Source: Kineococcus endophyticus (lineage in GTDB: Bacteria; Actinomycetota; Actinomycetes; Actinomycetales; Kineococcaceae). From it: 64,000 nt of DNA. Positions 1 to 64,000 of the stretch are shown here, piece by piece. The stretch spans positions 310,001 through 374,000 of the forward strand of contig NZ_JBFNQN010000002.1 of the NCBI RefSeq assembly GCF_040796495.1, read 5' to 3'. The translations under genes and the position numbers were made by a program. Within the stretch, counting starts at the first letter, position 1; each line of letters opens with the position of its first letter. The notes beneath the pieces were generated by a model. That model did not search any database and had not been told where the DNA came from. It worked only from the letters and a program-made list of their open reading frames with translations.

Positions 1-30
1 CCGGGCGGGGGCCGTGGCAGGATGCCCCCT

Positions 31-90
31 GTGAACTCCGCACCGCCAGTGACCGCCGGTGTGTCGAGGACCGAAGGATGGCGAGGCTGA
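31..90 (+). CDS. possible leaderless 19-aa upstream ORF overlapping plsC start
   Basis: A CAGGAT box at 19-24-like position is followed after about 7 nt by GTG at 31, the same spacing seen before many starts in this window. The frame encodes 19 residues and stops at 88-90, 12 nt inside the acyltransferase gene that begins at 78 in another frame. It could be a translated leader that couples or dampens acyltransferase translation. No homology is recognised and the peptide could be chance. Confidence 0.2.
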   Translation: MNSAPPVTAGVSRTEGWRG

Positions 91-839
91 TGGGGATCCC
101 GCGACCGACCCGGATCGTGCGCGCACTGCCGTTGCTGCGCAAGCACTCCACCGGACCGTCCGAGCCCGACGAGGGCGGCCGCTCGGTCCACCGCAACGAC
201 TGGGTGCGCTCGGGGCCGGCCACGGCCGTCCGCGCCACCCTGCAGCGCGGTCTGATGACCCCGCTCATGAAGTCCCAGGTGCGCATCCACGTGCACAACG
301 TCGAGGCGCTGGACCGGCTCGGGACCGCTGCCGTCCTGGTCGCCAACCACTCCTCCCACCTCGACGCGCCCGTCATCCTCGAGGCGCTGGGGGCGCGCCG
401 GCGCCGCCGGGTGGCCATCGCCGCGGCCGCGGACTACTTCTTCGACGTCTGGTGGCGCGCGGCGCCCTCGGGCCTCGTCATCGGCACCTACCCCCTGGAA
501 CGGCGCGGCGGTCGGGGCCCGAACCCGTCCTCCCAGCTGCTGGCGGACGGCTGGAGCCTGGTGATCTTCGCCGAGGGCGGGCGCAGCTACACGGGCGAGA
601 TGCGGCCCTTCAAGAAGGGGGCGGCCTACCTCGCGCTCGACGCCGGTGTGCCCGTCGTCCCGATCGCGCTGCGCGGCACCTTCGAGGCCATGCCCCCGAA
701 GAAGAACTGGCCCGTCAAGGGCCGGCCGGACATCCACGTCACCTTCGGCGAACCCCTCCACGGTCGCGAGGGCGAACGCGCCGGCGACTTCACCACCCGC
801 ATCGAGGAAGCCGTCGCGAAGCTGCTCGCCAACAGCTGA
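78..839 (+). CDS. 1-acyl-sn-glycerol-3-phosphate acyltransferase (PlsC family)
   Basis: Transfers an acyl chain to lysophosphatidic acid (or a related acceptor) at the inner membrane face. The protein of 253 aa carries the acyltransferase motif H91-x4-D96 in NHSSHLDAP, the glycerol-phosphate binding block EGGRS at about 166-170 followed by a Lys-rich stretch, and motif IV VPVVPIAL at about 191-198. ATG at 78 is preceded by GAGGA at 66-70. The first 60 residues are a basic extension without recognised domain. The exact acceptor lipid cannot be told from sequence. Confidence 0.85.
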   Translation: MARLMGIPRPTRIVRALPLLRKHSTGPSEPDEGGRSVHRNDWVRSGPATAVRATLQRGLMTPLMKSQVRIHVHNVEALDRLGTAAVLVANHSSHLDAPVILEALGARRRRRVAIAAAADYFFDVWWRAAPSGLVIGTYPLERRGGRGPNPSSQLLADGWSLVIFAEGGRSYTGEMRPFKKGAAYLALDAGVPVVPIALRGTFEAMPPKKNWPVKGRPDIHVTFGEPLHGREGERAGDFTTRIEEAVAKLLANS

Positions 840-999
840 CACCCGGCCCCGCGCGTGATCTGCGTCACGAACGAGCGGTTGCGGCCGCTCAGTGCCGCGG
901 GTCCAGGTCACGGGCAGGTCGCGGGACGGTGTACGCCAGGCCGCTGAGCCGTTACCGTCGGAACGTTCCCGGGGAACCCCGGGGACACGGCCGCGGAAC

Positions 1000-1831
<832 letters not shown>

Positions 1832-1866
1832 CGCACCCCCGGGCCTGAGCGCCCGCAGACGTGACC

Positions 1867-1900
1867 CGCCCCGGGTCCGGCCTCGGCCGGGCCCGGGGCG
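1867..1900. terminator. GC-rich hairpin between convergent rpf-like and sigma genes
   Basis: A near-perfect 16-bp inverted repeat (arm CGCCCCGGGTCCGGCC, 2-nt loop, one G-U type mismatch) followed by TTCGTCG on the plus strand. It lies between the convergent stops at 1831 and 1981 and could serve both. Confidence 0.75.
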
Positions 1901-1980
1901 TTCGTCGTCCGGGCGCTGGGAGCCGAGCGGGTCTCACGCGGTGACGTCCAGCTCGCAGGAGGACGTCCGCCGGCGTCGAC

Positions 1981-3027
1981 TCACTCCAGGTAGTCGCGCA
2001 GCACGTTGGAGCGCGAGGGGTGACGCAGCTTGGACATCGTCTTGGACTCGATCTGCCGGATCCGCTCACGCGTGACCCCGTAGACCCTGCCGATCTCGTC
2101 GAGCGTCATCGGCCGATCCGTGACGAGGCCGAAGCGCATCGAGACGACGCCGGCCTCGCGCTCGGACAGCGTGTCCAGGACCGAGCGCACCTGCTCCTGC
2201 AAGAGCGTGAACGTGACGGCAGCCAGTGCGTCGACGGCGTGGGCGTCCTCGATGAGGTCACCCAACTCCGAGGTCCCGTCCTGCCCCAGCTGGGTGTGCA
2301 GCGAGATCGTGTCACGGCCGTGCTTCTGGAGGTCGGCGACCTTCTCCGGGGTCGTGTCGAGCCCTTCGGCGAGCTCGTCCACGGTGGCCTCGCGCCCGAG
2401 GTCCTGCATCACTTGCCGCCGCAAGCGTGCCAGCCGGTTGATGAGCTCCACCACGTGCACCGGAAGGCGGACAGTGCGCGCCTGGTCCGCCATGGCCCGC
2501 GTGATGGCCTGCCGGATCCACCACGTCGCGTACGTCGAGAACTTGAAACCCCGGGCGTGGTCGAACTTCTCGACGGCTCGTACGAGCCCCAGGTTCCCCT
2601 CCTGGATGAGGTCCAGGAAGAGCATCCCCCGACCCGTGTACCGCTTTGCGAGCGAGACCACCAGGCGCAGGTTGGCCTCGAGGAGGTGGTTCTTGGCCCG
2701 GCGGCCGTCCTCGCTGATCCATCGCAACTCGCGCGCGAGGACCGGGTCCAGCTCGTCACCCGCCAAGAGCTTCTGATCTGCGAACAGGCCGACTTCGATG
2801 CGTTGGGAGAGATCCACCTCCTGTTCGGCGGTGAGGAGGGCGACCCTGCCGATGAGCCGCAGGTAGTCCTTGACCGGGTCGCTGCTCGATCCGACCGTGT
2901 CCAGAGTCGCGATCGGACCGTCGTCCTCGTCCTCGAGGACGTCCACGGCGACCGGAGAGGCGTTCTGCTGCGGACCAGTCAGCCGAGCGGTTTCCCGCGG
3001 CTGCGTCAGGACGATCGGTGAGGACAC
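1981..3027 (-). CDS. RNA polymerase sigma factor, sigma-70 group 2 (SigB/HrdD-like)
   Basis: Directs core RNA polymerase to primary-type promoters. The protein (348 aa from GTG at 3027) has region 1.2 ([13 protein letters not shown]), regions 2.1-2.4 ([50 protein letters not shown]), region 3, and region 4.2 ending in [18 protein letters not shown]. It lacks the long N-terminal tail of the primary sigma factor, so a group 2 stress/stationary sigma is favoured. GTG at 3027 is chosen over upstream in-frame starts because GAAGGG stands 7 nt before it. STAS and phosphatase genes nearby suggest a stress-response setting, but group 2 factors are not usually partner-switch targets. Confidence 0.88.
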
Positions 3028-3202
3028 GGGAAAACCCTTCGTCACGGTGCCGACACCAGCACGCGACGGTCGTCCCGCGCACCGGTCTGATGTCCAAGCA
3101 CGCATCGACGGCTCTCGATGTACCCCTGAGCACGTCCATCACACCACGCTCAGCCCCGGAACACCATCGTCCCCCAGCGCCCTGGGCCGCCCCCTCTCGC
3201 GC

Positions 3203-3412
3203 TCAGCGCTCCGGACGGGGGAACCGACGCAGGTCGTCCACGGCGCGACGCTGGTCTCGCGCACGCGTTTCCTCGAGGTCCCACGCGTCGGTCGTCGACC
3301 TGTCGCTGAGGCCGGTCAGGCACGTCCGGCAGACAGCGCGACCGGCCCAGACGGTCACCGCGTCGAGTTCGGAACCGTCGGCCGCGAGGTGCTCCGCACA
3401 GAGGAGCCTCAC
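3203..3412 (-). CDS. small Cys-containing protein (possible zinc site), coupled to STAS gene
   Basis: Protein of 69 aa whose GTG start overlaps the stop of the STAS gene as GTGA, implying translational coupling. It contains C-x2-H near residues 5-8 and C-x2-C near 28-31, a layout that could bind zinc, and an acidic/basic helical C-terminus. No family is recognised. Because it is the only product coupled to the STAS protein it may work with it, but that is inference. Confidence 0.5.
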   Translation of the reverse strand: MRLLCAEHLAADGSELDAVTVWAGRAVCRTCLTGLSDRSTTDAWDLEETRARDQRRAVDDLRRFPRPER

Positions 3413-3846
3413 CGCGGTCCTGCCCCACGCAGCGCTCGCACCGTCGTCGCAGCGGGCCCGTCCGCCGCCTGCAGGGGGTTCGTCGCGGCCAACGAAACCC
3501 GGTCGGCCTCCAGAGCGGCACTGGCACTCCCGGCGTCGGGGTGGACGGGGAACCGGAAGACCTGTCCACTGCGTCGCAGGCTCTTCGCCGTCTCACCCTC
3601 CCGGTCGTCGACGACCACGATACGGTGGCGCAACGACTTGGCACGAGACCTCCCCGCGGTCAAGGCCGTCAGTGCCTCGTCCGCGAACGAGGAAACCCCC
3701 CTCACGTCCAGCAGCACGTCGTGTCCGCCACCGTCCTGCACCGCCGCCAACAACTCGGCGAGCAACTCCGGCACCTCCGCCGGGCCGACGACCCCCTCGA
3801 CGACGACGGTCCGTTCGTTCCCTCGCGTACTGCTGTGCAGCTCCAT
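3409..3846 (-). CDS. STAS-like domain protein
   Basis: Protein of 145 aa starting at ATG 3846. Residues about 10-105 read as a STAS-type alpha/beta domain (VVVEGVVGPAEV, HDVLLDVRGVSSFADEALTAL, HRIVVVDD), the fold of anti-sigma-factor antagonists. The usual phosphorylated Ser/Thr position after the second strand reads GVSSFADE, so a regulated serine is possible. A poorly conserved Ala-rich tail of about 40 aa follows. The gene is followed by the coupled 69-aa gene and then the sigma factor on the same strand. Confidence 0.6.
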   Translation of the reverse strand: MELHSSTRGNERTVVVEGVVGPAEVPELLAELLAAVQDGGGHDVLLDVRGVSSFADEALTALTAGRSRAKSLRHRIVVVDDREGETAKSLRRSGQVFRFPVHPDAGSASAALEADRVSLAATNPLQAADGPAATTVRALRGAGPR

Positions 3847-3973
3847 CGCGCGCTGTTCCCGTCCACTGGTGGTCGTTCTCCTCGCCGGCAGGTGTTCCCA
3901 CCGACGCACGTGCGGACCCCGGAACCGCCGGTCACGACGGCTGCCGAGGCGTGGGCGCCGGTCACACCCCGCG

Positions 3974-4270
3974 TCAGAGGTCCTCCGGGTGGGCGGGGCC
4001 GACGGACGCCCCTCCATCAGCCCCCTCCTCGGAGCTCGCGCCGGCGCGCTGGTGGGGACGTGCGGTGGCGGTGCACGTGAGGCGCGCCCACAGACCGTCC
4101 GACCCGGCGAGGACGACCACGTCACCGACGTCGCCGGGCGACAGCCCCGCCTCGACGGCTCTGGCAGTGGCCCGGCGACGTAGATCAGCGCTGACCCGAG
4201 CCTCGTGCTCAGCCCAACTCCGGCCCCGCAGGACGCGGGAGACGACGATGGTGACGGTGGGGTCGGTCAC
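3974..4270 (-). CDS. hypothetical 98-aa protein
   Basis: Start GTG at 4270 is supported by AGGAG 6 nt upstream. The product begins with a beta-rich stretch (DPTVTIVVSRVLRG), continues through an Arg-rich helix, then GLSPGDVGDVVVLAG and LWARLTCTATA, and ends in an acidic Gly/Ser tail. No family is recognised. It lies divergent to the large PAS-GAF-PP2C gene and upstream of the STAS gene. Confidence 0.5.
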   Translation of the reverse strand: MTDPTVTIVVSRVLRGRSWAEHEARVSADLRRRATARAVEAGLSPGDVGDVVVLAGSDGLWARLTCTATARPHQRAGASSEEGADGGASVGPAHPEDL

Positions 4271-4475
4271 GGGTGCTCCTGGCGACGTCCTGACGACGCG
4301 CGCACGCCTGCTGGTCACGATGCCTTCCCGGCCACGCTCTGACCCACCGGGTGGTGCCCACGGCTCCGTGTCCCACCAGTGTGCGGCACCGGCGCCCGCG
4401 CGGCCCGTCGAGCCGCCGGGACGTCGGCCTTTCCCGGCGAAGCCGCCGACGCCGGTCGGTCGGTCGCCGGGTGGC

Positions 4476-4481
4476 TACCCT
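4476..4481 (+). promoter_or_regulatory. -10 box of a probable leaderless transcript
   Basis: TACCCT followed by exactly 6 nt and the GTG at 4488, so transcription would begin at or next to the start codon. No ribosome-binding site is visible. Confidence 0.6.
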
Positions 4482-4487
4482 GGGCTG

Positions 4488-6749
4488 GTGCGCCAGTGGC
4501 CCGGGAAGGGCGAGGACGCCGACAGCAGGCCGGTGGACGGGGCCGCGAGGGTGCCGGGTCGACTGGACCTGCCGGTCGTCGCCCACGAGGGCCCGGTGGC
4601 AGTGCTCGTCGTCGACGTCGTCGCCGAGCAGGTGCTGTCCGGCAACGACGCGGCCCGCCGGCTGGCCCCGGGTCTGCACCTTCCAGCGGCCGTGGAGGAC
4701 TGGTCCCGCGCAGCGGGTCTGGAGGCCGCCCCGGGCGGGCTCGACGGCCGGGACGGCACCTCGTTGCTGCGCGTGGCCGCGGGTGGTCCTGAGCCCGGGC
4801 AGCAGACCACGGCCCTCCTGCACCGTGTCGCTGCCCACGCAGGTGAGGCCCTGTGGGCGACCGGTGCGCCGCTGCACGGCGCACCGCCGCCACTGCAGAC
4901 CCGGTCGCTGCTCGTCCTGGTGCCTGTCGACCTCCCGGACGCCTACGGGACCCGGGCAGGGGCCGGCCGCGACCACGGCTCGGTCCTGTCCAGCGGCCTG
5001 GCCCTGACCCTCTCCGACCCCACCGTCGAGGGGGACCCCCTGGTGTGGGTCTCGTCCACCTTCACCCAGCTGACCGGCTGCACCTCCTCCGACGCCGTCG
5101 GCCGCGACCTGCTGTTCTGGACCGGGCCCGACACGGACCCGCACGCCCTGGCCCGACTGCGTGGCGACCTCGTCCGGACGTCCCGTGGGGCAGTACCCGC
5201 CGAGGAACCCGCCGCCGACGCGATCCGCGAGACGTTGCTGGCCCACCGTCGCGACGGGTCGGCGTTCTACAACCACCTCACCGTCCTCCCCGTCCTGGAC
5301 GAGGACGGCGGCACCGCTCACCGGATCAGCCTGCAGAGCGACGTCACCGCTCACGTCCTCGCCCGGCACGAGCGCGCCCGGGAACGGCGAGACACCGACG
5401 AGCGCCTGGACGCAGCCCGCCAGGCGCAGACCGCCGCCGAGGACGCCGACCGCTCAGGGCGTCTGCTGCTGACCTTGTCCGAGGCCCTGACGGCGACGAC
5501 CACCGTGGCGGAGGTCGCCGCCACGATCGCCGACGTCGTGACCGTCGAACTGGGCGCGACCGGCAGCGGTCTGCTGCTGGCCGATGCCGCCCGCACTCGG
5601 CTGGACCTCGTGAGGTCCGCCGCCGCCCCTACCCCCGCCGACGGAGTGTGGTCGCGCATCGGCTGGGGCGACGACGTCCCTCCGGCCCAGGCGGTGCGCC
5701 AGCGAGCGGCGGTGTTCTCCGGCGACGGCACCGCGTCGCGGGCAGCGGATCCCGTGACCGCCGCGCACGTCGGGCCCGCAACGGTGGGAGCCAGCGCGAG
5801 CCTGGCCCTCATCAGCGCCGGCGAGGTCATCGGGGCGGTCTTCCTGTCCTGGGCCGAGCCCCGCCCCTTCTCCAGTCGACATCGAGCGGTGCTGCAAGCG
5901 CTGGGCCGGTACACCGCGCAGGCCGTCCAGCGCGCGGTGCTGGCCGCGGAACGCAGGAGCGCCGCCGAGGTGCTGCAACGGTCGCTCCTGACCCGGCTGC
6001 CCGAGCCGGACCACCTCGAACTCCGGTCCCGCTACGTACCTGCCGCGGCCGGCGAGCACGTGGGCGGGGACTGGTACGACGCCATCGTCCAGCGGGACGG
6101 GTCCACAGTGCTGGTCATCGGCGACGTCACCGGTCACGACATGGCCGCGGCCGCCCACATGGGCCAGATGCGCGGACTGCTCAGGGCGTTCGCCTACGAC
6201 CGCGACGAACCCCCCGCCCAGGTGGTGACCCGTCTGGACCGGGCTCTGGCCGGCTTGGGCGTCGACGGCCTGGCCACGCTCGTCCTGGGCCGGATCGAGC
6301 AGGTCCCCGCCGACACCGCGCAGGCCGGTGCTGCCGGTGGACGCGGGCTGCGTCGACTGCGGTGGACCAACGCCGGGCACCCGCCGCCCCTGCTGCTGCT
6401 GGCTGACGGGTCCACGCAGGTGCTCACCAGCGAAGCGGAGATGCTCATCGGACTCCTGCCGGACGCCGAGCGCAGCGACCACCTCGTGGCGCTGCCGCCG
6501 GGGTCGACGGTGCTGCTGTACACCGACGGCCTCATCGAGCACCGCGGCCGCAGCCTCGAGGACGGCATCGACGACCTGCGTCGGGTCTTGAGCTCGTGCC
6601 GTGACCTCTCGGTGGAGGAACTGCTGGACCGCGTCGTGGTCGATCTGGTCGGGGACTCACCGGAGGACGACTGCGCGATCCTGGCCGTGCGGGCCCATCC
6701 GGAGGACCGTCCCCGCCCGGCCGAGGCCGCAGGGCGTCGGGTGGTCTGA
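4488..6749 (+). CDS. PAS-GAF-PP2C (SpoIIE/RsbU-type) protein serine phosphatase
   Basis: Signal-responsive phosphatase of 753 aa, the kind that dephosphorylates STAS antagonists in partner-switching pathways. A first PAS-like region lies near residues 20-140, a clearer PAS domain near 165-295 (VWVSSTFTQLTGCTSSDAVGRDLLFW, a LOV-like layout but without NCRFLQ), a coiled linker at 295-325, GAF at about 325-480, and the SpoIIE phosphatase at about 490-735. Metal-binding acidic residues are present in GGDWYDA, IGDVTGHDMAAA, YTDGLIEH and EDDCAILAV. The open frame runs much further upstream, but the TACCCT box before GTG 4488 and loss of domain content favour this start. The STAS genes at 3.4 and 21.7 kb are candidate substrates. 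Confidence 0.88.
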   Translation: MRQWPGKGEDADSRPVDGAARVPGRLDLPVVAHEGPVAVLVVDVVAEQVLSGNDAARRLAPGLHLPAAVEDWSRAAGLEAAPGGLDGRDGTSLLRVAAGGPEPGQQTTALLHRVAAHAGEALWATGAPLHGAPPPLQTRSLLVLVPVDLPDAYGTRAGAGRDHGSVLSSGLALTLSDPTVEGDPLVWVSSTFTQLTGCTSSDAVGRDLLFWTGPDTDPHALARLRGDLVRTSRGAVPAEEPAADAIRETLLAHRRDGSAFYNHLTVLPVLDEDGGTAHRISLQSDVTAHVLARHERARERRDTDERLDAARQAQTAAEDADRSGRLLLTLSEALTATTTVAEVAATIADVVTVELGATGSGLLLADAARTRLDLVRSAAAPTPADGVWSRIGWGDDVPPAQAVRQRAAVFSGDGTASRAADPVTAAHVGPATVGASASLALISAGEVIGAVFLSWAEPRPFSSRHRAVLQALGRYTAQAVQRAVLAAERRSAAEVLQRSLLTRLPEPDHLELRSRYVPAAAGEHVGGDWYDAIVQRDGSTVLVIGDVTGHDMAAAAHMGQMRGLLRAFAYDRDEPPAQVVTRLDRALAGLGVDGLATLVLGRIEQVPADTAQAGAAGGRGLRRLRWTNAGHPPPLLLLADGSTQVLTSEAEMLIGLLPDAERSDHLVALPPGSTVLLYTDGLIEHRGRSLEDGIDDLRRVLSSCRDLSVEELLDRVVVDLVGDSPEDDCAILAVRAHPEDRPRPAEAAGRRVV

Positions 6750-6768
6750 CCACCGGCCCGCCCAGCGT

Positions 6769-7401
6769 TCAGGGCTGTTGCCCGAAGACGTGCCGCCGCA
6801 CCCACGCGTGCATCGCCACGGCGGCGGCGGCCCCGACGTTGATCGACCGCGTCGACCCGAACTGCGCGATGGCCAGCACGTCGACGCAGTGGGCGACGGC
6901 CTCGTCGGTCAGCCCGGGGCCCTCCTGACCGAAGAGCAGGACGCACTTGCGCGGCAGGTCGTAGGTCTCCAGCGGCACCGACCCCTCGACGTTGTCGATG
7001 CCGACGACAGGCAGTCCACGGTCGGCCGCCCACGCGGCCAGCGCCGCCACGTCCTCGTGGTGGTGGACAGACAGGTAGCGGTCGGTGACCATGGCGCCGC
7101 GCCGGTTCCAGCGGCGGTGACCCACGACGTGCGCGCCCGCGGCGTTGACGGCGTTCGCCGTCCGCACGACCGAGCCGATGTTGGCGTCGTGCTGCCAGTT
7201 CTCCACGGCGACGTGCAGCGGGTTCCGCCGCGTGTCGAGGTCGGCGACGATCGCGGCGTTCGACCAGTACCGGTACTCGTCGACGACGTTTCGGCGGTCA
7301 CCCTCGGCGAGCAGCTCCGGGTCGAACCGCGGGTCGTCGGGCCAGGGCCCCTCCCAGGGCCCGACACCGACGACCCGCTGCTCCCCCTGCTGCTCCGGCA
7401 C
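6769..7401 (-). CDS. TrmH/SpoU-family RNA 2'-O-methyltransferase
   Basis: SPOUT-class methyltransferase of 210 aa that adds a 2'-O-methyl group to tRNA or rRNA using SAM. All three SpoU motifs are seen: NIGSVVRTA (about 93-101), LFGQEGPGLT (about 157-166) and IAQFGSTRSINVGAAAAVAM (about 179-198). The first 75 residues replace the substrate-binding domain of larger members. GTG at 7401 is preceded by CAGGAT and 6 nt, suggesting leaderless mRNA. The target nucleotide cannot be named. Confidence 0.85.
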   Translation of the reverse strand: MPEQQGEQRVVGVGPWEGPWPDDPRFDPELLAEGDRRNVVDEYRYWSNAAIVADLDTRRNPLHVAVENWQHDANIGSVVRTANAVNAAGAHVVGHRRWNRRGAMVTDRYLSVHHHEDVAALAAWAADRGLPVVGIDNVEGSVPLETYDLPRKCVLLFGQEGPGLTDEAVAHCVDVLAIAQFGSTRSINVGAAAAVAMHAWVRRHVFGQQP

Positions 7402-7420
7402 CCGCCGATCCTGCCAGGTG

Positions 7421-8596
7421 TCAGGCCACCTTCCGCCACGCGGACTTCAGCCCGAGGGACCGTCCCGTCTGCAGCAGGCTGTTCTCGTACAACCGGCGGG
7501 CGATGCTCACGAAGAGGACGGCGGTGAGCGCGATGATCCCGAGCGAGACCAGCGGTTCCCACAGCGCGACGTCGCCCTGGACGACCCGCTTCGGCATGAC
7601 CATCGGCGACGTCAGCGGGACGTAGCTGAGGACGGTCTGCAGCGTCCCCGGGTCGTTGGTGAAGAACGTGGCGAAGAACGGCAGCATGACGAACATCTGC
7701 ACCGGCGTCGCGGTCGACTGCAGGTCCTCGAGCCGACTGGCCATCGCGCCGGCGGCGGCCCACAGGCACGACAGCATCGCGAACCCGAAGACGAAGAACA
7801 CGAGGAACCAGACGGCGGCCGACGGGATCCCGGGGATCGAGGACAGCAGGTCCGGCTGCGCCACGGACAACGCGCCCACCCCGGCCCCCACGAGCAGGAG
7901 CACCTGGCAGAACGCGAGCAACCCGTTCCCGGCGATCTTGCCGATGAGCAGCTGCCGCACCGGGACGGTGGTGACGAGCAGTTCGATGACGCGGGTCTGC
8001 TTCTCCTGCACGACGCTCTGCGCGATGGAGTAGCCGAAGATGATGACGATCTGGAAGAAGATGATCGCGAACGCCAGGCCGAGCAGGTAGACGGTGATCG
8101 GGTCGACGGCGTTCGGGGCCAGCAGGCGGGTCGCGGGCGGGGGCAGGGACAGGACGCGTCCGACGTCGGTGCCGCTGACGCCGAGGCTCTCGAACCCGGA
8201 CACCGTCTGGGCGGTGCTGACGCGGTTGCGCAGAACGGTGGACAGGGTGTCGGACACGCTGCGGTCGCCGACGATCGACGCCGTGCCCCCCTGGACCACG
8301 ACGGCCGCGTCCACGTCCCCGGCCCGGACCGCGGCCTCGGCCGCGGCGACGTCGGCCTCGTCGCGCAGGTGGATCCGGGTTCCGGAGTCCTCCGTCGGCA
8401 GGGCCGTCGCGACGAGGGGCTTGGAGTCCGCGGTGACGGCGACGTCGTAGTCGTCCGTTCCCCCGGAGAACACCCCCGGCAGCACGGCGGCGGCGGCGAC
8501 GATGAGGAACAGGAACAGGGTCGAGAAGATGAACCCCTTGTCGCGCAGCCGCTCCGTCATCTCGCGCTGGGCGACGATCCGCCACTGACCCCTCAC
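7421..8596 (-). CDS. ABC-2 type exporter permease (NatB-like)
   Basis: Membrane subunit of 391 aa. An N-terminal helix (about 22-42) is followed by a large external domain (about 45-165), then five to six helices (about 172-390). The EKQTRVIELLVTTV motif after the second helix is typical of the NatB/ABC-2 family. Its GTG overlaps the ATPase stop as GTGA, so the two are translated together as one exporter. The substrate is unknown; Na+, drugs or peptides are possible for this family. Confidence 0.85.
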   Translation of the reverse strand: MRGQWRIVAQREMTERLRDKGFIFSTLFLFLIVAAAAVLPGVFSGGTDDYDVAVTADSKPLVATALPTEDSGTRIHLRDEADVAAAEAAVRAGDVDAAVVVQGGTASIVGDRSVSDTLSTVLRNRVSTAQTVSGFESLGVSGTDVGRVLSLPPPATRLLAPNAVDPITVYLLGLAFAIIFFQIVIIFGYSIAQSVVQEKQTRVIELLVTTVPVRQLLIGKIAGNGLLAFCQVLLLVGAGVGALSVAQPDLLSSIPGIPSAAVWFLVFFVFGFAMLSCLWAAAGAMASRLEDLQSTATPVQMFVMLPFFATFFTNDPGTLQTVLSYVPLTSPMVMPKRVVQGDVALWEPLVSLGIIALTAVLFVSIARRLYENSLLQTGRSLGLKSAWRKVA

Positions 8597-9480
8597 CGGG
8601 ACACCTCCTGGAACAGTTCGGACAACGAGGGCAGCAACGGCGCGAACGAGCGCACCGGACCGCGGCGGACCGCTTCCGCGAGCACGGTCTGGTCGAGGTC
8701 GGGCGCCCCGGACAGTTCGAGGACGACTCCGTGCCGGCGGTGGTCGACGATCCGCACACCGGCAACAGCGTCGAGCCAACCGAGGTCCCCCTCGGCGACG
8801 AGTTCGTACCGCGACCCGGCGCGCTGGCGGCGCAGCTTCTCGGGTTCCCCGGACGCGACGACGCGGCCGGCGTGCAGGATGACGAGGTCGTCGCACAGGC
8901 GGTCGACGAGGTCGAGCTGGTGACTGGAGAACAGGACGCCGACGCCCGCTGCGGTCTTCTCCCGCAGCAGGTCGGCCATCGCGTCGACCGCCAGCGGGTC
9001 CAGACCGGAGAACGGTTCGTCGAGGACGAGGAGTTCGGGGTCGTGGACGAGGGAGGCCGCGACCTGGACGCGCTGCTGGTTCCCCAGCGACAGCGATTCG
9101 AGCTTGTCGCGGGACCGGTCGCCCAGGCCGAGGCGGTCCAGCAGGTCCTGCCCGCGACGCGTCGCCACCCCGCGGTCCACGCCGTGGAGGCGGGCGAGGA
9201 ACACGAGTTGCTCCAGCAGCCGGCCCTTGGGGTAGAGGCCGCGTTCCTCGGGCATGTACCCGAAGCGCCGGCGGGTCGCTAGGTCGGGCGTCTTCCCGCG
9301 GAACGTGACCGACCCGGAGTCGGCGGCGAGGACCCCGAGGGCGATGCGCATGGTGGTGGTCTTGCCGGCGCCGTTCGCACCGACGAAACCGACCATGCGG
9401 CCGTCGGGCACGCTGAGGCTGACGTCGTCGAGGGCGAGACGCTCCCCGAAGCGGCGGGTGATGGTGTCGAGGACGAGCAC
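8593..9480 (-). CDS. ABC transporter ATP-binding protein (NatA-like)
   Basis: ATPase of 295 aa: Walker A GANGAGKTTT (about 34-43), NatA-style signature LSLGNQQRVQVAASL, Walker B LLVLDEPFSGLDP, and the His switch in SSHQLD. The C-terminal 70 aa form the small extra domain common in NatA/DrrA ATPases. GTG at 9480 follows TAGGTT by 7 nt (leaderless). It forms a two-gene operon with the permease. Confidence 0.88.
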   Translation of the reverse strand: MLVLDTITRRFGERLALDDVSLSVPDGRMVGFVGANGAGKTTTMRIALGVLAADSGSVTFRGKTPDLATRRRFGYMPEERGLYPKGRLLEQLVFLARLHGVDRGVATRRGQDLLDRLGLGDRSRDKLESLSLGNQQRVQVAASLVHDPELLVLDEPFSGLDPLAVDAMADLLREKTAAGVGVLFSSHQLDLVDRLCDDLVILHAGRVVASGEPEKLRRQRAGSRYELVAEGDLGWLDAVAGVRIVDHRRHGVVLELSGAPDLDQTVLAEAVRRGPVRSFAPLLPSLSELFQEVSR

Positions 9481-9528
9481 CCGCCCGAACCTAGGGGCCG
9501 ACCGGGGGCAGCCGCGTCCACCGAACGT

Positions 9529-10638
9529 CTACCGGAACGGCACTCGTTCCCCCTCGACGGTGGGATGCAGTCTCACGGCCGTGGCCTTGACCGCCAGGTG
9601 GACCGCGGCCCCCGGCACGAGGTCGAGTTCCGCCGCGGCGGCGACGGTGACGTCGGCCAGCACGTCGTGCTCGGGCAACGGGTTCAACCGGGCCCGCACC
9701 CGGACCACCTCACCGCGCGGGCTCACGTCGGCGACGGTCGCGGCCCAGCGGTTGCGCGGGCTGCCGCCGGGGTCGGTGACGTGCACGGCGACGGCCGACG
9801 GGCTGAAGACGGCGACCCCCGGGCGGCCGGGGGCGGCCGGCCCGTCGCCGGACAACCCCGTGACCAGCCCCCCGTCGGGGGTCCGCAGCCCGTCGGCGGT
9901 GAACACGCCGGGGAGCAGGTCCAGGCCGGCCAGCTGCGCGGCGAAACGGCTGCGGGGCGCGGTGAGCACCTGCTGCACCGGCCCTTCCTCCACCACGCGG
10001 CCGCCGTCGACGACGACGGCCCGGTCGGCGAGCGCGAGCGCGTCGAGGGGTTCGTGGGTGACGAGGACCGCGGACCGCTCACCCCGGCCCAGGACGCGGC
10101 GCAGCACCTGCCGGACTTCGGGGGCGGCGGCGACGTCGAGCGCGGCGAGAGGTTCGTCGAGCAGCAGCAGGCGGGGGTCGGCAGCCAGGGCGCGGGCGAT
10201 CGCCACGCGCTGCGCCTGACCACCGGACAGCGCCCGCGGTCGCCGGTCTGCGAACCCGGCCATCCCCACCTCCGCGAGCACGTCGGCGGCGCGGGCGCGG
10301 GCGTGCGCCCGGGACGCACCGGCACTGCGCGGGCCGAAGGCCACGTTCGCGGCGACGTCGAGGTGGGGGAACAGCAACGGTTCCTGGGCCAGCAGCCCGA
10401 CCCCGCGCCGGTGCGGGGGCAGGAAGACGCCACGACCCGCGCCCCCGACGTCGGCCAGGACGGTGCCGCCGAGCTCGATGCGTCCGGACGTCGGACGGAG
10501 CAGCCCGGCGAGCAGCGCCAGGAGCGTCGACTTCCCCGCCCCGTTGGGCCCGAGGACCGCGACGACCTCTCCCGCCGCGACGTCGAGGGCGATGTCGAGG
10601 TCGCGCGGTGCGAAGCGGACGTCGAGGTGGAGCGTCAC
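9529..10638 (-). CDS. modC: molybdate ABC transporter ATP-binding protein
   Basis: ATPase of 369 aa that powers molybdate import with ModB. Walker [10 protein letters not shown] (about 31-39), Q-loop [12 protein letters not shown], signature [15 protein letters not shown], Walker [13 protein letters not shown] and VTHEPLDA are all intact; the C-terminal 110 aa form a TOBE/Mop oxyanion-sensing domain. GTG at 10638 overlaps the modB stop as GTGA. The open frame continues far upstream over modB, but that is shadow coding. Confidence 0.9.
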
Positions 10639-11453
10639 ACGGTGCTCCGCCGGCCGCGGACGGCGACGACGACCACCACGGCGACCACGACGAGCAGCAG
10701 CGACAGCGCGGCCGCGGCGTCCGGGTCGGTCTCGCGCTGGACGTACACCTCGAGCGGCAGCGTGCGGGTCACCCCCTGCAGGCTGCCCGCGAACGTGAGC
10801 GTGGCGCCGAACTCCCCCAGCGCCCGGGCGAACGCGAGCACCGCACCGGACAGCAGGCCAGGCGCGACGAGCGGGACGGTGATGCGCACCAGGACGCGTC
10901 CGGGCCGGGCGCCGAGCGTCGCGGCCACGGACTCGTAGCGGTCGCCCGCGGTGAGCAGCGCCCCCTCCAGGCTGAGCACGAGGAACGGCAGCGAGACGAA
11001 CGTCTGCGCCAGGACCACGGCCGCGGTGGTGAAACCCACCTCGACGCCCAGCACGGACAGGGTCGGGCCGAGCAGCCCGCGACGGCCGAGCGCCCACAGC
11101 AGCGCCAACCCGCCGACGACGGGCGGCAGGACGAGGGGCAGCAGCACGACCGAGCGCAGCACCCGGGCCCCGGGGACGCGACCGCGGGCCAGGACGAGGG
11201 CCATCGGCACGCCGAGCAGGACGCAGAGCACCGTGCTCGCCGACGCCGTCCGCAGGCTCAGCTGCAACGCGGTGAGGGCCGAGTCCGACGTGACGAGCGC
11301 CGGGAACCTCGACCACGGAACCCGGGAGAGGATCCCGAGCAGGGGCAGGACGAACAGGAGCAGCCCGATCGCCGCGGGGACGAGGACCCAGCGGGGCAGC
11401 ACGCTCCCCTCCACCGCACCGCCCCGCCGGACCGGAACCCTCCGGGCGGTCAC
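10635..11453 (-). CDS. modB: molybdate ABC transporter permease
   Basis: Inner-membrane permease of 272 aa with five to six helices. The EAA loop reads [28 protein letters not shown], followed by [13 protein letters not shown], a signature of ModB/CysT permeases. GTG at 11453 overlaps the modA stop (GTGA), and its own stop overlaps modC. Confidence 0.92.
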
Positions 11454-12226
11454 GGCGCGCCGAACCCCGCGTCCTGCAACACGTCCCGCCCCTGCGGACC
11501 CGACACGAAGTCGACGAAACCCTTCGCCAGCGAGGCGTCGGCGGCGTCCTTCAGCGCGGTCACCGGGTAGGTGTTCACGGCACGGGAGGACTCGGGGAAC
11601 TCCACGCCCGTCACCGCGTCGCCCGCGCCGCGCACGTCGGTGACGTACACGAGGCCGGCGTCGGCCTCGCCGGCGGTGACCTTGCCGAGGACGTCCGTCA
11701 CCGAGTTCTCCTCGCTGACGGGGGCGAGCGTCACACCCGTCGACCTCTCCACCGTCTCGGTCGCCGCCCCGCAGGGGACCTGCGCGGCGCACACGACGAC
11801 CTTCAGACCGGGACGCGCGAGGTCCGCGAAACTCCGGACCCCCGCGGGGTTCCCGGGCGGTGTCGCGATCTCCAGTACGTTGGTGGCGAAGTCCACCGGA
11901 TCCCCCGCGGTCAGGGACTGACCCGTGACCTTCGCCATGTTCTTCTCGTCGGCCGCGGCGAACACGTCCGCGGGGGCACCCTCGCCGATCTGCGTCGCGA
12001 GGTCGGAGGAACCGGCGAACGAGAACGTCACGCGGACGCCGGGGTTGGCGGCCTCGAACTCCTCGCCGATCCTCGTGAACGTCCCCTTCAGCGAGGCGGC
12101 CGCGAACACCGTGAGGGTCCGTTCGGCGGGGGAATTGCTCGTCGCACCGGTCGCGGAGCCGCCGCCCGCGCCGCAGGCCGCCAGGAGGGCCACCACGAGG
12201 AGACCCGGGAGCGCGCGGAGCCTCAC
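11450..12226 (-). CDS. modA: molybdate-binding lipoprotein
   Basis: Solute-binding lipoprotein of 258 aa. The signal peptide ends in lipobox LLAAC (Cys about 18). [16 protein letters not shown] and [13 protein letters not shown] are the ModA oxyanion-binding blocks, and [13 protein letters not shown] is the family hallmark. GTG at 12226 overlaps the regulator stop as GTGA, making the regulator the first gene of a four-gene unit. Confidence 0.92.
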
Positions 12227-12630
12227 GAGCGGCCGTCCGGGGTCTCGACGATGACGGTGGTGGCCTTGACGACCGCGGTCGCGCGACTGCCGGGTTCCAG
12301 GCCGAGTTCGGTGGCCGCCTCGGAACTCATGAGGGAGACGACGCGGTGCGGTCCGCACTGCATCTCGACCTGGGCCATGACCCCGTCGGCGACGACGCGG
12401 GTGACGAGGCCGGCGAAGCGGTTGCGGGCCGACCGGGCCACGGTCGTCGTGTCGGTCGCGGCTCCGGCGGCGTTCTCGACGGCGAAGGCCGCCAGCGCCG
12501 CCCCGTCGACGACGGTCCGGCCGGAGGCGTCCTTGCTGCTCGGGAGCGCGCCGCTGTCGGCCCAGCGCCGGGCGGTGTCGTCGGAGACGCCGAGCAGGTC
12601 GGCGACGTCGCGGATGCGGTAGTCGGGCAC
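12223..12630 (-). CDS. ModE-like regulator: excisionase-type HTH plus TOBE domain
   Basis: Protein of 135 aa. Residues 1-55 form a MerR/excisionase-type helix-turn-helix ([24 protein letters not shown]); residues about 66-132 form a TOBE/Mop domain ([24 protein letters not shown]) that binds molybdate. It leads modABC in a coupled operon and probably senses oxyanion to control it. GTG 12630 follows TATCAT by 6 nt. Confidence 0.85.
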
Positions 12631-12636
12631 CTGACG

Positions 12637-12656
12637 ATGATATCCCGCACGTGCGG
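12637..12656 (-). promoter_or_regulatory. mod operon promoter with perfect palindromic operator
   Basis: On the minus strand TATCAT (12642-12637) is the -10 box, 6 nt before the GTG. Immediately upstream lies the perfect 12-bp palindrome CCGCACGTGCGG (12645-12656), placed where a bound repressor would block polymerase. The regulator that opens the operon is the obvious candidate ligand-sensing protein. Confidence 0.6.
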
Positions 12657-12689
12657 CTCAACGACGGCCAGACGGCCGCAGGTGCGGCG

Positions 12690-13085
12690 TCAGACGTGCC
12701 GCTGGAGCACCTCGGTCATCTCCGGCAGGCCGAACACCTCCGCCACGGCGAGTCCGGACTGCCGTCCGAGCGCGGGATCCGCCCCCGCGGCGAGGAGCAT
12801 CTCCACGACCGGCCGGGACTGCCGGAAGACCGCCGCCCCCAGGGCCGTCTGCCCCTTGTCGTTGACGCGGGCGTGGTCGGCGCCGCGGTCGAGCAGGGCG
12901 CGGACCACTTCGGCGTGCGCGTGGTAGGAGGCGAGGATCAGCAGGGTGTCACCGGCGGAGTTCGTCAGGTCGGCGGGCACACCCGCGTCGATGCGGGCCG
13001 CGAGGGCGGCGGTCGCTCCCTCCCGGGCGAGGTCGAAGGTCTCGTGCAGGAACGCGAGTTCGGCCTCGGTCAGCCCGTGGGTCAC
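12690..13085 (-). CDS. ankyrin-repeat protein
   Basis: Soluble protein of 131 aa made of about three ankyrin repeats from residue 20 on (NSAGDTLLILASYHAHAEVVRALLDRGAD, NDKGQTALGAAVFRQSRPVVEMLLAAGAD). No signal peptide. GTG at 13085 is 6 nt after TACGCT (minus strand, 13097-13092), pointing to a leaderless transcript. In other bacteria such small ankyrin proteins often sit next to catalase; no catalase is present here and no partner can be named. Confidence 0.85.
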   Translation of the reverse strand: MTHGLTEAELAFLHETFDLAREGATAALAARIDAGVPADLTNSAGDTLLILASYHAHAEVVRALLDRGADHARVNDKGQTALGAAVFRQSRPVVEMLLAAGADPALGRQSGLAVAEVFGLPEMTEVLQRHV

Positions 13086-13148
13086 GTCCGGAGCGTATCC
13101 GGGGACGGTGGGGGTAGCGCCCGCACGGGGACCCGACGTACGGTTGCT

Positions 13149-13158
13149 GAACCGGTTC
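13149..13158. promoter_or_regulatory. palindromic operator GAACCGGTTC
   Basis: Perfect 10-bp palindrome with a central CCGG in the 147-bp gap before the sugar isomerase gene, of the kind bound by LacI- or GntR-family sugar regulators. It differs from the AACCGGTT sites at 30.5 and 31.4 kb in its flanks. No regulator gene is adjacent. Confidence 0.4.
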
Positions 13159-13232
13159 GGTTCGAGAGCCCGGACCGGGGACGAGGGCGTCCAGGCGGAC
13201 GTCCGCCACCTCTGGAAGGACGAGCTCCGCTC

Positions 13233-13994
13233 ATGACCCCACCCACCACCCTCGACGCGTCGCGGATCTCGGTGCAGCTGTACACCGTGCGGGAGGCGTT
13301 GGCCGCCGACCTGGACGGCACGCTGGCCCGGCTGGCCGCGATCGGGTTCACCCAGGTCGAACCGTTCGGGCTGACGCAGTCGGCGACCACGTTGGCGCCG
13401 GCGTTGGCCGCGCACGGGTTGTCGGCGCCCTCGGCGCACACCTCGGTGATCGGCGCGGACCTGGACGCGGTCCTGGCCGCGGCGGCGGCCACCGGCACCA
13501 CGCTGGTCATCGACCCCCACGTGGACCGCGCCCGCTGGACCACGGCCGAGGACGTCGCGGCGATCGCGGCGGAGTTGAACACCGCCGCGCAGCGGGCCGC
13601 CGACGCCGGCGTCACCATCGGCTACCACAACCACGAGTTCGAGCTGGAAACCCGCATCGGCGGCCGGCCGGCGTTGGAGGTGCTGGCCGACCACCTGCAC
13701 CCTGCCGTCGCGTTGGAGGTGGACACGTACTGGGCCGTGGTCGGTGGGGTGGACGTGCCGGACCTGCTGGACCGGTTGGGGTCGCGGGTCAAGGCCGTGC
13801 ACCTGAAGGACGGCGACGGCTCGCGCGACAACACCAAGCAGGTGGCGTTCGGGACCGGCGCGATCGACACCGGCGCGATCCTGGCCGCGTGCGGGAACGT
13901 CGAGCTGGGGGTCCTCGAACTGGACGACACGACCGGGGACATGTTCACCGCCGTGCAGGACAGCTACACCAACCTCACCAAGGCGCTCTCGTGA
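13233..13994 (+). CDS. sugar phosphate isomerase/epimerase (xylose-isomerase-like TIM barrel)
   Basis: TIM-barrel protein of 253 aa of the AP-endonuclease-2/xylose-isomerase-like superfamily. Metal ligands expected for the family are visible: Glu in GYHNHEFELE (about 130-139), Asp in ALEVDTYWAV and His/Asp in VHLKDGDGS, Glu near LGVLELDDT. ATG at 13233 has GGAAGGA upstream. It overlaps the oxidoreductase gene by GTGA, so the pair probably oxidises and epimerises one sugar or inositol; the substrate is not known. Confidence 0.85.
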   Translation: MTPPTTLDASRISVQLYTVREALAADLDGTLARLAAIGFTQVEPFGLTQSATTLAPALAAHGLSAPSAHTSVIGADLDAVLAAAAATGTTLVIDPHVDRARWTTAEDVAAIAAELNTAAQRAADAGVTIGYHNHEFELETRIGGRPALEVLADHLHPAVALEVDTYWAVVGGVDVPDLLDRLGSRVKAVHLKDGDGSRDNTKQVAFGTGAIDTGAILAACGNVELGVLELDDTTGDMFTAVQDSYTNLTKALS

Positions 13995-15100
13995 CCGCCC
14001 GCACCGGCCCCGTCGGCATCGGGATCATCGGAGCGGGAGTGATCTCCGGCACCTACCTGGAGAACCTCACCTCCTTCCCCGACGTGCAGGTCCACGCCAT
14101 CGGCGACCTCTACCCCGAAGCCGCCGCCCGCCGGGCCGCCGAACACGGCGTGCCCGCCCACGGCGGCATCGACACCGTCCTCTCCCACGAGGACGTCGAG
14201 ATCGTCATCAACCTGACGATCCCCGCCGCCCACGTGGAGGTGTCGCTGGCCGCGATCGGCGCGGGCAAGCACGTGTGGTCGGAGAAGCCGGTCGCCCTGG
14301 GCCGTGAGGGTGGGGCACGGTTGATCGCGGCCGCGCAGGCGGCGGGGGTGCGGTTGGGCTGCGCGCCGGACACGTTCCTGGGGGTGGGGTTGCAGACGGC
14401 GTTGGCGGTGCTGAGGCGGGGGGACATCGGCACCCCGTTGAGCGCGTTGACGTTGATGCAGTCCCCGGGGCCGGAGTCCTGGCACCCCAACCCGGCGTTC
14501 TTGTTCCAGCACGGTGCCGGGCCGTTGTTCGACATCGGCCCGTACTACCTGACGACGCTGGTGCAGGCGTTCGGGCCGATCACGCAGGTCGCGGCGGTGG
14601 CCGGGACGTCCCGGGCGCAGCGGACCATCGGGTCCGGGCCGAAGGCCGGGGAGGTGTTCGAGGTGACGGTGCCCACCCACGTCAGCGCGTTGACGCGGTT
14701 CGCCGGTGGCGCCTCGGCCAGCAGCATCTTCTCCTTCGACTCCCCGTTGCCGCGGCACGGGTTCGTGGAGATCACCGGGACCGAGGCGACGTTGGCGTTG
14801 CCGGACCCGAACAACTTCGACGGGGACCTGCGGATCCGGCGCCGCGACGGTGAGGACTGGGAGACGGTCGCCTCGACCAAGGCGCTGTCGACGCGGGGAA
14901 CGGGGGTGCTGGAGATGGCCCGCGCGGTGCGCGAGGGTCGTCCGCACCGGGTGCAGGGGGCGTTGGCCCACCACGTGGTCGATGCGATGGTCTCGATCGC
15001 CGAGTCCGCCCAGACGGGTGCGTTCGTGCCGGTCACCAGCACCGCGGCCCCGGCCGAGCTGCTGCCGGCCGACTGGGACCCCACCACCCGCACCGTGTGA
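13991..15100 (+). CDS. Gfo/Idh/MocA-family NAD(P)-dependent oxidoreductase
   Basis: Protein of 369 aa. N-terminal Rossmann fold with GIIGAGVISGTYLENL (about 9-24) and the family EKPVAL block (about 97-102, EKP being the catalytic-lysine motif), followed by the alpha/beta substrate domain (PLFDIGPYYLTTLVQAFG has the D-x3-H/Y site). Starts inside the isomerase stop. A sugar or cyclitol dehydrogenase is likely; specificity is open. Confidence 0.87.
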   Translation: MTARTGPVGIGIIGAGVISGTYLENLTSFPDVQVHAIGDLYPEAAARRAAEHGVPAHGGIDTVLSHEDVEIVINLTIPAAHVEVSLAAIGAGKHVWSEKPVALGREGGARLIAAAQAAGVRLGCAPDTFLGVGLQTALAVLRRGDIGTPLSALTLMQSPGPESWHPNPAFLFQHGAGPLFDIGPYYLTTLVQAFGPITQVAAVAGTSRAQRTIGSGPKAGEVFEVTVPTHVSALTRFAGGASASSIFSFDSPLPRHGFVEITGTEATLALPDPNNFDGDLRIRRRDGEDWETVASTKALSTRGTGVLEMARAVREGRPHRVQGALAHHVVDAMVSIAESAQTGAFVPVTSTAAPAELLPADWDPTTRTV

Positions 15101-15104
15101 GGGA

Positions 15105-15140
15105 GCGCGTCGTCCGGCACCGGGAGGCCGGACGACGCGC
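15105..15140 (+). terminator. hairpin terminator after the oxidoreductase
   Basis: Perfect 14-bp inverted repeat (arms GCGCGTCGTCCGGC and its complement) with an 8-nt loop, starting 5 nt after the stop at 15100. No U-tract, as usual in very GC-rich actinomycetes. Confidence 0.75.
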
Positions 15141-15247
15141 ACCACCCACCCGGACGGCGTCCGACGAGCGGGTGGTCCTGACGGGCGGCACGTCATCCTC
15201 TGGGCTGATCTCCAGGCCGAGGCGCCCGGGCACCGCGTCCCGGCACT

Positions 15248-15253
15248 TACCCT
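15248..15253 (+). promoter_or_regulatory. -10 box of leaderless dedA transcript
   Basis: TACCCT, then 6 nt (GGGGTC), then GTG at 15260; no ribosome-binding site. The arrangement is the same as at 4476. Confidence 0.6.
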
Positions 15254-15259
15254 GGGGTC

Positions 15260-16000
15260 GTGTCCTTCCTCGCCGAGTTCTCGGCTGCCCTGGGGTCCGC
15301 CGCACCTGCCGCCGCTCCGGCCCTGCTGCCGGACTGGGCGAACCCCGAGAGCTTCCTCGACTCCCTGGGCATGGCCGCGCTGTGGGTCTCGGTGGCGATC
15401 GTGTTCGTCGAGTGCGGGTTGTTCATGTTCTTCCTGCCCGGCGACTCCCTGCTGTTCACGGTCGGCCTGTTCACCCACTCGGGGATCCTCAAGGACCCGC
15501 TGTGGGTCTCGTGCCTGCTGCTGTCGGTCGCGGCCTTCCTCGGCAACGCGGTCGGCTACGAGATCGGCAAGAAGGCCGGTCCGGCGATCTTCCAGCGCGA
15601 GGGCTCGAAGCTGCTGACGCCGAAGCGCATCAAGCAGACGCACGACTTCTTCGAACGCTACGGCGCCCGCGCGATCATCCTCGCGCGCTTCGTGCCGGTC
15701 GTCCGCACCTTCATCACGCTCGCCGCCGGCGCCGGCGCCATGCCCCGCCGCGTGTTCCTCACCTTCTCCGCGATCGGCGCCGTGCTGTGGGCGACCGGGA
15801 TCACGCTCCTCGGCTACGCCCTCGGCAGCGTCAAGCTCATCCGCGAGAACCTCGAGCTCGGGCTCCTCCTGCTCGTCGTCCTCTCGCTCATCCCGGTCGG
15901 CATCGAGTACGTGCGCGACCGCCACAAGCAGCGCCGGGCCGGCACGCTCCCCCGCCAGGGCGGCGCCACCGAGAGCCAGACCCCCGAGAACCAGCACTGA
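15260..16000 (+). CDS. DedA/SNARE-associated family membrane protein
   Basis: Inner-membrane protein of 246 aa, a candidate lipid scramblase/flippase of the DedA family. It shows FFLPGDSLLFTVG (about 57-69), GNAVGYEIGKKAG (about 95-107), the family motif R-F-V-P-V-V-R-T (about 152-159) and GAVLWATG. The paralogue at 16480 and the thioesterase between them form a short same-strand cluster. Confidence 0.88.
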   Translation: MSFLAEFSAALGSAAPAAAPALLPDWANPESFLDSLGMAALWVSVAIVFVECGLFMFFLPGDSLLFTVGLFTHSGILKDPLWVSCLLLSVAAFLGNAVGYEIGKKAGPAIFQREGSKLLTPKRIKQTHDFFERYGARAIILARFVPVVRTFITLAAGAGAMPRRVFLTFSAIGAVLWATGITLLGYALGSVKLIRENLELGLLLLVVLSLIPVGIEYVRDRHKQRRAGTLPRQGGATESQTPENQH

Positions 16001-16023
16001 CCCCCACCGGGCAGGATGTCCGG

Positions 16024-16449
16024 GTGCCGCGCCAGCGCCTGCTCCTGTCCCTGCGGTGGGGCGACATGGACGCCTACCGCCACGTGAACAACGTCGAGCT
16101 GCTACGGCTGCTCGAGGAGGCCCGCGTCCGGGCCTTCGGCATGGCCTCCCCCGACGGCTCCGCGCCGATGCTGGCCACGGGCATGGTCGTCGCGAAGCAC
16201 ACGATCGAGTACAAGGCGCCGCTGGACTACCGGATGGAACCCGTGGCCGTGGACCTGTGGGTGGGCCGCGTCGGCGGGGCCAGCTTCGAGGTCGACTACG
16301 AGGTCTGCGAGCCCGACCCGCCCGTCACGGGGACGCCCACGACGTACGTCACGGCGTCGACGGTGTGCGTCGCCTACGACTTCGCCTCCGGCCGTCCGCG
16401 GCGCCTCGACGACGACGAGAGGGCGCGGCTCGCCACCCTGGCCGTGTGA
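16024..16449 (+). CDS. acyl-CoA thioesterase (4HBT hotdog fold)
   Basis: Hotdog-fold protein of 141 aa. WGDMDAYRHVNNVE (about 10-23) carries the catalytic Asp and the HVNN block of 4-hydroxybenzoyl-CoA-type thioesterases. GTG 16024 follows CAGGAT by 6 nt. It probably hydrolyses an acyl-CoA; sitting between two DedA genes suggests a link to membrane lipid handling, which is inference. Confidence 0.85.
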   Translation: MPRQRLLLSLRWGDMDAYRHVNNVELLRLLEEARVRAFGMASPDGSAPMLATGMVVAKHTIEYKAPLDYRMEPVAVDLWVGRVGGASFEVDYEVCEPDPPVTGTPTTYVTASTVCVAYDFASGRPRRLDDDERARLATLAV

Positions 16450-16479
16450 GGCTGCCCTTCCCAGTGCGAGGATCGACCG

Positions 16480-17103
16480 GTGTCCGACTGGCTCGCCCAC
16501 CTCGCCGACCCCCCGTTGGAGGACCTGGGCGCCGTCGGTCTGTACCTCCTCGTCTTCGGCATCGTCTTCGCCGAGACGGGCACCCTCGTCGGGTTCTGGC
16601 TGCCGGGCAGCAGCGTCCTCTTCACGGCGGGGCTGCTGGCCGCCCGCGACGACTCGCCGCTGTCGCTGCCGGTCCTCGTCGTCGGCGTGACGCTGGCCGC
16701 CATCCTCGGTGACACGGTCGGCTACTGGTCCGGCCGCCGGCTCGGGCGTCCCTGGCTCCTGCGCCGCGCCGGCAAGGCCGCGCACCACCTGCCGAAGGCC
16801 GAGGCGTTCTACGAGAAGTACGGCTGGTTCGCCGTCGTCGCCTGCCGGTTCATCCCCTGGCTGCGCGCCTTCACCCCGATCATCGCCGGGACCGCGGCCA
16901 TGCCGTACGCGAAGTTCGCGTCGGCCAACGTCGTCGGCGCGCTGTGCTGGGGGGCGCTGCTCGTCCTGGCCGGGTACGCGGCCGACTCCCTGCCCTGGGT
17001 GCGGACGCTCGCCTACTCCATCGCCGGCGTCGCGATCCTCGCCTCGATCGTCACCCCGCTCGTCTCCTGGATCCGCCGGCGGCGGGCCCGCGCCCGCTCG
17101 TGA
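16480..17103 (+). CDS. DedA/SNARE-associated family membrane protein
   Basis: Second DedA protein, 207 aa. Motifs: FWLPGSSVLFTAGLLA (about 41-56), GDTVGYWSGRRLG (about 77-89), CRFIPWLRAFTPIIAGTAAM (about 121-140) and four to five helices. Shorter and distinct from the copy at 15260. GTG is 6 nt after GAGGAT. Its stop overlaps the YigZ start (GTGA). Confidence 0.88.
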   Translation: MSDWLAHLADPPLEDLGAVGLYLLVFGIVFAETGTLVGFWLPGSSVLFTAGLLAARDDSPLSLPVLVVGVTLAAILGDTVGYWSGRRLGRPWLLRRAGKAAHHLPKAEAFYEKYGWFAVVACRFIPWLRAFTPIIAGTAAMPYAKFASANVVGALCWGALLVLAGYAADSLPWVRTLAYSIAGVAILASIVTPLVSWIRRRRARARS

Positions 17104-17741
17104 GCGACCCGCTGCCCGTTCCGGCCCGCGCGGTCCGGACGGAGCTCGTCGTCGAGCGCTCCCGCTTCCTCACCACCCTGGAGCCCGTCGCGTCGGTGGC
17201 GGCCGCCGACGACGTGGTGGCACGGGTGCGCCGGGAGTTCCCCGACGCCCGGCACCACTGCACGGCCTGGGTGCTCGGCGAGGACGGCCAGGAGCAGCGC
17301 TCCTCCGACGACGGTGAACCCGCCGGGACGGCCGGCGCGCCGATGCTCACGTCCCTGCGGGGTGCGGGCGTGACCGACGTCGTCGCCGTCGTGACGCGCT
17401 GGTTCGGCGGGACGCTGCTCGGGACCGGCGGGCTGGTCCGCGCCTACGGCGGCTCGGTGAGCGCCGCCGTCGCCGAGGCGGGCACGGTGCAGCGTCGCCG
17501 CGTCGACCTGGTCCGGGTGTCGGCAGGCCTGGCCGACGGCGGGCGCGTGGAGGCGGAGCTGCGCCGGTCGTTCGCGGTGGAGGACGTCGAGTGGGCCGGC
17601 GACGGCTGGCACGCCGTCGTCGCGGTGGCCGCGGGCGGCGCCGACGCGCTCGCCGCCCACCTCGCCGCGGCCTCACTCACCGTCACCGTCGAGGGCCTCG
17701 GGCCCGCTGTCCGCCCCGCCCGCGGGGTGGGGGATCGTTGA
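17100..17741 (+). CDS. YigZ/IMPACT-family protein
   Basis: Protein of 213 aa with the UPF0029/IMPACT fold: RSFR-like start, ARHHCTAWVLG (about 48-58), SSDDGEPAGTAGAPML (about 67-82) and TRWFGGTLLGTGGLVRAYGGS (in the 95-118 region). The C-terminal DUF1949-like domain is present. The family is implicated in translation under stress, but the molecular activity is unsettled. Its last codons and stop lie inside the left arm of the inverted repeat 17731-17859. Confidence 0.87.
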   Translation: MSDPLPVPARAVRTELVVERSRFLTTLEPVASVAAADDVVARVRREFPDARHHCTAWVLGEDGQEQRSSDDGEPAGTAGAPMLTSLRGAGVTDVVAVVTRWFGGTLLGTGGLVRAYGGSVSAAVAEAGTVQRRRVDLVRVSAGLADGGRVEAELRRSFAVEDVEWAGDGWHAVVAVAAGGADALAAHLAAASLTVTVEGLGPAVRPARGVGDR

Positions 17742-17859
17742 CGCAGCCGGCTCGACCTACGAGCCGGGCGACGCAGCGAGCCCGCAGCACGGGAAGCAGC
17801 CCGGTCGAACTCGCTGACGCGGCTAGCTCACCCGATGAGCCCGATGCGTCAACGATCCC
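17731..17859. repeat. 129-bp inverted-repeat element spanning two convergent stop codons
   Basis: Perfect 15-bp terminal inverted repeats: GGGATCGTTGACGCA at 17731-17745 and its exact complement at 17845-17859, extended inward by imperfect pairing (GGCTCG with GAGCCC). The core has further complementary stretches (CAGCGAG at 17774-17780 with CTCGCTG at 17810-17816; GAGCCGGGC with CCCGG). Each arm supplies the last codons and TGA of the flanking gene, so both proteins end in Asp-Arg. It may be a palindromic mobile repeat (REP/MITE-like) or an elaborate bidirectional terminator. No target duplication was recognised. Confidence 0.7.
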
Positions 17860-18679
17860 GACGGCTGGCGGCGACCGTGAGGCGGACACCCACGGTGACG
17901 TCGACGCCCCCGGGCCGGCCGGCGAGGACGGCGTCGAGCCGCGCGTCGAGGGCGGCCGGGTCGACGTGGTGGGCGCTGGGGCCCATGAGCACGAGGGCGC
18001 GCAGGCTCTCCCGGTCCAGCGTCCGGGTGAAGCGCAGCTCGTCTTCGGTGAGGATCTCGAAGCCGGTGAGGTCGGCGTGCAGGCGCTCGGCCTTGCGCTC
18101 CTCCACCCCCACCATGCCCAGGGCCTCGCGCACCTCCTCGAGGTGCTCGGCCAGCGGCGTCACGACGACCCACCGGCCGCCGGGTCGCAGCACGCGGGCG
18201 ACCTCGGCGACGCCGCGCGGCGCGAACACCGTCGTCACGAGGTCGACGGACCCCGCCGCGAAGGGCAGTCCGCGCCAGACGTCCGCGCCGACGGCGGCGA
18301 CCCGGGGGTGGGCGCGCGCGGCCCGGCGCAGCGCCGCGGTCGAGGGTTCGACGACGACACCGGGACCGTCCGTCGCCTCGACGACGGTCGCGAGGTAGTA
18401 CCCCGTCCCCCCGCCGACGTCGACGACCAGGCCGGGGACCGCGCGGTCGGCGAGCGCCGCCGCGACCGGTGCGTAGTGCCCGGCACCGAGGAACGCGTCG
18501 CGGGCGGCGACCATCCCGGCGTCGTCACCGCTCGCCGACCGGCCGACGGCGAGGTTGACGTACCCCTGGCGGGCGAGGTCGAACCGGTGTCCCGCACCGC
18601 ATCCGAGGACGCGTCCGGACAGCTCGAAGTCCCCCGCGCAGTGCGGGCAGCGCAGCGCGGGCAGGACCTCGGCGAGCAC
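17849..18679 (-). CDS. RlmA-type 23S rRNA (guanine-N1) methyltransferase family protein
   Basis: SAM-dependent methyltransferase of 276 aa. An N-terminal zinc ribbon (LRCPHCAGDFEL and GCGAGHRFDLARQGYVNL, residues about 10-45) precedes a Rossmann domain (VVDVGGGTGYYLA, about 93-105; VFAPRGVAEVARVLRPGGRWVVVTP). This layout matches RlmA(I)/RlmA(II) proteins, which in some actinomycetes give tylosin-class macrolide resistance. GTG 18679 is chosen; a CTG at 18697 would overlap the upstream stop and is an alternative. The C-terminus ends in the inverted repeat. Confidence 0.82.
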   Translation of the reverse strand: MLAEVLPALRCPHCAGDFELSGRVLGCGAGHRFDLARQGYVNLAVGRSASGDDAGMVAARDAFLGAGHYAPVAAALADRAVPGLVVDVGGGTGYYLATVVEATDGPGVVVEPSTAALRRAARAHPRVAAVGADVWRGLPFAAGSVDLVTTVFAPRGVAEVARVLRPGGRWVVVTPLAEHLEEVREALGMVGVEERKAERLHADLTGFEILTEDELRFTRTLDRESLRALVLMGPSAHHVDPAALDARLDAVLAGRPGGVDVTVGVRLTVAASRRDR

Positions 18680-18693
18680 GGCGGGAGCGGGGT

Positions 18694-19074
18694 TCAGCGC
18701 TGCTGCTCCGCCGCGGCGCCCAGCGGGTGCAGCCCGGACAGCGCCCCCACCCAGGACGCGGGGACGGCGTGCAGCTTCGCGTCGTAGGCGCGCACGGCGG
18801 CGGCGTGGAAGGCGACGTCCCCGGCCAGGCGGTGTTCGGCGTCGGCGAGCGCCTTGACGGTCTGCGGGTCGGCGCCGGACTCGGTCGACTCCTGGGAGGC
18901 GACGTGCGCGGACAGGTCCGCGAGCCGGCTGCGGCGCTGCTCGGCGAGGGCACCGGCCTCGACGGCGAGGTCCCGCATCCGGACCAGACCGGCGCGGGTG
19001 CTGACGGCCCACAGCGCCGCGACGAGCACGAGGAGGACGACGACGACCAGCACGACCGTCCCGGCGGTGCCCAT
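18694..19074 (-). CDS. short LemA-like membrane-anchored protein
   Basis: Protein of 126 aa with one N-terminal helix (about 4-24) and an otherwise helical body. STRAGLVRMRDLAVEAGALAEQRRSRLADL resembles the LemA start (Y-N-x-LVxLR), and RLAGDVAFHAAAVRAYDAKLHAVPASWVGALSGLHPL resembles the LemA end, but the middle 50-60 residues of usual LemA proteins are missing. ATG overlaps the pyrE stop by one base (TGATG). Function unknown. Confidence 0.6.
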   Translation of the reverse strand: MGTAGTVVLVVVVLLVLVAALWAVSTRAGLVRMRDLAVEAGALAEQRRSRLADLSAHVASQESTESGADPQTVKALADAEHRLAGDVAFHAAAVRAYDAKLHAVPASWVGALSGLHPLGAAAEQQR

Positions 19075-19640
19075 CAGGCGAGCCCGATGTCGGCCAGGCT
19101 GAAGGCGTAGCGGTAGGGGACGCCCTGGGCCTCGACCTTCTCCTTGGCGCCGGTGTCGCGGTCGACGATGACGACGACGCCGACGACCTCGGCGCCCGCC
19201 GCGCGCAGCGCCTCGACGGCGGTGAGCACCGACCCGCCGGTGGTGGAGGTGTCCTCGACGGCGAGCACGCGGCGCCCGGCGACGTCGGGGCCCTCGATGC
19301 GGCGCTGCAGGCCGTGCGTCTTCTCGGCCTTGCGGACGACGAACGCGTCGAGCGCGGCGCCGCCGTGGGCCTGCGCCCAGCCGCGGGCGTTGGCCGCGTG
19401 GACCATGGCGAGCGCGACGGGGTCGGCGCCCATCGTGAGCCCGCCGACGGCCGCGAAGTCCCAGTCCGACACCAGGTCCAGCAGGACCGGCCCGACGAGG
19501 GCGGACGCCTCGCCGTCCAGGCTGATGCGGCGCAGGTCGACGTAGTGGTCGGCCTCCTTGCCGCTGGACAGCGTGACCTTGCCGTGGACGACGGCCTTGG
19601 CCGCGACGAGGTCGGCGAGGCGTTCTCGGTCGGTGCTCAC
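19074..19640 (-). CDS. pyrE: orotate phosphoribosyltransferase
   Basis: Pyrimidine biosynthesis enzyme joining orotate and PRPP, 188 aa. LSSGKEADHYVDLRR (about 24-38) binds orotate, GGLTMGADPVALA (about 66-78) and the PRPP motif VLAVEDTSTTGGSVLTAVEAL (about 124-144) are intact. GTG at 19640 has TAAGCT 8 nt upstream. Heads a coupled trio with the LemA-like and RlmA-like genes, an unusual company for pyrE. Confidence 0.92.
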   Translation of the reverse strand: MSTDRERLADLVAAKAVVHGKVTLSSGKEADHYVDLRRISLDGEASALVGPVLLDLVSDWDFAAVGGLTMGADPVALAMVHAANARGWAQAHGGAALDAFVVRKAEKTHGLQRRIEGPDVAGRRVLAVEDTSTTGGSVLTAVEALRAAGAEVVGVVVIVDRDTGAKEKVEAQGVPYRYAFSLADIGLA

Positions 19641-19697
19641 GGTGCTGAAGCTTAGGTGCTGCGGAAGGCACCGCCGGGCACCCCGGGCCGCGGCGGG

Positions 19698-19703
19698 TAA
19701 CGT
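19698..19703 (+). promoter_or_regulatory. -10 box of leaderless xth transcript
   Basis: TAACGT, then 7 nt, then GTG at 19711. Confidence 0.55.
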
Positions 19704-19710
19704 CCGGCGC

Positions 19711-20511
19711 GTGCGCCTCGCGACCTGGAACGTGAACTCCGTCCGTGCCCGCCTCGACCGCGTGCTGGCGTGGATCGACCGCAGCGACGTCGACGTCGTC
19801 GCGCTGCAGGAGACCAAGTGCAAGGACGAGCAGTTCCCCGAGCAGGCGTTCCTCGACCTCGGGTACGAGGTCGCGCACCACGGTCTGTCCCAGTGGAACG
19901 GCGTCGCCCTCGTCTCGCGGGTGGGGCTGGAGGACGTCAGCACGCAGTTCTCCCCTGACGTCCCGCACTTCGGTGAACCGGCCGCCGCGGAGGCCCGCGC
20001 GATCGGCGCGACCTGCGGCGGGGTGCGGGTGTGGAGCCTGTACGTGCCGAACGGCCGCACGCTGCAGGACCCGCACTACGTCTACAAGCTGGCGTGGCTG
20101 GAGGCGCTGCGCTCGGCGGGCGTGGGCTGGCTGGGGCAGGACCCGCAGGCGCAGGTGGCGCTCGTCGGCGACTTCAACATCGCCCCCACCGACGACGACG
20201 TGTGGGACGTCGACTTCTTCGCCGGGGCCACGCACGTCTCCGAGCCGGAGCGCGCGGCGTTCCGTTCGCTGGTGGACGCGGGCTTCGCGGACGTCGTGCG
20301 GCCCTACGCCCCGGGTCCGGGGACCTTCACGTACTGGGACTACACGCAGCTGCGCTTCCCCAAGCGCCAGGGCATGCGGATCGACTTCGTGCTCGGCTCC
20401 CCCGCCCTGCAGGCGCGCGTCAGCGGGGCCACCATCGACCGCGAGGAGCGCAAGGGCAAGGGTGCCTCCGACCACGCACCCGTGATCGTGGAGCTTGCGC
20501 CGAACGCGTGA
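19711..20511 (+). CDS. xth: exodeoxyribonuclease III
   Basis: AP endonuclease/3'-5' exonuclease for base-excision repair, 266 aa. Landmarks: ATWNVNSVRARL at the start, QETKCKDEQFP (metal-binding Glu), WNGVALVSR, YVPNGR, GDFNIAPTDDDVWD (Asp/Asn) and the terminal SDHAPV catalytic pair. Divergent from pyrE across 70 bp. Confidence 0.93.
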   Translation: MRLATWNVNSVRARLDRVLAWIDRSDVDVVALQETKCKDEQFPEQAFLDLGYEVAHHGLSQWNGVALVSRVGLEDVSTQFSPDVPHFGEPAAAEARAIGATCGGVRVWSLYVPNGRTLQDPHYVYKLAWLEALRSAGVGWLGQDPQAQVALVGDFNIAPTDDDVWDVDFFAGATHVSEPERAAFRSLVDAGFADVVRPYAPGPGTFTYWDYTQLRFPKRQGMRIDFVLGSPALQARVSGATIDREERKGKGASDHAPVIVELAPNA

Positions 20512-20561
20512 ACCCTGCCCGAACCGGCTCCGCGGGCGCGACGGGGGACGAGTCGCCTCAC

Positions 20562-20567
20562 TAGGTT
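20562..20567 (+). promoter_or_regulatory. -10 box of leaderless transcript
   Basis: TAGGTT, then 6 nt, then GTG at 20574. Confidence 0.55.
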
Positions 20568-20573
20568 CGAACG

Positions 20574-21125
20574 GTGCGAGCACCTGTGAGCTGCGACGAC
20601 CTCGAGCGGGTCGAACTGAGCGCGGCCAACGACGCCCGGGGGCAACGGGCCGTCGCCGACCTCCTGCAGGCCTGGGCCCGGCGCGCGGTGCCGGGCGACT
20701 CCGTGACGCGGGGCCGGCTGCTGGTGGCTGCCAGCGAGCACGCCGCCTTCGCCGGCGACGCGAGACGGTCGCTGCGACTGGCCCGGGAGGCCCTCGGCAC
20801 CGGCGACCACGTCGCCCCCGACACCCGCTGCTACGTGGTGTCGGCGCTGCTGGTCTGCGGGCACCTGCGGGAGGCCGTCGTCCTGGCCGACGAGATCCTC
20901 GACAGCCACGGCGCGGACGTCGACGTGTACCTGCAGCTGGGCGAGGAGTTCTCCTGGCACCGGCAGGCCGAGGAGGCCGCCCGCATCTACACCCTGGGCA
21001 TGTTCCGCTGCGCGGGCGACGACGAGGCCACCGAGCAGCTGCTCGGCGCCTGGCGCCGCGGTCGGGCCCCCCGGGTGGTGGACCTGCGCGAGCGCGTTCC
21101 GGCGCAGGCGGTCCCGTTCGACTGA
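20574..21125 (+). CDS. TPR-like helical protein, hypothetical
   Basis: Protein of 183 aa, almost wholly helical, with tetratricopeptide-like periodicity at about 50-145 (GRLLVAASEHAAFAGDARRSLRLAREALG, CYVVSALLVCGHLREAVVLADEILD, DVYLQLGEEFSWHRQAEEAARIYTLG). No enzyme motif or signal peptide. Likely a protein-interaction module; partner unknown. Confidence 0.65.
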   Translation: MRAPVSCDDLERVELSAANDARGQRAVADLLQAWARRAVPGDSVTRGRLLVAASEHAAFAGDARRSLRLAREALGTGDHVAPDTRCYVVSALLVCGHLREAVVLADEILDSHGADVDVYLQLGEEFSWHRQAEEAARIYTLGMFRCAGDDEATEQLLGAWRRGRAPRVVDLRERVPAQAVPFD

Positions 21126-21129
21126 GCGG

Positions 21130-21723
21130 TCAGCCGCTCCACGGCCCGGCGAGCTCGCCGACCGCCACCGGGACGTCGACGACGTTGCCGGGCGGCGGCA
21201 GCGGACAGGCCCACGCCGGGTCGTAGGCGCAGCTCGGCGGGTAGGCGAAGTTGAGGTCGACGACGAGGCCGCGCTCGGTGCTGCCGAGGTCGGCGCCCTT
21301 GACCGTGTCGAGCAGGTAGCGACCGCCCCCGTACCCGGGTCCGGGGTCCTTCAGCGGCAGGAACAACCCGCCGCCGTACTGGTCGAGCCACCACACGTCG
21401 AGCGTCCCGACCCCGGGCAGCGTCACCGTGCCGACCCGTTCGAAGGCGACGGTGCCGTCGGTGCCGGTGACGGCCTCGCGGCGCAGGGGGTCGGCCGGTT
21501 CGACGGGCACCTCGAACCGCAGGGCGGGGTCGTAGGGCGCGACGGGCAGCCCGGTGAACGCGGCGCGGTCGGCGGGCAGCAGCGGGCCGGCCGGGTGGTG
21601 GGCGAAGAGCTCGTCGCGACCGGCGCGCCAGCGGGTGTGCCCCTCCTGCGGGGGGAGCGCGCGCACGGCGGCGTAGAGGTCGGTGACGCGGCGGCGCCAG
21701 TCGAGGACGTCGAGGCGGGTCAC
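21130..21723 (-). CDS. DUF1684 family protein
   Basis: Protein of 197 aa. The family hallmark YGGGRYLLDTVKGADLG (about 135-151) and NFAYPPSCAYDPAWACPLPPPGN (about 158-180) are clear. DUF1684 proteins are cytosolic, of unknown activity. Its start overlaps the STAS gene stop. Confidence 0.85.
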   Translation of the reverse strand: MTRLDVLDWRRRVTDLYAAVRALPPQEGHTRWRAGRDELFAHHPAGPLLPADRAAFTGLPVAPYDPALRFEVPVEPADPLRREAVTGTDGTVAFERVGTVTLPGVGTLDVWWLDQYGGGLFLPLKDPGPGYGGGRYLLDTVKGADLGSTERGLVVDLNFAYPPSCAYDPAWACPLPPPGNVVDVPVAVGELAGPWSG

Positions 21724-22085
21724 GCGGTGGCGCCGGGGAGGGTCTGCAGCTCGATCATCTCGTCCAGTCGAGCACGGTGGACGAGGTGGCGCACGTGCTC
21801 GGGTGCTCCCTGGACCGTGATGCGACGTTCGCCGCTGCGCGAGGCGAGGCGGGCGAGGAAGCCGAGCCCCGTGGAGTCCATGAACGTCACGGCCCCCGCC
21901 TCGACCACGACGGGCCTACCGGCCGCGAGGGCTTCGGTGACGCAGCGTTCCAGCTCCGGGGCCAGGGAGGCGTCGATCTCGCCGGCCAGCGTGACGAGCA
22001 CGGGAGCCGCAGCCCCGGACGCGCCCACCCCGGACCGCACGCCCACCGACCCGGGAGGGCCGGAGAAGGTGTTGCCCGAGGTCAC
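21720..22085 (-). CDS. STAS-domain anti-sigma factor antagonist
   Basis: Protein of 121 aa with a disordered first 28 residues and a STAS domain (VLVTLAGEIDASLAPELERCV, VTFMDSTGLGFLARLAS). Ser in DSTG (about residue 70) is the expected phosphorylation site used by anti-sigma kinases, so SpoIIE-type phosphatases in this window could act on it. GTG 22085 follows TAGCAT by 7 nt. No kinase gene is adjacent. Confidence 0.85.
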   Translation of the reverse strand: MTSGNTFSGPPGSVGVRSGVGASGAAAPVLVTLAGEIDASLAPELERCVTEALAAGRPVVVEAGAVTFMDSTGLGFLARLASRSGERRITVQGAPEHVRHLVHRARLDEMIELQTLPGATA

Positions 22086-22105
22086 CGCTCGAATGCTACC
22101 CAGCG

Positions 22106-22534
22106 TCAGGGATGTGCGTGGGCTCCCTTGAGAACCTTGTCGACCGAGTTCTTCGGACCGTGCACGGCGAGGCCGACGACGTCGAGGGCGTCCGCGGCGA
22201 CGGCGGCGACCGCGGCCCGGTTGGCGGCGTCGTCACCGGTCGTGAACATCTCCGCGGTGAACAGGGCCGTCGACAGGCCTCGCCCGACGGCCCGCTGCCG
22301 GGCCGCCCGCAGGGTCGCCGCGTCGCCCTCGAACACCCGGACGGGTTGCCCGAGCAGGGCGAGGTAGCCGGTGCCGTCGGCGTCGGCGTACGGCTCACCG
22401 ACGAGTTCGGGGTGGGCCGCGGTGACGCCGCTCAGCAGGAAGGCCGTGACGTTGAGACGCTGCCAGGTCGCGAGGTCGTCGCGGACGAGGACGGCGGTGC
22501 GGGAGTCGGGACGGGAGTCGGTCACGGGGGCCAC
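22106..22534 (-). CDS. DUF2000 family protein
   Basis: Protein of 142 aa. VLVRDDLATWQRLNVTAFLLSGV (about 15-37) and RGLSTALFTAEMFTTGDDAANRAAV define the DUF2000 family, related in fold to peptidyl-tRNA hydrolase 2. Divergent from the AraC-type gene at 22576 with only 41 bp between, so that regulator probably controls it; AraC-DUF2000 pairs are common in bacteria. A second GTG at residue 4 is possible. Confidence 0.8.
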   Translation of the reverse strand: MAPVTDSRPDSRTAVLVRDDLATWQRLNVTAFLLSGVTAAHPELVGEPYADADGTGYLALLGQPVRVFEGDAATLRAARQRAVGRGLSTALFTAEMFTTGDDAANRAAVAAVAADALDVVGLAVHGPKNSVDKVLKGAHAHP

Positions 22535-22563
22535 GGTCCCCCGGCGCCGGGACCGCGGTCTTG

Positions 22564-22569
22564 TACGTT
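22564..22569 (+). promoter_or_regulatory. -10 box of leaderless araC-type transcript
   Basis: TACGTT, then 6 nt, then GTG at 22576; lies in the 41-bp divergent gap shared with the DUF2000 gene. Confidence 0.55.
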
Positions 22570-22575
22570 CGTGAC

Positions 22576-23352
22576 GTGGGACCGGAACGGGTGCGCAGCC
22601 ACCGGCCGGACGTCGCCGGCATCGCCGAGGTGCTGACGGCCCGGTTCGTCGAGCACGCCTACCCGCTGCACACCCACGACACGTGGACGCTGCTGCTCGT
22701 CGAGGACGGCGCCGTGCACTACGACCTGGACCGTCGCCCCCACGACACCGGCCGCCTCGTGACGCTGCTGCCCCCGCACGTCCCGCACGACGGCCGGGCC
22801 GCGACGGCGGCGGGGTTCCGCAAACGGGTCCTCTACCTCGACCCCGACGCGCTGCCCGCGACGGCCACGGGGCGGGTGGCGGACGCGCCGGAACTCCCCG
22901 ACCCCCACCTGACCGCCGCGGTGCGGACGCTGCACACCCGTCTGAGCGGCGAGGCGGACCCGCTCGACGTCCACGCGCGCGCGGCGGTGCTGCTCGACGC
23001 CGTCGCCGCCCACGTCCTGCGGACCCCGCCGTCCCCGCATCGCGACGCGCCCCTCGCCCGCCGGTTGCGCGCGCTCATCGACGAGAACGTGGTCGACGGC
23101 GTGCTGCTGGCCGACGCCGCCACCCGGTTGGGGGTCTCGAGCGCGCACCTCGTCCGAACGTTCACCCGGGAGGTCGGGATGCCACCGCACGCCTACCTCA
23201 CCGGCCGCCGCGTCGACCTGGCCCGCCGGTTGCTGCTCACCGGCCACCGCCCCGCCGAGGCCGCCGTGCTCGCGGGGTTCCACGACCAGCCGCACCTCAC
23301 CCGGCACTTCCGGCGGGTGCTGGGGACGACGCCGGGGCGGTTCGTGGGCTGA
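22576..23352 (+). CDS. AraC-family transcriptional regulator
   Basis: Regulator of 258 aa. Residues about 10-120 form a cupin-type sensing domain (HAYPLHTHDTWTLLLVEDGAVHYDLD). The two C-terminal helix-turn-helix units lie at about 165-255, with the conserved GFHDQPHLTRHFRRVLGTTPGRF at the end. Usual for small AraC proteins that control a divergent gene. Confidence 0.88.
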   Translation: MGPERVRSHRPDVAGIAEVLTARFVEHAYPLHTHDTWTLLLVEDGAVHYDLDRRPHDTGRLVTLLPPHVPHDGRAATAAGFRKRVLYLDPDALPATATGRVADAPELPDPHLTAAVRTLHTRLSGEADPLDVHARAAVLLDAVAAHVLRTPPSPHRDAPLARRLRALIDENVVDGVLLADAATRLGVSSAHLVRTFTREVGMPPHAYLTGRRVDLARRLLLTGHRPAEAAVLAGFHDQPHLTRHFRRVLGTTPGRFVG

Positions 23353-23360
23353 GGTCCCCC

Positions 23361-24974
23361 TCACACCGACAGGCGGTACTCGACGAAGGTCAAGACGTCG
23401 TCCCGCCGGGTGTCACCGGCGGTCTGCAGTGCAGCCACCAGCGTCAGGAGGAGCGCCTCCCGGGGGTCCGGCGCCACGGCGTGCTTCACCGCTCGCAGCG
23501 CCAACGGCCACGCGGGAACGGGAACCCCGTCGTGCAGGGTCGTCCGCTCCCGGACGCGCGGGTGGGACATGACCCAGGCGCCCTCCGCTCCCGTGGACCA
23601 CGGTTCCGGCGACGACGACTGCCCGAAGGCGAGGAACGCGTCGTTCACCCAGTGGAGCTGGTTCAGCCCACTCATCTGGCAGGCGTTCCGAGCCAGGTCG
23701 AAGGCGAAGTCCCTCTGCTGCCTCGGCTGAAGCGCCTCAAGGCGGGGCACCAGGTCGGGCAGAGCGGCACCGAGTTCGGCGATCTGTTCGGACGAGGGTC
23801 GCGGATCCAGGTACCGGGCTGCCGGATCGTCGCGGGCGAGGAGAGTTCCAGGTTCGAACCAGCCGTCGTCAGGCCCCACCTCGACGAAGTGCACGTCGAC
23901 GTCCTCGTGGGGCACGGGGGTGCGACTGTCGGGTCGCGGCTCAGGGCCGAACTCCTCCACGAGCTGGGCCAAGGCGGTGCGCGCCGCAGCCAGGGCTGCG
24001 TCGGCCCCCTCGTCACCCACGACGTTCCGCAACCCGGTGATCGCGCTGAACGCAGCGTCCAGAGGGTCGGGGTTGAGAGCTTGGAGCATGGCGAAGAGGG
24101 CTGCTCCCCCTTGGTCGTTCTCGTACCCCTGGACCCGCACGACCCGACGAGGGTTCTCCGGGTGGTCCTGGAGCGCCTGGTACATCCACCCCGGATCGGT
24201 GAAGGGCGGCGGCAGGGGGCGGTCGGACCGCAGGGACCCCAGACCGGCAGCGACGACGTCGAGGTCGACGATGCCCGCTCTCCGCAGCCCATGTTCGGCC
24301 GCCCAGTACGCCACCTGACGTTGCACGAGGGGTCCGGCGGCCAGGAGGGCCTCCGCCAACGGCCGGTCGAGACGGGTGAACCACTCTGCCATGGCATCAG
24401 CCACCAGCCGGTCATCGGGAGGGTTCCCGTCCCAGGCGGCGACGAGGTCTTCCCGGGCCAGTCCGGAGTCTCGGGCCCTGTGGGCCGCAACCTCGTGCAC
24501 GCTCGTCAGCCGGACGACGGCGTCGGCAGCGGGCACGGCGGGCCAGAAGGTGAGTTCGTAGTGGTCCACGAGCAGTTCGTCGTCGCCGACCGTGCCGTCC
24601 CAGGCGTCGTCGATCCCCCTGGCGCAGAGCCGGACACGGTAGTCGGCGACCGGTAGGCCGAACCTGGCGGACGGTCCGTCGAGCGGTTCGCGGATGCCCA
24701 CCTCGCTGGAGACCGGGGTGAACGACACCTCGACGACGTCCTCCCACTCCAGGCCCGGCTCGGCCGGTTCATCGTCCCGCAGGAGGATCCGCAGGCCCAC
24801 GTCGCCGAGGGCCGTGCCGACCGACAGCGTGAGGGCGCCCGGAACACCGGCCCCGACCAGACCGTTCTCCTGACCCTCGAAGGCCTCCGTGAAGGTTCCT
24901 TCCACCTCCCCGGACTCCAGGTAGAACTGGTGGTAGTCCACTCGCACGCGCCCGTCGAACAACACCTCGACCAT
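23361..24974 (-). CDS. unrecognised 537-aa protein coupled to an M16-type peptidase
   Basis: No family recognised. Residues about 1-165 look beta-rich (VEVLFDGRVRVDYHQFYLESG, LTLSVGTALGDVGLRILL, DYRVRLCARG), the rest is helical with many Trp and Arg (LARNACQMSGLNQLHWVNDAFLAFGQ near 420-445). No signal peptide or membrane segment. ATG 24974 overlaps the peptidase stop by one base (TGATG), so it is made together with the peptidase. GC content and codon bias match the neighbourhood. It might be a substrate, inhibitor or partner of the peptidase. Confidence 0.6.
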   Translation of the reverse strand: MVEVLFDGRVRVDYHQFYLESGEVEGTFTEAFEGQENGLVGAGVPGALTLSVGTALGDVGLRILLRDDEPAEPGLEWEDVVEVSFTPVSSEVGIREPLDGPSARFGLPVADYRVRLCARGIDDAWDGTVGDDELLVDHYELTFWPAVPAADAVVRLTSVHEVAAHRARDSGLAREDLVAAWDGNPPDDRLVADAMAEWFTRLDRPLAEALLAAGPLVQRQVAYWAAEHGLRRAGIVDLDVVAAGLGSLRSDRPLPPPFTDPGWMYQALQDHPENPRRVVRVQGYENDQGGAALFAMLQALNPDPLDAAFSAITGLRNVVGDEGADAALAAARTALAQLVEEFGPEPRPDSRTPVPHEDVDVHFVEVGPDDGWFEPGTLLARDDPAARYLDPRPSSEQIAELGAALPDLVPRLEALQPRQQRDFAFDLARNACQMSGLNQLHWVNDAFLAFGQSSSPEPWSTGAEGAWVMSHPRVRERTTLHDGVPVPAWPLALRAVKHAVAPDPREALLLTLVAALQTAGDTRRDDVLTFVEYRLSV

Positions 24975-26395
24975 CAGGTCGCCTCCTCGTTCTCGGTCCT
25001 CACCCGGTCGATCCGCACCGACGTCGGAACCCTGTCCCGCAGCTCGGCGAGGAACTCCGCCCCGAACTCCCCCGGCCGCAGGTCCAGGCGGAGCCCCCGT
25101 CGGGAGACGAGGGACCACCGGTCGCCGCTCACGTACGCGGCGACGAGGGAACTCCACGTGACCTGCACGTCGCCGACCTGCAGACCGCGGGCGGAGACGG
25201 TGGCACGCCGGCCGTCGGCGGCCGTGAACTCCCGGCCGGGCCAGGGTTCGACGGCGGCCGGCGTGTCGAGGTGGAAACCCGCCGGCGCGGGGACGGGGAC
25301 CGGGGTCCGCAGGACGGCGGTGTCCAGGACGGTGCGCAGGAGGCGGCGCAGGTCCTGCGTCGTGAGAGCGTCGAGGTCGCGCTGGAGGGTGGTCACGGAC
25401 GCGGGGACGTCCCGGCCGTGCAGGAGCCGCCACGCCTCCTCGGTCAGGCCGGTCGACCCGGCGTCCTCCTCCGCCTGGTCGACGACGCGTCCCACGGCGC
25501 GCAGCACGGTCTCCTCGTCGAGGTCCGCCTCGAGCCGGCGCAGTTCGTCGAGGAGGGCGGTGACGAGGTCGGCCTCCCGGCCGGGGACGCAGTCGGACGT
25601 GATCGTCAGCATCGACGTGTCGAGGGTGATGCGCAGGTGGCCCGCGCCCGCGCCGTAGGCGAGGTGCTCCCGGTGCCGCAGGCGGTTGGCGACGGCCCGG
25701 TCCAGGACGGCGGCGAGGACCGGGACGGCCCAGCCGGCCGGCAGGAGGGCGGTGAGGGAGACGGTGCGCTCCCCCGGGTCGACGTGCAGCCGGGCACCGG
25801 TCGCGGCGGGCACGGACGGCTCGGGGTGGAAGCGGCCGTCGGGCAGCCGTACCGCGGCCCTCCCCCGGTCCACCCCGACGAGGGTCTGCACGGCGTTGCC
25901 CGCGGTGAACCGCTCCCGCACCCACGAGCGCAGCAGGTCGGGCCCGAGGTGGTCGAGCTGCTGCTCAAAGGCGACGACGCCGTAGCGCTGCGCACCGAAG
26001 TGCTGCACGGGGGACGGCACGGTGACGGGGTGGTGCTCCTCCTCGACGGCGATGAGGGCGCGCTCGGAGTCCAGGTGCTGCACGGGCAGGTCCCGCAGCG
26101 CCTCCTCGACGCGCCGCAGGAACCCCTCGACGTCGGCCTCGTCACCCACGGCCCAGAACGTCGTGTGCACGAGACCGACGGAGGCGTTGCAGCGCAGGTC
26201 GACCGCGTGCGCGCGCCGCATGACGAGGTGCTCGACGAGGTGGGTCACCCCGCGGGTCGGCACCGTCTCGTCGGCCGTGCCGACGCGGAACGTCAGAGCC
26301 CCGTAGGCCACCCCGGAGGAGGTCGCCTGCAGGCACGGGACGAGGCGACCGCCGGCGGCCGGGGGACGCCCGGGCTTGCGGTAGTCGATCGCCAC
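24974..26395 (-). CDS. M16 (insulinase-like) zinc peptidase-like protein with C-terminal extra domain
   Basis: Protein of 473 aa. The inverted zinc motif H52-L-V-E55-H56 is complete, and Glu119-121 (VEEEHH) stands where the third metal ligand is expected, so an active inverzincin is plausible. The N- and C-terminal M16 half-domains span about 20-390, shorter than typical pairs. The last 75 residues (TVSARGLQVGDVQVTWSSLVAAYVSG, WSLVSRRGLRLDL) look like a PH/GRAM-type beta domain, an unusual addition. No signal peptide, so a cytosolic role such as peptide maturation is possible. No precursor peptide gene was found nearby. Confidence 0.7.
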   Translation of the reverse strand: MAIDYRKPGRPPAAGGRLVPCLQATSSGVAYGALTFRVGTADETVPTRGVTHLVEHLVMRRAHAVDLRCNASVGLVHTTFWAVGDEADVEGFLRRVEEALRDLPVQHLDSERALIAVEEEHHPVTVPSPVQHFGAQRYGVVAFEQQLDHLGPDLLRSWVRERFTAGNAVQTLVGVDRGRAAVRLPDGRFHPEPSVPAATGARLHVDPGERTVSLTALLPAGWAVPVLAAVLDRAVANRLRHREHLAYGAGAGHLRITLDTSMLTITSDCVPGREADLVTALLDELRRLEADLDEETVLRAVGRVVDQAEEDAGSTGLTEEAWRLLHGRDVPASVTTLQRDLDALTTQDLRRLLRTVLDTAVLRTPVPVPAPAGFHLDTPAAVEPWPGREFTAADGRRATVSARGLQVGDVQVTWSSLVAAYVSGDRWSLVSRRGLRLDLRPGEFGAEFLAELRDRVPTSVRIDRVRTENEEAT

Positions 26396-26467
26396 CGTCC
26401 CAGTCTGCCGCAGCGCACCCCCGCACCGGGCGGGAACACCCGTCCGGCGCAGTGGCCGCCGTCGGTG

Positions 26468-28084
26468 TCAGTCGCTCGTGGCGACGAGCTGCTCGAGCGT
26501 CACGTCCGGGTTGTCGCGCTCGAAGCTGCGCACGCGCCACTCGTCCGTGAACAGCGCGAACACGCGGCCATCGGAGTTCTGGACGACCTCGCACCCGCGG
26601 TGCGCGCGCAGCAGCGGCGCGTCCTTGGCCTCGATGATGCGGGCCGTGGTGAAGGGCAGTTCGGTGAACAGCACGGGCGAGCGGAACTCGTGGGTCATGC
26701 GGTACTGCACGACGTCGAACTGCAGCGCGCCGACGGCCGACAGGACGGGTTCCCCGTCGCCGCGGGAGTCCGACGTGAGGACGCGCACGACACCCTCGGC
26801 GTCGAGTTCGCGCAACCCCTGGCGGAACTGCTTTCCCGCGCCGAGGTCCTTGGGCCGCACGGTGCGGAAGTGCTCGGGGGCGAACACCGGCAGCGGCGGG
26901 TAGGCCGTCCGGCCGTTCTCGGACAGCGTGTCCCCCACGTTGACGTGCCGGGCGTTGACGAGGCCGATGACGTCGCCGGGCCAGGCGACGTCGACAGTGG
27001 AGCGGTCGGAGCCGAACACCGTCTGGACGTGCTTGAGCACCATGGGACGGCCGCTGCGGTCGTCGCGGACGGTCATGCCGCGGTGGAACACCCCGGAGTG
27101 GATGCGCGCGAACGCGAGGCGGTCGCGGTGGGCGGGGTTCATGCCCGTCTGCGTCTTGAACACCTGGGCCGTGAACCGGCTCGTCACGGGGTGGACCTCG
27201 CCGGCGACGTCGCGCTGGTCGCGGGGGGCGGGGGCGATGTCGACGAGGGCGTCGAGCACCTGCCCGACGCCGGTGTTGGCGACGGCGGCGGTGAAGAACA
27301 CCGGCGTCGTGCGGAAGGCGAGGAACTCCTCCTCGTCGTGGTCGGCGCCGGTCGCCTCGAGCAGCTCGTGCTCGTCGACGGCCTGCCGCCACACGTCGCC
27401 CTCGACGGCCTCGGCCCCGGCGGCGTCGAAGCGCTCCTCGACGGCGAGGGTGGCGCCGCCGGGGGCCTTCGTGTACTTCACGTACCCGCCGGTGGACCGC
27501 TCGAGCAGCCCGCGGAAGTCGCCCGCGATGCCGACCGGCCAGGTCACGGGCGTCGGCCGCAGACCGGTCACGGACTCGACCTCGTCGAGCAGCGCGAGGG
27601 CCTCCTGGCCGGGCCGGTCCCACTTGTTGACGACGGTGATGACGGGCAGGCCGCGCTGCTTGCAGACGCCGAAGAGCTTGCGGGTCTGCACCTCCATGCC
27701 GCGGGCCGCGTCGATGAGCATGATCACGGCGTCGACCGCGGTGAGCGCGCGGTAGGTGTCCTCGGAGAAGTCGGCGTGCCCGGGGGTGTCGACGACGTTG
27801 ACGACCGTGTCCCGGTGGTCGAGCTGCAGGACGGCGGAGCTGATCGAGATGCCGCGCTGCTTCTCCATGTCCTGCCAGTCCGTGACGACGCCCGCTCGGC
27901 CGGCCTTGCCGTGGACGTGCCCGGCCTCGCGCAACGCCTTCGCGTGCAGCGCGAGCGCCTCGGTCATCGTCGACTTCCCGGCGTCCGGGTGGCTGATGAC
28001 GGCGATGGTGCGACGGCGGGCGGACTCGGCGGCCACCTGCTCGGCGGGGACGTCGGTCAGCTGGTCGGACGGGACGGTGGTCAC
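26468..28084 (-). CDS. prfC: peptide chain release factor 3
   Basis: GTPase of 538 aa that removes RF1/RF2 from the ribosome after termination. G1 SHPDAGKST (about 31-39), G2-switch DMEKQRGISISSAVLQ, G3 DTPGHADFSEDTYRAL, G4 NKWDR, and the RF3-specific C-terminal domains (YRMTHEFRSPVLFTELPF, FALFTDEWRVRSFE). GTG 28084 lies 6 nt after GAGAAT on the minus strand. Confidence 0.93.
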   Translation of the reverse strand: MTTVPSDQLTDVPAEQVAAESARRRTIAVISHPDAGKSTMTEALALHAKALREAGHVHGKAGRAGVVTDWQDMEKQRGISISSAVLQLDHRDTVVNVVDTPGHADFSEDTYRALTAVDAVIMLIDAARGMEVQTRKLFGVCKQRGLPVITVVNKWDRPGQEALALLDEVESVTGLRPTPVTWPVGIAGDFRGLLERSTGGYVKYTKAPGGATLAVEERFDAAGAEAVEGDVWRQAVDEHELLEATGADHDEEEFLAFRTTPVFFTAAVANTGVGQVLDALVDIAPAPRDQRDVAGEVHPVTSRFTAQVFKTQTGMNPAHRDRLAFARIHSGVFHRGMTVRDDRSGRPMVLKHVQTVFGSDRSTVDVAWPGDVIGLVNARHVNVGDTLSENGRTAYPPLPVFAPEHFRTVRPKDLGAGKQFRQGLRELDAEGVVRVLTSDSRGDGEPVLSAVGALQFDVVQYRMTHEFRSPVLFTELPFTTARIIEAKDAPLLRAHRGCEVVQNSDGRVFALFTDEWRVRSFERDNPDVTLEQLVATSD

Positions 28085-28090
28085 GGGCCC

Positions 28091-28132
28091 ATTCTCCCCC
28101 GTCGCCGCCGTGCTGGGCGACGGCGACGGGGG
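28091..28132 (-). terminator. hairpin between apnO-like gene and prfC, followed by prfC -10 box
   Basis: Arms CCCCCGTCGCCG (28096-28107) and its exact complement (28121-28132) enclose a 13-nt loop right after the upstream stop at 28138 on the minus strand. The last base of the near arm adjoins GAGAAT (28096-28091), the probable -10 of leaderless prfC. Confidence 0.7.
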
Positions 28133-28137
28133 GGCTG

Positions 28138-29031
28138 TCAGCGCTGGATGCCGTCGAGCTTGAGCATCCGGGTGATGACGTGGTCGAGCTCGCCGTCGGA
28201 GAAGATCTTCTTCCAGTCGTCCTTGACGATCGTCTCGCGGCCGTAGTCCATGGCGACCAGGCAGGCCTCGGAGAACGGGTTGGACCCGCGCAGGGTGTTG
28301 GTCAGCGCGATCTGCACGTGGCCGAAGAGCATGGCCCTGGCGGCCTCCTCGGGGACGCCCACGGTGTGGACCGTCTCGTGCAGGGCGTCCTTGAGCAGCG
28401 ACCCGATCATGCAGGCGACCGTCTCGACGAGCGTGGGCTCGAGGTAGGCGAGCTGCTTGACGGTCACCCAGTGCACGGTGTCGACCGGGCCGTACATGAT
28501 CCGGATGACGTCCTCGGCGACGTCCCGCTTCGCCAGGTCGTCGTGCTCGAAGGCGGCGACGACGTTCTGCAGCGCGGCCTCGCCGCCGAAGTTGTCGGCG
28601 TACTCCTCGGGGCGGGTGCGCTCGAGGAAGACCGAGGGGTGGCAGGGGTGGGCGACGGCCTGCAGGACGTCCTCGCGCTGGGCCAGCAGGTTCGCGTACG
28701 CGGCCGCCGGGTCGAGGGTGACGAGGATCGAGCCGGGCTTCATGGCCGGCACGACCGACTCCGAGACCGGGCCGAGGACGGTGTCCGGCACGGCGAGGAC
28801 GACGACGTCGGCGCCGTCGACGGCCTGCTCGGTGGGCACCGCGTCGCGGCCCTCGGCCGCCATCCGCTCGATGCCGGCCGGGGAGGCCTCGGCGTAGCGG
28901 AGTTCGTGGTGGGACCGGGCCAGGTTCCGCGAGACGCGCATGCCCATCTTGCCGCCGGCGCCGACGACGGCGATGCGGACCGGCGCGGTGGCCGCGGTGT
29001 GGTTCTCGGCGGGCTGGGTCGTGGTGGTCAT
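28138..29031 (-). CDS. ApnO-like acid-sugar oxidoisomerase (phosphogluconate-dehydrogenase-like)
   Basis: NAD(P)-binding protein of 297 aa: VVGAGGKMGMRVSRNLA (about 22-38), VVLAVPDTVLGPV, then HPCHPSVF (about 129-136), FGG, MYGPVDTVHWVTVKQLAYLEPTLVETV (about 170-196) and the all-helical tail. These blocks match D-apionate oxidoisomerase ApnO rather than true 6-phosphogluconate dehydrogenase. ApnO converts D-apionate to 3-oxo-isoapionate. It lies downstream of an MFS carrier, a TIM-barrel enzyme and a GntR gene on the same strand. The exact acid sugar is inferred. Confidence 0.72.
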   Translation of the reverse strand: MTTTTQPAENHTAATAPVRIAVVGAGGKMGMRVSRNLARSHHELRYAEASPAGIERMAAEGRDAVPTEQAVDGADVVVLAVPDTVLGPVSESVVPAMKPGSILVTLDPAAAYANLLAQREDVLQAVAHPCHPSVFLERTRPEEYADNFGGEAALQNVVAAFEHDDLAKRDVAEDVIRIMYGPVDTVHWVTVKQLAYLEPTLVETVACMIGSLLKDALHETVHTVGVPEEAARAMLFGHVQIALTNTLRGSNPFSEACLVAMDYGRETIVKDDWKKIFSDGELDHVITRMLKLDGIQR

Positions 29032-29064
29032 GTCGTCACTCCTGGAGGTGGGGGAGGTCGGGGA

Positions 29065-30429
29065 TCAGGCGGCGGAGGTCTGGGTGGCGACGCGCTCGGA
29101 GGCGTCGGTCGCCCGGCTGCGACGGGAGAGCACGAGGAGGATCCCTGCGGACAGCACGAGCAACCCGCCGGTCAGCCACAGGCCGAGCTTCTCGTCCCCG
29201 GTGAGGTCGGTCAGCCAGCCCGTCACGTACGGCGCGGAGAAGCCCCCGATGTTGCCGAACGTGTTGATGAAGGCGATGCCCGCGGCCGCGGCCGCGCCGG
29301 TGAGGAACTGCGCCGGCAGCGACCAGAAGTTCGGCAGCGCCATGAAGATCCCGCAGGCCGTCACGGCGATGACGAGGATCGTCAGGTAGGGCGAGTTCAT
29401 GTAGAGCGCGACGGGGACGCTGAGACCGGCCAGGAGCGTGGGCAGCGCGATGTGCCAGCTCTTGAACCCGTTGCGGTAGATGTGCCGCGACCACAGGAAC
29501 AGCGCGAGCGCCGCCGGGACGTACGGCACGGCCGTCACCAGGCCCTTCTCGAAGACCGAGAACGTGGTGCCGAAGCGTTCCTGGAAACCCCCGATGATGG
29601 TGGGCAGGAAGAACGCGAGCGAGTACAGCCCGTAGATGAGGCCGAAGTACGCCACGGCCAGGGCCCAGACCCGGCCTTCGCGCAGGATGCGGCGGGCCGA
29701 GACGTGGCCGCGCTGCTGGTTCTCGCCGGCCTCGGCGTCGAGTTCGCGGCGCATCCAGGCCCGCTCGTCGGCGGTCAGCCAGCGCGCGTCCTCGGGACGG
29801 TCGGTGAGGTAGAACCAGCACGCGACGCCCAGGACGATCGCGGGGATCCCGACGCAGAGGAACATGAAGCGCCAGCCCTCGAGGCCGAACACCCCGTGCC
29901 CGGACTGCATGAGGAAACCGGCCAGCGGGGCGCCGATGACCGTGGTCAGGGGCTGGGCCAGGTAGAACCCTGCGAGGGCCCGGCGGCGGTACTCGCGGGG
30001 GAACCACATCGTGAGGAACAGGATGGCCCCGGGGAAGAACCCGGCCTCGGTCACGCCGAGGAGGAACCGCAGCCAGTACAGCTGGGTGTCGCTCTGGACC
30101 CAGGTGAACAGGACCGCGACGATCCCCCAGCTGACCATGATGCGGGCCAGCCACTTGCGAGCGCCGAACCGGTGCAGGGCCAGGTTGCTGGGGATCTCCA
30201 GGACGATGTAGCCGACGAAGAAGATGCCGGCCGCGAACCCGTACTGGGCGGCGGTCAGGGCCAGGTCGTCGTTCATGCCGTTCGGTCCGGCGAAGCTGAT
30301 CGCGGTCCGGTCGAGGTAGTTGATGAAGAACATGACCGCGACGAACGGGATCAGTCGCAGGGCGGCCTTGCGCAGCGCCGTGCTGCCGTCCCCCGGAACC
30401 AGTCCGGGGGTGGAGGTGGGGGTGCTCAT
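29065..30429 (-). CDS. MFS transporter, anion:cation symporter (tartrate/phthalate-permease) family
   Basis: Twelve-helix carrier of 454 aa. FFINYLDRTAISFAGPNGMNDDL (about 33-55) is the ACS-family signature for sugar acids and other organic anions; the R-x-x-L-G-x-x-E-A-G-F-F-P-G block reads RFLLGVTEAGFFPGAILFL. ATG 30429 has AAGGGAG 9 nt upstream, which rules out the longer open frame. The substrate is presumably the acid sugar used by the flanking enzymes. Confidence 0.87.
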   Translation of the reverse strand: MSTPTSTPGLVPGDGSTALRKAALRLIPFVAVMFFINYLDRTAISFAGPNGMNDDLALTAAQYGFAAGIFFVGYIVLEIPSNLALHRFGARKWLARIMVSWGIVAVLFTWVQSDTQLYWLRFLLGVTEAGFFPGAILFLTMWFPREYRRRALAGFYLAQPLTTVIGAPLAGFLMQSGHGVFGLEGWRFMFLCVGIPAIVLGVACWFYLTDRPEDARWLTADERAWMRRELDAEAGENQQRGHVSARRILREGRVWALAVAYFGLIYGLYSLAFFLPTIIGGFQERFGTTFSVFEKGLVTAVPYVPAALALFLWSRHIYRNGFKSWHIALPTLLAGLSVPVALYMNSPYLTILVIAVTACGIFMALPNFWSLPAQFLTGAAAAAGIAFINTFGNIGGFSAPYVTGWLTDLTGDEKLGLWLTGGLLVLSAGILLVLSRRSRATDASERVATQTSAA

Positions 30430-30534
30430 GGGGCGTGCTCCCTTGCACGGGTCGGAGCCACGCGAGGTGGCGGGAGTGCGCCGCTCAGGTGCGCCAGCGG
30501 CTCGACACGACTGTCGCACCCCCACCGCAGATTG

Positions 30535-30548
30535 GTCAACCGGTTGAC
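30535..30548. promoter_or_regulatory. GntR-type operator, site 1 (MFS promoter region)
   Basis: Perfect 14-bp palindrome GTCAACCGGTTGAC within ATTGGTCAACCGGTTGAC, upstream of the MFS gene. The 16-bp core ATTGGTCAACCGGTTG recurs identically at 31401. FadR-type GntR proteins bind such GT-N-AC dyads; the GntR gene at 31449 is the natural binder. Confidence 0.7.
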
Positions 30549-30553
30549 TGCAG

Positions 30554-31366
30554 TCAGTCCTGGAGATCCTCGAGCGTGCGCAGGGACCGCTCGGTCCACT
30601 CCGCCTCGACCGCTCGTGTCGCGACCCCGTCCCCCTGGGGCAGCAGCCAGTGCTCCAGGACCTGGTGGACGCGCGCGGGGTCCGGCTGGACGACGTCCAG
30701 CAGGTCCCGGTAGTCCAGCTGCCCCTCCCCCAGCGGGCAGCTCGCGAGCGTGAAACCCGCCCAGCCGTCGCGCCGGGTGAACCGGAAGTCCTTGACGTGG
30801 ACGTTGACGACGCGGCGGGCCAGCCGGCGCACGACGTCGCGGGGGTGCTCCAGGGCGGCGACGCAGTTCGCCGGGTCCAGGACGATCCCGAGGTGGGGGT
30901 CGTCGACGGCGTCCACGACGGCGAGGAGGTCGGCGGTGGCGATCTGCTCGTACGTCTCCAGGCCGAGGACCACCCCGGCGGCCGCGTACTCGGGGACGAC
31001 CTCCCGCAGCCGGGAGACGCTCTCCTGCAGGGTGGGGCGGTCCTCGACGCCGTCGACGACGGCGTAGGCCATCGACCGGACGGTGCGGGCGCCGAGCGCG
31101 AGGGCGTGCTGGAGGTGCCGCCGCAGGTGCTCGACCCCGGTGCCGCGCGTGCCCGTCTCCAGGACCAGCCCCCGTTCGGCGGCGGCGGCGCGCAGCGCGA
31201 CCGCGAGCTCCGGGGTCAGCGCCTCGAGGTCCGGGTGGTCGCAGACCTGGAAGACCGCAGCCCCCAGGTCGGCGGTCTGGTGCAGCATCTCCAGCAGCGA
31301 CAGGGGGTCCGGACCACCCTCGTCCCACCGGTGGCTGTACGCGTAGGTGGACACTCCGACGGCCAC
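30554..31366 (-). CDS. sugar isomerase/epimerase-like TIM-barrel enzyme (candidate 3-oxo-isoapionate decarboxylase)
   Basis: Xylose-isomerase-like TIM barrel of 270 aa: GVSTYAYSHRWDEGG at the start, GLETYEQIATADLLAVVDAV with the metal-binding Glu (about 137), LGIVLDPANCVAAL (Asp, about 167), VVNVHVKDFRFTRRDG (His/Asp, about 192-195) and a final Glu in QVLEHWLLP. In apionate pathways an enzyme of this superfamily (OiaC) decarboxylates 3-oxo-isoapionate to L-erythrulose; that role is inferred from the ApnO-like neighbour only. Confidence 0.72.
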   Translation of the reverse strand: MAVGVSTYAYSHRWDEGGPDPLSLLEMLHQTADLGAAVFQVCDHPDLEALTPELAVALRAAAAERGLVLETGTRGTGVEHLRRHLQHALALGARTVRSMAYAVVDGVEDRPTLQESVSRLREVVPEYAAAGVVLGLETYEQIATADLLAVVDAVDDPHLGIVLDPANCVAALEHPRDVVRRLARRVVNVHVKDFRFTRRDGWAGFTLASCPLGEGQLDYRDLLDVVQPDPARVHQVLEHWLLPQGDGVATRAVEAEWTERSLRTLEDLQD

Positions 31367-31400
31367 GACGCCTCCTGGGTCAGACCCGGCCGAACCTCTG

Positions 31401-31420
31401 ATTGGTCAACCGGTTGCCGG
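31401..31420. promoter_or_regulatory. GntR-type operator, site 2 (TIM-barrel gene promoter region)
   Basis: ATTGGTCAACCGGTTGCCGG, identical to site 1 over 16 bp, in the 82-bp gap between the GntR stop (31449) and the TIM-barrel start (31366). Two sites, one before each transcription unit, suggest a small regulon. Confidence 0.7.
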
Positions 31421-31448
31421 GAATGGTGGCACAGGTCGGCGCGTGGGG

Positions 31449-32207
31449 TCAGACCGCCAGCGAGCTGCCGGACCGCGGCTCGGTGTGCTCGACCCGGTCC
31501 CCGGCGGTCCGCATGTGCCGGACCATGGCACTGCGGGCGGCGTCGCCGTCGTGCGCGGCGACGGCCTCGTAGACCGCGCGGTGCTCCCGGCAGGCCTCGC
31601 CCGCCTGCTCGGCCGACTGCAGACCCCGCTCGACCCACACGCGCAGCAGGGAGCGGACCGTCTGCAGCAGCTGGGCCATGACGTCGTTGCCCGCGGCGTC
31701 GGCGAGCTGACGGTGGAAGGCCGCGTCGGCCTCGATGAACGCCTGCAGGTCGCCGGTGTTCGCCTCCATCGCCTCGAGGTGGGCGCGCAGCCGCCCCAGG
31801 TCGCCGTCCTCGATGCGTTCGGCCGCCTGCACCGCGGCCTGCACCTCCAGCGCCCCGCGCACCTCGGACAACTGGGCGGTGTGGCCCGCCGAGAGCATGA
31901 GCCCCCAGCTCAGCGTGGTCGGCAGCAGCTCGGACATGCTGTCGCGGACGTAGGTACCGGAACCGGGACGCACCGAGACGAGCCCGAGGATCTCCAGGGC
32001 GGCCAGCGCCTCGCGCACGGCGGAGCGGCCGACCCCCAGGGACTCGGCGAGCGCGCGCTCGGGGGGCAGCCGCGTCCCCGGGGCGAAGGTGCCGTCGGCG
32101 ATGAGGGAGGTCATCTGGCGGGAGACCTCGGAGACGGCCGAACCGCGGGGCAGCGCCGTCAGCTCCAGGTCGACGCGTCGGGAGTCGTCGTCGCGGAAGA
32201 CGGGCAC
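31449..32207 (-). CDS. GntR-family regulator, FadR subfamily (FCD domain)
   Basis: Regulator of 252 aa. Winged helix at about 18-92 (QMTSLIADGTFAPGTRLPPERALAESLGVGRSAVREALAALEILGLVSVRPGSGTYV) followed by an all-helical FCD ligand domain with His/Asp metal-site candidates (FIEADAAFHRQLADAAGN). Starts 12 nt after the phosphotransferase stop, so the two may be co-transcribed. Likely represses the acid-sugar genes through the sites at 30535 and 31401. Confidence 0.88.
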   Translation of the reverse strand: MPVFRDDDSRRVDLELTALPRGSAVSEVSRQMTSLIADGTFAPGTRLPPERALAESLGVGRSAVREALAALEILGLVSVRPGSGTYVRDSMSELLPTTLSWGLMLSAGHTAQLSEVRGALEVQAAVQAAERIEDGDLGRLRAHLEAMEANTGDLQAFIEADAAFHRQLADAAGNDVMAQLLQTVRSLLRVWVERGLQSAEQAGEACREHRAVYEAVAAHDGDAARSAMVRHMRTAGDRVEHTEPRSGSSLAV

Positions 32208-32219
32208 CGGGTCACCCTC

Positions 32220-33101
32220 TCACGCGCACTCCGGTGCGGATCCGCCGCGACGGCGGGCGACCCAGTGCTGCAGCGCCTCCCCCTGCGCGCGCTGGAACGC
32301 GCGCAGCGTCGGCAACCCGGGCGGGTCCGGTTCGGCGGCGCGTGTCAGGAAGAACACGGCGAACCCGGCCAGCACGGTCGTCAGGACGTGCGGCTCGACG
32401 TCCCCGGTCAGGGTCGACGTGCGCAGCACCTCCTCCGCCAGGTCCTCCCCACCGAGGCGGTCGACCTCGAAGAGCAGCGCGAGCAGATCCAGCCACGCCG
32501 GGCCGGAGCAGGCGTGCGGCCAGTCGAGCAGGACGGCCCGGCCGCCGGAGATGAGCAGGTTGTCGGCCCGCAGGTCGAGGTGGACGAGCGAGTCGCCGTC
32601 GAGGTGGGCCAGCGCGTCGGCGGGCAGCTCGGTGGCGAGGGACTCCCGGGCGGTCGGCAGGCCGGGTACGGGGCAGGGCGTCGCGACGGTGACGAGCGTC
32701 TCGAGCGCCGCGACGACGAGGCCCAGCTCGTCGCGCCGCCAGGGCAGGGCGGGGTGCCGGCCGGCCACGTCCTCCAGGACGAGCACCTGCCACTCCCCCA
32801 CCTCGCGCGCGCCGAGCAGCCGCGGTGCGGGGACACCCGGAGGCAGGAGGGCCGCGATCCGCCCCTCCCGGGCGTGCATCGCGGGGCTGGCGGCGTTCTG
32901 CGCCGGGCTGACGGCCTTGACGAACGCGCGGGTCCCGGCCGTCGTCTCGACGCGGTCGGCCGACCCGGGCGAGAAACCCCCGGGCTGGGAGACGGCGTGC
33001 ACGACGGACGCACCCAGCACCTCGGCGACAGCGGCGTGGACGGTGGCGGGCAGGTCCTCCCACCCGACGCGGTTGCCTCCGGACGCGATCACGGGGTCCA
33101 C
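32220..33101 (-). CDS. aminoglycoside-phosphotransferase-like (APH) kinase-fold protein
   Basis: Protein of 293 aa with the APH fold. The catalytic loop reads SLVHLDLRADNLLI (about 179-192; Asp184 catalytic, Asn189) and the metal Asp is in VLLDWPHACSGPAWLDL (about 198-214). The N-terminal nucleotide-binding lobe has FVKAVSP. Real substrate unknown; such genes seldom confer resistance when outside resistance contexts. Confidence 0.8.
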   Translation of the reverse strand: MDPVIASGGNRVGWEDLPATVHAAVAEVLGASVVHAVSQPGGFSPGSADRVETTAGTRAFVKAVSPAQNAASPAMHAREGRIAALLPPGVPAPRLLGAREVGEWQVLVLEDVAGRHPALPWRRDELGLVVAALETLVTVATPCPVPGLPTARESLATELPADALAHLDGDSLVHLDLRADNLLISGGRAVLLDWPHACSGPAWLDLLALLFEVDRLGGEDLAEEVLRTSTLTGDVEPHVLTTVLAGFAVFFLTRAAEPDPPGLPTLRAFQRAQGEALQHWVARRRGGSAPECA

Positions 33102-33191
33102 CGTCGCAGCGCAGGGTGTCGGAGCGCCAAGGGGTTTCCGCGGGTGGGCGGACGCGGGTCGTCCCCCTGCTCACACGTCACCGGGACGAGC

Positions 33192-33251
33192 GCTCGGCAA
33201 GTTCGCAGGTTGCTTGGCAGGTTCGCAAGCTGCTCGGCAAGCTCACCAGGA
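33192..33251 (+). repeat. three tandem 20-bp direct repeats upstream of AAA ATPase gene
   Basis: GCTCGGCAAGTTCGCAGGTT (33192-33211), GCTTGGCAGGTTCGCAAGCT (33212-33231) and a more degenerate third unit beginning GCTCGGCAAGCTC (33232). No spacers, so not CRISPR. The layout resembles iterons or an operator array. It is followed by an unusually AT-rich stretch (33301-33332) and a strong ribosome-binding site. Confidence 0.7.
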
Positions 33252-33343
33252 GATCCACGGCTCGTCGCCTCGCCCATCGGCGCGCCGACGGCCTTGCCAC
33301 GAGAATGAACGGAGAATATAAAGGATGTAAAAGAGGAGGAGAC

Positions 33344-34474
33344 GTGCCGAACCCCTTCACACCGACCGCAGGAGCCCGCCCACCCGTCCTCATCGGACGA
33401 GACGCAGTCCTGGAGGACTTCCGGATCGCGCTCGAGGACGGGCCGGGTGCACCCGGGCGCCTCTCCCTCGTCACGGGGGCCCGCGGTGTGGGGAAGACGG
33501 TCGTGCTCGCGGAGCTGACGGAGATCGCCCGGACGACGGGCTGGGTCACCATCGACGAGACGGCGACCCCGGGACTCCTGGAGCGCGTCCGTCTTTCGGC
33601 CGTCCGCGCATTCGAAACCCTTGACCTCGCTCCGGGAAAGCGCCGCGCGCTCACGGGGTTCACCGTCGGTCGTCTGGGCGGGGCCCAGTTCGTCCCACCA
33701 CCACCGCCACGTTCCCCCGGGTTGCGCGAAGCCCTAGAAGAACTGTTGTCTCCGGTCGAGGAGCGGGGCAGCGGCCTGCTGGTCACCATCGACGAGGTGC
33801 ACCGCAAGGAGATCGACGACCTCCGCCAGATCGCCGCCACGTTCCAGCACCTGGTCCGGGAGGACCGGGACGTCGCCCTGGTCGTGGCGGGCCTGCCGTC
33901 GGCGGTGCACGACCTCCTGAACGACGATGTCCTGACGTTCCTCCGGCGCGCCGACCGGCAGACACTGGCGGACGTCCCCCTCGACGACGTCCGGGTGGCC
34001 TTGTCCACAACGATCGCGGGTAGCGAGGTCGACATCACCGAGGAGGCTCTGGACGTCGCCACGACGGCCACGGGCGGCTACCCCTTCATGGTGCAGCTCG
34101 TCGGTTACCACGTCTGGCGACGGGCGGACGACGGCGTCATCGAGGTCGAGGCCGCCGCGGCGGGCGTCGCAGCGGCCCAGGTTCGGCTGGGGAGCACCGT
34201 CCACGAGGCGAACTTGGCGTCCCTGTCGGCCGTCGACCGGACGTACCTCGTCGCGATGGCTCAGGACGACGGACCGTCGAGGACGAGCGCCGTGGCGGCG
34301 CGCATGTCGCGGGACATGCAGTACCAGAACGTCTACCGCGACCGCCTCATCACGGCCGGCATCATCAAGCCCGCTGGTCACGGGCTGGTCGACTTCGCCG
34401 TCCCTTACCTGCGCGAGTACCTGCGCGACCACGCCGCGCGCTACGAGATGCAGGGGCGCCTCACCGAGGAGTGA
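33344..34474 (+). CDS. AAA ATPase with Orc1/Cdc6-like (AAA_16) layout
   Basis: Protein of 376 aa. Walker A GARGVGKT (about 46-53), Walker B LLVTIDEVHR (about 145-154), sensor region ALVVAGLPSAV, and after residue about 290 a winged-helix-like C-terminus (SLSAVDRTYLVAMAQDDGPSRTSAVAARMSRDMQYQNVYRDRLITAGII). GTG 33344 has GAGGAGGA just upstream. Such stand-alone ATPases are poorly characterised; a DNA-binding regulator or a defence/mobile function are both possible. The AT-rich leader and repeats are atypical of this genome. Confidence 0.7.
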   Translation: MPNPFTPTAGARPPVLIGRDAVLEDFRIALEDGPGAPGRLSLVTGARGVGKTVVLAELTEIARTTGWVTIDETATPGLLERVRLSAVRAFETLDLAPGKRRALTGFTVGRLGGAQFVPPPPPRSPGLREALEELLSPVEERGSGLLVTIDEVHRKEIDDLRQIAATFQHLVREDRDVALVVAGLPSAVHDLLNDDVLTFLRRADRQTLADVPLDDVRVALSTTIAGSEVDITEEALDVATTATGGYPFMVQLVGYHVWRRADDGVIEVEAAAAGVAAAQVRLGSTVHEANLASLSAVDRTYLVAMAQDDGPSRTSAVAARMSRDMQYQNVYRDRLITAGIIKPAGHGLVDFAVPYLREYLRDHAARYEMQGRLTEE

Positions 34475-34482
34475 GGCGCCCC
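34453..34482 (+). terminator. hairpin overlapping the ATPase stop codon
   Basis: Perfect 12-bp stem (GGGGCGCCTCAC and its complement) with a 6-nt loop; the TGA at 34472-34474 lies in the second arm. It sits between convergent ATPase and clpB and could end both. Confidence 0.75.
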
Positions 34483-34499
34483 CGCACCGTCTGGGAACG

Positions 34500-37145
34500 T
34501 CAGATCGAGACGGCGCTCTCCGCCCGCCGCACGACGAGCCCGGAGGAACTCGACGCGGGGTCGTCGAGGTCGAAGCTGCCGCGCGCGACGTCCACCTCGA
34601 CGGTGTCACCGTCGCGGACCTCCCCGGACAGGATCGCCCTGGCCAGGCGGTCGCCGATCTCGCGCTGCACGAGGCGGCGCAGCGGCCGGGCCCCGTAGGC
34701 GGGGTCGTAGCCGGTGAGGGCCAGCCAGTCCTTCGCCGCGTCGCTCACGTCGAGGACGAGGCGGCGGTCGGCGAGGCGCTCGGCCATCTTCTGCACCTGC
34801 AGGTCGACGATCCGGGACAGTTCCTGCGTCGACAGCGGGTCGAACACCACGACGTCGTCGAGGCGGTTGAGGAACTCCGGCTTGAAGTTGGCCCGGACCG
34901 CCGTCATGACGGCGTCGTGCTTGGTGGCCTGGGACAGTTCCGGGTCGACGAGGAACTGCGACCCGAGGTTCGACGTCAGCACGAGGATGACGTTGCGGAA
35001 GTCCACCGTACGGCCCTGGCCGTCGGTGAGGCGACCGTCGTCGAGGACCTGCAGGAGGATGTCGAACACCTCCGGGTGGGCCTTCTCCACCTCGTCGAGC
35101 AGGACGACCGAGTAGGGCCGGCGCCGGACGGCCTCGGTGAGCTGGCCACCCTCCTCGTACCCGACGTACCCCGGAGGGGCACCGACGAGCCGCGCGACGG
35201 CGTGCTTCTCGGAGTACTCGCTCATGTCGATGCGGACCATGGCGCGCTCGTCGTCGAAGAGGAAGTCGGCCAGGGCCTTGGCCAGTTCCGTCTTCCCGAC
35301 GCCGGTGGGGCCGAGGAACAGGAACGAGCCGGTCGGCCGGTCGGGGTCGTTGACCCCGGCCCGCGAGCGCCGGACGGCGTCCGAGACGGCCTGCACCGCA
35401 GCGGTCTGACCGATGAGCCGGGCGCCGAGGAACTCCTCCATGCGCAGCAGTTTCTCGGTCTCGCCCTCCAGGAGTCGTCCGGCGGGGATGCCCGTCCAGC
35501 CCGCGATCACCTCGGCGATGTCGTCGGGCCCGACCTCGTCGGCGACCATCGGGGCACTCCCTCCGGTCGACGATGCGACGTCCTGCTCGGCGGCCTGCGC
35601 CTGGGCGAGTTCCGCCTCGAGGGAGGGGATCTTGCCGTAGAGGATCTCGCTGGCCGCGCCGAGGTCGCCCTCGCGCTGGAGGCGTTCGGCCTGGGAGCGC
35701 AGTTCGTCGACCTGGTGCTTGAGGTCGCCGACGCGGTTGAGACCGGCCTTCTCCTGCTCCCAGCGGGCGGTGAGGGCGGTCAGCTGCTCCTGCTTGTCGG
35801 CGAGGTTCTGGCGCAGGGCGTCGAGGCGTTCGCGGCTGGCGACGTCGTCCTCCTTGCCGAGGGCGAGTTCCTCCATCTTCATGCGGTCCACGGCGCGGCG
35901 GAGCTCGTCGATCTCGATGGGCGAGGAGTCGATCTCCATGCGCAGCCGGGACGCGGCCTCGTCGACGAGGTCGATGGCCTTGTCCGGCAGCTGACGTCCC
36001 GTGATGTAGCGGTCGGACAGGGTGGCGGCGGCGACCAGGGCGGCGTCGGAGATGGCGACCTTGTGGTGCGCCTCGTACCGTTCGCGCAGCCCGCGCAGGA
36101 TGCCGATGGTGTCCGGCACCGAGGGTTCGCCGACGAACACCTGCTGGAACCGGCGTTCGAGGGCGGGGTCCTTCTCGATGCGCTCGCGGTACTCGTCGAG
36201 GGTGGTCGCCCCGACGAGGCGGAGCTGCCCGCGCGCCAGCATGGGTTTGAGCATGTTCCCGGCGTCCATGGCGCCCTCGCCGGCGCCCGCGCCGACGACG
36301 GTGTGCAGTTCGTCGATGAACGTGACGACCTGCCCGTCGGACCCCTGGATCTCGGCGAGGACGGCCTTGAGGCGCTCCTCGAACTCACCGCGGTACTTCG
36401 CGCCGGCGACCATCGAGGCGATGTCGAGCGAGATCAACCGCTTGCCTCGCAGGGACTCCGGGACGTCGCCGGCGACGATGCGCTGGGCCAGGCCCTCGAC
36501 GACGGCGGTCTTGCCGACGCCGGCCTCGCCGATGAGGACGGGGTTGTTCTTGGTGCGGCGCGACAGCACCTGCACGACGCGGCGGATCTCGGCGTCGCGG
36601 CCGATGACCGGGTCGAGGCGGCCCTCGCGGGCCTGCGCCGTGAGGTCGATGCCGTACTTCTCCAGCGACTTGTAGGTGCCCTCGGGGTCCGGCGAGGTCA
36701 CCTTCGCGCCGCCGCGGACCGACGGCAGCGCGTCGAGCAGCGCGTCGCGGGTGGCGCCGACGGCGCGCAGCGCCTCCCCGGCCGCGGAGGTCGAGGCGGC
36801 GGCCCCGAGCAGGAGGTGCTCGGTCGAGACGTAGGCGTCGTCGAGCACGCGCGCCTCGTCCCCGGCGGCCTGCATGAGCTGCAGGGCGGGGCGGGACAAC
36901 TGCGGCTGGCTGACGTTGCTGCCCGAAGCGCTGGGCAGCGACGCCAGCGCGCCGTCGACGCGGCGGAGGACGAGCGCCTGGTCGGCGCCGACGGCGGCGA
37001 GCAGGTGCCCGGCGACGCCGTTCTCCTGCCCCAGCAGCGCGGCGAGGACGTGCAGCGGTTCGACCTGGGCGTGACCGGCGGAGGTGGCGCGACCGACCGC
37101 ATCGGCCAGCGCCTCCTGGGCGCGAGTGGTGAGCTTGAGGTCCAC
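34500..37145 (-). CDS. clpB: ATP-dependent disaggregase ClpB
   Basis: Hexameric Hsp100 chaperone of 881 aa that resolves aggregates with DnaK. Clp N domain (1-145), first AAA+ with [18 protein letters not shown] (about 205-222), coiled M domain (about 405-525), second AAA+ with [15 protein letters not shown] (about 610-624) and the D2-small domain. GTG 37145 has GGAGG 6 nt upstream. A HAIR element in the promoter points to HspR control. Confidence 0.95.
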
Positions 37146-37197
37146 GGACTACCTCCAGACGGTGTGGACTGACGACACTGGTGACAACTCTGCCAGA

Positions 37198-37218
37198 CTT
37201 GAGCTTGTTCCGCTCAAC
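37198..37218. promoter_or_regulatory. HAIR element (HspR operator) upstream of clpB
   Basis: CTTGAGC, 7 nt, GCTCAAC: one mismatch per arm from the consensus CTTGAGT-N7-ACTCAAG. It lies 53-73 bp before the clpB start, and its arm contains TTGAGC, a possible -35 with CAGAGT as -10 18 nt on. The berberine-bridge gene on the other strand starts only 30 bp away and may also be affected. Confidence 0.8.
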
Positions 37219-37247
37219 TCTGGCGGGCTCGTCACCCGGGGAGCACA

Positions 37248-38807
37248 GTGGGGCGGGTGGAGAACGCGCACCGACCCGCACGTCCGACGCGCCGCGCCCT
37301 CCTGGCCGGGGGCCTCGCGCTCGCCACGGCCGGGTGCACGGCCGGCACCCCCAGCTCCCCGTCCGGTCCGGCCACCTCCAGCGGTTCCCCCGGCGGTTCC
37401 TCGTCGCCGAACTGGGGTTCCCTGCGCGTCTCCGGCGGCGTCAGCCTGCGCGGCGCGTCGGGCTACGCCGACGGCTACGACGTCTCGACGCTGCTCTACA
37501 ACCCGCGCTTCTCCCCTGCGCCGCAGGCGGTCGCGCACTGCAGGGACGCCGACGACGTCGCCGCCTGCGTGCGCTTCGCCGCGGACGGCGGGGTCCCGCT
37601 GCGCCTGCGCAACGGCGGGCACTCCTACGGCGGCTGGTCCGCCGGCGACGGGCTGGTGGCCGACCTGTCGCCCATGGCGGCCGTCGAGGTCGACCGGGAC
37701 GCGCGGACGGCCCGGGTGGGGGCGGGGGCGCGGCTGATCGACGTCTACGCGGCGCTCGGCGCGGCGGGCGTCGCGGTGGGCGCCGGGTCCTGCCCGACCG
37801 TGGGGGTCAGCGGGCTCACGCTCGGCGGTGGCGTCGGCGTGCTCGCCCGCTCGTTCGGCCTGACCTGCGACCAGGTCACCGCGGTCGACGTCGTCACGGC
37901 CGACGGCCGGGCCCGCGCGGTCGGCGTCGACAGCACCGACGGCGACGACGCGGACCTGTTCTGGGCGCTGCGCGGCGGGGGTGGGGGCATCGCGGCCGTG
38001 ACGTCGTGGACGTTCTCCGTGCGACCCGCGCCGGAGGTGGCGGTGTTCTTCGCGCGGTGGCCGCTGTCGGAGGGTTCCGACGTGCTCGCGGCCTGGCAGC
38101 GCTGGCAGGCCGACGCCCCTCGCGAGCTCTGGTCGACCTGCAAGCTCCTGCGCAACCCCGACGACGGCGACCGCGTCCAGGTCTCCGGCACGTGGACGGG
38201 CGGCGGCGCGCCGGACCTGTCGGGCCTGCTCGCCGACCTGCCCGCTCCGGCGTCCCGGTCGGGCAAGCGGCTGCCCTACACCGCGGCGATGGCCTACGAG
38301 GCCGGGTGTTCCGGGCTGGACGCGGACGCCTGCACGACCAGAGCGCTCGACGCCGAGCACCGGCAGCCGTTCGCGGCGACCAGCTCGATGCTGCCGCAGG
38401 CCCTGCCGCAGGCCGGTCTCGACGCGGCCCTGGCTGCGGTGCAGGCCATCTCGCTGCCGCGGGGCGCCGTCGAGGCCGGGATGTCGTTCGACGCCCTCGG
38501 CGGGGCCGTCGCCGACGTCGCCCCGGACGCGACGGCGTTCCCGTGGCGGACGGCCCTGGCCACGGTCCAGCACACGGCGACGTGGACGGGCACGGGGGAC
38601 GCGGCCGCGTTCGACGCCGGCGTCGCCGGGACCCGGGAGGCGTTGCGGGAGTGGACCGGCGGGTCGGCGTACGTGAACTACGCCGACCCCGGCCTGCCGG
38701 ACCGGGCGCAGGCCTGCTGGGGACCGAACCGCGCGCGGTTGCAGCAGGTCGCGGCCGCGGTGGACCCCGACGGCCTCTTCGCCTTCCCCGGCGGGATCAG
38801 GATCTGA
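37248..38807 (+). CDS. secreted FAD-linked oxidase, berberine-bridge-enzyme type
   Basis: Exported flavoenzyme of 519 aa. Residues 1-30 form a twin-arginine lipoprotein signal (RRALLAGGLALATAGC, Cys at about 29). The FAD domain has LRNGGHSYGGW (His for covalent FAD, about 122) and CPTVGVSGLTLGGGVG (Cys for the second bond, about 182), so bicovalent flavin is likely; the BBE C-terminal segment YVNYADPGL is present, with CWGPNRARLQQVAAAVDPDGLF. Oxidises sugars or alcohol-type substrates in this family. GTG has GGGGAG upstream. Confidence 0.88.
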   Translation: MGRVENAHRPARPTRRALLAGGLALATAGCTAGTPSSPSGPATSSGSPGGSSSPNWGSLRVSGGVSLRGASGYADGYDVSTLLYNPRFSPAPQAVAHCRDADDVAACVRFAADGGVPLRLRNGGHSYGGWSAGDGLVADLSPMAAVEVDRDARTARVGAGARLIDVYAALGAAGVAVGAGSCPTVGVSGLTLGGGVGVLARSFGLTCDQVTAVDVVTADGRARAVGVDSTDGDDADLFWALRGGGGGIAAVTSWTFSVRPAPEVAVFFARWPLSEGSDVLAAWQRWQADAPRELWSTCKLLRNPDDGDRVQVSGTWTGGGAPDLSGLLADLPAPASRSGKRLPYTAAMAYEAGCSGLDADACTTRALDAEHRQPFAATSSMLPQALPQAGLDAALAAVQAISLPRGAVEAGMSFDALGGAVADVAPDATAFPWRTALATVQHTATWTGTGDAAAFDAGVAGTREALREWTGGSAYVNYADPGLPDRAQACWGPNRARLQQVAAAVDPDGLFAFPGGIRI

Positions 38808-38809
38808 GG

Positions 38810-39325
38810 TCAGGCGGCGGAGCAGCCCGGACCGTGCACGTCGGCGTACTGCGCGGCGTCGGCCAGGACGGCCTGCGACACGCTCGGCGTCCCGCCGACG
38901 ACGACGAGAGTGCACGGACGCAGCCGCTGCAGCTCCGTGCGGGTGGCCTCCGGCAGGCGGTCGCGCTCGGTGAGCAGCACGGGGCCGGTGCCCTGGGCGG
39001 ACGGGCCGAGCGCGAGGGCGTCCGGCAGCGCGGTGCCCGAGGCGAGGAACACCACGGAGGCGTTCTCCGACGACCACCCGAGTTCCCGGGAGACCGCGGC
39101 GGCCGTGGCGTAGCGGTCGGCGCCGGCGATGCGCACCACGGTCGGGGTGGAACTGCCGGTCTGGGAGGTGGCCGCGGTCGACAGGCCGTGCGTCACGAGC
39201 GGGGACAAGACGCGGCTGCCACGGCTGAGGTGCGGGGCGTCGGCCGCCGAGGCCGAACCGGCCCCCACGACGGTGACCCCGGCGAGCCCGACGGCGGCGA
39301 GGGTGGCGAGGGTTCGGGTGCGCAC
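38810..39325 (-). CDS. secreted CWB2 (cell wall binding repeat 2) protein
   Basis: Protein of 171 aa with a signal peptide (VRTRTLATLAAVGLAGVTVVGAGSASA, about 1-28) and one to two CWB2 units (VRIAGADRYATAAAVSREL, VVFLASGTALPDALALGP, LVVVGGTPSVSQAVL). Such repeats anchor proteins to the wall; here no other domain is present. GTG 39325 is preceded by GGAG and 6 nt. Confidence 0.82.
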   Translation of the reverse strand: MRTRTLATLAAVGLAGVTVVGAGSASAADAPHLSRGSRVLSPLVTHGLSTAATSQTGSSTPTVVRIAGADRYATAAAVSRELGWSSENASVVFLASGTALPDALALGPSAQGTGPVLLTERDRLPEATRTELQRLRPCTLVVVGGTPSVSQAVLADAAQYADVHGPGCSAA

Positions 39326-39667
39326 GGCGATCTCCAGGTGTTCGGCTGGCCAGGTCTCGAGGCCGGGGTCCGAGCAGGTTCGCCGTTCCCCGCCGGGCCG
39401 CGTTCCCGTCGGCGCTCGTGGGCACGGCCGCTCGGGGGACCACACCACTCGACTCCGCCGCCCCGCTCCGGAACGTGACGGAGGAGGCACGGATCGTCAG
39501 GTTCACGGAGGATCGCACCCACGCCCGCTGTCCCCCGAAAGGGGCGAGGCGAACTGCCCCGCAGCCCTTCCGCGCACTGGGACCCAGGCTTACGTTGTCC
39601 CTCGCCCGAAGACGTCGAGGCGGCCCCGACTCGACGCCGTCCCGACGTCCGGAAGCGGTCAACGGCG
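39326..39667. other. 342-bp divergent intergenic region
   Basis: No gene could be supported. It holds a CCCC-GAAA-GGGG hairpin at 39533-39544 and TACGTT at 39591-39596, a possible plus-strand -10 about 70 bp before the hydrolase start. If the CWB2 gene is transcribed from the far side it would have a leader of up to 260 nt with several GC-rich stems. Confidence 0.4.
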
Positions 39668-40528
39668 ATGTGCACGCAGATGAGCAGCGAGACGTCCACC
39701 ACCCTCGTCCCGACCCGGCTGGGCCGGTTGGCCGTCCGCACCGTGGGTGACGGGCCCACGGCCGTCCTGTGGCACAGCATGTTCGTCGACTCCCGCAGCT
39801 TCGACCGGGTGTCGGCCGACCTCGGACGGGAGCGGCGGCTCGTGCTCGTCGACGGGCCCGGCTGGGGGGCCAGCGACCCGCTCGAGCGGCGCACGACGAT
39901 GGCGCAGTGCGCCCTGGCCGCCGAGGACCTCCTCGACGCGCTCGCCGAGCGCGGCGTCGTCGACCCCGGCCCGGTGGACTGGGTCGGGAACGCGTGGGGC
40001 GGTCACGTCGGGTACCGCCTCGCCGGGACCCGGCCGGCCCGGTTGCGGACCCTCGTCGCGGCGAGCGCCCCGACGTTCCCCCTGCCGGAGTCCCGCCGCC
40101 GCACCCTGGGACTCCTCAGCCACGTCGTCGAGCGCACGGGTCCGCGCGGTCCGCTGCGTTCGGCGGTCGTCTCCGCGCAGCTCACGGACGCGACGCGCGA
40201 GCACGACCCGGCCGCCGTCGGCGTCGTCAACGCCTGCCTCGACGACGCCCGGCCCCGCAGCGTCGCGGAGACGCTGCGGTCGTTCGTCGTCGGCAGGTCC
40301 GACCTCGGGAGCGAACTGCGCCGCTCCCCCGTGCCCGTGCTGCTGCTCGCCGGCGACGACCGCGGTGACCTCACGCCGGAGCAGGCGCGCGAGAGCGCGG
40401 CCGACTGCGCCGACGCGCGGGTCGTCGTCGTCCCCGGCGCCCGCACGCTGCTGCCGCTGGAACGTCCCGGGGAGTTCTCCGCGGCCGTGCTGCAGTTCTG
40501 GGAGCGGCACCCCCCTCGACCCCGCTGA
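39668..40528 (+). CDS. alpha/beta-hydrolase-fold protein lacking catalytic residues
   Basis: Protein of 286 aa with a full hydrolase core: VLWHSMFVDSRSFDRV (oxyanion region), LVLVDGPGWGASDP, VDWVGNAWGGHVGYRLA and VPVLLLAGDDRGDLTPEQ. At the nucleophile elbow G-x-S-x-G-G the Ser is replaced by Ala (GNAWGG). Near the C-terminus the usual G-H-x-x-x-x-E-x-P reads ARTLLPLERP, so the catalytic His is also missing. It is probably a pseudoenzyme. A start at ATG 39680 is possible. Confidence 0.75.
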   Translation: MCTQMSSETSTTLVPTRLGRLAVRTVGDGPTAVLWHSMFVDSRSFDRVSADLGRERRLVLVDGPGWGASDPLERRTTMAQCALAAEDLLDALAERGVVDPGPVDWVGNAWGGHVGYRLAGTRPARLRTLVAASAPTFPLPESRRRTLGLLSHVVERTGPRGPLRSAVVSAQLTDATREHDPAAVGVVNACLDDARPRSVAETLRSFVVGRSDLGSELRRSPVPVLLLAGDDRGDLTPEQARESAADCADARVVVVPGARTLLPLERPGEFSAAVLQFWERHPPRPR

Positions 40529-40548
40529 GCGGACACCGTGGCGGCGGG

Positions 40549-40554
40549 GAGACT
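40549..40554 (+). promoter_or_regulatory. -10 box of leaderless rnz transcript
   Basis: GAGACT, then 6 nt, then GTG at 40561; a weaker match than the TAnnnT boxes. Confidence 0.4.
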
Positions 40555-40560
40555 GGGGCC

Positions 40561-41511
40561 GTGAGCCTGGGCAGCGGACCGCGCGAACTCGTCGTCCTCG
40601 GCACCGCAGGCGCCGTCCCCACCCGCGAGCGCAACCACAACGGGTACCTCCTGCGCTGGGACGGCACGTCCGTCCTCTTCGACCCCGGCGAGGGGATCCA
40701 GCGGCAGATGCTGCACGCGGGGGTGTCCTCACCGCGCATCGAGCGGATCTGCGTCACCCACCGGCACAACGACCACTGCCTCGGCGTGCCCGGGGTGCTG
40801 AACCGGATGGCGCAGGACCGGCCGGGCCGCGAGGTGACGGTGCACGGTCCCGAGGACGCCTTCGAGCACCTGCGAGCCCTCGCCGTCGTCGCGCAGGCGA
40901 ACGTGCGCGTCACGGTCCAGGGGCACCCGGCCCTCGAGGAGGACGTGCCCGTCGCCGACGTCGCCGGGTCCGCCCTGACGGCCCGGGCCCTGGACCACCG
41001 CGTCCCGGCGCTCGGGTACCGGCTGGTCGAACCCGAGCACGTCACGTTCTCGCCCGACGCCCTGCGAGCCGCGGGGATCACCGGTCCCGACGTGGGTCGC
41101 CTGCAGCGCGAGGGGGAACTGCGCGGGGTGCGGCTGGCCGACGTCAGCACCCGCCGCCGGGGGCAGGTGTTCGCGTTCGTCATGGACACCCGGCTCTGCC
41201 CGTCGGTCTCCGAGGTGGTCCGCGACGCCGACCTCGCCGTGCTGGAGTGCACGTTCACCGACCGGGACGCCGACCTCGCCCTGGCCCGCGGCCACCTCAC
41301 CGCGCGGCAGGCCGGGGAGACCGCGGCCCGCGCGGGCGTCCGGTCGCTCGTCCTGACCCACGTCTCGGCCCGCTACGACGGGGCGGAGCTGGAGGAGGAG
41401 GCGCGCGCCGCCGTGGCCGCCGTCGGCGGGCGGACCACGGTGCGGGTGGTGCGGGACCTCGACGTCGTCCCGGTGCCACCGCGCGCCGAGCGCAGTAGCG
41501 TCGCGGCATGA
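40561..41511 (+). CDS. rnz: ribonuclease Z (tRNA 3' endonuclease)
   Basis: Metallo-beta-lactamase nuclease of 316 aa that trims tRNA 3' trailers. The signature T-H-R-H-N-D-H (about 67-73, HxHxDH) is complete, with LFDPGEGIQRQM before it, ALDHRVPALGYRL (His, about 149) and LVLTHVSARY (His, about 275); the PxKxRN-type arm is represented by GELRGVRL. Its TGA overlaps the following 37-aa gene. Confidence 0.87.
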   Translation: MSLGSGPRELVVLGTAGAVPTRERNHNGYLLRWDGTSVLFDPGEGIQRQMLHAGVSSPRIERICVTHRHNDHCLGVPGVLNRMAQDRPGREVTVHGPEDAFEHLRALAVVAQANVRVTVQGHPALEEDVPVADVAGSALTARALDHRVPALGYRLVEPEHVTFSPDALRAAGITGPDVGRLQREGELRGVRLADVSTRRRGQVFAFVMDTRLCPSVSEVVRDADLAVLECTFTDRDADLALARGHLTARQAGETAARAGVRSLVLTHVSARYDGAELEEEARAAVAAVGGRTTVRVVRDLDVVPVPPRAERSSVAA

Positions 41512-41621
41512 GCCAGCCCGCGTTCGACCCCGACGACCCGCCCGTCCCCGAGCTCGAGCAGGACGAGGACGTCCCGCCGCGCCCGGAGGAGGAGGTCGCG
41601 GACGACCTGGACCGCGACTGA
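41508..41621 (+). CDS. 37-aa highly acidic peptide
   Basis: ATG at 41508 overlaps the rnz stop (ATGA). The peptide MSQPAFDPDDPPVPELEQ... continues to ...DDLDRD and has about 14 acidic residues and 8 prolines in 37, likely disordered. TAGCGT at 41496-41501 stands 6 nt before the ATG, so it could also have its own leaderless transcript inside rnz. Function unknown. Confidence 0.55.
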   Translation: MSQPAFDPDDPPVPELEQDEDVPPRPEEEVADDLDRD

Positions 41622-41739
41622 CCGGCCCGCCGCTCACCCGGTAGCCGGGGCGGGGTCCGGAGGGGGTGCCGACCGGCGCCGGTGCACCCCGGGACGGCCG
41701 CAGCGTCCGGGAGCGCCGGAGGACAGGAGCGCGACCGCG

Positions 41740-43347
41740 GTGATCGACCCGCTCGCCACAGCGCTGTGCGCGGCGTTCGTCGTCGCCGCCCTGCTCAACC
41801 TCGTGACGGCCGCCATCGCCTGGCGCCACCGCTCCGCCACCCCGGCAGCAGGCGCTCTGGTCGGTGCGGCGGCGAGCCTCACGCTGTGGTCGGCCGTCGG
41901 GGCTCCGCTGAGCTTCCCGGTCGCCCGGGCCGTGCACGACGCCCTCGTCTACGTGTCGTTCGTCGGCATCCTCGGCGCCGTCGTCAGCCTGTACCTGCTC
42001 GCCCGGTTCGCCTGCGACCCGCACTTCCGTCCCCGTCGACGGCACACCGCGTTCCTCGCCGGCGTCCCCGCCGCCATCCTGGTCGCCGTCGCGACGGACC
42101 CGTGGCACCACCTCGTGTTCAGCCGGATCGTGCCGCTGGACCGGTTCCCGTGGTTCCGCGACGAGTTCGGTCCCCTGTTCTGGGTCCACACCGCCTGGTG
42201 CTACCTCGTGCTGGGCCTGGCGTTCCGGCGGCTGGCCGTCGCGTGGTGGCACGGATCGGCCGTGCTGCGCCGGCAACTCGGGCTCCTGCTGGTGGCCGGG
42301 GTCGTCCCGCTGGCCGGGAACGTCGTGGTGCTGGCGGGTTCCACGGCGCTGTCCGGGCGCGACCTGACGCCGTTGTTCTTCACCGTCACCGCGCTCCTGG
42401 ACGCGTACGCACTGCTGCGGGCCGGACTGCTGCGCGTCGTCCCCGTCGCCCGGGAACGCGTGCTCGAAACGGTCCAGGACGCGATCGTCGTGGTGGACGC
42501 CGGGGGTTCGGTCGTCGACGTCAACGGCGCGGGTCGGCGTTACCTGCGGACGCGGCGACCGGACCTGCCCGACGATCCCGTCGGGCTGCCCGCGTCCTTG
42601 TTCCTCACCCCTCGCGCCCTCGGGGAACTCCCGTCGGAGGGCCTGAGCTACGCCATCGGCTACGCCGGCGGACTGCACCTCGACGTGCGCATCAGCCCCC
42701 TGGTCGACCGGCGCGGCCGGGAACTCGGACGGGTCGTCGTCGGCCGCGACATCACCGAACTCGTCCAGGCCCGCGAGCGGCTCGAGGAACAGGTGGCCGT
42801 GGCCGAGGAACTGCGCGCCCGGCTCGCGGAGGAGGCCGTCCGCGACCCGCTCACGAGGCTGCACAACCGACGCCACTTCGACCCCGCGGCCGCCGCCCTC
42901 GTGGCGGGAGCGCACCGGGCGCCCGTGGGGATGCTGGTCCTCGACGTCGACCACTTCAAGCAGGTCAACGACACCCACGGGCACGCCACCGGCGACCGCG
43001 TCCTGGTCGAGATCGCCGGGATCCTCGCGGCGTCCGCCCGCCCCGGCGACCTCGTCGCCCGCACCGGTGGCGAGGAGTTCGTCCTCGTCCTGCCCGGTGC
43101 GGACGAACGGGTCCTCGCCGCCCGCGCGGAACAGTTGCGAGCCGCGTGCGCGGGGGCGTGCATCCCGGTCGACGACCCGGCGTCCGCCTCCGTCCGCCCC
43201 ACCGTGTCCATCGGCACCGCCGTCGCCCCGCGCGACGGGACCGACGCGCCCGGGTTGCTGGCGGCCGCCGACCGCGCGCTGTACGCCGCGAAGGCGGCGG
43301 GGCGGAACCGTGTGGTCGCGGCGGACGGGACCTCCCCGGGGCGCTGA
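41740..43347 (+). CDS. 7TM-PAS-GGDEF diguanylate cyclase
   Basis: Membrane-bound protein of 535 aa that probably makes cyclic di-GMP. Seven helices (about 5-235) match the 7TM sensor found in some histidine kinases, then a PAS domain (about 243-345) and a GGDEF domain (about 365-525). The active-site loop is RTGGEEFVLVLP, an accepted GGEEF form, with DVDHFKQVNDTHGHATGD intact; no RxxD inhibitory site is obvious before it. No EAL domain. Confidence 0.9.
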   Translation: MIDPLATALCAAFVVAALLNLVTAAIAWRHRSATPAAGALVGAAASLTLWSAVGAPLSFPVARAVHDALVYVSFVGILGAVVSLYLLARFACDPHFRPRRRHTAFLAGVPAAILVAVATDPWHHLVFSRIVPLDRFPWFRDEFGPLFWVHTAWCYLVLGLAFRRLAVAWWHGSAVLRRQLGLLLVAGVVPLAGNVVVLAGSTALSGRDLTPLFFTVTALLDAYALLRAGLLRVVPVARERVLETVQDAIVVVDAGGSVVDVNGAGRRYLRTRRPDLPDDPVGLPASLFLTPRALGELPSEGLSYAIGYAGGLHLDVRISPLVDRRGRELGRVVVGRDITELVQARERLEEQVAVAEELRARLAEEAVRDPLTRLHNRRHFDPAAAALVAGAHRAPVGMLVLDVDHFKQVNDTHGHATGDRVLVEIAGILAASARPGDLVARTGGEEFVLVLPGADERVLAARAEQLRAACAGACIPVDDPASASVRPTVSIGTAVAPRDGTDAPGLLAAADRALYAAKAAGRNRVVAADGTSPGR

Positions 43348-43411
43348 GGGCCCCGGCCGCGTCGACACCCGGACCTGTGCCTGGCGGCGCGGTTCCTGGC
43401 ACCATCGCCGG

Positions 43412-43912
43412 ATGAGGTTCCTGCACGGTGCGGTCGGCCTGGTCACGGTCGTCGCCGGCCCGCTGCTGCTCACCTCGGCTAGTGCGTTCCCGAGGCCGAC
43501 ACCGGTCACTTCCGAGCGGTGCTTCGGCGGTGCGGTGTACGAGTCGATCTCCGGTTCTCCCGACGCCCACCAGCTGTTCGAGGAGTACCTGCGCGGCGCC
43601 CGCAGCACCCTCGAGGACCTCCACGTCCGGGCCCCGCAGCTCACCGACGACCCGTACTTCTCCGGCATCCTCAGCCGGGCCGAGGGGGACGTCGAAGCCT
43701 TCACGGCCCTGTCCGAGGTCACCCGCGCCACCCCGCGCCCGCCCGTGGACCAGCCACTGCGCGCCGTCGACGCGGACGGCCGGCTCATAGCGGAGGTCAG
43801 GTTCAGCTCGTGGATCTTCGACGAGCAAGGCAGCTACGCGATCGACTCGGCCACGCTGCCCGACCCGGGGCGGGACCCCGCGGAGGGTTGCCGCCAGCGG
43901 ACGACTCGCTGA
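43412..43912 (+). CDS. small secreted protein, unknown
   Basis: Protein of 166 aa with a signal peptide (MRFLHGAVGLVTVVAGPLLLTSASA, about 1-25) and a mature part with two Cys (CFGG near residue 37; C near 159) that may pair. No family recognised. ATG is 6 nt after CACCAT, a weak leaderless pattern. Confidence 0.6.
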   Translation: MRFLHGAVGLVTVVAGPLLLTSASAFPRPTPVTSERCFGGAVYESISGSPDAHQLFEEYLRGARSTLEDLHVRAPQLTDDPYFSGILSRAEGDVEAFTALSEVTRATPRPPVDQPLRAVDADGRLIAEVRFSSWIFDEQGSYAIDSATLPDPGRDPAEGCRQRTTR

Positions 43913-43920
43913 GCCCGCGG

Positions 43921-44568
43921 TCAGGCCATCCGACGCAGCCGCCACCACCGGGACGCGAGCGGCAGGACGAAGCAGACCAGCCACACCGCGGTACCGGCCA
44001 CCACGGCCGTGAGACCCCCCTGCCTCGCCGATGCCGACTCCGGCCAGAGGCGGTCGAACCACGCCGTGAGCGCCGCGCACACGAGGCACCACGCAGCCGC
44101 TGCTGACGTCGCGAGGACGAGGAACCGCCGCAGACGCCGAGTCCACCCCGCCGCGTAGTCGACCGCGAGGTCGCGCAGCTCACCGTCGGCGGGGAACTCC
44201 CCGCGCGCGACGTGCTCGTGGACGGTGCGCTGGGTCGCCGGGTCGGGTGGCCGGGAGAAGCGTGCTGCGTAGGGCGTCCCCTCGTCGGCGTGGTGGAAGG
44301 AGGCGACGACGTTGACGAGCATCGAGGCGGCCCCGAGGGCGAGGGTGCCCGTGTCACCGGTGATCACCAGGAACGTGCCGCCCACGACCACCAGCACGAG
44401 CAGCCAGTGCAACGCATCCCGCCAGGTGGGGCGGTGCCAGCGACGCCGGGGAACCGCCCACCGGTCGGTGCCCCCCGGAGCGCTCACGGCGACATGGTCG
44501 CCGACGAGAGGCTCCGCGGCACGCCGTCCCCACCCCGGTGGAGGCGGGACCCACGTGCCCCGGCTCAC
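43921..44568 (-). CDS. membrane protein of unknown function at the end of the ABC operon
   Basis: Protein of 215 aa with a proline-rich cytosolic start, two helices at about 53-90, a soluble segment with many charged residues, and two helices at about 145-205. GTG 44568 overlaps the stop of the ATPase gene (GTGA), so it is co-translated with the sugar transporter, but nothing links it to sugar uptake by sequence. Confidence 0.65.
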   Translation of the reverse strand: MSRGTWVPPPPGWGRRAAEPLVGDHVAVSAPGGTDRWAVPRRRWHRPTWRDALHWLLVLVVVGGTFLVITGDTGTLALGAASMLVNVVASFHHADEGTPYAARFSRPPDPATQRTVHEHVARGEFPADGELRDLAVDYAAGWTRRLRRFLVLATSAAAAWCLVCAALTAWFDRLWPESASARQGGLTAVVAGTAVWLVCFVLPLASRWWRLRRMA

Positions 44569-45671
44569 CGCACGCGCGCTCCCCCCTCCGGTTCGAAGAG
44601 GTAGACCCGCTCCGGCGGGGCGGTGAGGCGGATCGCCTCACCGCGGCGGTAGGTGACGTCCGCAGGGGTCTGCACGACGACCGAGGAGTCGAGCCCCTCG
44701 ACCCGCACGGTGGCGAGGCCGAACTCCAGGACGTTCTCGTACACGAGCACCTCGCCCGGCACGGAGGCCTCCCCAGCGCCGGCGATCCGGGCGTCCTGGG
44801 GGCGGACGCCGACGGTGACGGCGGTTCCCGCGGCGGCGGCCGAACTCGTCGGCAGCACACCGTCGCGGCCCACGCGAACGGTGCCAGGGCGGTCCACGAC
44901 ACCCTCGACGAGGTTGATCTTGGGCTCCCCCACGAAGTCGGCCACGAACCGGTTCGCGGGGTCGTCGAAGATCTCGTCGGCGGTGCCGAACTGCTGGATG
45001 ATCCCGCCGTCCATGACCGCGAGCCGGTCGGCGAGGCTGAGGGCCTCGAGCTGGTCGTGGGTGACGACGATCGTCGTGTACCCGAACTCGCGCTGCAGCA
45101 CCTTGAGTTCGCGCCGAACCCGCTGGCGCTGGGCGGCGTCGAGGTGGGACAGGGGTTCGTCCAGCAGCAGCACGGGCGGGTTCCGGACGAGGGCGCGGGC
45201 GAGCGCGACGCGCTGCTTCTGCCCGCTGGACAGCCCGGCGGGCCGCAGCGGCAGCAGGTCGGTCATCTCCAGGCGTTCGGCGATGGCCCGCACCCGGGCG
45301 TCGGCGTCCTTCACCCCCCGCGCCTTCAGCCCGTACGAGAGGTTCCCCTCCACGTCCAGGGGCGGGTAGAGCGCGTAGCTCTCGAACCCCACGCCGACGT
45401 CGCGCTTGCCGGGCGGCAGGTGCGGGATGGAGCGGTCCCCGATCCGGATGTCCCCGGAGGTCACCGTCTCCAACCCGGCGATCATCCGCAGCGTCGTCGT
45501 CTTCCCGCACCCCGACGGGCCGAGGAGGGCGACGAGCTCACCGGGTTCGATGTGCAGGTCGATCCCCTTGACGGCGTGGAACGCCTCGCGGCCGCGGCTC
45601 TCGTACCGCTTGTGCAGGTTGTCCAGCACCAGCGCCTTGGCCGTCGGCTGGATCACGGTCGTGGCGCTCAC
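44565..45671 (-). CDS. sugar ABC transporter ATP-binding protein (UgpC/MalK type), second ATPase
   Basis: ATPase of 368 aa with C-terminal TOBE/OB region. Walker A GPSGCGKTTT (about 51-60), Walker B LLLDEPLSHLD, His switch VVTHDQLEA. The signature is LSSGQ and the Q-loop reads GFESYALYP, with Glu in place of the usual Gln. Overlaps the first ATPase gene (GTGA). Together they probably form a heterodimeric motor. Confidence 0.88.
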   Translation of the reverse strand: MSATTVIQPTAKALVLDNLHKRYESRGREAFHAVKGIDLHIEPGELVALLGPSGCGKTTTLRMIAGLETVTSGDIRIGDRSIPHLPPGKRDVGVGFESYALYPPLDVEGNLSYGLKARGVKDADARVRAIAERLEMTDLLPLRPAGLSSGQKQRVALARALVRNPPVLLLDEPLSHLDAAQRQRVRRELKVLQREFGYTTIVVTHDQLEALSLADRLAVMDGGIIQQFGTADEIFDDPANRFVADFVGEPKINLVEGVVDRPGTVRVGRDGVLPTSSAAAAGTAVTVGVRPQDARIAGAGEASVPGEVLVYENVLEFGLATVRVEGLDSSVVVQTPADVTYRRGEAIRLTAPPERVYLFEPEGGARVR

Positions 45672-46810
45672 CGGGACACCCTCTCCTGCGTGGCGGACCC
45701 CAGCCGGACGGAGTCCGCGGCGGACTCGGCGGGGGCGAACACGTGCACGTCCTCCAGGGACAGGTGCAGGTCGACGACGTCACCCTCGCGGGCACCGGCG
45801 TCGGAGTCCGCGACGACGATGACGTGCTCCGTGCGCCCCTGCGGCCCGACGTCGACGCTGAACTCCATGAGCCTGCCCAGTCGCTCGGCCAGCGACACCC
45901 GGCCGCGCAGCGACAACGCGCCCGGCCCGCCGGGCCCGAGCTGCAGGTCGCGGGGCCGGATCCCGATGCGGGCGCGGCCGCCGGGCAGGTCGAGGTGGCG
46001 GGGAAGGGGCACCGACAGGTCCCCACCGGCCCCGTGCAGGACCCCGTCCTCCGCGGTGACGTCGAACAGGTTGATCTCCGGCTGCCCCAGCGCCTTCGCG
46101 ACGAACGTGTCGACGGGCCGGCGCCAGATCTCCTCGGGCGTCCCGACCTGCACGACACGTCCCGCGCGCAGCACCGCGATGCGGTTCCCCAGCGCCAGGG
46201 CCTCCTGGTAGTCGTGCGTGACGTAGAGGGACGTCGTGTTCGACATCTCGCCCAGCTGCTTCAGCTCGGCGCGCATCTGCGCCCGCAGCTTGGCGTCGAG
46301 GTGGGACAGGGGCTCGTCGAGGAGGTAGACGTCCGCGGGTCGCACGAGCACGCGGCCGAGGGCGACGCGCTGGCGCTGGCCGTTGGACAGCTCGCGGGGG
46401 AACCGCTTGAGCAGGTGGTTGATGCCCAGCGTCGTGGTGACGGCGTCGATGCGCTGGCGCTGCTGCTCGGCGGTGTACTTCCCCGTGCGTCCCGACCGCA
46501 GGGGCGAGGCGAGGTTGTCGAACACCGTCTTCTGCGGGTACAGCGCGTAGCTCTCGAACGCCATGGCGACGTTGCGGTGGTAGGGCTCCACGCCGTCCAT
46601 CGACACACCGGCGATCTCGACGTCGCCCTGCTCGACCTCGACGAGGCCCGCGACGCTCTTGAGCATCGTCGTCTTGCCCGCACCGGACGGACCGAGGACG
46701 ACGAAGAACTCCCCGTCGCCGATGGACAGGTCGACGTCGTGCAGCGCCTCGACGGCGGACTTGCCCGTGCCGTAGGTCTTCGACAGGTTCGCGATGCGCA
46801 CCGTGGCCAT
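45668..46810 (-). CDS. sugar ABC transporter ATP-binding protein (UgpC/MalK type), first ATPase
   Basis: ATPase of 380 aa. Walker A GPSGAGKTTM (about 39-48), Walker B YLLDEPLSHLD, YVTHDYQEA. The signature is LSNGQ and, as in its partner, the Q-loop is AFESYALYP with Glu for Gln. ATG 46810 overlaps the permease stop (TGATG). C-terminal MalK-like regulatory domain from about 240. Confidence 0.88.
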   Translation of the reverse strand: MATVRIANLSKTYGTGKSAVEALHDVDLSIGDGEFFVVLGPSGAGKTTMLKSVAGLVEVEQGDVEIAGVSMDGVEPYHRNVAMAFESYALYPQKTVFDNLASPLRSGRTGKYTAEQQRQRIDAVTTTLGINHLLKRFPRELSNGQRQRVALGRVLVRPADVYLLDEPLSHLDAKLRAQMRAELKQLGEMSNTTSLYVTHDYQEALALGNRIAVLRAGRVVQVGTPEEIWRRPVDTFVAKALGQPEINLFDVTAEDGVLHGAGGDLSVPLPRHLDLPGGRARIGIRPRDLQLGPGGPGALSLRGRVSLAERLGRLMEFSVDVGPQGRTEHVIVVADSDAGAREGDVVDLHLSLEDVHVFAPAESAADSVRLGSATQERVSR

Positions 46811-47694
46811 CAGGCCTTCACCGCCCCGAACGACAGGCCCCGCACCAGGTACCGCTGGATGGTCAGCGCGAGGACGAGTGGCGGCAGCGCGCCGAGGATG
46901 GCCGCGGCTGCCGTGAGGTTGTAGTACGCCTGCCCGCCGCCACCGAGGTACTTCGTGACGGCGACCGTCACCGTCGTGGCCTGGGAGTCGGTGAGGATCA
47001 GGGGGAACAGGTAGTTGTTCCACGCGAAGATGAACGCCAGCAGGGCGGCGGCCGCGATGCCGGGCCGGACCAGCGGCAGCGCCACCGTGAGGAACGCGCG
47101 GGTCCGGGTGTACCCGTCGAGCAGGGCCGCCTGTTCCAGCTCCGGGGCCAGGTCGGTGAAGTAGGACCGCAGGATCCACACCACCAGCGGCATCGTCACC
47201 AGCTGCAGGACCCACACCATGCCCAGCTTGGTGTCGAAGATCCCCAGCGTGTTGTAGATGACGAACAGCGGGACGATGACCATGAGCTCGGGGGCGAACC
47301 GGAAGGACAGCATCTGGAACATGAGGTCCTCGGACCCCCGGAACTTCCACCGGCCGGCCGCGTACGCCGCCGGGATGCCGACGACGAGGGAGACGACGAC
47401 GGCGCCCGCGCAGTTCAGGACGCTCGTCAGCATGGCGTGCCCGAAGTCCACGCTCGTGAGGTCCTCACCGCGCTGGGACAGGACCGTCCCGAAGTTGGCG
47501 AGGGTGGGTGAGAACTCGAAGTACGTCGACGTCTGCTGGGCGTCGTTCTTGAGCGCCAGCAGCACCATCCACACGAGGGGGAAGAGGGAGAACACGAACC
47601 AGGCGAGGATCGCGAGGTCCGCGACCACCGAGCCGGGCGTGACCCGCTTCTGTCCGGGGGTGAGCTCCCGGGCGAACCGCGACGTGATCGCCAT
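46810..47694 (-). CDS. sugar ABC transporter permease (MalG/UgpE type)
   Basis: Permease of 294 aa with six helices. The EAA loop reads LEQAALLDGYTRTRAFLTVALPLVRPG (about 190-216). ATG 47694 precedes the first helix directly and lies one base from the upstream stop; the longer frame adds only eight residues. Confidence 0.9.
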   Translation of the reverse strand: MAITSRFARELTPGQKRVTPGSVVADLAILAWFVFSLFPLVWMVLLALKNDAQQTSTYFEFSPTLANFGTVLSQRGEDLTSVDFGHAMLTSVLNCAGAVVVSLVVGIPAAYAAGRWKFRGSEDLMFQMLSFRFAPELMVIVPLFVIYNTLGIFDTKLGMVWVLQLVTMPLVVWILRSYFTDLAPELEQAALLDGYTRTRAFLTVALPLVRPGIAAAALLAFIFAWNNYLFPLILTDSQATTVTVAVTKYLGGGGQAYYNLTAAAAILGALPPLVLALTIQRYLVRGLSFGAVKA

Positions 47695-47695
47695 G

Positions 47696-48643
47696 TCAGG
47701 CCCCCGCTCCCGCAGCACGACGCTGCGCCTTGCCGAGCACGCTCACGAGGTAGCGCGCGGTGATGAAGACGATGATCCACAGCAGGAACATGTACGTGCT
47801 GCCGCGGGAGTAGTTGAGGTTGGTGATCGAGTCCTCGAAGGCCCCGATCTGCAGGGTCGTCGTCGTGACGCCCGGCCCACCGGCGGTGAGGACGTAGACG
47901 GCGTCGAAGACCTTGAGGCAGTCCATGAAGCGGAAGATGACGGCCACGAGGATGTAGGGCCACATCATCGGCAGCATGAGCCGGCGGAACATGTAGAACC
48001 AGTTCGCCCCGTCCACGTCGGACGCCTCGAACGGCTCCTTGGGCAGGGACCGGATGCCGGCCAGGACGAGGATCGCCACGAACGGCGTGTAGATCCACAC
48101 GTCGACGAGGATCGTCGAGGCCAGCGCCCGGTCCTTGCTCAGCCAGTCGAAGGTCGACCCCAGCCCGAGAACGTGGTTGAGGACGCCGAACTGGGGGTTG
48201 AACATGAGCTTCCAGATCACCCCGGCGATCACCGGGGCGATCATCAGCGGGAGGATGAGCAGCCGCTCGAAGGTCTTGCCGATGAGGGTCGACCGGTTCA
48301 GCAGCAGCGCGATGGCCACCCCGAGCACCGTCTCCAGGCCCGTCGCCGCGACGGCGTACAGCAGCGTCGTCCCGGCGCTGCGCCAGAACAGCGGGTCGCC
48401 GAGGACGCTGCGGTAGTTGTCGGCGCCGACGAAGGACGGTGTCGGGTTGGTCGCCGCGTAGTTGAGCACCGTGTAGTACACGCCGTAGAAGAACGCGTAC
48501 AGGATGCCGATGATGAGCAGGACGGCGGGCACCGACAGCAGGTACGGACGCAGTCCGCGCCGCCAGGCGGGCACCCGGCGCACCGGCCCGCTCCCCCGCG
48601 AGGTCTCCTGCGAGGGTGTCCGGCCTCCGACGGTGGTCGCCAC
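47696..48643 (-). CDS. sugar ABC transporter permease (MalF/UgpA type)
   Basis: Permease of 315 aa. After a 35-residue cytosolic start come six helices; the EAA loop reads FEASDVDGANWFYMFRRLMLPMMWPY (about 208-233). GTG 48643 has AGGAG close upstream. 31 bp after the binding-protein gene. Confidence 0.9.
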   Translation of the reverse strand: MATTVGGRTPSQETSRGSGPVRRVPAWRRGLRPYLLSVPAVLLIIGILYAFFYGVYYTVLNYAATNPTPSFVGADNYRSVLGDPLFWRSAGTTLLYAVAATGLETVLGVAIALLLNRSTLIGKTFERLLILPLMIAPVIAGVIWKLMFNPQFGVLNHVLGLGSTFDWLSKDRALASTILVDVWIYTPFVAILVLAGIRSLPKEPFEASDVDGANWFYMFRRLMLPMMWPYILVAVIFRFMDCLKVFDAVYVLTAGGPGVTTTTLQIGAFEDSITNLNYSRGSTYMFLLWIIVFITARYLVSVLGKAQRRAAGAGA

Positions 48644-48674
48644 GACTCCTCCTCCCTTGCCCCGACCCGGTGGG

Positions 48675-50117
48675 TCAGGCGTTGATCTTGGACGTGTTGG
48701 CCTTGGCGAGCTCGTCGAGGCGGGACTTCGCGTCCGCACCGGAGTAGATGTCCTGCAGCGCCACGGCCCAGTCCTCGGTCGTCTCGAAGAACTTCGTCTG
48801 GGGCGTGAACTGGATCTTCGTGGAGTCGATGACCTTCTCGAACGTCTCCAGGTACCCGGGGAACTCGCCGAGCGTCTGCTTGAACGAGCCGTCGAACACC
48901 GAGGCGCGGACCGGGTCGGCGAAGGTGGAGGACGTGGCCTTGTTCATGGCCTCCTTGCCCGTCGCCCACTGGATGAAGAGCCACGCGGCCTGCTTCTTCT
49001 TCGACGCCGCGTTCATGGCCAGCGACCACGTCCACAGGTTGGTGGCGTAGCTGCCGTCGGGGCCGGCGGGGCCGGGGTACCAGGCGAGGTTGCCGGCCTG
49101 GGCGCTGGCCCCGGCCTTCTGCTTGGGGTACGTGGCGCTGTCCGCGTCGTAGACCATCATGGCGTTGCCGTTGCCGAGGTCCCCGGTGCACTGGGGGTAG
49201 TCGTACGTCGTCCAGGACGTCGGACCCGCGGACTTGGCGAGGTCGACCCACTTCTTGGTGAAGTCGACGGCCTTGTCGGAGTTCATGGCCGCGGTGTAGG
49301 TCGTCCCCTCCGCCGTGTAGTCCTTGGCGCCCTCGCGGGTGAACTGCGTCATGAAACCGGGGTGGATCGTGGCCCACGACTTGGAGCCGCGGAAGGCGAC
49401 GCCGTAGCGGTTCTGCGAGCGGTCCGTGAGGTCGTTGGCCAGCTGGATGAAGTCGTCGAAGGTCTCCGGCAGCGCGATGCCGCGGGCGTCGAACTCCTTC
49501 TTGTTGTAGGCGACGACGTTGGTCTCGAAGCCCCACGGGATGGCCCACTGACCACCGGTCCCGAGCTCGGACCCCTTCTCGAAGTCCCACCGCGTGGACG
49601 TCCGCAGACCCTCGTAGATGTCCTCGAAGTCGTACTCGTCGCTCGTCGCGGCGGAGTTCTCGATCCAGGGCTTGAGGTCCTCCATCCAGCCGGGCGGACC
49701 GTACTGCCAGATGAAGTAGGCACCCGTCATGAAGACGTCGTGGGCACCGGTCTTGCCCGCGAGCTCGGTGTTGAGCTTGGTGAAGTAGTCCGCCTCGGCG
49801 ACGAGGTCGGCCTGCACCTCGATGCCCGTGAGCTCGGTGAACTCCTTCAGCAGCGGCTGGAAGGCCTGCTGGTAGGGGTGCGGGGTCTGCAGGATCTTGA
49901 TGCTCTCGCCCTTGAGGGCCTTCCAGTCGAAGGACCCGGTGACCTCGCCGGCGCCGTTGGCGCTGCCGGCGTCGTCGCCGCCACCACCGGTGCCGACCCC
50001 GCAGCCGTACAGCATGGGGACGGTGGCCGCGCCGCCCATGGCGGCGAGCATCGAGCGGCGGGTGACCTTCTTCTTCGGGACGTGCAGTCCGCTCTCGGAC
50101 CGGGTGAACTCGTTCAT
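48675..50117 (-). CDS. polyol-binding lipoprotein of the ABC transporter (EltP-like)
   Basis: Extracytoplasmic binding protein of 480 aa, SBP family 1. Residues 1-40 form a twin-arginine-type lipoprotein signal (KKKVTRRSMLAAMGGAATVPMLYGC, Cys about 39). The mature part has WKALKGESIKILQTPHPYQQAF and the polyol-SBP segments NVVAYNKKEF and AVALQDIYSGA. Linked to the erythritol/threitol-type dehydrogenase gene just upstream, so erythritol or threitol is a likely ligand. Confidence 0.82.
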   Translation of the reverse strand: MNEFTRSESGLHVPKKKVTRRSMLAAMGGAATVPMLYGCGVGTGGGGDDAGSANGAGEVTGSFDWKALKGESIKILQTPHPYQQAFQPLLKEFTELTGIEVQADLVAEADYFTKLNTELAGKTGAHDVFMTGAYFIWQYGPPGWMEDLKPWIENSAATSDEYDFEDIYEGLRTSTRWDFEKGSELGTGGQWAIPWGFETNVVAYNKKEFDARGIALPETFDDFIQLANDLTDRSQNRYGVAFRGSKSWATIHPGFMTQFTREGAKDYTAEGTTYTAAMNSDKAVDFTKKWVDLAKSAGPTSWTTYDYPQCTGDLGNGNAMMVYDADSATYPKQKAGASAQAGNLAWYPGPAGPDGSYATNLWTWSLAMNAASKKKQAAWLFIQWATGKEAMNKATSSTFADPVRASVFDGSFKQTLGEFPGYLETFEKVIDSTKIQFTPQTKFFETTEDWAVALQDIYSGADAKSRLDELAKANTSKINA

Positions 50118-50157
50118 GGCTGACGCTCCATCGCGTGGGGAGGGTAGGGGGTGCCGT

Positions 50158-50180
50158 CCCCACGACCGACGGTCGTGGGG
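50158..50180 (-). terminator. hairpin between dehydrogenase copy 1 and the ABC operon
   Basis: Perfect 10-bp stem CCCCACGACC/GGTCGTGGGG with a 3-nt loop, located 17 nt past the dehydrogenase stop and 40 nt before the binding-protein start. It may be a partial terminator or processing site setting relative expression of enzyme and transporter. Confidence 0.65.
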
Positions 50181-50196
50181 TGCGGGGTTCGTTCGG

Positions 50197-51270
50197 TCAG
50201 GGGATGAGGGAGACCTTCACGGAGTTCGCCGAGTCCGCCACCAGGTCCAGACCCTTCTGGAACTCCGACAACGGCAACTGGTGCGAGCAGATCTCGTCCA
50301 ACGGCAGACGACCGGACTCGATCAACCTCAACGCCGCCGGCCACGTGTCCTGCCCCAGGTGCGCACCCAGCACGTTCAACTCCTTGTCGTCGGAGATGAT
50401 CGACCAGTCCACCGTCACCGGATCCTTGAACACCGAGTACTCCACGAACGTCCCCAGCTTCCGCAACAGGTTCAACCCCTGCGCCACCGCCGACGGATGC
50501 CCCGTCCCCTCGATGTACACGTCCGCGCCGTAACCACCCGTGAGCTTCTTGACCTCCTCCACCACGTCGACCTCGGTGATGTTCAACGTGACGTCAGCGC
50601 CGCACTTCCTGGCCAGCTCCAACTTCTGCGGCAACGCGTCCAACGCGATGATCCGCTGCGGGAACTTCGCCGCCGCCCCCGCGATCATCCCCAACCCGAT
50701 CGGCCCGCACCCGGCGACCACCACCGTGTCGTCGAACCGGATGCCCGCCCGCTCCACCGCGTGCAACGCACACGACAACGGCTCGGCGTACGCCACCTGC
50801 CACGGCGGGATCGACTCCGGCGCCTTGTGGACCAACGCCTCCTTCGGCAGCACCAGGTACTCCGCCATCGCCCCCGGTGTCCGCCGCTTGAAACCGAACA
50901 TGTCGTGCGGCTGGCACATGTGGTAGTCACCACGGTTGCAGTACCGGCACTCCCAGCACGGCACGATCTGCTCGGCCACGATGCGGTCACCGACCCGCAC
51001 ACCCCACCGCGCCGCCGCCTCGTCGTCGATCTCGGCGATGCGCCCGGTGAACTCGTGACCGGGAACGGTGTCCGTCTCAGCCCACGCCGGCCGGTTCTCG
51101 TCCCCCCAGAACTTCGCCGCCCCGTGGTAGCACTTCAGGTCGCTCGCGCAGATCCCCACCGCCTCGACCTTCAACAACGCCTCACCGGGACCGGCGACGG
51201 GGACGGGGACCTCTTCCAAGCGGTAGTCGTGCGGTCCGTGCACGACCACCGCCTTCATCGTCTCTGCCAT
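50197..51270 (-). CDS. eltD: erythritol/L-threitol-type zinc alcohol dehydrogenase, copy 1
   Basis: Medium-chain dehydrogenase of 357 aa. Catalytic zinc ligands Cys41 (ICASDLKCYHG), His72 and Glu73 (GHEF); structural zinc Cys105, 108, 111, 119; Rossmann motif AGCGPIGLGMIAG (about 183). Overall it matches EltD, which oxidises erythritol to D-erythrulose and L-threitol to L-erythrulose. GAAGGAG is 6 nt before ATG. Its last 260 residues are identical to copy 2 (54631). Expressed from a promoter overlapped by a SorC-type operator. Confidence 0.85.
   Translation of the reverse strand: MAETMKAVVVHGPHDYRLEEVPVPVAGPGEALLKVEAVGICASDLKCYHGAAKFWGDENRPAWAETDTVPGHEFTGRIAEIDDEAAARWGVRVGDRIVAEQIVPCWECRYCNRGDYHMCQPHDMFGFKRRTPGAMAEYLVLPKEALVHKAPESIPPWQVAYAEPLSCALHAVERAGIRFDDTVVVAGCGPIGLGMIAGAAAKFPQRIIALDALPQKLELARKCGADVTLNITEVDVVEEVKKLTGGYGADVYIEGTGHPSAVAQGLNLLRKLGTFVEYSVFKDPVTVDWSIISDDKELNVLGAHLGQDTWPAALRLIESGRLPLDEICSHQLPLSEFQKGLDLVADSANSVKVSLIP
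50200..50973. repeat. direct repeat, copy 1 of near-identical 774-bp tract (copy 2 at 54646-55419)
   Basis: The 3' three-quarters of the two dehydrogenase genes match at a constant offset of 4446 bp without indels; I counted five silent differences. Upstream of 50973 the copies diverge abruptly, then match again around 51087-51176. The pattern suggests recent duplication with later conversion of part of the gene. Confidence 0.85.
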
Positions 51271-51412
51271 CAACTGCTCCTTCGCAGCGCGCTCCGGGGA
51301 CGGGCCGGGGAGCGGGGGGTGTGAGGTGGGCTGTGGGACAACTCGTCGGTGGGTCGTCGTGGTGCGAGCCCCGCGGGGACCGGGTGCGCCGGGTTCCTCC
51401 GTGGTCTTCCGA

Positions 51413-51454
51413 ACGCTAGGACCTGTACGGCACACTTGTCCAGCACATGCGTGC
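51413..51454 (-). promoter_or_regulatory. eltD copy 1 promoter with SorC-type operator
   Basis: On the minus strand TGGACA (-35, 51442-51437), 18-bp spacer, TAGCGT (-10, 51418-51413). The -35 is embedded in an imperfect dyad (51430-51454) whose plus strand reads GCACACTTGTCCAGCACATG then CGTGC. The same GCACA-N2-TGTCCAGCAC core overlaps the -35 of the second copy. Confidence 0.65.
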
Positions 51455-51523
51455 AACGATCTGGTGACCGGTCCGGCGACGGAGCCGACCGGCCCGCGAG
51501 CGCACGGACGGGGAGGGGTGCCG

Positions 51524-52480
51524 GTGGTCCACACCGAACGGTTCCCGCTGGCACTGGCCCACACGGCGGCGACGCTCTACTACCTCCAGGACGCGACCCA
51601 GGCCGAGATCGCCCAGCGCATCGGGACGTCGCGGGCGACGGTCAGCCGGCTGCTGCGGGAGGCCCGCGACCGCGGGCTCGTGCGCATCGAGGTGGTGCCG
51701 CTGCCCGAGCAGGACCCCGGCGACCTGGCCGAGAAGGTCCGCACGGCCCTGGGCCTGCACCACGTCTCGCTGTGCCCACCCACTCCGGAGGCGCACGTCG
51801 CCGAGGCCGTCTCCCCCACCGTCGCCGCGGTGCTGGCCGGAGTGGGACTCTCGCCCGGGGACGTCCTCCTGGTCTCCTCGGGACGGACCCTGCACGAGAT
51901 CGCCGAGCGGGAACTACCCGCGCTGCCCGGTGTCCTCGTCGTGCCGATGGTCGGCGGGCAGGACGAACCCGAACCCTGGTACCAGACCAACGAGATCACC
52001 CGCCGCGTCGCGGTGGCCGTGGGGGGCACTCCCCGGTTCCTGCACGCCCCCGCCTTCCCCGGACGCCGGTTGCGCCGCAGCCTGGTCGAGGACCCGGAGT
52101 TCCGGCGGTTCGCGCAGCTGTGGGCCGGTGCGCGCTGCGCCCTCATGGGCGTCGGCGCCCCGACGTTGCGCCGGGAGTCCCTGCCCGGCTTCGTGCCGAC
52201 CGGCGAGGCCCCGCTCGCCGGCGCCGTCGGCGACGTGGCGTCCCGGTTCTACGACGCGTCGGGCGCCGAGATCACCTACGACGGAGCGGACCGGCTGATC
52301 GCGATCCCCCTCGACGTCCTCTCGGGCGTCCCCGTCCGCATCGCCGTCGCGTACGGCGCCCTCAAGGTGCCGAGCATCGTCGCCGGCGCGCGCGGCGGGC
52401 ACTTCACCCACCTCGTCACCGACCCCGCCACGGCGTCGGCGCTCCTCACGTCCGCACCGCACCCCCAGGAGATCCCGTGA
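51524..52480 (+). CDS. SorC/DeoR-type sugar-binding transcriptional regulator, copy 1
   Basis: Regulator of 318 aa. Helix-turn-helix at about 18-50 (YLQDATQAEIAQRIGTSRATVSRLLREARDRGLVRIEV), then the SorC C-terminal ligand domain (LLVSSGRTLHEIA, PMVGGQDEPEPWYQTNEITRRVA). Divergent from eltD copy 1; overlaps the SDR gene by GTGA. GTG 51524 is chosen because GGGAGG lies 7 nt upstream; GTG 51518 is too close to it. Confidence 0.87.
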   Translation: MVHTERFPLALAHTAATLYYLQDATQAEIAQRIGTSRATVSRLLREARDRGLVRIEVVPLPEQDPGDLAEKVRTALGLHHVSLCPPTPEAHVAEAVSPTVAAVLAGVGLSPGDVLLVSSGRTLHEIAERELPALPGVLVVPMVGGQDEPEPWYQTNEITRRVAVAVGGTPRFLHAPAFPGRRLRRSLVEDPEFRRFAQLWAGARCALMGVGAPTLRRESLPGFVPTGEAPLAGAVGDVASRFYDASGAEITYDGADRLIAIPLDVLSGVPVRIAVAYGALKVPSIVAGARGGHFTHLVTDPATASALLTSAPHPQEIP

Positions 52481-53241
52481 CATCCCCCTTCGACCTCACC
52501 GGCCGCCGTGTCCTGGTCACCGGCGCCACGCAGGGCCTCGGCAGCGACGTGGCCCGCACGCTGGCCGCGGCCGGCTGCGACCTGGTCCTCAGCGCGCGGA
52601 GCCGCGATGCGCTCGAGACCCTCGCGCAGGCGCTGGTCACCGAGCACGGGACCCGCGTCGAGGTGGTCCCGGCGGACCTCGCGGACGCCGACGACACCGG
52701 GGCCCTCGCGGCCGCGGCCCTGGCGACGTTCGGTGGCCTCGACGTCCTCGTCAACAACGCGGGGATCTCGGTGCCCCAGCGCGTCGTCGACGTGGACGCG
52801 GCCACGTGGGACCGCGTCCTGGCCGTGAACCTGCGGGCACCGGCGCTGCTCGGTTCCCGGATCGGCCGGGCCATGGCGGAGACGGGACGCGGGAGCATCG
52901 TCAACGTCTCGTCGGTCGCGGGATCCCTGGCCCTGGCCGAGCACTTCTCCTACTCGGCGAGCAAGGCGGGGCTGCTCATGGCGACGAAGGTGCTGGCCCT
53001 CGAGCTCGGCCCCTCCGGCGTCCGCGCGAACTCCGTCAGCCCCACGGTCGTCATGACCGAGATGGGGCAGCGGGTGTGGGGCGAGGAGGCGAAGGCGGCA
53101 CCGATGATCGCCCGGATCCCGCTGGGGCACTTCGCCCAGCCCTCCGACGTCAGCAACGCCGTCGTCTACCTGGCCTCCGACGCCTCGGCCATGGTCAACG
53201 GGGTGGACCTCACCGTCGACGGCGGGTTCTCGGCCGCCTGA
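52477..53241 (+). CDS. short-chain dehydrogenase (candidate D-threitol/polyol dehydrogenase)
   Basis: Classical SDR of 254 aa: TGATQGLGSDVARTLA (about 13-28), NNAGIS (about 90), Ser in NVSSVAG (about 140) and catalytic YSASK (Tyr154, Lys158), ending DLTVDGGFSAA. Resembles DthD/xylulose-reductase-like enzymes that oxidise polyols to ketoses. Translationally coupled to the SorC regulator. Confidence 0.85.
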   Translation: MTSPFDLTGRRVLVTGATQGLGSDVARTLAAAGCDLVLSARSRDALETLAQALVTEHGTRVEVVPADLADADDTGALAAAALATFGGLDVLVNNAGISVPQRVVDVDAATWDRVLAVNLRAPALLGSRIGRAMAETGRGSIVNVSSVAGSLALAEHFSYSASKAGLLMATKVLALELGPSGVRANSVSPTVVMTEMGQRVWGEEAKAAPMIARIPLGHFAQPSDVSNAVVYLASDASAMVNGVDLTVDGGFSAA

Positions 53242-53258
53242 CCCACGCGGCGCCGAAC

Positions 53259-53299
53259 GCACGAGGCCCCCGCGACCGGTGGTCGCGGGGGCCTCGTGC
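53259..53299. terminator. strong bidirectional hairpin terminator
   Basis: Perfect 19-bp inverted repeat (arm GCACGAGGCCCCCGCGACC) with a 3-nt loop, between the convergent SDR (stop 53241) and MFS (stop 53309) genes. Confidence 0.9.
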
Positions 53300-53308
53300 G
53301 GTGCCGCG

Positions 53309-54634
53309 TCAGGAGACGGTCTCGAGGCGGCCGTGCGCGCGGTGCTTCTGCGGGACGTGCAGGAACGAGACGAGGACGAAGGCCACGGCGTAGAGCGCGA
53401 CGAAGGTCCACACAACGGCGACGTTGCTGCCCCCGACCCCCAGGACGATCGAGACGACGGCCGAGCCGAGGAACGTCGCCCCACCGGCCGCGGTCGTGTA
53501 CATCGCCATCGCGGCGCCCTGGTGGTCCGGAGCCAGCGCGGGCATGATCGCGCCCATCGGGACGAAGCCGGCGAGCAGCATCCCGAAGAGGCAGCCGGCG
53601 AGCACGGACAGCACGTAGCCCCAGTCGCTGCCGGCGGGGACGAGCTGCGGGACGTACCACCACAGCAGCAGTCCGCAGGCCGACCCGACGATGCCGAACC
53701 ACTTGACGGTCCGCTGCCAGCCGATCCGGTCACCGATCGCCCCGAACATCACGTTGACGAGGATGTTCGTCGCGTAGACGCAGACGGTCATGACGAGCCA
53801 GCGCGACTGGCCCCACCCGCGCTCGGTCGCGATGACGGCGGGCAGGACGATGAACATCCCGAACTCCGGAGCGGTGTTGATGAGGCGCACGAGGAACCCC
53901 GCCGCGATCTTCGGCCGCGTGAACGTGAGGCGCAGACCGGACGTCAGCACCTGCCCCGCGCTCTCGCCCGCCGGGGCGATGCGGCGCCGGCCCCGTTCGT
54001 CGCGGACGCCGAACCAGGCGATGAGGAACCCGACGACGACGAGCGCGATGGAGGCGACCATGGCGCCCGTCTCCCCCTGCGTCCCTCCGCCGAACACCGG
54101 GATGGCGCCGACGGCGAAGAGGGAGCCCAGGGTGGGCAGACCGCCGGTGAAGGCGACGTAGAACCAGCCGACCGCCGCCCCGTTGCGCTCGGGCGGGGTC
54201 GTGATGTTGACCCACACGAGGAACGCGAAGGCGAAGAGCGGGAAGCCGAAGCCGCGCAGTGCGTAGGCGGCCGCGGCGAGCGGGAAGCTGCCGGCCTGCA
54301 GCGCGAGGAGGAACAGCACCTCGAAGACGACCCAGACCCCGAACCCGACGGCCATGACGCGGCGCGGACCGAAGAGGTCCGAGAGGGCCCCGGACAGGTA
54401 GCTGCCGACGAGGACGCAGAGGCTGTAGTACGTGATGATGACCGCGACGGCCTTCTCGGGCCGCCCCAGGACCTCGACGAGGTGCGGGGTCAGGAAGTTC
54501 GACTCGACCCCGTTGCCCGTCATGAAGACGAGGACCCCGAGGAAACCCCAGCGCAGCACGGGCGGGATGCCCAGTCGCTGCAGCCGCGACTCCTCCAGAC
54601 CGCCCGACGCCGTGGTGGCGGAGGTGCTGCTCAC
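53309..54634 (-). CDS. MFS polyol permease, RbtT/DalT/CsbX family
   Basis: Twelve-helix carrier of 441 aa. The block MTGNGVESNFLTPHLVEVLG (about 29-48) is diagnostic of ribitol/D-arabinitol/CsbX permeases. GTG 54634 overlaps the dehydrogenase copy 2 stop (GTGA), so this is a second polyol uptake route in the island besides the ABC transporter. Confidence 0.86.
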   Translation of the reverse strand: MSSTSATTASGGLEESRLQRLGIPPVLRWGFLGVLVFMTGNGVESNFLTPHLVEVLGRPEKAVAVIITYYSLCVLVGSYLSGALSDLFGPRRVMAVGFGVWVVFEVLFLLALQAGSFPLAAAAYALRGFGFPLFAFAFLVWVNITTPPERNGAAVGWFYVAFTGGLPTLGSLFAVGAIPVFGGGTQGETGAMVASIALVVVGFLIAWFGVRDERGRRRIAPAGESAGQVLTSGLRLTFTRPKIAAGFLVRLINTAPEFGMFIVLPAVIATERGWGQSRWLVMTVCVYATNILVNVMFGAIGDRIGWQRTVKWFGIVGSACGLLLWWYVPQLVPAGSDWGYVLSVLAGCLFGMLLAGFVPMGAIMPALAPDHQGAAMAMYTTAAGGATFLGSAVVSIVLGVGGSNVAVVWTFVALYAVAFVLVSFLHVPQKHRAHGRLETVS

Positions 54635-55716
54635 GCCGCCGTCCCGGGGATGAGGGAGACCTTCACGGAGTTCGCCGAGTCCGCCACCAGGTCCAGACCC
54701 TTCTGGAACTCCGACAACGGCAACTGGTGCGAGCAGATCTCGTCCAACGGCAGACGACCCGACTCGATCAACCTCAACGCCGCCGGCCACGTGTCCTGCC
54801 CCAGGTGCGCACCCAGCACGTTCAACTCCTTGTCGTCGGAGATGATCGACCAGTCCACCGTCACCGGATCCTTGAACACCGAGTACTCCACGAACGTCCC
54901 CAGCTTCCGCAACAGGTTCAACCCCTGCGCCACCGCCGACGGATGCCCCGTCCCCTCGATGTACACGTCCGCGCCGTAACCACCCGTGAGCTTCTTGACC
55001 TCCTCCACCACGTCGACCTCGGTGATGTTCAACGTGACGTCAGCGCCGCACTTCCTGGCCAGCTCCAACTTCTGCGGCAACGCGTCCAACGCGATGATCC
55101 GCTGCGGGAACTTCGCCGCCGCCCCCGCGATCATCCCCAACCCGATCGGCCCGCACCCGGCGACCACCACCGTGTCGTCGAACCGGATGCCCGCCCGCTC
55201 CACCGCGTGCAACGCACACGACAACGGCTCGGCGTACGCCACCTGCCACGGCGGAATCGACTCCGGCGCCTTGTGGACCAACGCCTCCTTCGGCAGCACC
55301 AGGTACTCCGCCATCGCCCCCGGCGTCCGCCGCTTGAAACCGAACATGTCGTGCGGCTGACACATGTGGTAATCACCACGGTTGCAGTACCGGCACTCCC
55401 AGCACGGCACGATCTGCTCCGCGACCACCCGGTCACCGACCTGCACACCCCAGCGCCGCGAGGCCTCCTCGTCGATCTCGACGATCCGCCCCGTGAACTC
55501 GTGGCCCGGGACCGTGTCCGTCTCCGCCCACGCCGGCCGGTTCTCGTCCCCCCAGAACTTCGCCGCCCCGTGGTAGCACTTCAGGTCGCTCGCGCAGATC
55601 CCCACCGCCTCGACCTTCAACAGCGCCTCACCGGGGCCGGCCTCCGGCACCGGGATCTGCTCGAGCCGGTAGTCCTCTGGGCCGTGCACCACGACCGCCT
55701 GCATCGTGCCCGTCAT
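54631..55716 (-). CDS. eltD: erythritol/L-threitol-type zinc alcohol dehydrogenase, copy 2
   Basis: Paralogue of 361 aa, with the same zinc ligands (Cys41, His72, Glu73; four structural Cys). It differs from copy 1 in scattered residues of the first 98 and in a four-residue C-terminal extension (GTAA) that places its stop over the MFS start; the rest is identical. GAGGGAG lies 6 nt before ATG. Copy 2 is coupled to an MFS carrier whereas copy 1 leads an ABC transporter. Confidence 0.85.
   Translation of the reverse strand: MTGTMQAVVVHGPEDYRLEQIPVPEAGPGEALLKVEAVGICASDLKCYHGAAKFWGDENRPAWAETDTVPGHEFTGRIVEIDEEASRRWGVQVGDRVVAEQIVPCWECRYCNRGDYHMCQPHDMFGFKRRTPGAMAEYLVLPKEALVHKAPESIPPWQVAYAEPLSCALHAVERAGIRFDDTVVVAGCGPIGLGMIAGAAAKFPQRIIALDALPQKLELARKCGADVTLNITEVDVVEEVKKLTGGYGADVYIEGTGHPSAVAQGLNLLRKLGTFVEYSVFKDPVTVDWSIISDDKELNVLGAHLGQDTWPAALRLIESGRLPLDEICSHQLPLSEFQKGLDLVADSANSVKVSLIPGTAA
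54646..55419. repeat. direct repeat, copy 2 of near-identical tract (copy 1 at 50200-50973)
   Basis: See copy 1. The match begins just after the divergent last codons of the gene, at GGGGATGAGGGAGACC, and ends at GATCTGCTC. Confidence 0.85.
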
Positions 55717-55774
55717 GTTCTGCTCCCTCGCAGGTCCGCCCGACGTCGTCGGGCACCATCCTCGGTCGGGCCCG

Positions 55775-55815
55775 ACCGTACGGCGACTCTGCACAGATGT
55801 CCAGCACGTCTGTTC
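55775..55815 (-). promoter_or_regulatory. eltD copy 2 promoter with SorC-type operator
   Basis: On the minus strand TGGACA (-35, 55803-55798), 17-bp spacer, TACGGT (-10, 55780-55775). The operator (55791-55815) holds the shared GCACA-N2-TGTCCAGCAC core and an ACAGA/TCTGT dyad. Confidence 0.65.
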
Positions 55816-56224
55816 ACAGGCGACGGGACAGCGCTGCCCACTCCCGCGGCCGCAGGTGCGAGGGGTTGCTGCCCGCGGGCATCCGCAGGACCTCGGCGGA
55901 TCCGACAGCAGGGTCGAGGAGCAGCTCGGCGCGCGGGACGACGTCCGCGAGCGCCGTCAGCTCGACGTCGACGGCGGGTCCACCGCCCTCCTCCCGCACG
56001 TGCGAGGCGATGCGCCCGACGGCGGCCACCCCCGGGTCGACCCGGCCGCTGACCCACAGGACGCAGGGCTGTCCCACGCGCAGGAGCCCGAGCCGGTAGC
56101 TGCGTCGCAGGCACCGCGACAGCACGACGGCACCTGCGGCGGGTCCGTCCGGGAGCTCCGCCGGACGGCCGGAGGACTTGAGCAACCAGCACGCCACGTC
56201 CGCTTCCGTCAGCACGCCGGTCAT
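55814..56224 (-). CDS. EVE/PUA-like domain protein, hypothetical
   Basis: Protein of 136 aa. The middle part YRLGLLRVGQPCVLWVSGRVDPGVAAVGRIASHV (about 43-77) resembles the EVE domain core, a PUA-related fold that binds modified bases; the usual Trp is present in VLWVSG. It lies between eltD copy 2 and SorC copy 2, where the first eltD/sorC pair has no gene. Confidence 0.5.
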   Translation of the reverse strand: MTGVLTEADVACWLLKSSGRPAELPDGPAAGAVVLSRCLRRSYRLGLLRVGQPCVLWVSGRVDPGVAAVGRIASHVREEGGGPAVDVELTALADVVPRAELLLDPAVGSAEVLRMPAGSNPSHLRPREWAALSRRL

Positions 56225-56289
56225 CCTCACCCGAGCACCCCGCCGGGGCGCGGGGACGAAGTACGGTGATCCGAACCAGGAGGTGCCAG

Positions 56290-57228
56290 GTGGCCAAAGG
56301 AGACGGCCGGTTCCCGCTCGCCCTCGCCCACACGGCGGCGACGTTGTACTACCTGCAGGACGCGACCCAGGCCGAGATCGCGGAACGGCTCGGCACCTCC
56401 CGCGCCACGGTGAGCCGCCTGCTGCAGGAGGCCCGGGACCGCGGTCTCGTCCGCATCGAGGTGCTGCCCCTGCCCGAGGAGGATCCCGGCGACCTCGCGG
56501 AGCGCCTGCGCGACGCCCTCGGCCTGACGGCCGTCCACCTGACGGCACCCACGAGCAGCGCCCACCTGGCCGAGGCCGTCTCCCCCGTCCTGTCGCGCGT
56601 CCTGGCCGGTGTGGGACTGGCCGAGGGGGACGTCCTCCTGGTCTCCTCCGGGCGCACCGTGTACGACATCGCGCAGCGCGAACTGCCGACCTTGCCGCGC
56701 GTCGTCGTCGCTCCCATGGTGGGCGGGCAGGACGAACCCGAGCCCTGGTACCAGACGAACGAGATCGCCCGGCGCGTCGCCGTGGGCGTCGGCGGAACGC
56801 CCCGGTTCCTGTACGCCCCCGCGTTCCCGGGACGTGCCCTGCGGCGCAGCCTCGTCGCCGACGCGGAGTTCAAGCGGTTCGCGAACCTGTGGGAGACTGG
56901 GCGCTGCGCCGTCATGGGCGTCGGAGCGCCTCCGCTGCAACGGTCGTCGATCCCCGGGTTCGTCCCGACGGAACAGGCGCCCCTGCGGGACTCCGTGGGT
57001 GACGTCGCCTCGCGCTTCTACGACGCGGACGGCCGGGAGATCGACTACGACGGTTCCGACCGCCTCATCGCGATCCCCCTCGAGGTGCTGCGCCGGGTGC
57101 CGGACCGCATCGCCGTCGCCTACGGGACGCTGAAGGTGCCGAGCGTCCTGGCCGGGGCGAGGGGCGGGTTCTTCAACCACCTCGTCACCGACCCGGCGAC
57201 GGCGACCGCTCTGCTCGCCGCCGCCTGA
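56290..57228 (+). CDS. SorC/DeoR-type sugar-binding transcriptional regulator, copy 2
   Basis: Regulator of 312 aa, clearly paralogous to the one at 51524 (same ALAHTAATLYYLQDATQAEIA start and VGGQDEPEPWYQTNEIARRVA ligand-domain block) but well diverged, unlike the dehydrogenases. GTG 56290 has AGGAGG 6 nt upstream. Convergent with the kinase gene. Probably senses a phosphorylated tetrose intermediate, as SorC proteins usually do. Confidence 0.87.
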   Translation: MAKGDGRFPLALAHTAATLYYLQDATQAEIAERLGTSRATVSRLLQEARDRGLVRIEVLPLPEEDPGDLAERLRDALGLTAVHLTAPTSSAHLAEAVSPVLSRVLAGVGLAEGDVLLVSSGRTVYDIAQRELPTLPRVVVAPMVGGQDEPEPWYQTNEIARRVAVGVGGTPRFLYAPAFPGRALRRSLVADAEFKRFANLWETGRCAVMGVGAPPLQRSSIPGFVPTEQAPLRDSVGDVASRFYDADGREIDYDGSDRLIAIPLEVLRRVPDRIAVAYGTLKVPSVLAGARGGFFNHLVTDPATATALLAAA

Positions 57229-57247
57229 CCCACCCCCCTCCGGGCCC

Positions 57248-58768
57248 TCAGGTGCGGGTACGGCGCTCCAGGGCGGACAGCTGGTGCTGCAGCTGGGCCG
57301 TCGCCTCGTGCAGGGCACGGTAGGCCGGGTAGAGCCCGGCGTAGACCTCGGCCGCGGCGGGATCGGGTTCCGTGGTCGACTCGACGCTGTTCCAGGTGGC
57401 GTCGACGTCGACGGCCCCCAGGGCCACCGCGGCGAACTTGGCGTCGCCGAGGGAGGCGCCGATGCGCTCGGCGGGCAGTTCCTGCTGCAGACCCGTGACG
57501 TCGGTGACGATCTGCGGCCACAGCGCCGAGCCCGTCCCGCCCCCGACGGCGACCACGCGGCGGATGTCGACACCGGCGGCGCGCATCTCGTCCAGGTTGT
57601 GGCGCACGCCGTAGGCCGTCGCCTCCAGCAGGGCGCGGTCGACCTCGCCGCGCGTCGTCCGCAGCGTCAGCCCCAGGAGCGCCCCGCGGGCGTCGGCGTC
57701 GGCGAAGGGGGTGCGCTCGCCCGCGAAGTACGGCAGGGCCAGCACCCCGTTGGACCCCGGCGGGGCCGCCGCGGCCTCGGCGACGAGCTCGGCGACCTCG
57801 GGCGAGCCGATCGTCTCGCGCCACCACTCGACGGCGCTGCCGGAGCTGGCCATGCCCGCCGCGAGGTTGCTCTGCCCCGGCCGCGCACCGGTGGTCCCCC
57901 ACAGCGACGGGTGGACGCGGGGGCCGTCGGTCACGGCGATGAAGAACGTCGTGGAGCCGTACATGACCATGAGGTCGCCGGGTCGACCGACGTCGACGCT
58001 CTCGGCCTCGGCCCACGCGTCGCACGTGCCGGCGGCGACGGGCGTCCCCGCGGGGATGCCCGTCTCGGCCGCGGCCTCCGCGGTGACGGTCCCCACCCGT
58101 TCCGACGGCCACACCAACCGCGGCATCGGCACACCGGGCGCGACCTCGGCGCACCGGTCCTCGATCCAGGCCGCCGCGTGCCGGTCGTAGAGGGGGGTCG
58201 TCTGGCTCGCCGAGTGCTGGTCCAGCACGTACTCCCCCGTCAGCCGGAAGGCGAGGTAGGAGTTCGACATGAAGAAGTGCCGGGCGCGGGAGAACACCTC
58301 GGGCTCGTGACGACGCAGCCACTCCAGCTTGCCGCCCGCGGCCTGCGTCGACATGCGGGAACCGCAGCGCTGCAACAGGTCTTCGACGCCGTACCGCTCC
58401 TCGAGCGCCACGGCCTCGGCGAGGGAACGGGTGTCGACGCCGTACAGCACCGCCGGGCGCAGCGGTCTCCCGTGCTCGTCCGCCAGCAGGACCGTGGGCC
58501 CGATCCCGCTGGTCCCGACGGCCACGACACGACCGTGCGCGACGTCGGAGGGGTCGTCCGCGCGGCCGGTCAGCTCGCGCGCGATCGCGCAGAAGTCGCC
58601 CCACCAGACAGCGTCGGCGTCGTGCTCGACGTAGCCCGGGCGCGGGTGGTCGGTGCGGTGCCGCCGGGACGAGCGCGCCAGCACCCGGCCGTCGAGCGTC
58701 GTCAGGACGCCCTTGCTGCTGCCGGTGCCGATGTCGACGCCGAGCAGCAGCTCCTGAACACCACCCAC
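57248..58768 (-). CDS. FGGY-family carbohydrate kinase
   Basis: Kinase of 506 aa (XylB-like). Phosphate-binding LLGVDIGTGSSKGVLTTLDG (about 8-27), catalytic Asp in YGVDTRS-type context, substrate/ATP hinge GMASSGSAVEWW and adenosine motif VGGGTGSALWPQIVTDVTG (about 405-424). AGGAGG 5 nt before GTG 58768. In the island it would phosphorylate erythrulose or the polyol itself; known mycobacterial erythrulose kinases are DAK-type, so this would be a different solution. Confidence 0.85.
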   Translation of the reverse strand: MGGVQELLLGVDIGTGSSKGVLTTLDGRVLARSSRRHRTDHPRPGYVEHDADAVWWGDFCAIARELTGRADDPSDVAHGRVVAVGTSGIGPTVLLADEHGRPLRPAVLYGVDTRSLAEAVALEERYGVEDLLQRCGSRMSTQAAGGKLEWLRRHEPEVFSRARHFFMSNSYLAFRLTGEYVLDQHSASQTTPLYDRHAAAWIEDRCAEVAPGVPMPRLVWPSERVGTVTAEAAAETGIPAGTPVAAGTCDAWAEAESVDVGRPGDLMVMYGSTTFFIAVTDGPRVHPSLWGTTGARPGQSNLAAGMASSGSAVEWWRETIGSPEVAELVAEAAAAPPGSNGVLALPYFAGERTPFADADARGALLGLTLRTTRGEVDRALLEATAYGVRHNLDEMRAAGVDIRRVVAVGGGTGSALWPQIVTDVTGLQQELPAERIGASLGDAKFAAVALGAVDVDATWNSVESTTEPDPAAAEVYAGLYPAYRALHEATAQLQHQLSALERRTRT

Positions 58769-58837
58769 GTCCGCCTCCTCGCGCGCGCCTCCGGGGCGCA
58801 TCCTGTCACCCCGGAGCGGCGGCGCGGTCGGGGCGGG

Positions 58838-59338
58838 TCAGCAGGAGGACGCCGAGGTCTCCCCGTCGGTGGCGCCGGTCTCGTACCCCGTGATGGCGTC
58901 GACCTTGGCGGCCGAGGCGCTGGAGGAGTCGAAGACGTAGCCGAGGAACTCCTTGGCCAGCCGCCGCGCCAGCTCCTTGCCGATGACCCGCTCGCCCAGC
59001 GTCAGGACCTGGCCGTCGTTGGACAGCACCAGCCGCTCCACCGAGAAGGAGTCGTGGGCGACCGAGGCGCGGATGCCCGGCACCTTGTTGGCCGCGATGG
59101 CCACGCCCATGCCCGTCCCGCACACGAGGATCCCGCGGTCGGCCTCACCCGCGGCGATCTTGCGGGCCGCGGCGACGGCCACGTGCGGGTAGGCGGTCTT
59201 GTCCGTGTCGGCGTTCACGCCGACGTCGATGACCTCCTTGACCCGGGGGTCCTCCAGCAGGTCGGCCTTGATCGCGTCCTTGTACGAGACACCGGCCTCG
59301 TCGGCCGCCACCACGACACGCCACTGCAGATCGGTCAT
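58838..59338 (-). CDS. RpiB/LacAB-type sugar phosphate isomerase (DerI-like)
   Basis: Isomerase of 166 aa. [22 protein letters not shown] (about 69-90) holds the catalytic Cys and anion hole, and [17 protein letters not shown] is the second family block. In tetritol pathways an RpiB homologue (DerI) converts D-erythrulose 4-phosphate to D-erythrose 4-phosphate, which fits the island. GGAGG 6 nt before ATG 59338. Confidence 0.85.
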
Positions 59339-59513
59339 CGGGTTCCTCCAGGGACTCGGGGATCGGCGGCCCGTCGCGGGCCGCTCTCGTCCACCCCTCA
59401 CAACGCCCCGGGACCGCCCGATGCTTCCCGTCGCATCTCCGGGTGCGCGCTCCCCGAACCGTTCCTAGGGTGGCACTGCCGACAACGGCACTCACCGTCG
59501 AAAAGGAGCGGTC

Positions 59514-59690
59514 ATGTCCTTCGTTGACAAGGCCAAGAACGTCGTCCAGCAGACCGTCGGCAAGGCCGAGGAGGCCGTCGGCAAGCGCACGGACGACCAG
59601 GAACAGATCGCCCAGGGTCAGAAGGACCAGGCGATGGGTGCGGCGCGCCAGGAGACCGAGAAGGCCAAGGACGCGCTGCACGACAAGTGA
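59514..59690 (+). CDS. CsbD-family stress protein
   Basis: Small hydrophilic helical protein of 58 aa (MSFVDKAKNVVQQTVGKAEE start, with the KxxVGKxxE and QEQIAQGQ layout of CsbD). Usually part of general-stress regulons. AAGGAG 8 nt before ATG; TAGGGT at 59466-59471 is a candidate -10. GTGA overlap with the phosphatase frame. Confidence 0.88.
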   Translation: MSFVDKAKNVVQQTVGKAEEAVGKRTDDQEQIAQGQKDQAMGAARQETEKAKDALHDK

Positions 59691-60913
59691 GGCGGTCGCA
59701 GGCCCCCGCCCGTGAGGGGCGGGGGCCGACCGTGGCCGCCGATCCCGGCGGCCTGGACGCACTGCTCGTGTCCGCCCTCCGTGCTGCGGAGCAAGCTGTC
59801 TGCGTCGCGGACGTGAGCCTTCCCGACGAACCCGTGGTGTGGGTCAACGAGGCGTTCACCCGGACGACGGGGTACGACGCGTCGCAGACCGTCGGACGGA
59901 ACTGCCGTTTCCTGCAGGACGGCCTGTCCGACCGCGGGTACGACGTCCGCACTCCTGCAGCGCAGATCCGCTCGCTCATCGAACGCCGCGCCGGCGGGAC
60001 GGTCCTCATCCCGAACCGGCGCCGGGACGGTTCGGTGTTCTGCAACGAACTGGCCTTGAGCCCGCTGCCGGACGCGACCGGCGCCGTCCGCTACTACGTC
60101 GCCGTGCAGCAGGACGTCACCGCTCGCGTGCAGGCGCAGGCCGCGCGCGACGCGGTCCAGGCCGAGGCTGCCGAACTCGCGGACCACCTGCAGCAGCAGC
60201 TCGTGCCGCAGGAACTCCCCGACGTCCCCGGGTGGGAGGTCGCCGTGCGCTACCGACCCGCCTCGCGCGCCGACGGCAGCCGCGGCGAGGTGAGCGGCGA
60301 CTTCTACGACCTGCGCGTCCTCACGTCCGGTGAGGCCGTCGCCGTCATCGGCGACGTGTCCGGGCGCGGCCCCGCCGCAGCCGCCACGACGGCCGCCCTG
60401 CGGTGGGCGGTCCGCGGTGTCCTCGGGGTCGTCTCCGGGCCGGCGGACGCGCTGCGCCACGTGGGCGGCGCGGTGCACGACACCCTCGGCGACCGGTTCG
60501 CCACCGTCGCCGCCGTGCGCCTGCCCCCCGAGCCCGGTCGCGCCGTGGACCTGTGCCTGGCCGGCCACCCTCGTCCCGTCCTCGTGCCCGTGGCCGGGCC
60601 GAGCCGGATGGTGGGTGCTCCCGGGATGCTCCTGGGGCCCTTCCCCGACCCCGACCTGCGCGAGACACCCGTCGACCTCGCCGCGGGCGAGCACCTCGTC
60701 CTCTACACCGACGGCGTCACCGAGGCGGCCTCGCCGACGCACGAGCTCTTCGGCGACGACCGCCTCCTCGCCGCCCTGGACGGGCTGCGGGACAAGGCCT
60801 CCGCGAGCCCCGACGACGTCGCCGACGCCGTCCTGGCGGCGGTCGGCGACCACGTGGGCGACGGGCCCACCGACGACCTGACCCTCATGGTCCTGCGCCG
60901 TTCCCCGCGCTGA
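59687..60913 (+). CDS. LOV-PP2C: blue-light photoreceptor serine phosphatase
   Basis: Protein of 408 aa. Residues about 23-148 form a LOV domain with the photoactive Cys73 in GRNCRFLQ and FMN contacts Asn110, Asn120 and Gln141 (PNRRRDGSVFCNEL, VAVQQDVT). A coiled linker (about 148-172) leads to a SpoIIE/PP2C phosphatase (SGDFYDL, IGDVSGRGPAAA, YTDGVTEA, DDLTLMVL). Light would form a flavin-Cys adduct and alter phosphatase output on a STAS antagonist. The GTG at 59687 overlaps the csbD stop; GTG 59732, after the hairpin at 59701, is an alternative start that keeps the whole LOV domain. Confidence 0.88.
   Translation: MRRSQAPAREGRGPTVAADPGGLDALLVSALRAAEQAVCVADVSLPDEPVVWVNEAFTRTTGYDASQTVGRNCRFLQDGLSDRGYDVRTPAAQIRSLIERRAGGTVLIPNRRRDGSVFCNELALSPLPDATGAVRYYVAVQQDVTARVQAQAARDAVQAEAAELADHLQQQLVPQELPDVPGWEVAVRYRPASRADGSRGEVSGDFYDLRVLTSGEAVAVIGDVSGRGPAAAATTAALRWAVRGVLGVVSGPADALRHVGGAVHDTLGDRFATVAAVRLPPEPGRAVDLCLAGHPRPVLVPVAGPSRMVGAPGMLLGPFPDPDLRETPVDLAAGEHLVLYTDGVTEAASPTHELFGDDRLLAALDGLRDKASASPDDVADAVLAAVGDHVGDGPTDDLTLMVLRRSPR
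59701..59727 (+). terminator. hairpin after csbD, inside or just before the LOV-PP2C frame
   Basis: Perfect 11-bp stem (GGCCCCCGCCC) with a GTGAG loop, 10 nt after the csbD stop. It would partly terminate transcription, giving more csbD than phosphatase mRNA, and argues for the downstream phosphatase start at 59732. Confidence 0.65.
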
Positions 60914-61014
60914 GCGATCACGCACCGCGCGCGGTTGAATGGCCCTCCCCGGGACGGCTCCAGCAGCGGGCCGCACCTCCGACCCGCACCACCGTCCTGC
61001 TCGGGAGCCCCACC

Positions 61015-62109
61015 GTGTCCGAACCCTGCCCTGCGCCCGTCCGGGTGCTGCACGTGCCCCGTGCCCACGGCTACGTCGACCACCTCCAGGACGACCGCGT
61101 GCCGGGGGTCGTCGTCGTCGACGACGGCACTCCGACGGGCCCGGGCTGGCACCCCTCCCGCGCCCTGGAGGCGGATTGGGTCCTGGCCCACGCGGGCGAG
61201 TTCGACGTCCTGCACCTGCACTTCGGGTTCGAGGGGCGCACCCCGGCGCAGCTGCAGGCCCTCGTCGACGCGCTGCGGGTGACGGATCGGACCCTCGTCC
61301 TCACGGTCCACGACCTGCAGAACCCGCACCTGCGCGACCAGCGCCCCTACACCGGGCTCCTCGACGTCCTGGTGCCCGCGGCGGACGGTCTCGTGACGTT
61401 GACGCCGGGTGCCGCGGCGCAGGTGCAGGAGCGGTGGGGCCGGCGACCGGTCGTCGTGGCGCACCCCCACGTCGCCCCCCTCGACCGCATCGGCCTCCCC
61501 CGGAGCCCGGGGTCCCCACGCGTGGTCGGTCTGCACCTGAAGAGCCTGCGTGCCAACCTGCGCGCCCTGCCCGTGCTGCGTTCCCTGGTCGTCGCATCGC
61601 GGCGTCTGACCGACACGGGAACCCCCACCACCGTGCGCGTGGACGTCCACACCGAGGCCCTCGACCCGGGTTTCCCACGGTACGACGCCGACCTCGCGGC
61701 ATGGTTGCGGGACGCCGCGGACGAGGGGACGGCGCAGGTCCACGTGCGCCACCGGTTCGACGACGACGAGCTCGAGGAGTACCTGCGCGGCCTGGACGTG
61801 TCCGTGCTGGCCTACGGGCACGGGACGCACTCCGGCTGGCTGGAACTGTGCCACGACCTCGGCACCGTCGTGCTCGCCGACCGGGTGGGTTTCCTGCACG
61901 AGCAGCAACCGCTCGTCCAGGCCGACCTGGCCGACCCGGACGCCGTGACCCGGGCGTTGCGCCACGCGCTCCTCGGGGTTCCCGGTGCGGCGGCGACGCC
62001 CGACGCCCGGCGCAGGCAGCGTCTCGACGTGGCCCGCGAGCACCTCCAGCTGTACCGCACGCTGACCGCTCACCGTGCTGCGCAGTCCGGAGCGGTGGTG
62101 CCCGCGTGA
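61015..62109 (+). CDS. glycosyltransferase-like protein (GT-B, GT4-like)
   Basis: Protein of 364 aa. VRVLHVPRAHGYVDHL start, DVLHLHFGFEG (about 67-77), LVLTVHDLQNPHLRDQ (about 99-114), then a second Rossmann part (VVGLHLKSLRANLRALPVL) and LDVSVLAYGHGTHSGWLELCHDLGTVVLA, where the nucleotide-sugar Glu of GT4 enzymes would lie. Motifs are weak, so activity is not assured. GTG has GGGAG 7 nt upstream. First of three overlapping genes. Confidence 0.7.
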   Translation: MSEPCPAPVRVLHVPRAHGYVDHLQDDRVPGVVVVDDGTPTGPGWHPSRALEADWVLAHAGEFDVLHLHFGFEGRTPAQLQALVDALRVTDRTLVLTVHDLQNPHLRDQRPYTGLLDVLVPAADGLVTLTPGAAAQVQERWGRRPVVVAHPHVAPLDRIGLPRSPGSPRVVGLHLKSLRANLRALPVLRSLVVASRRLTDTGTPTTVRVDVHTEALDPGFPRYDADLAAWLRDAADEGTAQVHVRHRFDDDELEEYLRGLDVSVLAYGHGTHSGWLELCHDLGTVVLADRVGFLHEQQPLVQADLADPDAVTRALRHALLGVPGAAATPDARRRQRLDVAREHLQLYRTLTAHRAAQSGAVVPA

Positions 62110-63122
62110 TCGGCTGGTACGTCCACCACCACGGCGCCGGGCACCTGCAACGGCTCGTCGCCGTGACCCGGCACCTGCGGACGCCCGTGACGGCGTTCAG
62201 CTCCGCACCCAGGCCGGCCGGTTTCCACGGCGACTGGGTTCCGCTGGAACGCGACGACACCCCACCCCTGGACCGCACCTCGGCGACGGCGGGCGGCCGG
62301 CTGCACTGGGTTCCCGAACACCACCCCGGGTTGCAGGAACGGCACGCCACGATCGCGGCCTGGATCGCGACCCACCGACCCCGGTTGTTCGTCACCGACG
62401 TCTCGGTGGAGGTGACCACGCTGGTCCGGTTGTGCGGGGTTCCCGTCGTCGTCGCCGCGATGCTCGGCGACCGCCACGACCCCGCGCACCGGCTCGGTCG
62501 CGACGTCGCACGCGCCCTGCTGGCGCCGTGGCCCGGCCCGCCCGTGGCCGAGCAGGACCCCGCCAGGTCCCCGGTCGTCCACGTGGGCGCGTTCTCCCGG
62601 TTCGACGGCCGGCCGACCTCCCCTGCGGCGACGCGGCCCGGAACCGTCCTCGTCCTGTGGGGCAGCGGTGGCCGCGACGTCACCGACGAGCAGTTCCACG
62701 CGGCGCAGGCGGCGACCCCGGGGTGGACGTGGGAGTTCCGCGTGCCGGGGTCCCCCCTCACCACCGGCGCGACCGGAGGCGCTGCGGGAGAAGACGTCTG
62801 GTCCGCGCTGCAACGGGCCGAGGTCGTCGTCGTGCACGGCGGCCACAACGCCGTCGCGGAGGTCGCCGCGGCCCGGCGCCCCGCCGTCGTGGTCGCGCAG
62901 GAACGGCCCTTCGACGAGCAGTTGCGCCGGGTGGACCTCCTGCGGGCCGAGGGACTCGTCGCGGTCGACGGCTGGCCGGCCGCGGACCGGTGGCCGGACC
63001 TGCTGCGCCAGGCCCGATCCGTGGGGCCGGGCCCCTGGCGGCGCTGGGCTCCCGGGGACGGGGCCGAACGCGCGGCCGCCTACCTCGACAGCGCGGCCGA
63101 CCGTGCCGGGGTTCCCGCGTGA
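62106..63122 (+). CDS. glycosyltransferase (GT28/MurG-like C-terminal domain)
   Basis: Protein of 338 aa. GWYVHHHGAGHLQRLVAVTRHL is the N-terminal glycine-rich acceptor loop of GT-B enzymes; VVVHGGHNAVAEVAAARRPAVVVAQERPFDEQ (about 242-274) is the UDP-sugar binding block of GT28/UGT proteins. GTGA overlaps on both sides. Confidence 0.78.
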   Translation: MIGWYVHHHGAGHLQRLVAVTRHLRTPVTAFSSAPRPAGFHGDWVPLERDDTPPLDRTSATAGGRLHWVPEHHPGLQERHATIAAWIATHRPRLFVTDVSVEVTTLVRLCGVPVVVAAMLGDRHDPAHRLGRDVARALLAPWPGPPVAEQDPARSPVVHVGAFSRFDGRPTSPAATRPGTVLVLWGSGGRDVTDEQFHAAQAATPGWTWEFRVPGSPLTTGATGGAAGEDVWSALQRAEVVVVHGGHNAVAEVAAARRPAVVVAQERPFDEQLRRVDLLRAEGLVAVDGWPAADRWPDLLRQARSVGPGPWRRWAPGDGAERAAAYLDSAADRAGVPA

Positions 63123-64000
63123 ACGGCCGGCGGACCGCCGTCCTGACGATCGTCTCCGGGCGCCACGACCACCTGCGCGGGCAGCTCCTCGGCCTGGCCC
63201 GGTCCCGGCGGCCACCGGCCTGGCACGTCGTGGCGGCCATGGGCGATCCCGGGATCCGCGCGGTGCTCGACTCCGTTCCCGCGGCGGAGGGGACGCGGCG
63301 CGTCGTCCTCGACGTCCCCGTCGCCGCCGACGGTGAACTTCCCCTGGCCGCGGCCCGGAACGCCGCGGCGGGCACGGCGACGGCCCTCGGCGCCGACCTC
63401 CTCGTCCTGCTCGACGTCGACTGCGTCCCCGCACCAGGACTCGTCGGGGCCTACGAGGACGCCGCCCACCGTGTGGCCGACGTTCCCGGACCGCGGTTGC
63501 TCTGCGGCCCCGTGGCGTACCTGCCCCCGGAGGTCCGGGTCCACGACGCCACCGACCTCGACCGGCTCCCCGGGGCCGCAGAACCGCACGCCGCGCGACC
63601 GGCTCCGGCCCCGGGCGAGGTCGTGCGCGCCTCGGAGTCGCAGTGGTGGTTGTTCTGGTCGTTGTCGTTCGCCGTGACCGCCGCCGACTGGGCGTCGTTC
63701 GGGGGTTTCTGCGAGGAGTTCCGCGGCTACGGTGGCGAGGACACCGACGTCGCCGCCACCGTGCGGGAACTCGGGGGTGCGCTGTTCTGGGTCGGCGGCG
63801 CCGAGGCGTTCCACCAGCACCACCCGACGCGGAACCCGCCCGTGCAGCACGTCGCGGCGATCCTGCGCAACGGCGCGGTGTTCCACCGTCGGTGGGGGTG
63901 GTGGCCCATGACGGGCTGGCTCGAGCAGTTCCGCGCCGCGGGCCTCGTCGACTACGACGCCGCGACGCGGTCCTGGACGGCCGCGACCCCGCGGGGGGTT
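63119..64000 (+). CDS. GT2-like (GT-A) glycosyltransferase, truncated by window end
   Basis: GTG at 63119 overlaps the previous stop; the frame stays open for 294 codons to the window edge. AVLTIVSGRHDHLRGQL start, DxD-type LVLLDVDCVPAPGL (about 98-111), and the C-terminal acid motif FRGYGGEDTDVAATVRELGG (about 201-220) with following HQHHP, as in GT2/GT7/GT27-like enzymes. Likely builds an oligosaccharide together with the two upstream enzymes. Confidence 0.8.
   Translation, partial: MNGRRTAVLTIVSGRHDHLRGQLLGLARSRRPPAWHVVAAMGDPGIRAVLDSVPAAEGTRRVVLDVPVAADGELPLAAARNAAAGTATALGADLLVLLDVDCVPAPGLVGAYEDAAHRVADVPGPRLLCGPVAYLPPEVRVHDATDLDRLPGAAEPHAARPAPAPGEVVRASESQWWLFWSLSFAVTAADWASFGGFCEEFRGYGGEDTDVAATVRELGGALFWVGGAEAFHQHHPTRNPPVQHVAAILRNGAVFHRRWGWWPMTGWLEQFRAAGLVDYDAATRSWTAATPRGV

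Follow-up and report, generated by a model that had tools for sequence, protein, structure and literature searches.

A stretch of 64,000 nucleotides from Kineococcus endophyticus, here called the window, contains a conserved gene at positions 59732 to 60913 whose product is probably a functional blue-light phosphatase, of a type already known in bacteria. From the sequence features of the gene, its orthologs and its paralogs, we consider it likely that the protein is a stand-alone, blue-light-regulated serine phosphatase that feeds a STAS/sigma factor switch, and that the csbD gene beside it is incidental. The gene and its parts are as follows:

59732 to 60913, forward strand: LOV-PP2C (SpoIIE/RsbU-type) phosphatase of 393 amino acids from the favored GTG start at 59732 (Pfam, 9 orthologs)
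59795 to 60121, forward strand: LOV core, residues 22 to 130 (alignment with AsLOV2 and YtvA, contact table, LOV matches in the PDB)
60122 to 60208, forward strand: linker helix (alignment, AlphaFold model)
60212 to 60910, forward strand: PPM/PP2C phosphatase domain (Pfam, Asp motifs, fold match to 3f79)

The open reading frame matched the Pfam families SpoIIE (E-value 7.5e-38, 130.8 bits against a cut-off of 25) and PAS_9 (1.6e-14), and the top matches of its N-terminal half in a sequence search of solved structures were LOV photoreceptors, all of which bears out the initial annotation of the gene as a LOV-PP2C phosphatase. It was aligned with 8 other genes that were 52% to 82% identical, giving a set of 9 orthologs that spans 2 families. 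The dN/dS ratio in comparison with the closest species (G006) was about 0.20 for the whole gene (0.13/0.66), with values of 0.18 for the LOV domain, 0.10 for the linker and 0.25 for the PP2C domain, so that all 3 parts are under purifying selection.

Matches at an E-value threshold of 1e-40 were obtained in 10 of 59 genomes, including its own, and 6 of these 10 belong to the genus. One match (L019) covered mainly the phosphatase half and was excluded from the 9 orthologs. Furthermore, a profile search at 1e-80 against 393 other genomes, drawn from the whole class, yielded no match. The LOV-SpoIIE proteins in general are already known, and it is the compact form that is confined to a small group: in the genomes searched, close orthologs occurred only within this genus and in a single further family of the same order. 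No paper on a LOV-PP2C protein in this genus was found in the literature searched.

The photoactive cysteine of the LOV domain is Cys58 (nucleotides 59903 to 59905), which is located in the sequence GRNCRFLQ, in agreement with the GXNCRFLQ motif, and was invariant in all 9 orthologs. The initial annotation had identified the same residue but numbered it Cys73, which presupposes a start at position 59687 rather than at 59732. The flavin pocket was compared by means of the contact positions in AsLOV2 and reference sequences of LOV proteins. The polar contacts N449, R451, Q454, R467, N482, N492 and Q513 are all present in the LOV-PP2C protein, and in one ortholog Q454 is replaced by His. The earlier claim that all FMN contacts are intact thus holds for the polar contacts and the cysteine, but not for 7 other pocket positions, which have been altered relative to AsLOV2 (V416 to Cys, T418 to Ala, N425 to Glu, V463 to Ala, F494 to Leu, F509 to Tyr and G511 to Ala), nor for the region between the E' and F' helices, where an insertion of variable length was observed in 7 of the 9 orthologs, this gene included.

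It was also noted that the pocket contains a second cysteine, Cys24 in the numbering from 59732 (nucleotides 59801 to 59803), which occupies the V416 position of AsLOV2 and was likewise invariant in the 9 orthologs. In LOV domains this position tunes the photocycle. It is possible, though unlikely, that Cys24 together with the E'/F' insertion in most members defines a LOV subtype with altered photochemistry that controls the phosphatase directly.

The linker is 28 residues long in each of the 9 orthologs, with no gap between DVT and LVP, and was predicted to form a single continuous helix (residues 130 to 157) in an AlphaFold model of the monomer, which was built from an alignment of 3 sequences and is of middling confidence (mean pLDDT 67.9). 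The fold of the model matched LOV structures and the phosphatase domain of RssB (3f79). The Asp motifs of the phosphatase domain, SGD (D190), GDVSG (D208), TDG (D327) and DDLTL (D381/D382), were invariant in all 9 orthologs, confirming that the metal site is complete, as previously proposed. For RsbU, a switch that involves a coiled-coil linker and a dimer has been demonstrated, and the same mechanism has been suggested for further sensor types, PAS and GAF among them (PMC12143880). The constant length of the linker and its prediction as a single helix would fit a linker-and-dimer mechanism of the RsbU type.

Immediately upstream of the phosphatase gene are the following 2 features:

59514 to 59690, forward strand: CsbD-like protein of 58 amino acids (Pfam CsbD, 40.1 bits, above the cut-off of 40)
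59701 to 59727, forward strand: hairpin of 11 perfect pairs with a loop of 5 nucleotides, 11 nucleotides past the csbD stop codon

The phosphatase had been described as forming one unit with the CsbD stress protein, with the hairpin between the genes tuning their ratio. If the 2 genes constituted a true light and stress operon, the hairpin would attenuate read-through and the GTGA sequence, in which the csbD stop codon overlaps a possible start codon by 4 bases, would couple their translation. In support of this, the overlap and a strong hairpin are present both in this genome (G000, 5.04 Mb) and in G006, which also share rpiB upstream and 2 further genes downstream, one of which has a weak glycosyltransferase match. 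The fold of positions 59680 to 59760 has a z-score of -4.4, and searches of the region identified neither T-tract terminators nor sigma-70 promoters, with no promoter-like site between csbD and the LOV-PP2C gene. However, csbD is located directly upstream of the phosphatase gene in only 2 of the 9 orthologs, those of the sister species G000 and G006; the surroundings of the other 7 differ, and the csbD orthologs of G001, G002 and G005 are located away from the LOV-PP2C gene. A conserved csbD-LOV-PP2C operon was therefore rejected. Nor was a conserved sigma-B-type promoter found upstream of csbD in 5 orthologs, where a TAnnnT-like -10 element was more evident. Taken together, we consider the operon unlikely, although co-transcription of the 2 genes is possible given their close spacing and the GTGA overlap in the 2 species.

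The hairpin itself is probably a terminator of csbD that lacks a T tract, because similar structures follow csbD genes that are not linked to a LOV-PP2C gene and because the intergenic hairpins in the window are all located at the 3' ends of genes. Uninterrupted hairpins of unrelated sequence were observed within about 15 nucleotides of the csbD stop codon in G001 and G002 and likewise after the stop codon of a csbD paralog in G000, while the hairpin in G005 was weaker. The window contains 9 perfect hairpins (at least 10 pairs, loops of 3 to 8 nucleotides), 5 of which are intergenic and are located 5 to 18 nucleotides after the 3' end of a gene, as defined by our own codon-usage predictions. 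A search of Rfam with the hairpin gave no match. These observations favor termination over the tuning of a ratio, and CsbD is best described as an accidental or recent neighbor with its own terminator hairpin. The pairing of the 2 genes is in itself of little importance.

The hairpin also bears on the start codon of the phosphatase gene. Its left arm is the same in G000 and G006, but owing to a difference of a single nucleotide between the loops the 2 species would translate the right arm in different frames. This argues that the pairing of the arms, rather than an encoded peptide, has been kept, and it also speaks for a csbD terminator and against an operon. For this reason the GTG at 59732, which aligns with a GTG in G006, is probably the start of the gene. 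Translation from the GTG at 59687 in the overlap is possible; the reading frame is open from 59687 to 60913 and would encode 408 amino acids.

Elsewhere in the window, a perfect hairpin of 20 bp with a loop of 3 nucleotides is located between convergent genes at 53258 to 53300 and is likely a bidirectional terminator. Moreover, 2 similar genes for zinc dehydrogenases (50197 to 51270 and 54631 to 55716) and 2 similar genes for SorC-like sugar-binding regulators (51524 to 52480 and 56290 to 57228) were identified, and the segment from 50197 to 57228 appears to be a duplicated sugar-use module.

The genome has an extensive partner-switching repertoire, with 23 matches to SpoIIE-type phosphatases, 12 to STAS proteins and 22 to HATPase_c_2 above the cut-off, although some of the latter may be histidine kinases, and those that adjoin phosphatase genes may not be anti-sigma factors. 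A single sigma factor scored above the cut-off for SigB/F/G, and at a distance of about 300 nucleotides the same strand contains a HATPase_c_2 match that is weak and partial. Positions 67149 to 67999 of contig C3 (L051) hold a STAS gene (67149 to 67517) beside an RsbW-like gene. Neither an RsbW nor a STAS gene adjoins the LOV-PP2C gene studied here.

We identified 5 LOV proteins in the genome, with domain names assigned by eye: 3 LOV-phosphatases, a short protein of about 166 amino acids that consists of a LOV domain on its own (L030, contig C6, 9073 to 9573), and a long EAL-like, LOV and GGDEF-like protein with the motif NCRVLQ instead of NCRFLQ (L007, contig C4, 285346). The locus L029 on contig C10 (3657 to 8650) contains 2 PP2C genes, one of them with a LOV domain, and immediately after these a HATPase_c_2 gene, and is a more obvious cluster for light-dependent partner switching than the locus at 59732 to 60913.

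Two STAS genes in the window had been put forward as candidate substrates:

21720 to 22085, reverse strand: STAS anti-anti-sigma-like protein (Pfam STAS_2, 62.1 bits) with an intact D-S-T-G phospho-acceptor motif
3409 to 4125, reverse strand: second STAS protein (31.4 bits) with F-A-D-E-A at the place of the phospho-acceptor

Both genes are present, and the protein encoded at 21720 to 22085 is a possible substrate judging by its motif, but it is not specially favored because it represents only one of about a dozen STAS matches in the genome. The protein encoded at 3409 to 4125 was ruled out as a substrate since it has no phospho-acceptor serine. Its gene is located in a region (1981 to 6749) that also encodes a principal-type sigma factor (1981 to 2946, reverse strand) and a PAS-GAF-PP2C protein (within 3018 to 6749, forward strand). 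It overlaps or adjoins the PAS-GAF-PP2C gene, the coding start of which is uncertain, and that phosphatase is its more natural partner.

Two further explanations were weighed against that of a light-regulated phosphatase in a STAS/sigma factor switch. The altered flavin pocket, with its invariant cysteine at the V416 position, could suggest that the LOV domain serves as a sensor of redox or flavin state, or as a dimerization module, with the phosphatase being controlled by something other than light. We find this very unlikely, since a non-photochemical role needs neither the photoactive cysteine nor its motif, and both have been retained in 9 orthologs from 2 families. It might also be argued that the substrate is a phosphoprotein other than a sigma-regulating STAS protein, in line with the lack of a cognate gene pair beside the LOV-PP2C gene and the many phosphatases in the genome. 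Yet the ortholog in G002 is divergently oriented to a HATPase_c_2 gene and both of the larger LOV-PP2C paralogs in this genome adjoin HATPase_c_2 genes, and the domain relatives RsbU, RsbP and SpoIIE are phosphatases that act on STAS proteins, which makes a substrate of another kind doubtful. The earlier suggestion of a light-controlled phosphatase in partner switching is supported, insofar as it can be judged from the residues, the conservation of the orthologs and the neighbors of the relatives.

In the mechanism that we infer for the light-regulated phosphatase, including flavin binding, the response to light, dimerization, the sign of the light effect and the substrate, blue light would induce a flavin-cysteine adduct at Cys58 of the LOV domain. 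The resulting change would be transmitted through the helical linker of fixed length to dimeric PPM domains, which would be repositioned and thereby altered in activity. Such a repositioning model has been described for RsbU, which consists of an N-terminal sensor, a helical linker and a PPM phosphatase that acts on a STAS protein (PMC12143880), and the same has been proposed for RsbP. The phosphatase would then remove the phosphate from a STAS anti-anti-sigma protein encoded elsewhere in the genome, and this would lead to the release of a sigma factor held by an anti-sigma kinase of the RsbW type. If this is correct, the gene would add a direct light input to the very large partner-switching set of its genome. 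The linker-and-dimer model for PPM phosphatases has so far been tested mainly in RsbU, and a compact LOV-phosphatase of 393 residues with a fixed linker would offer a simple system for studying the control of PPM activity by light.

Bacterial LOV-SpoIIE/PP2C photoreceptors are a listed class (PMC4844311), and the protein described here resembles its members in that a LOV domain is joined to a SpoIIE-type phosphatase, here in a compact form without extra PAS or GAF domains. LOV and PP2C domains are also found in a single chain in 2 Cellulomonas proteins of the LOV-GAF-PP2C-like type (L009, L010), as well as in the 2 larger paralogs in this genome. All of these, as judged by eye, contain an extra GAF-like region between the 2 domains, and the larger paralogs an additional N-terminal PAS-like part. 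YtvA/RsbL, a LOV-STAS protein, shares the LOV input, and YtvA feeds blue light into the stress sigma pathway, but the output is the STAS domain of a stressosome rather than a phosphatase; the match of the LOV-PP2C protein to the NCBIfam YtvA family reached 99.6 bits, which is below the cut-off of 250. RsbP and RsbU of Bacillus subtilis share the arrangement of an N-terminal sensor, a helical linker and a PPM phosphatase, whereas the protein described here has a LOV sensor with a photoactive cysteine, no identified RsbQ or RsbT partner, and a gene located outside a sigB operon.
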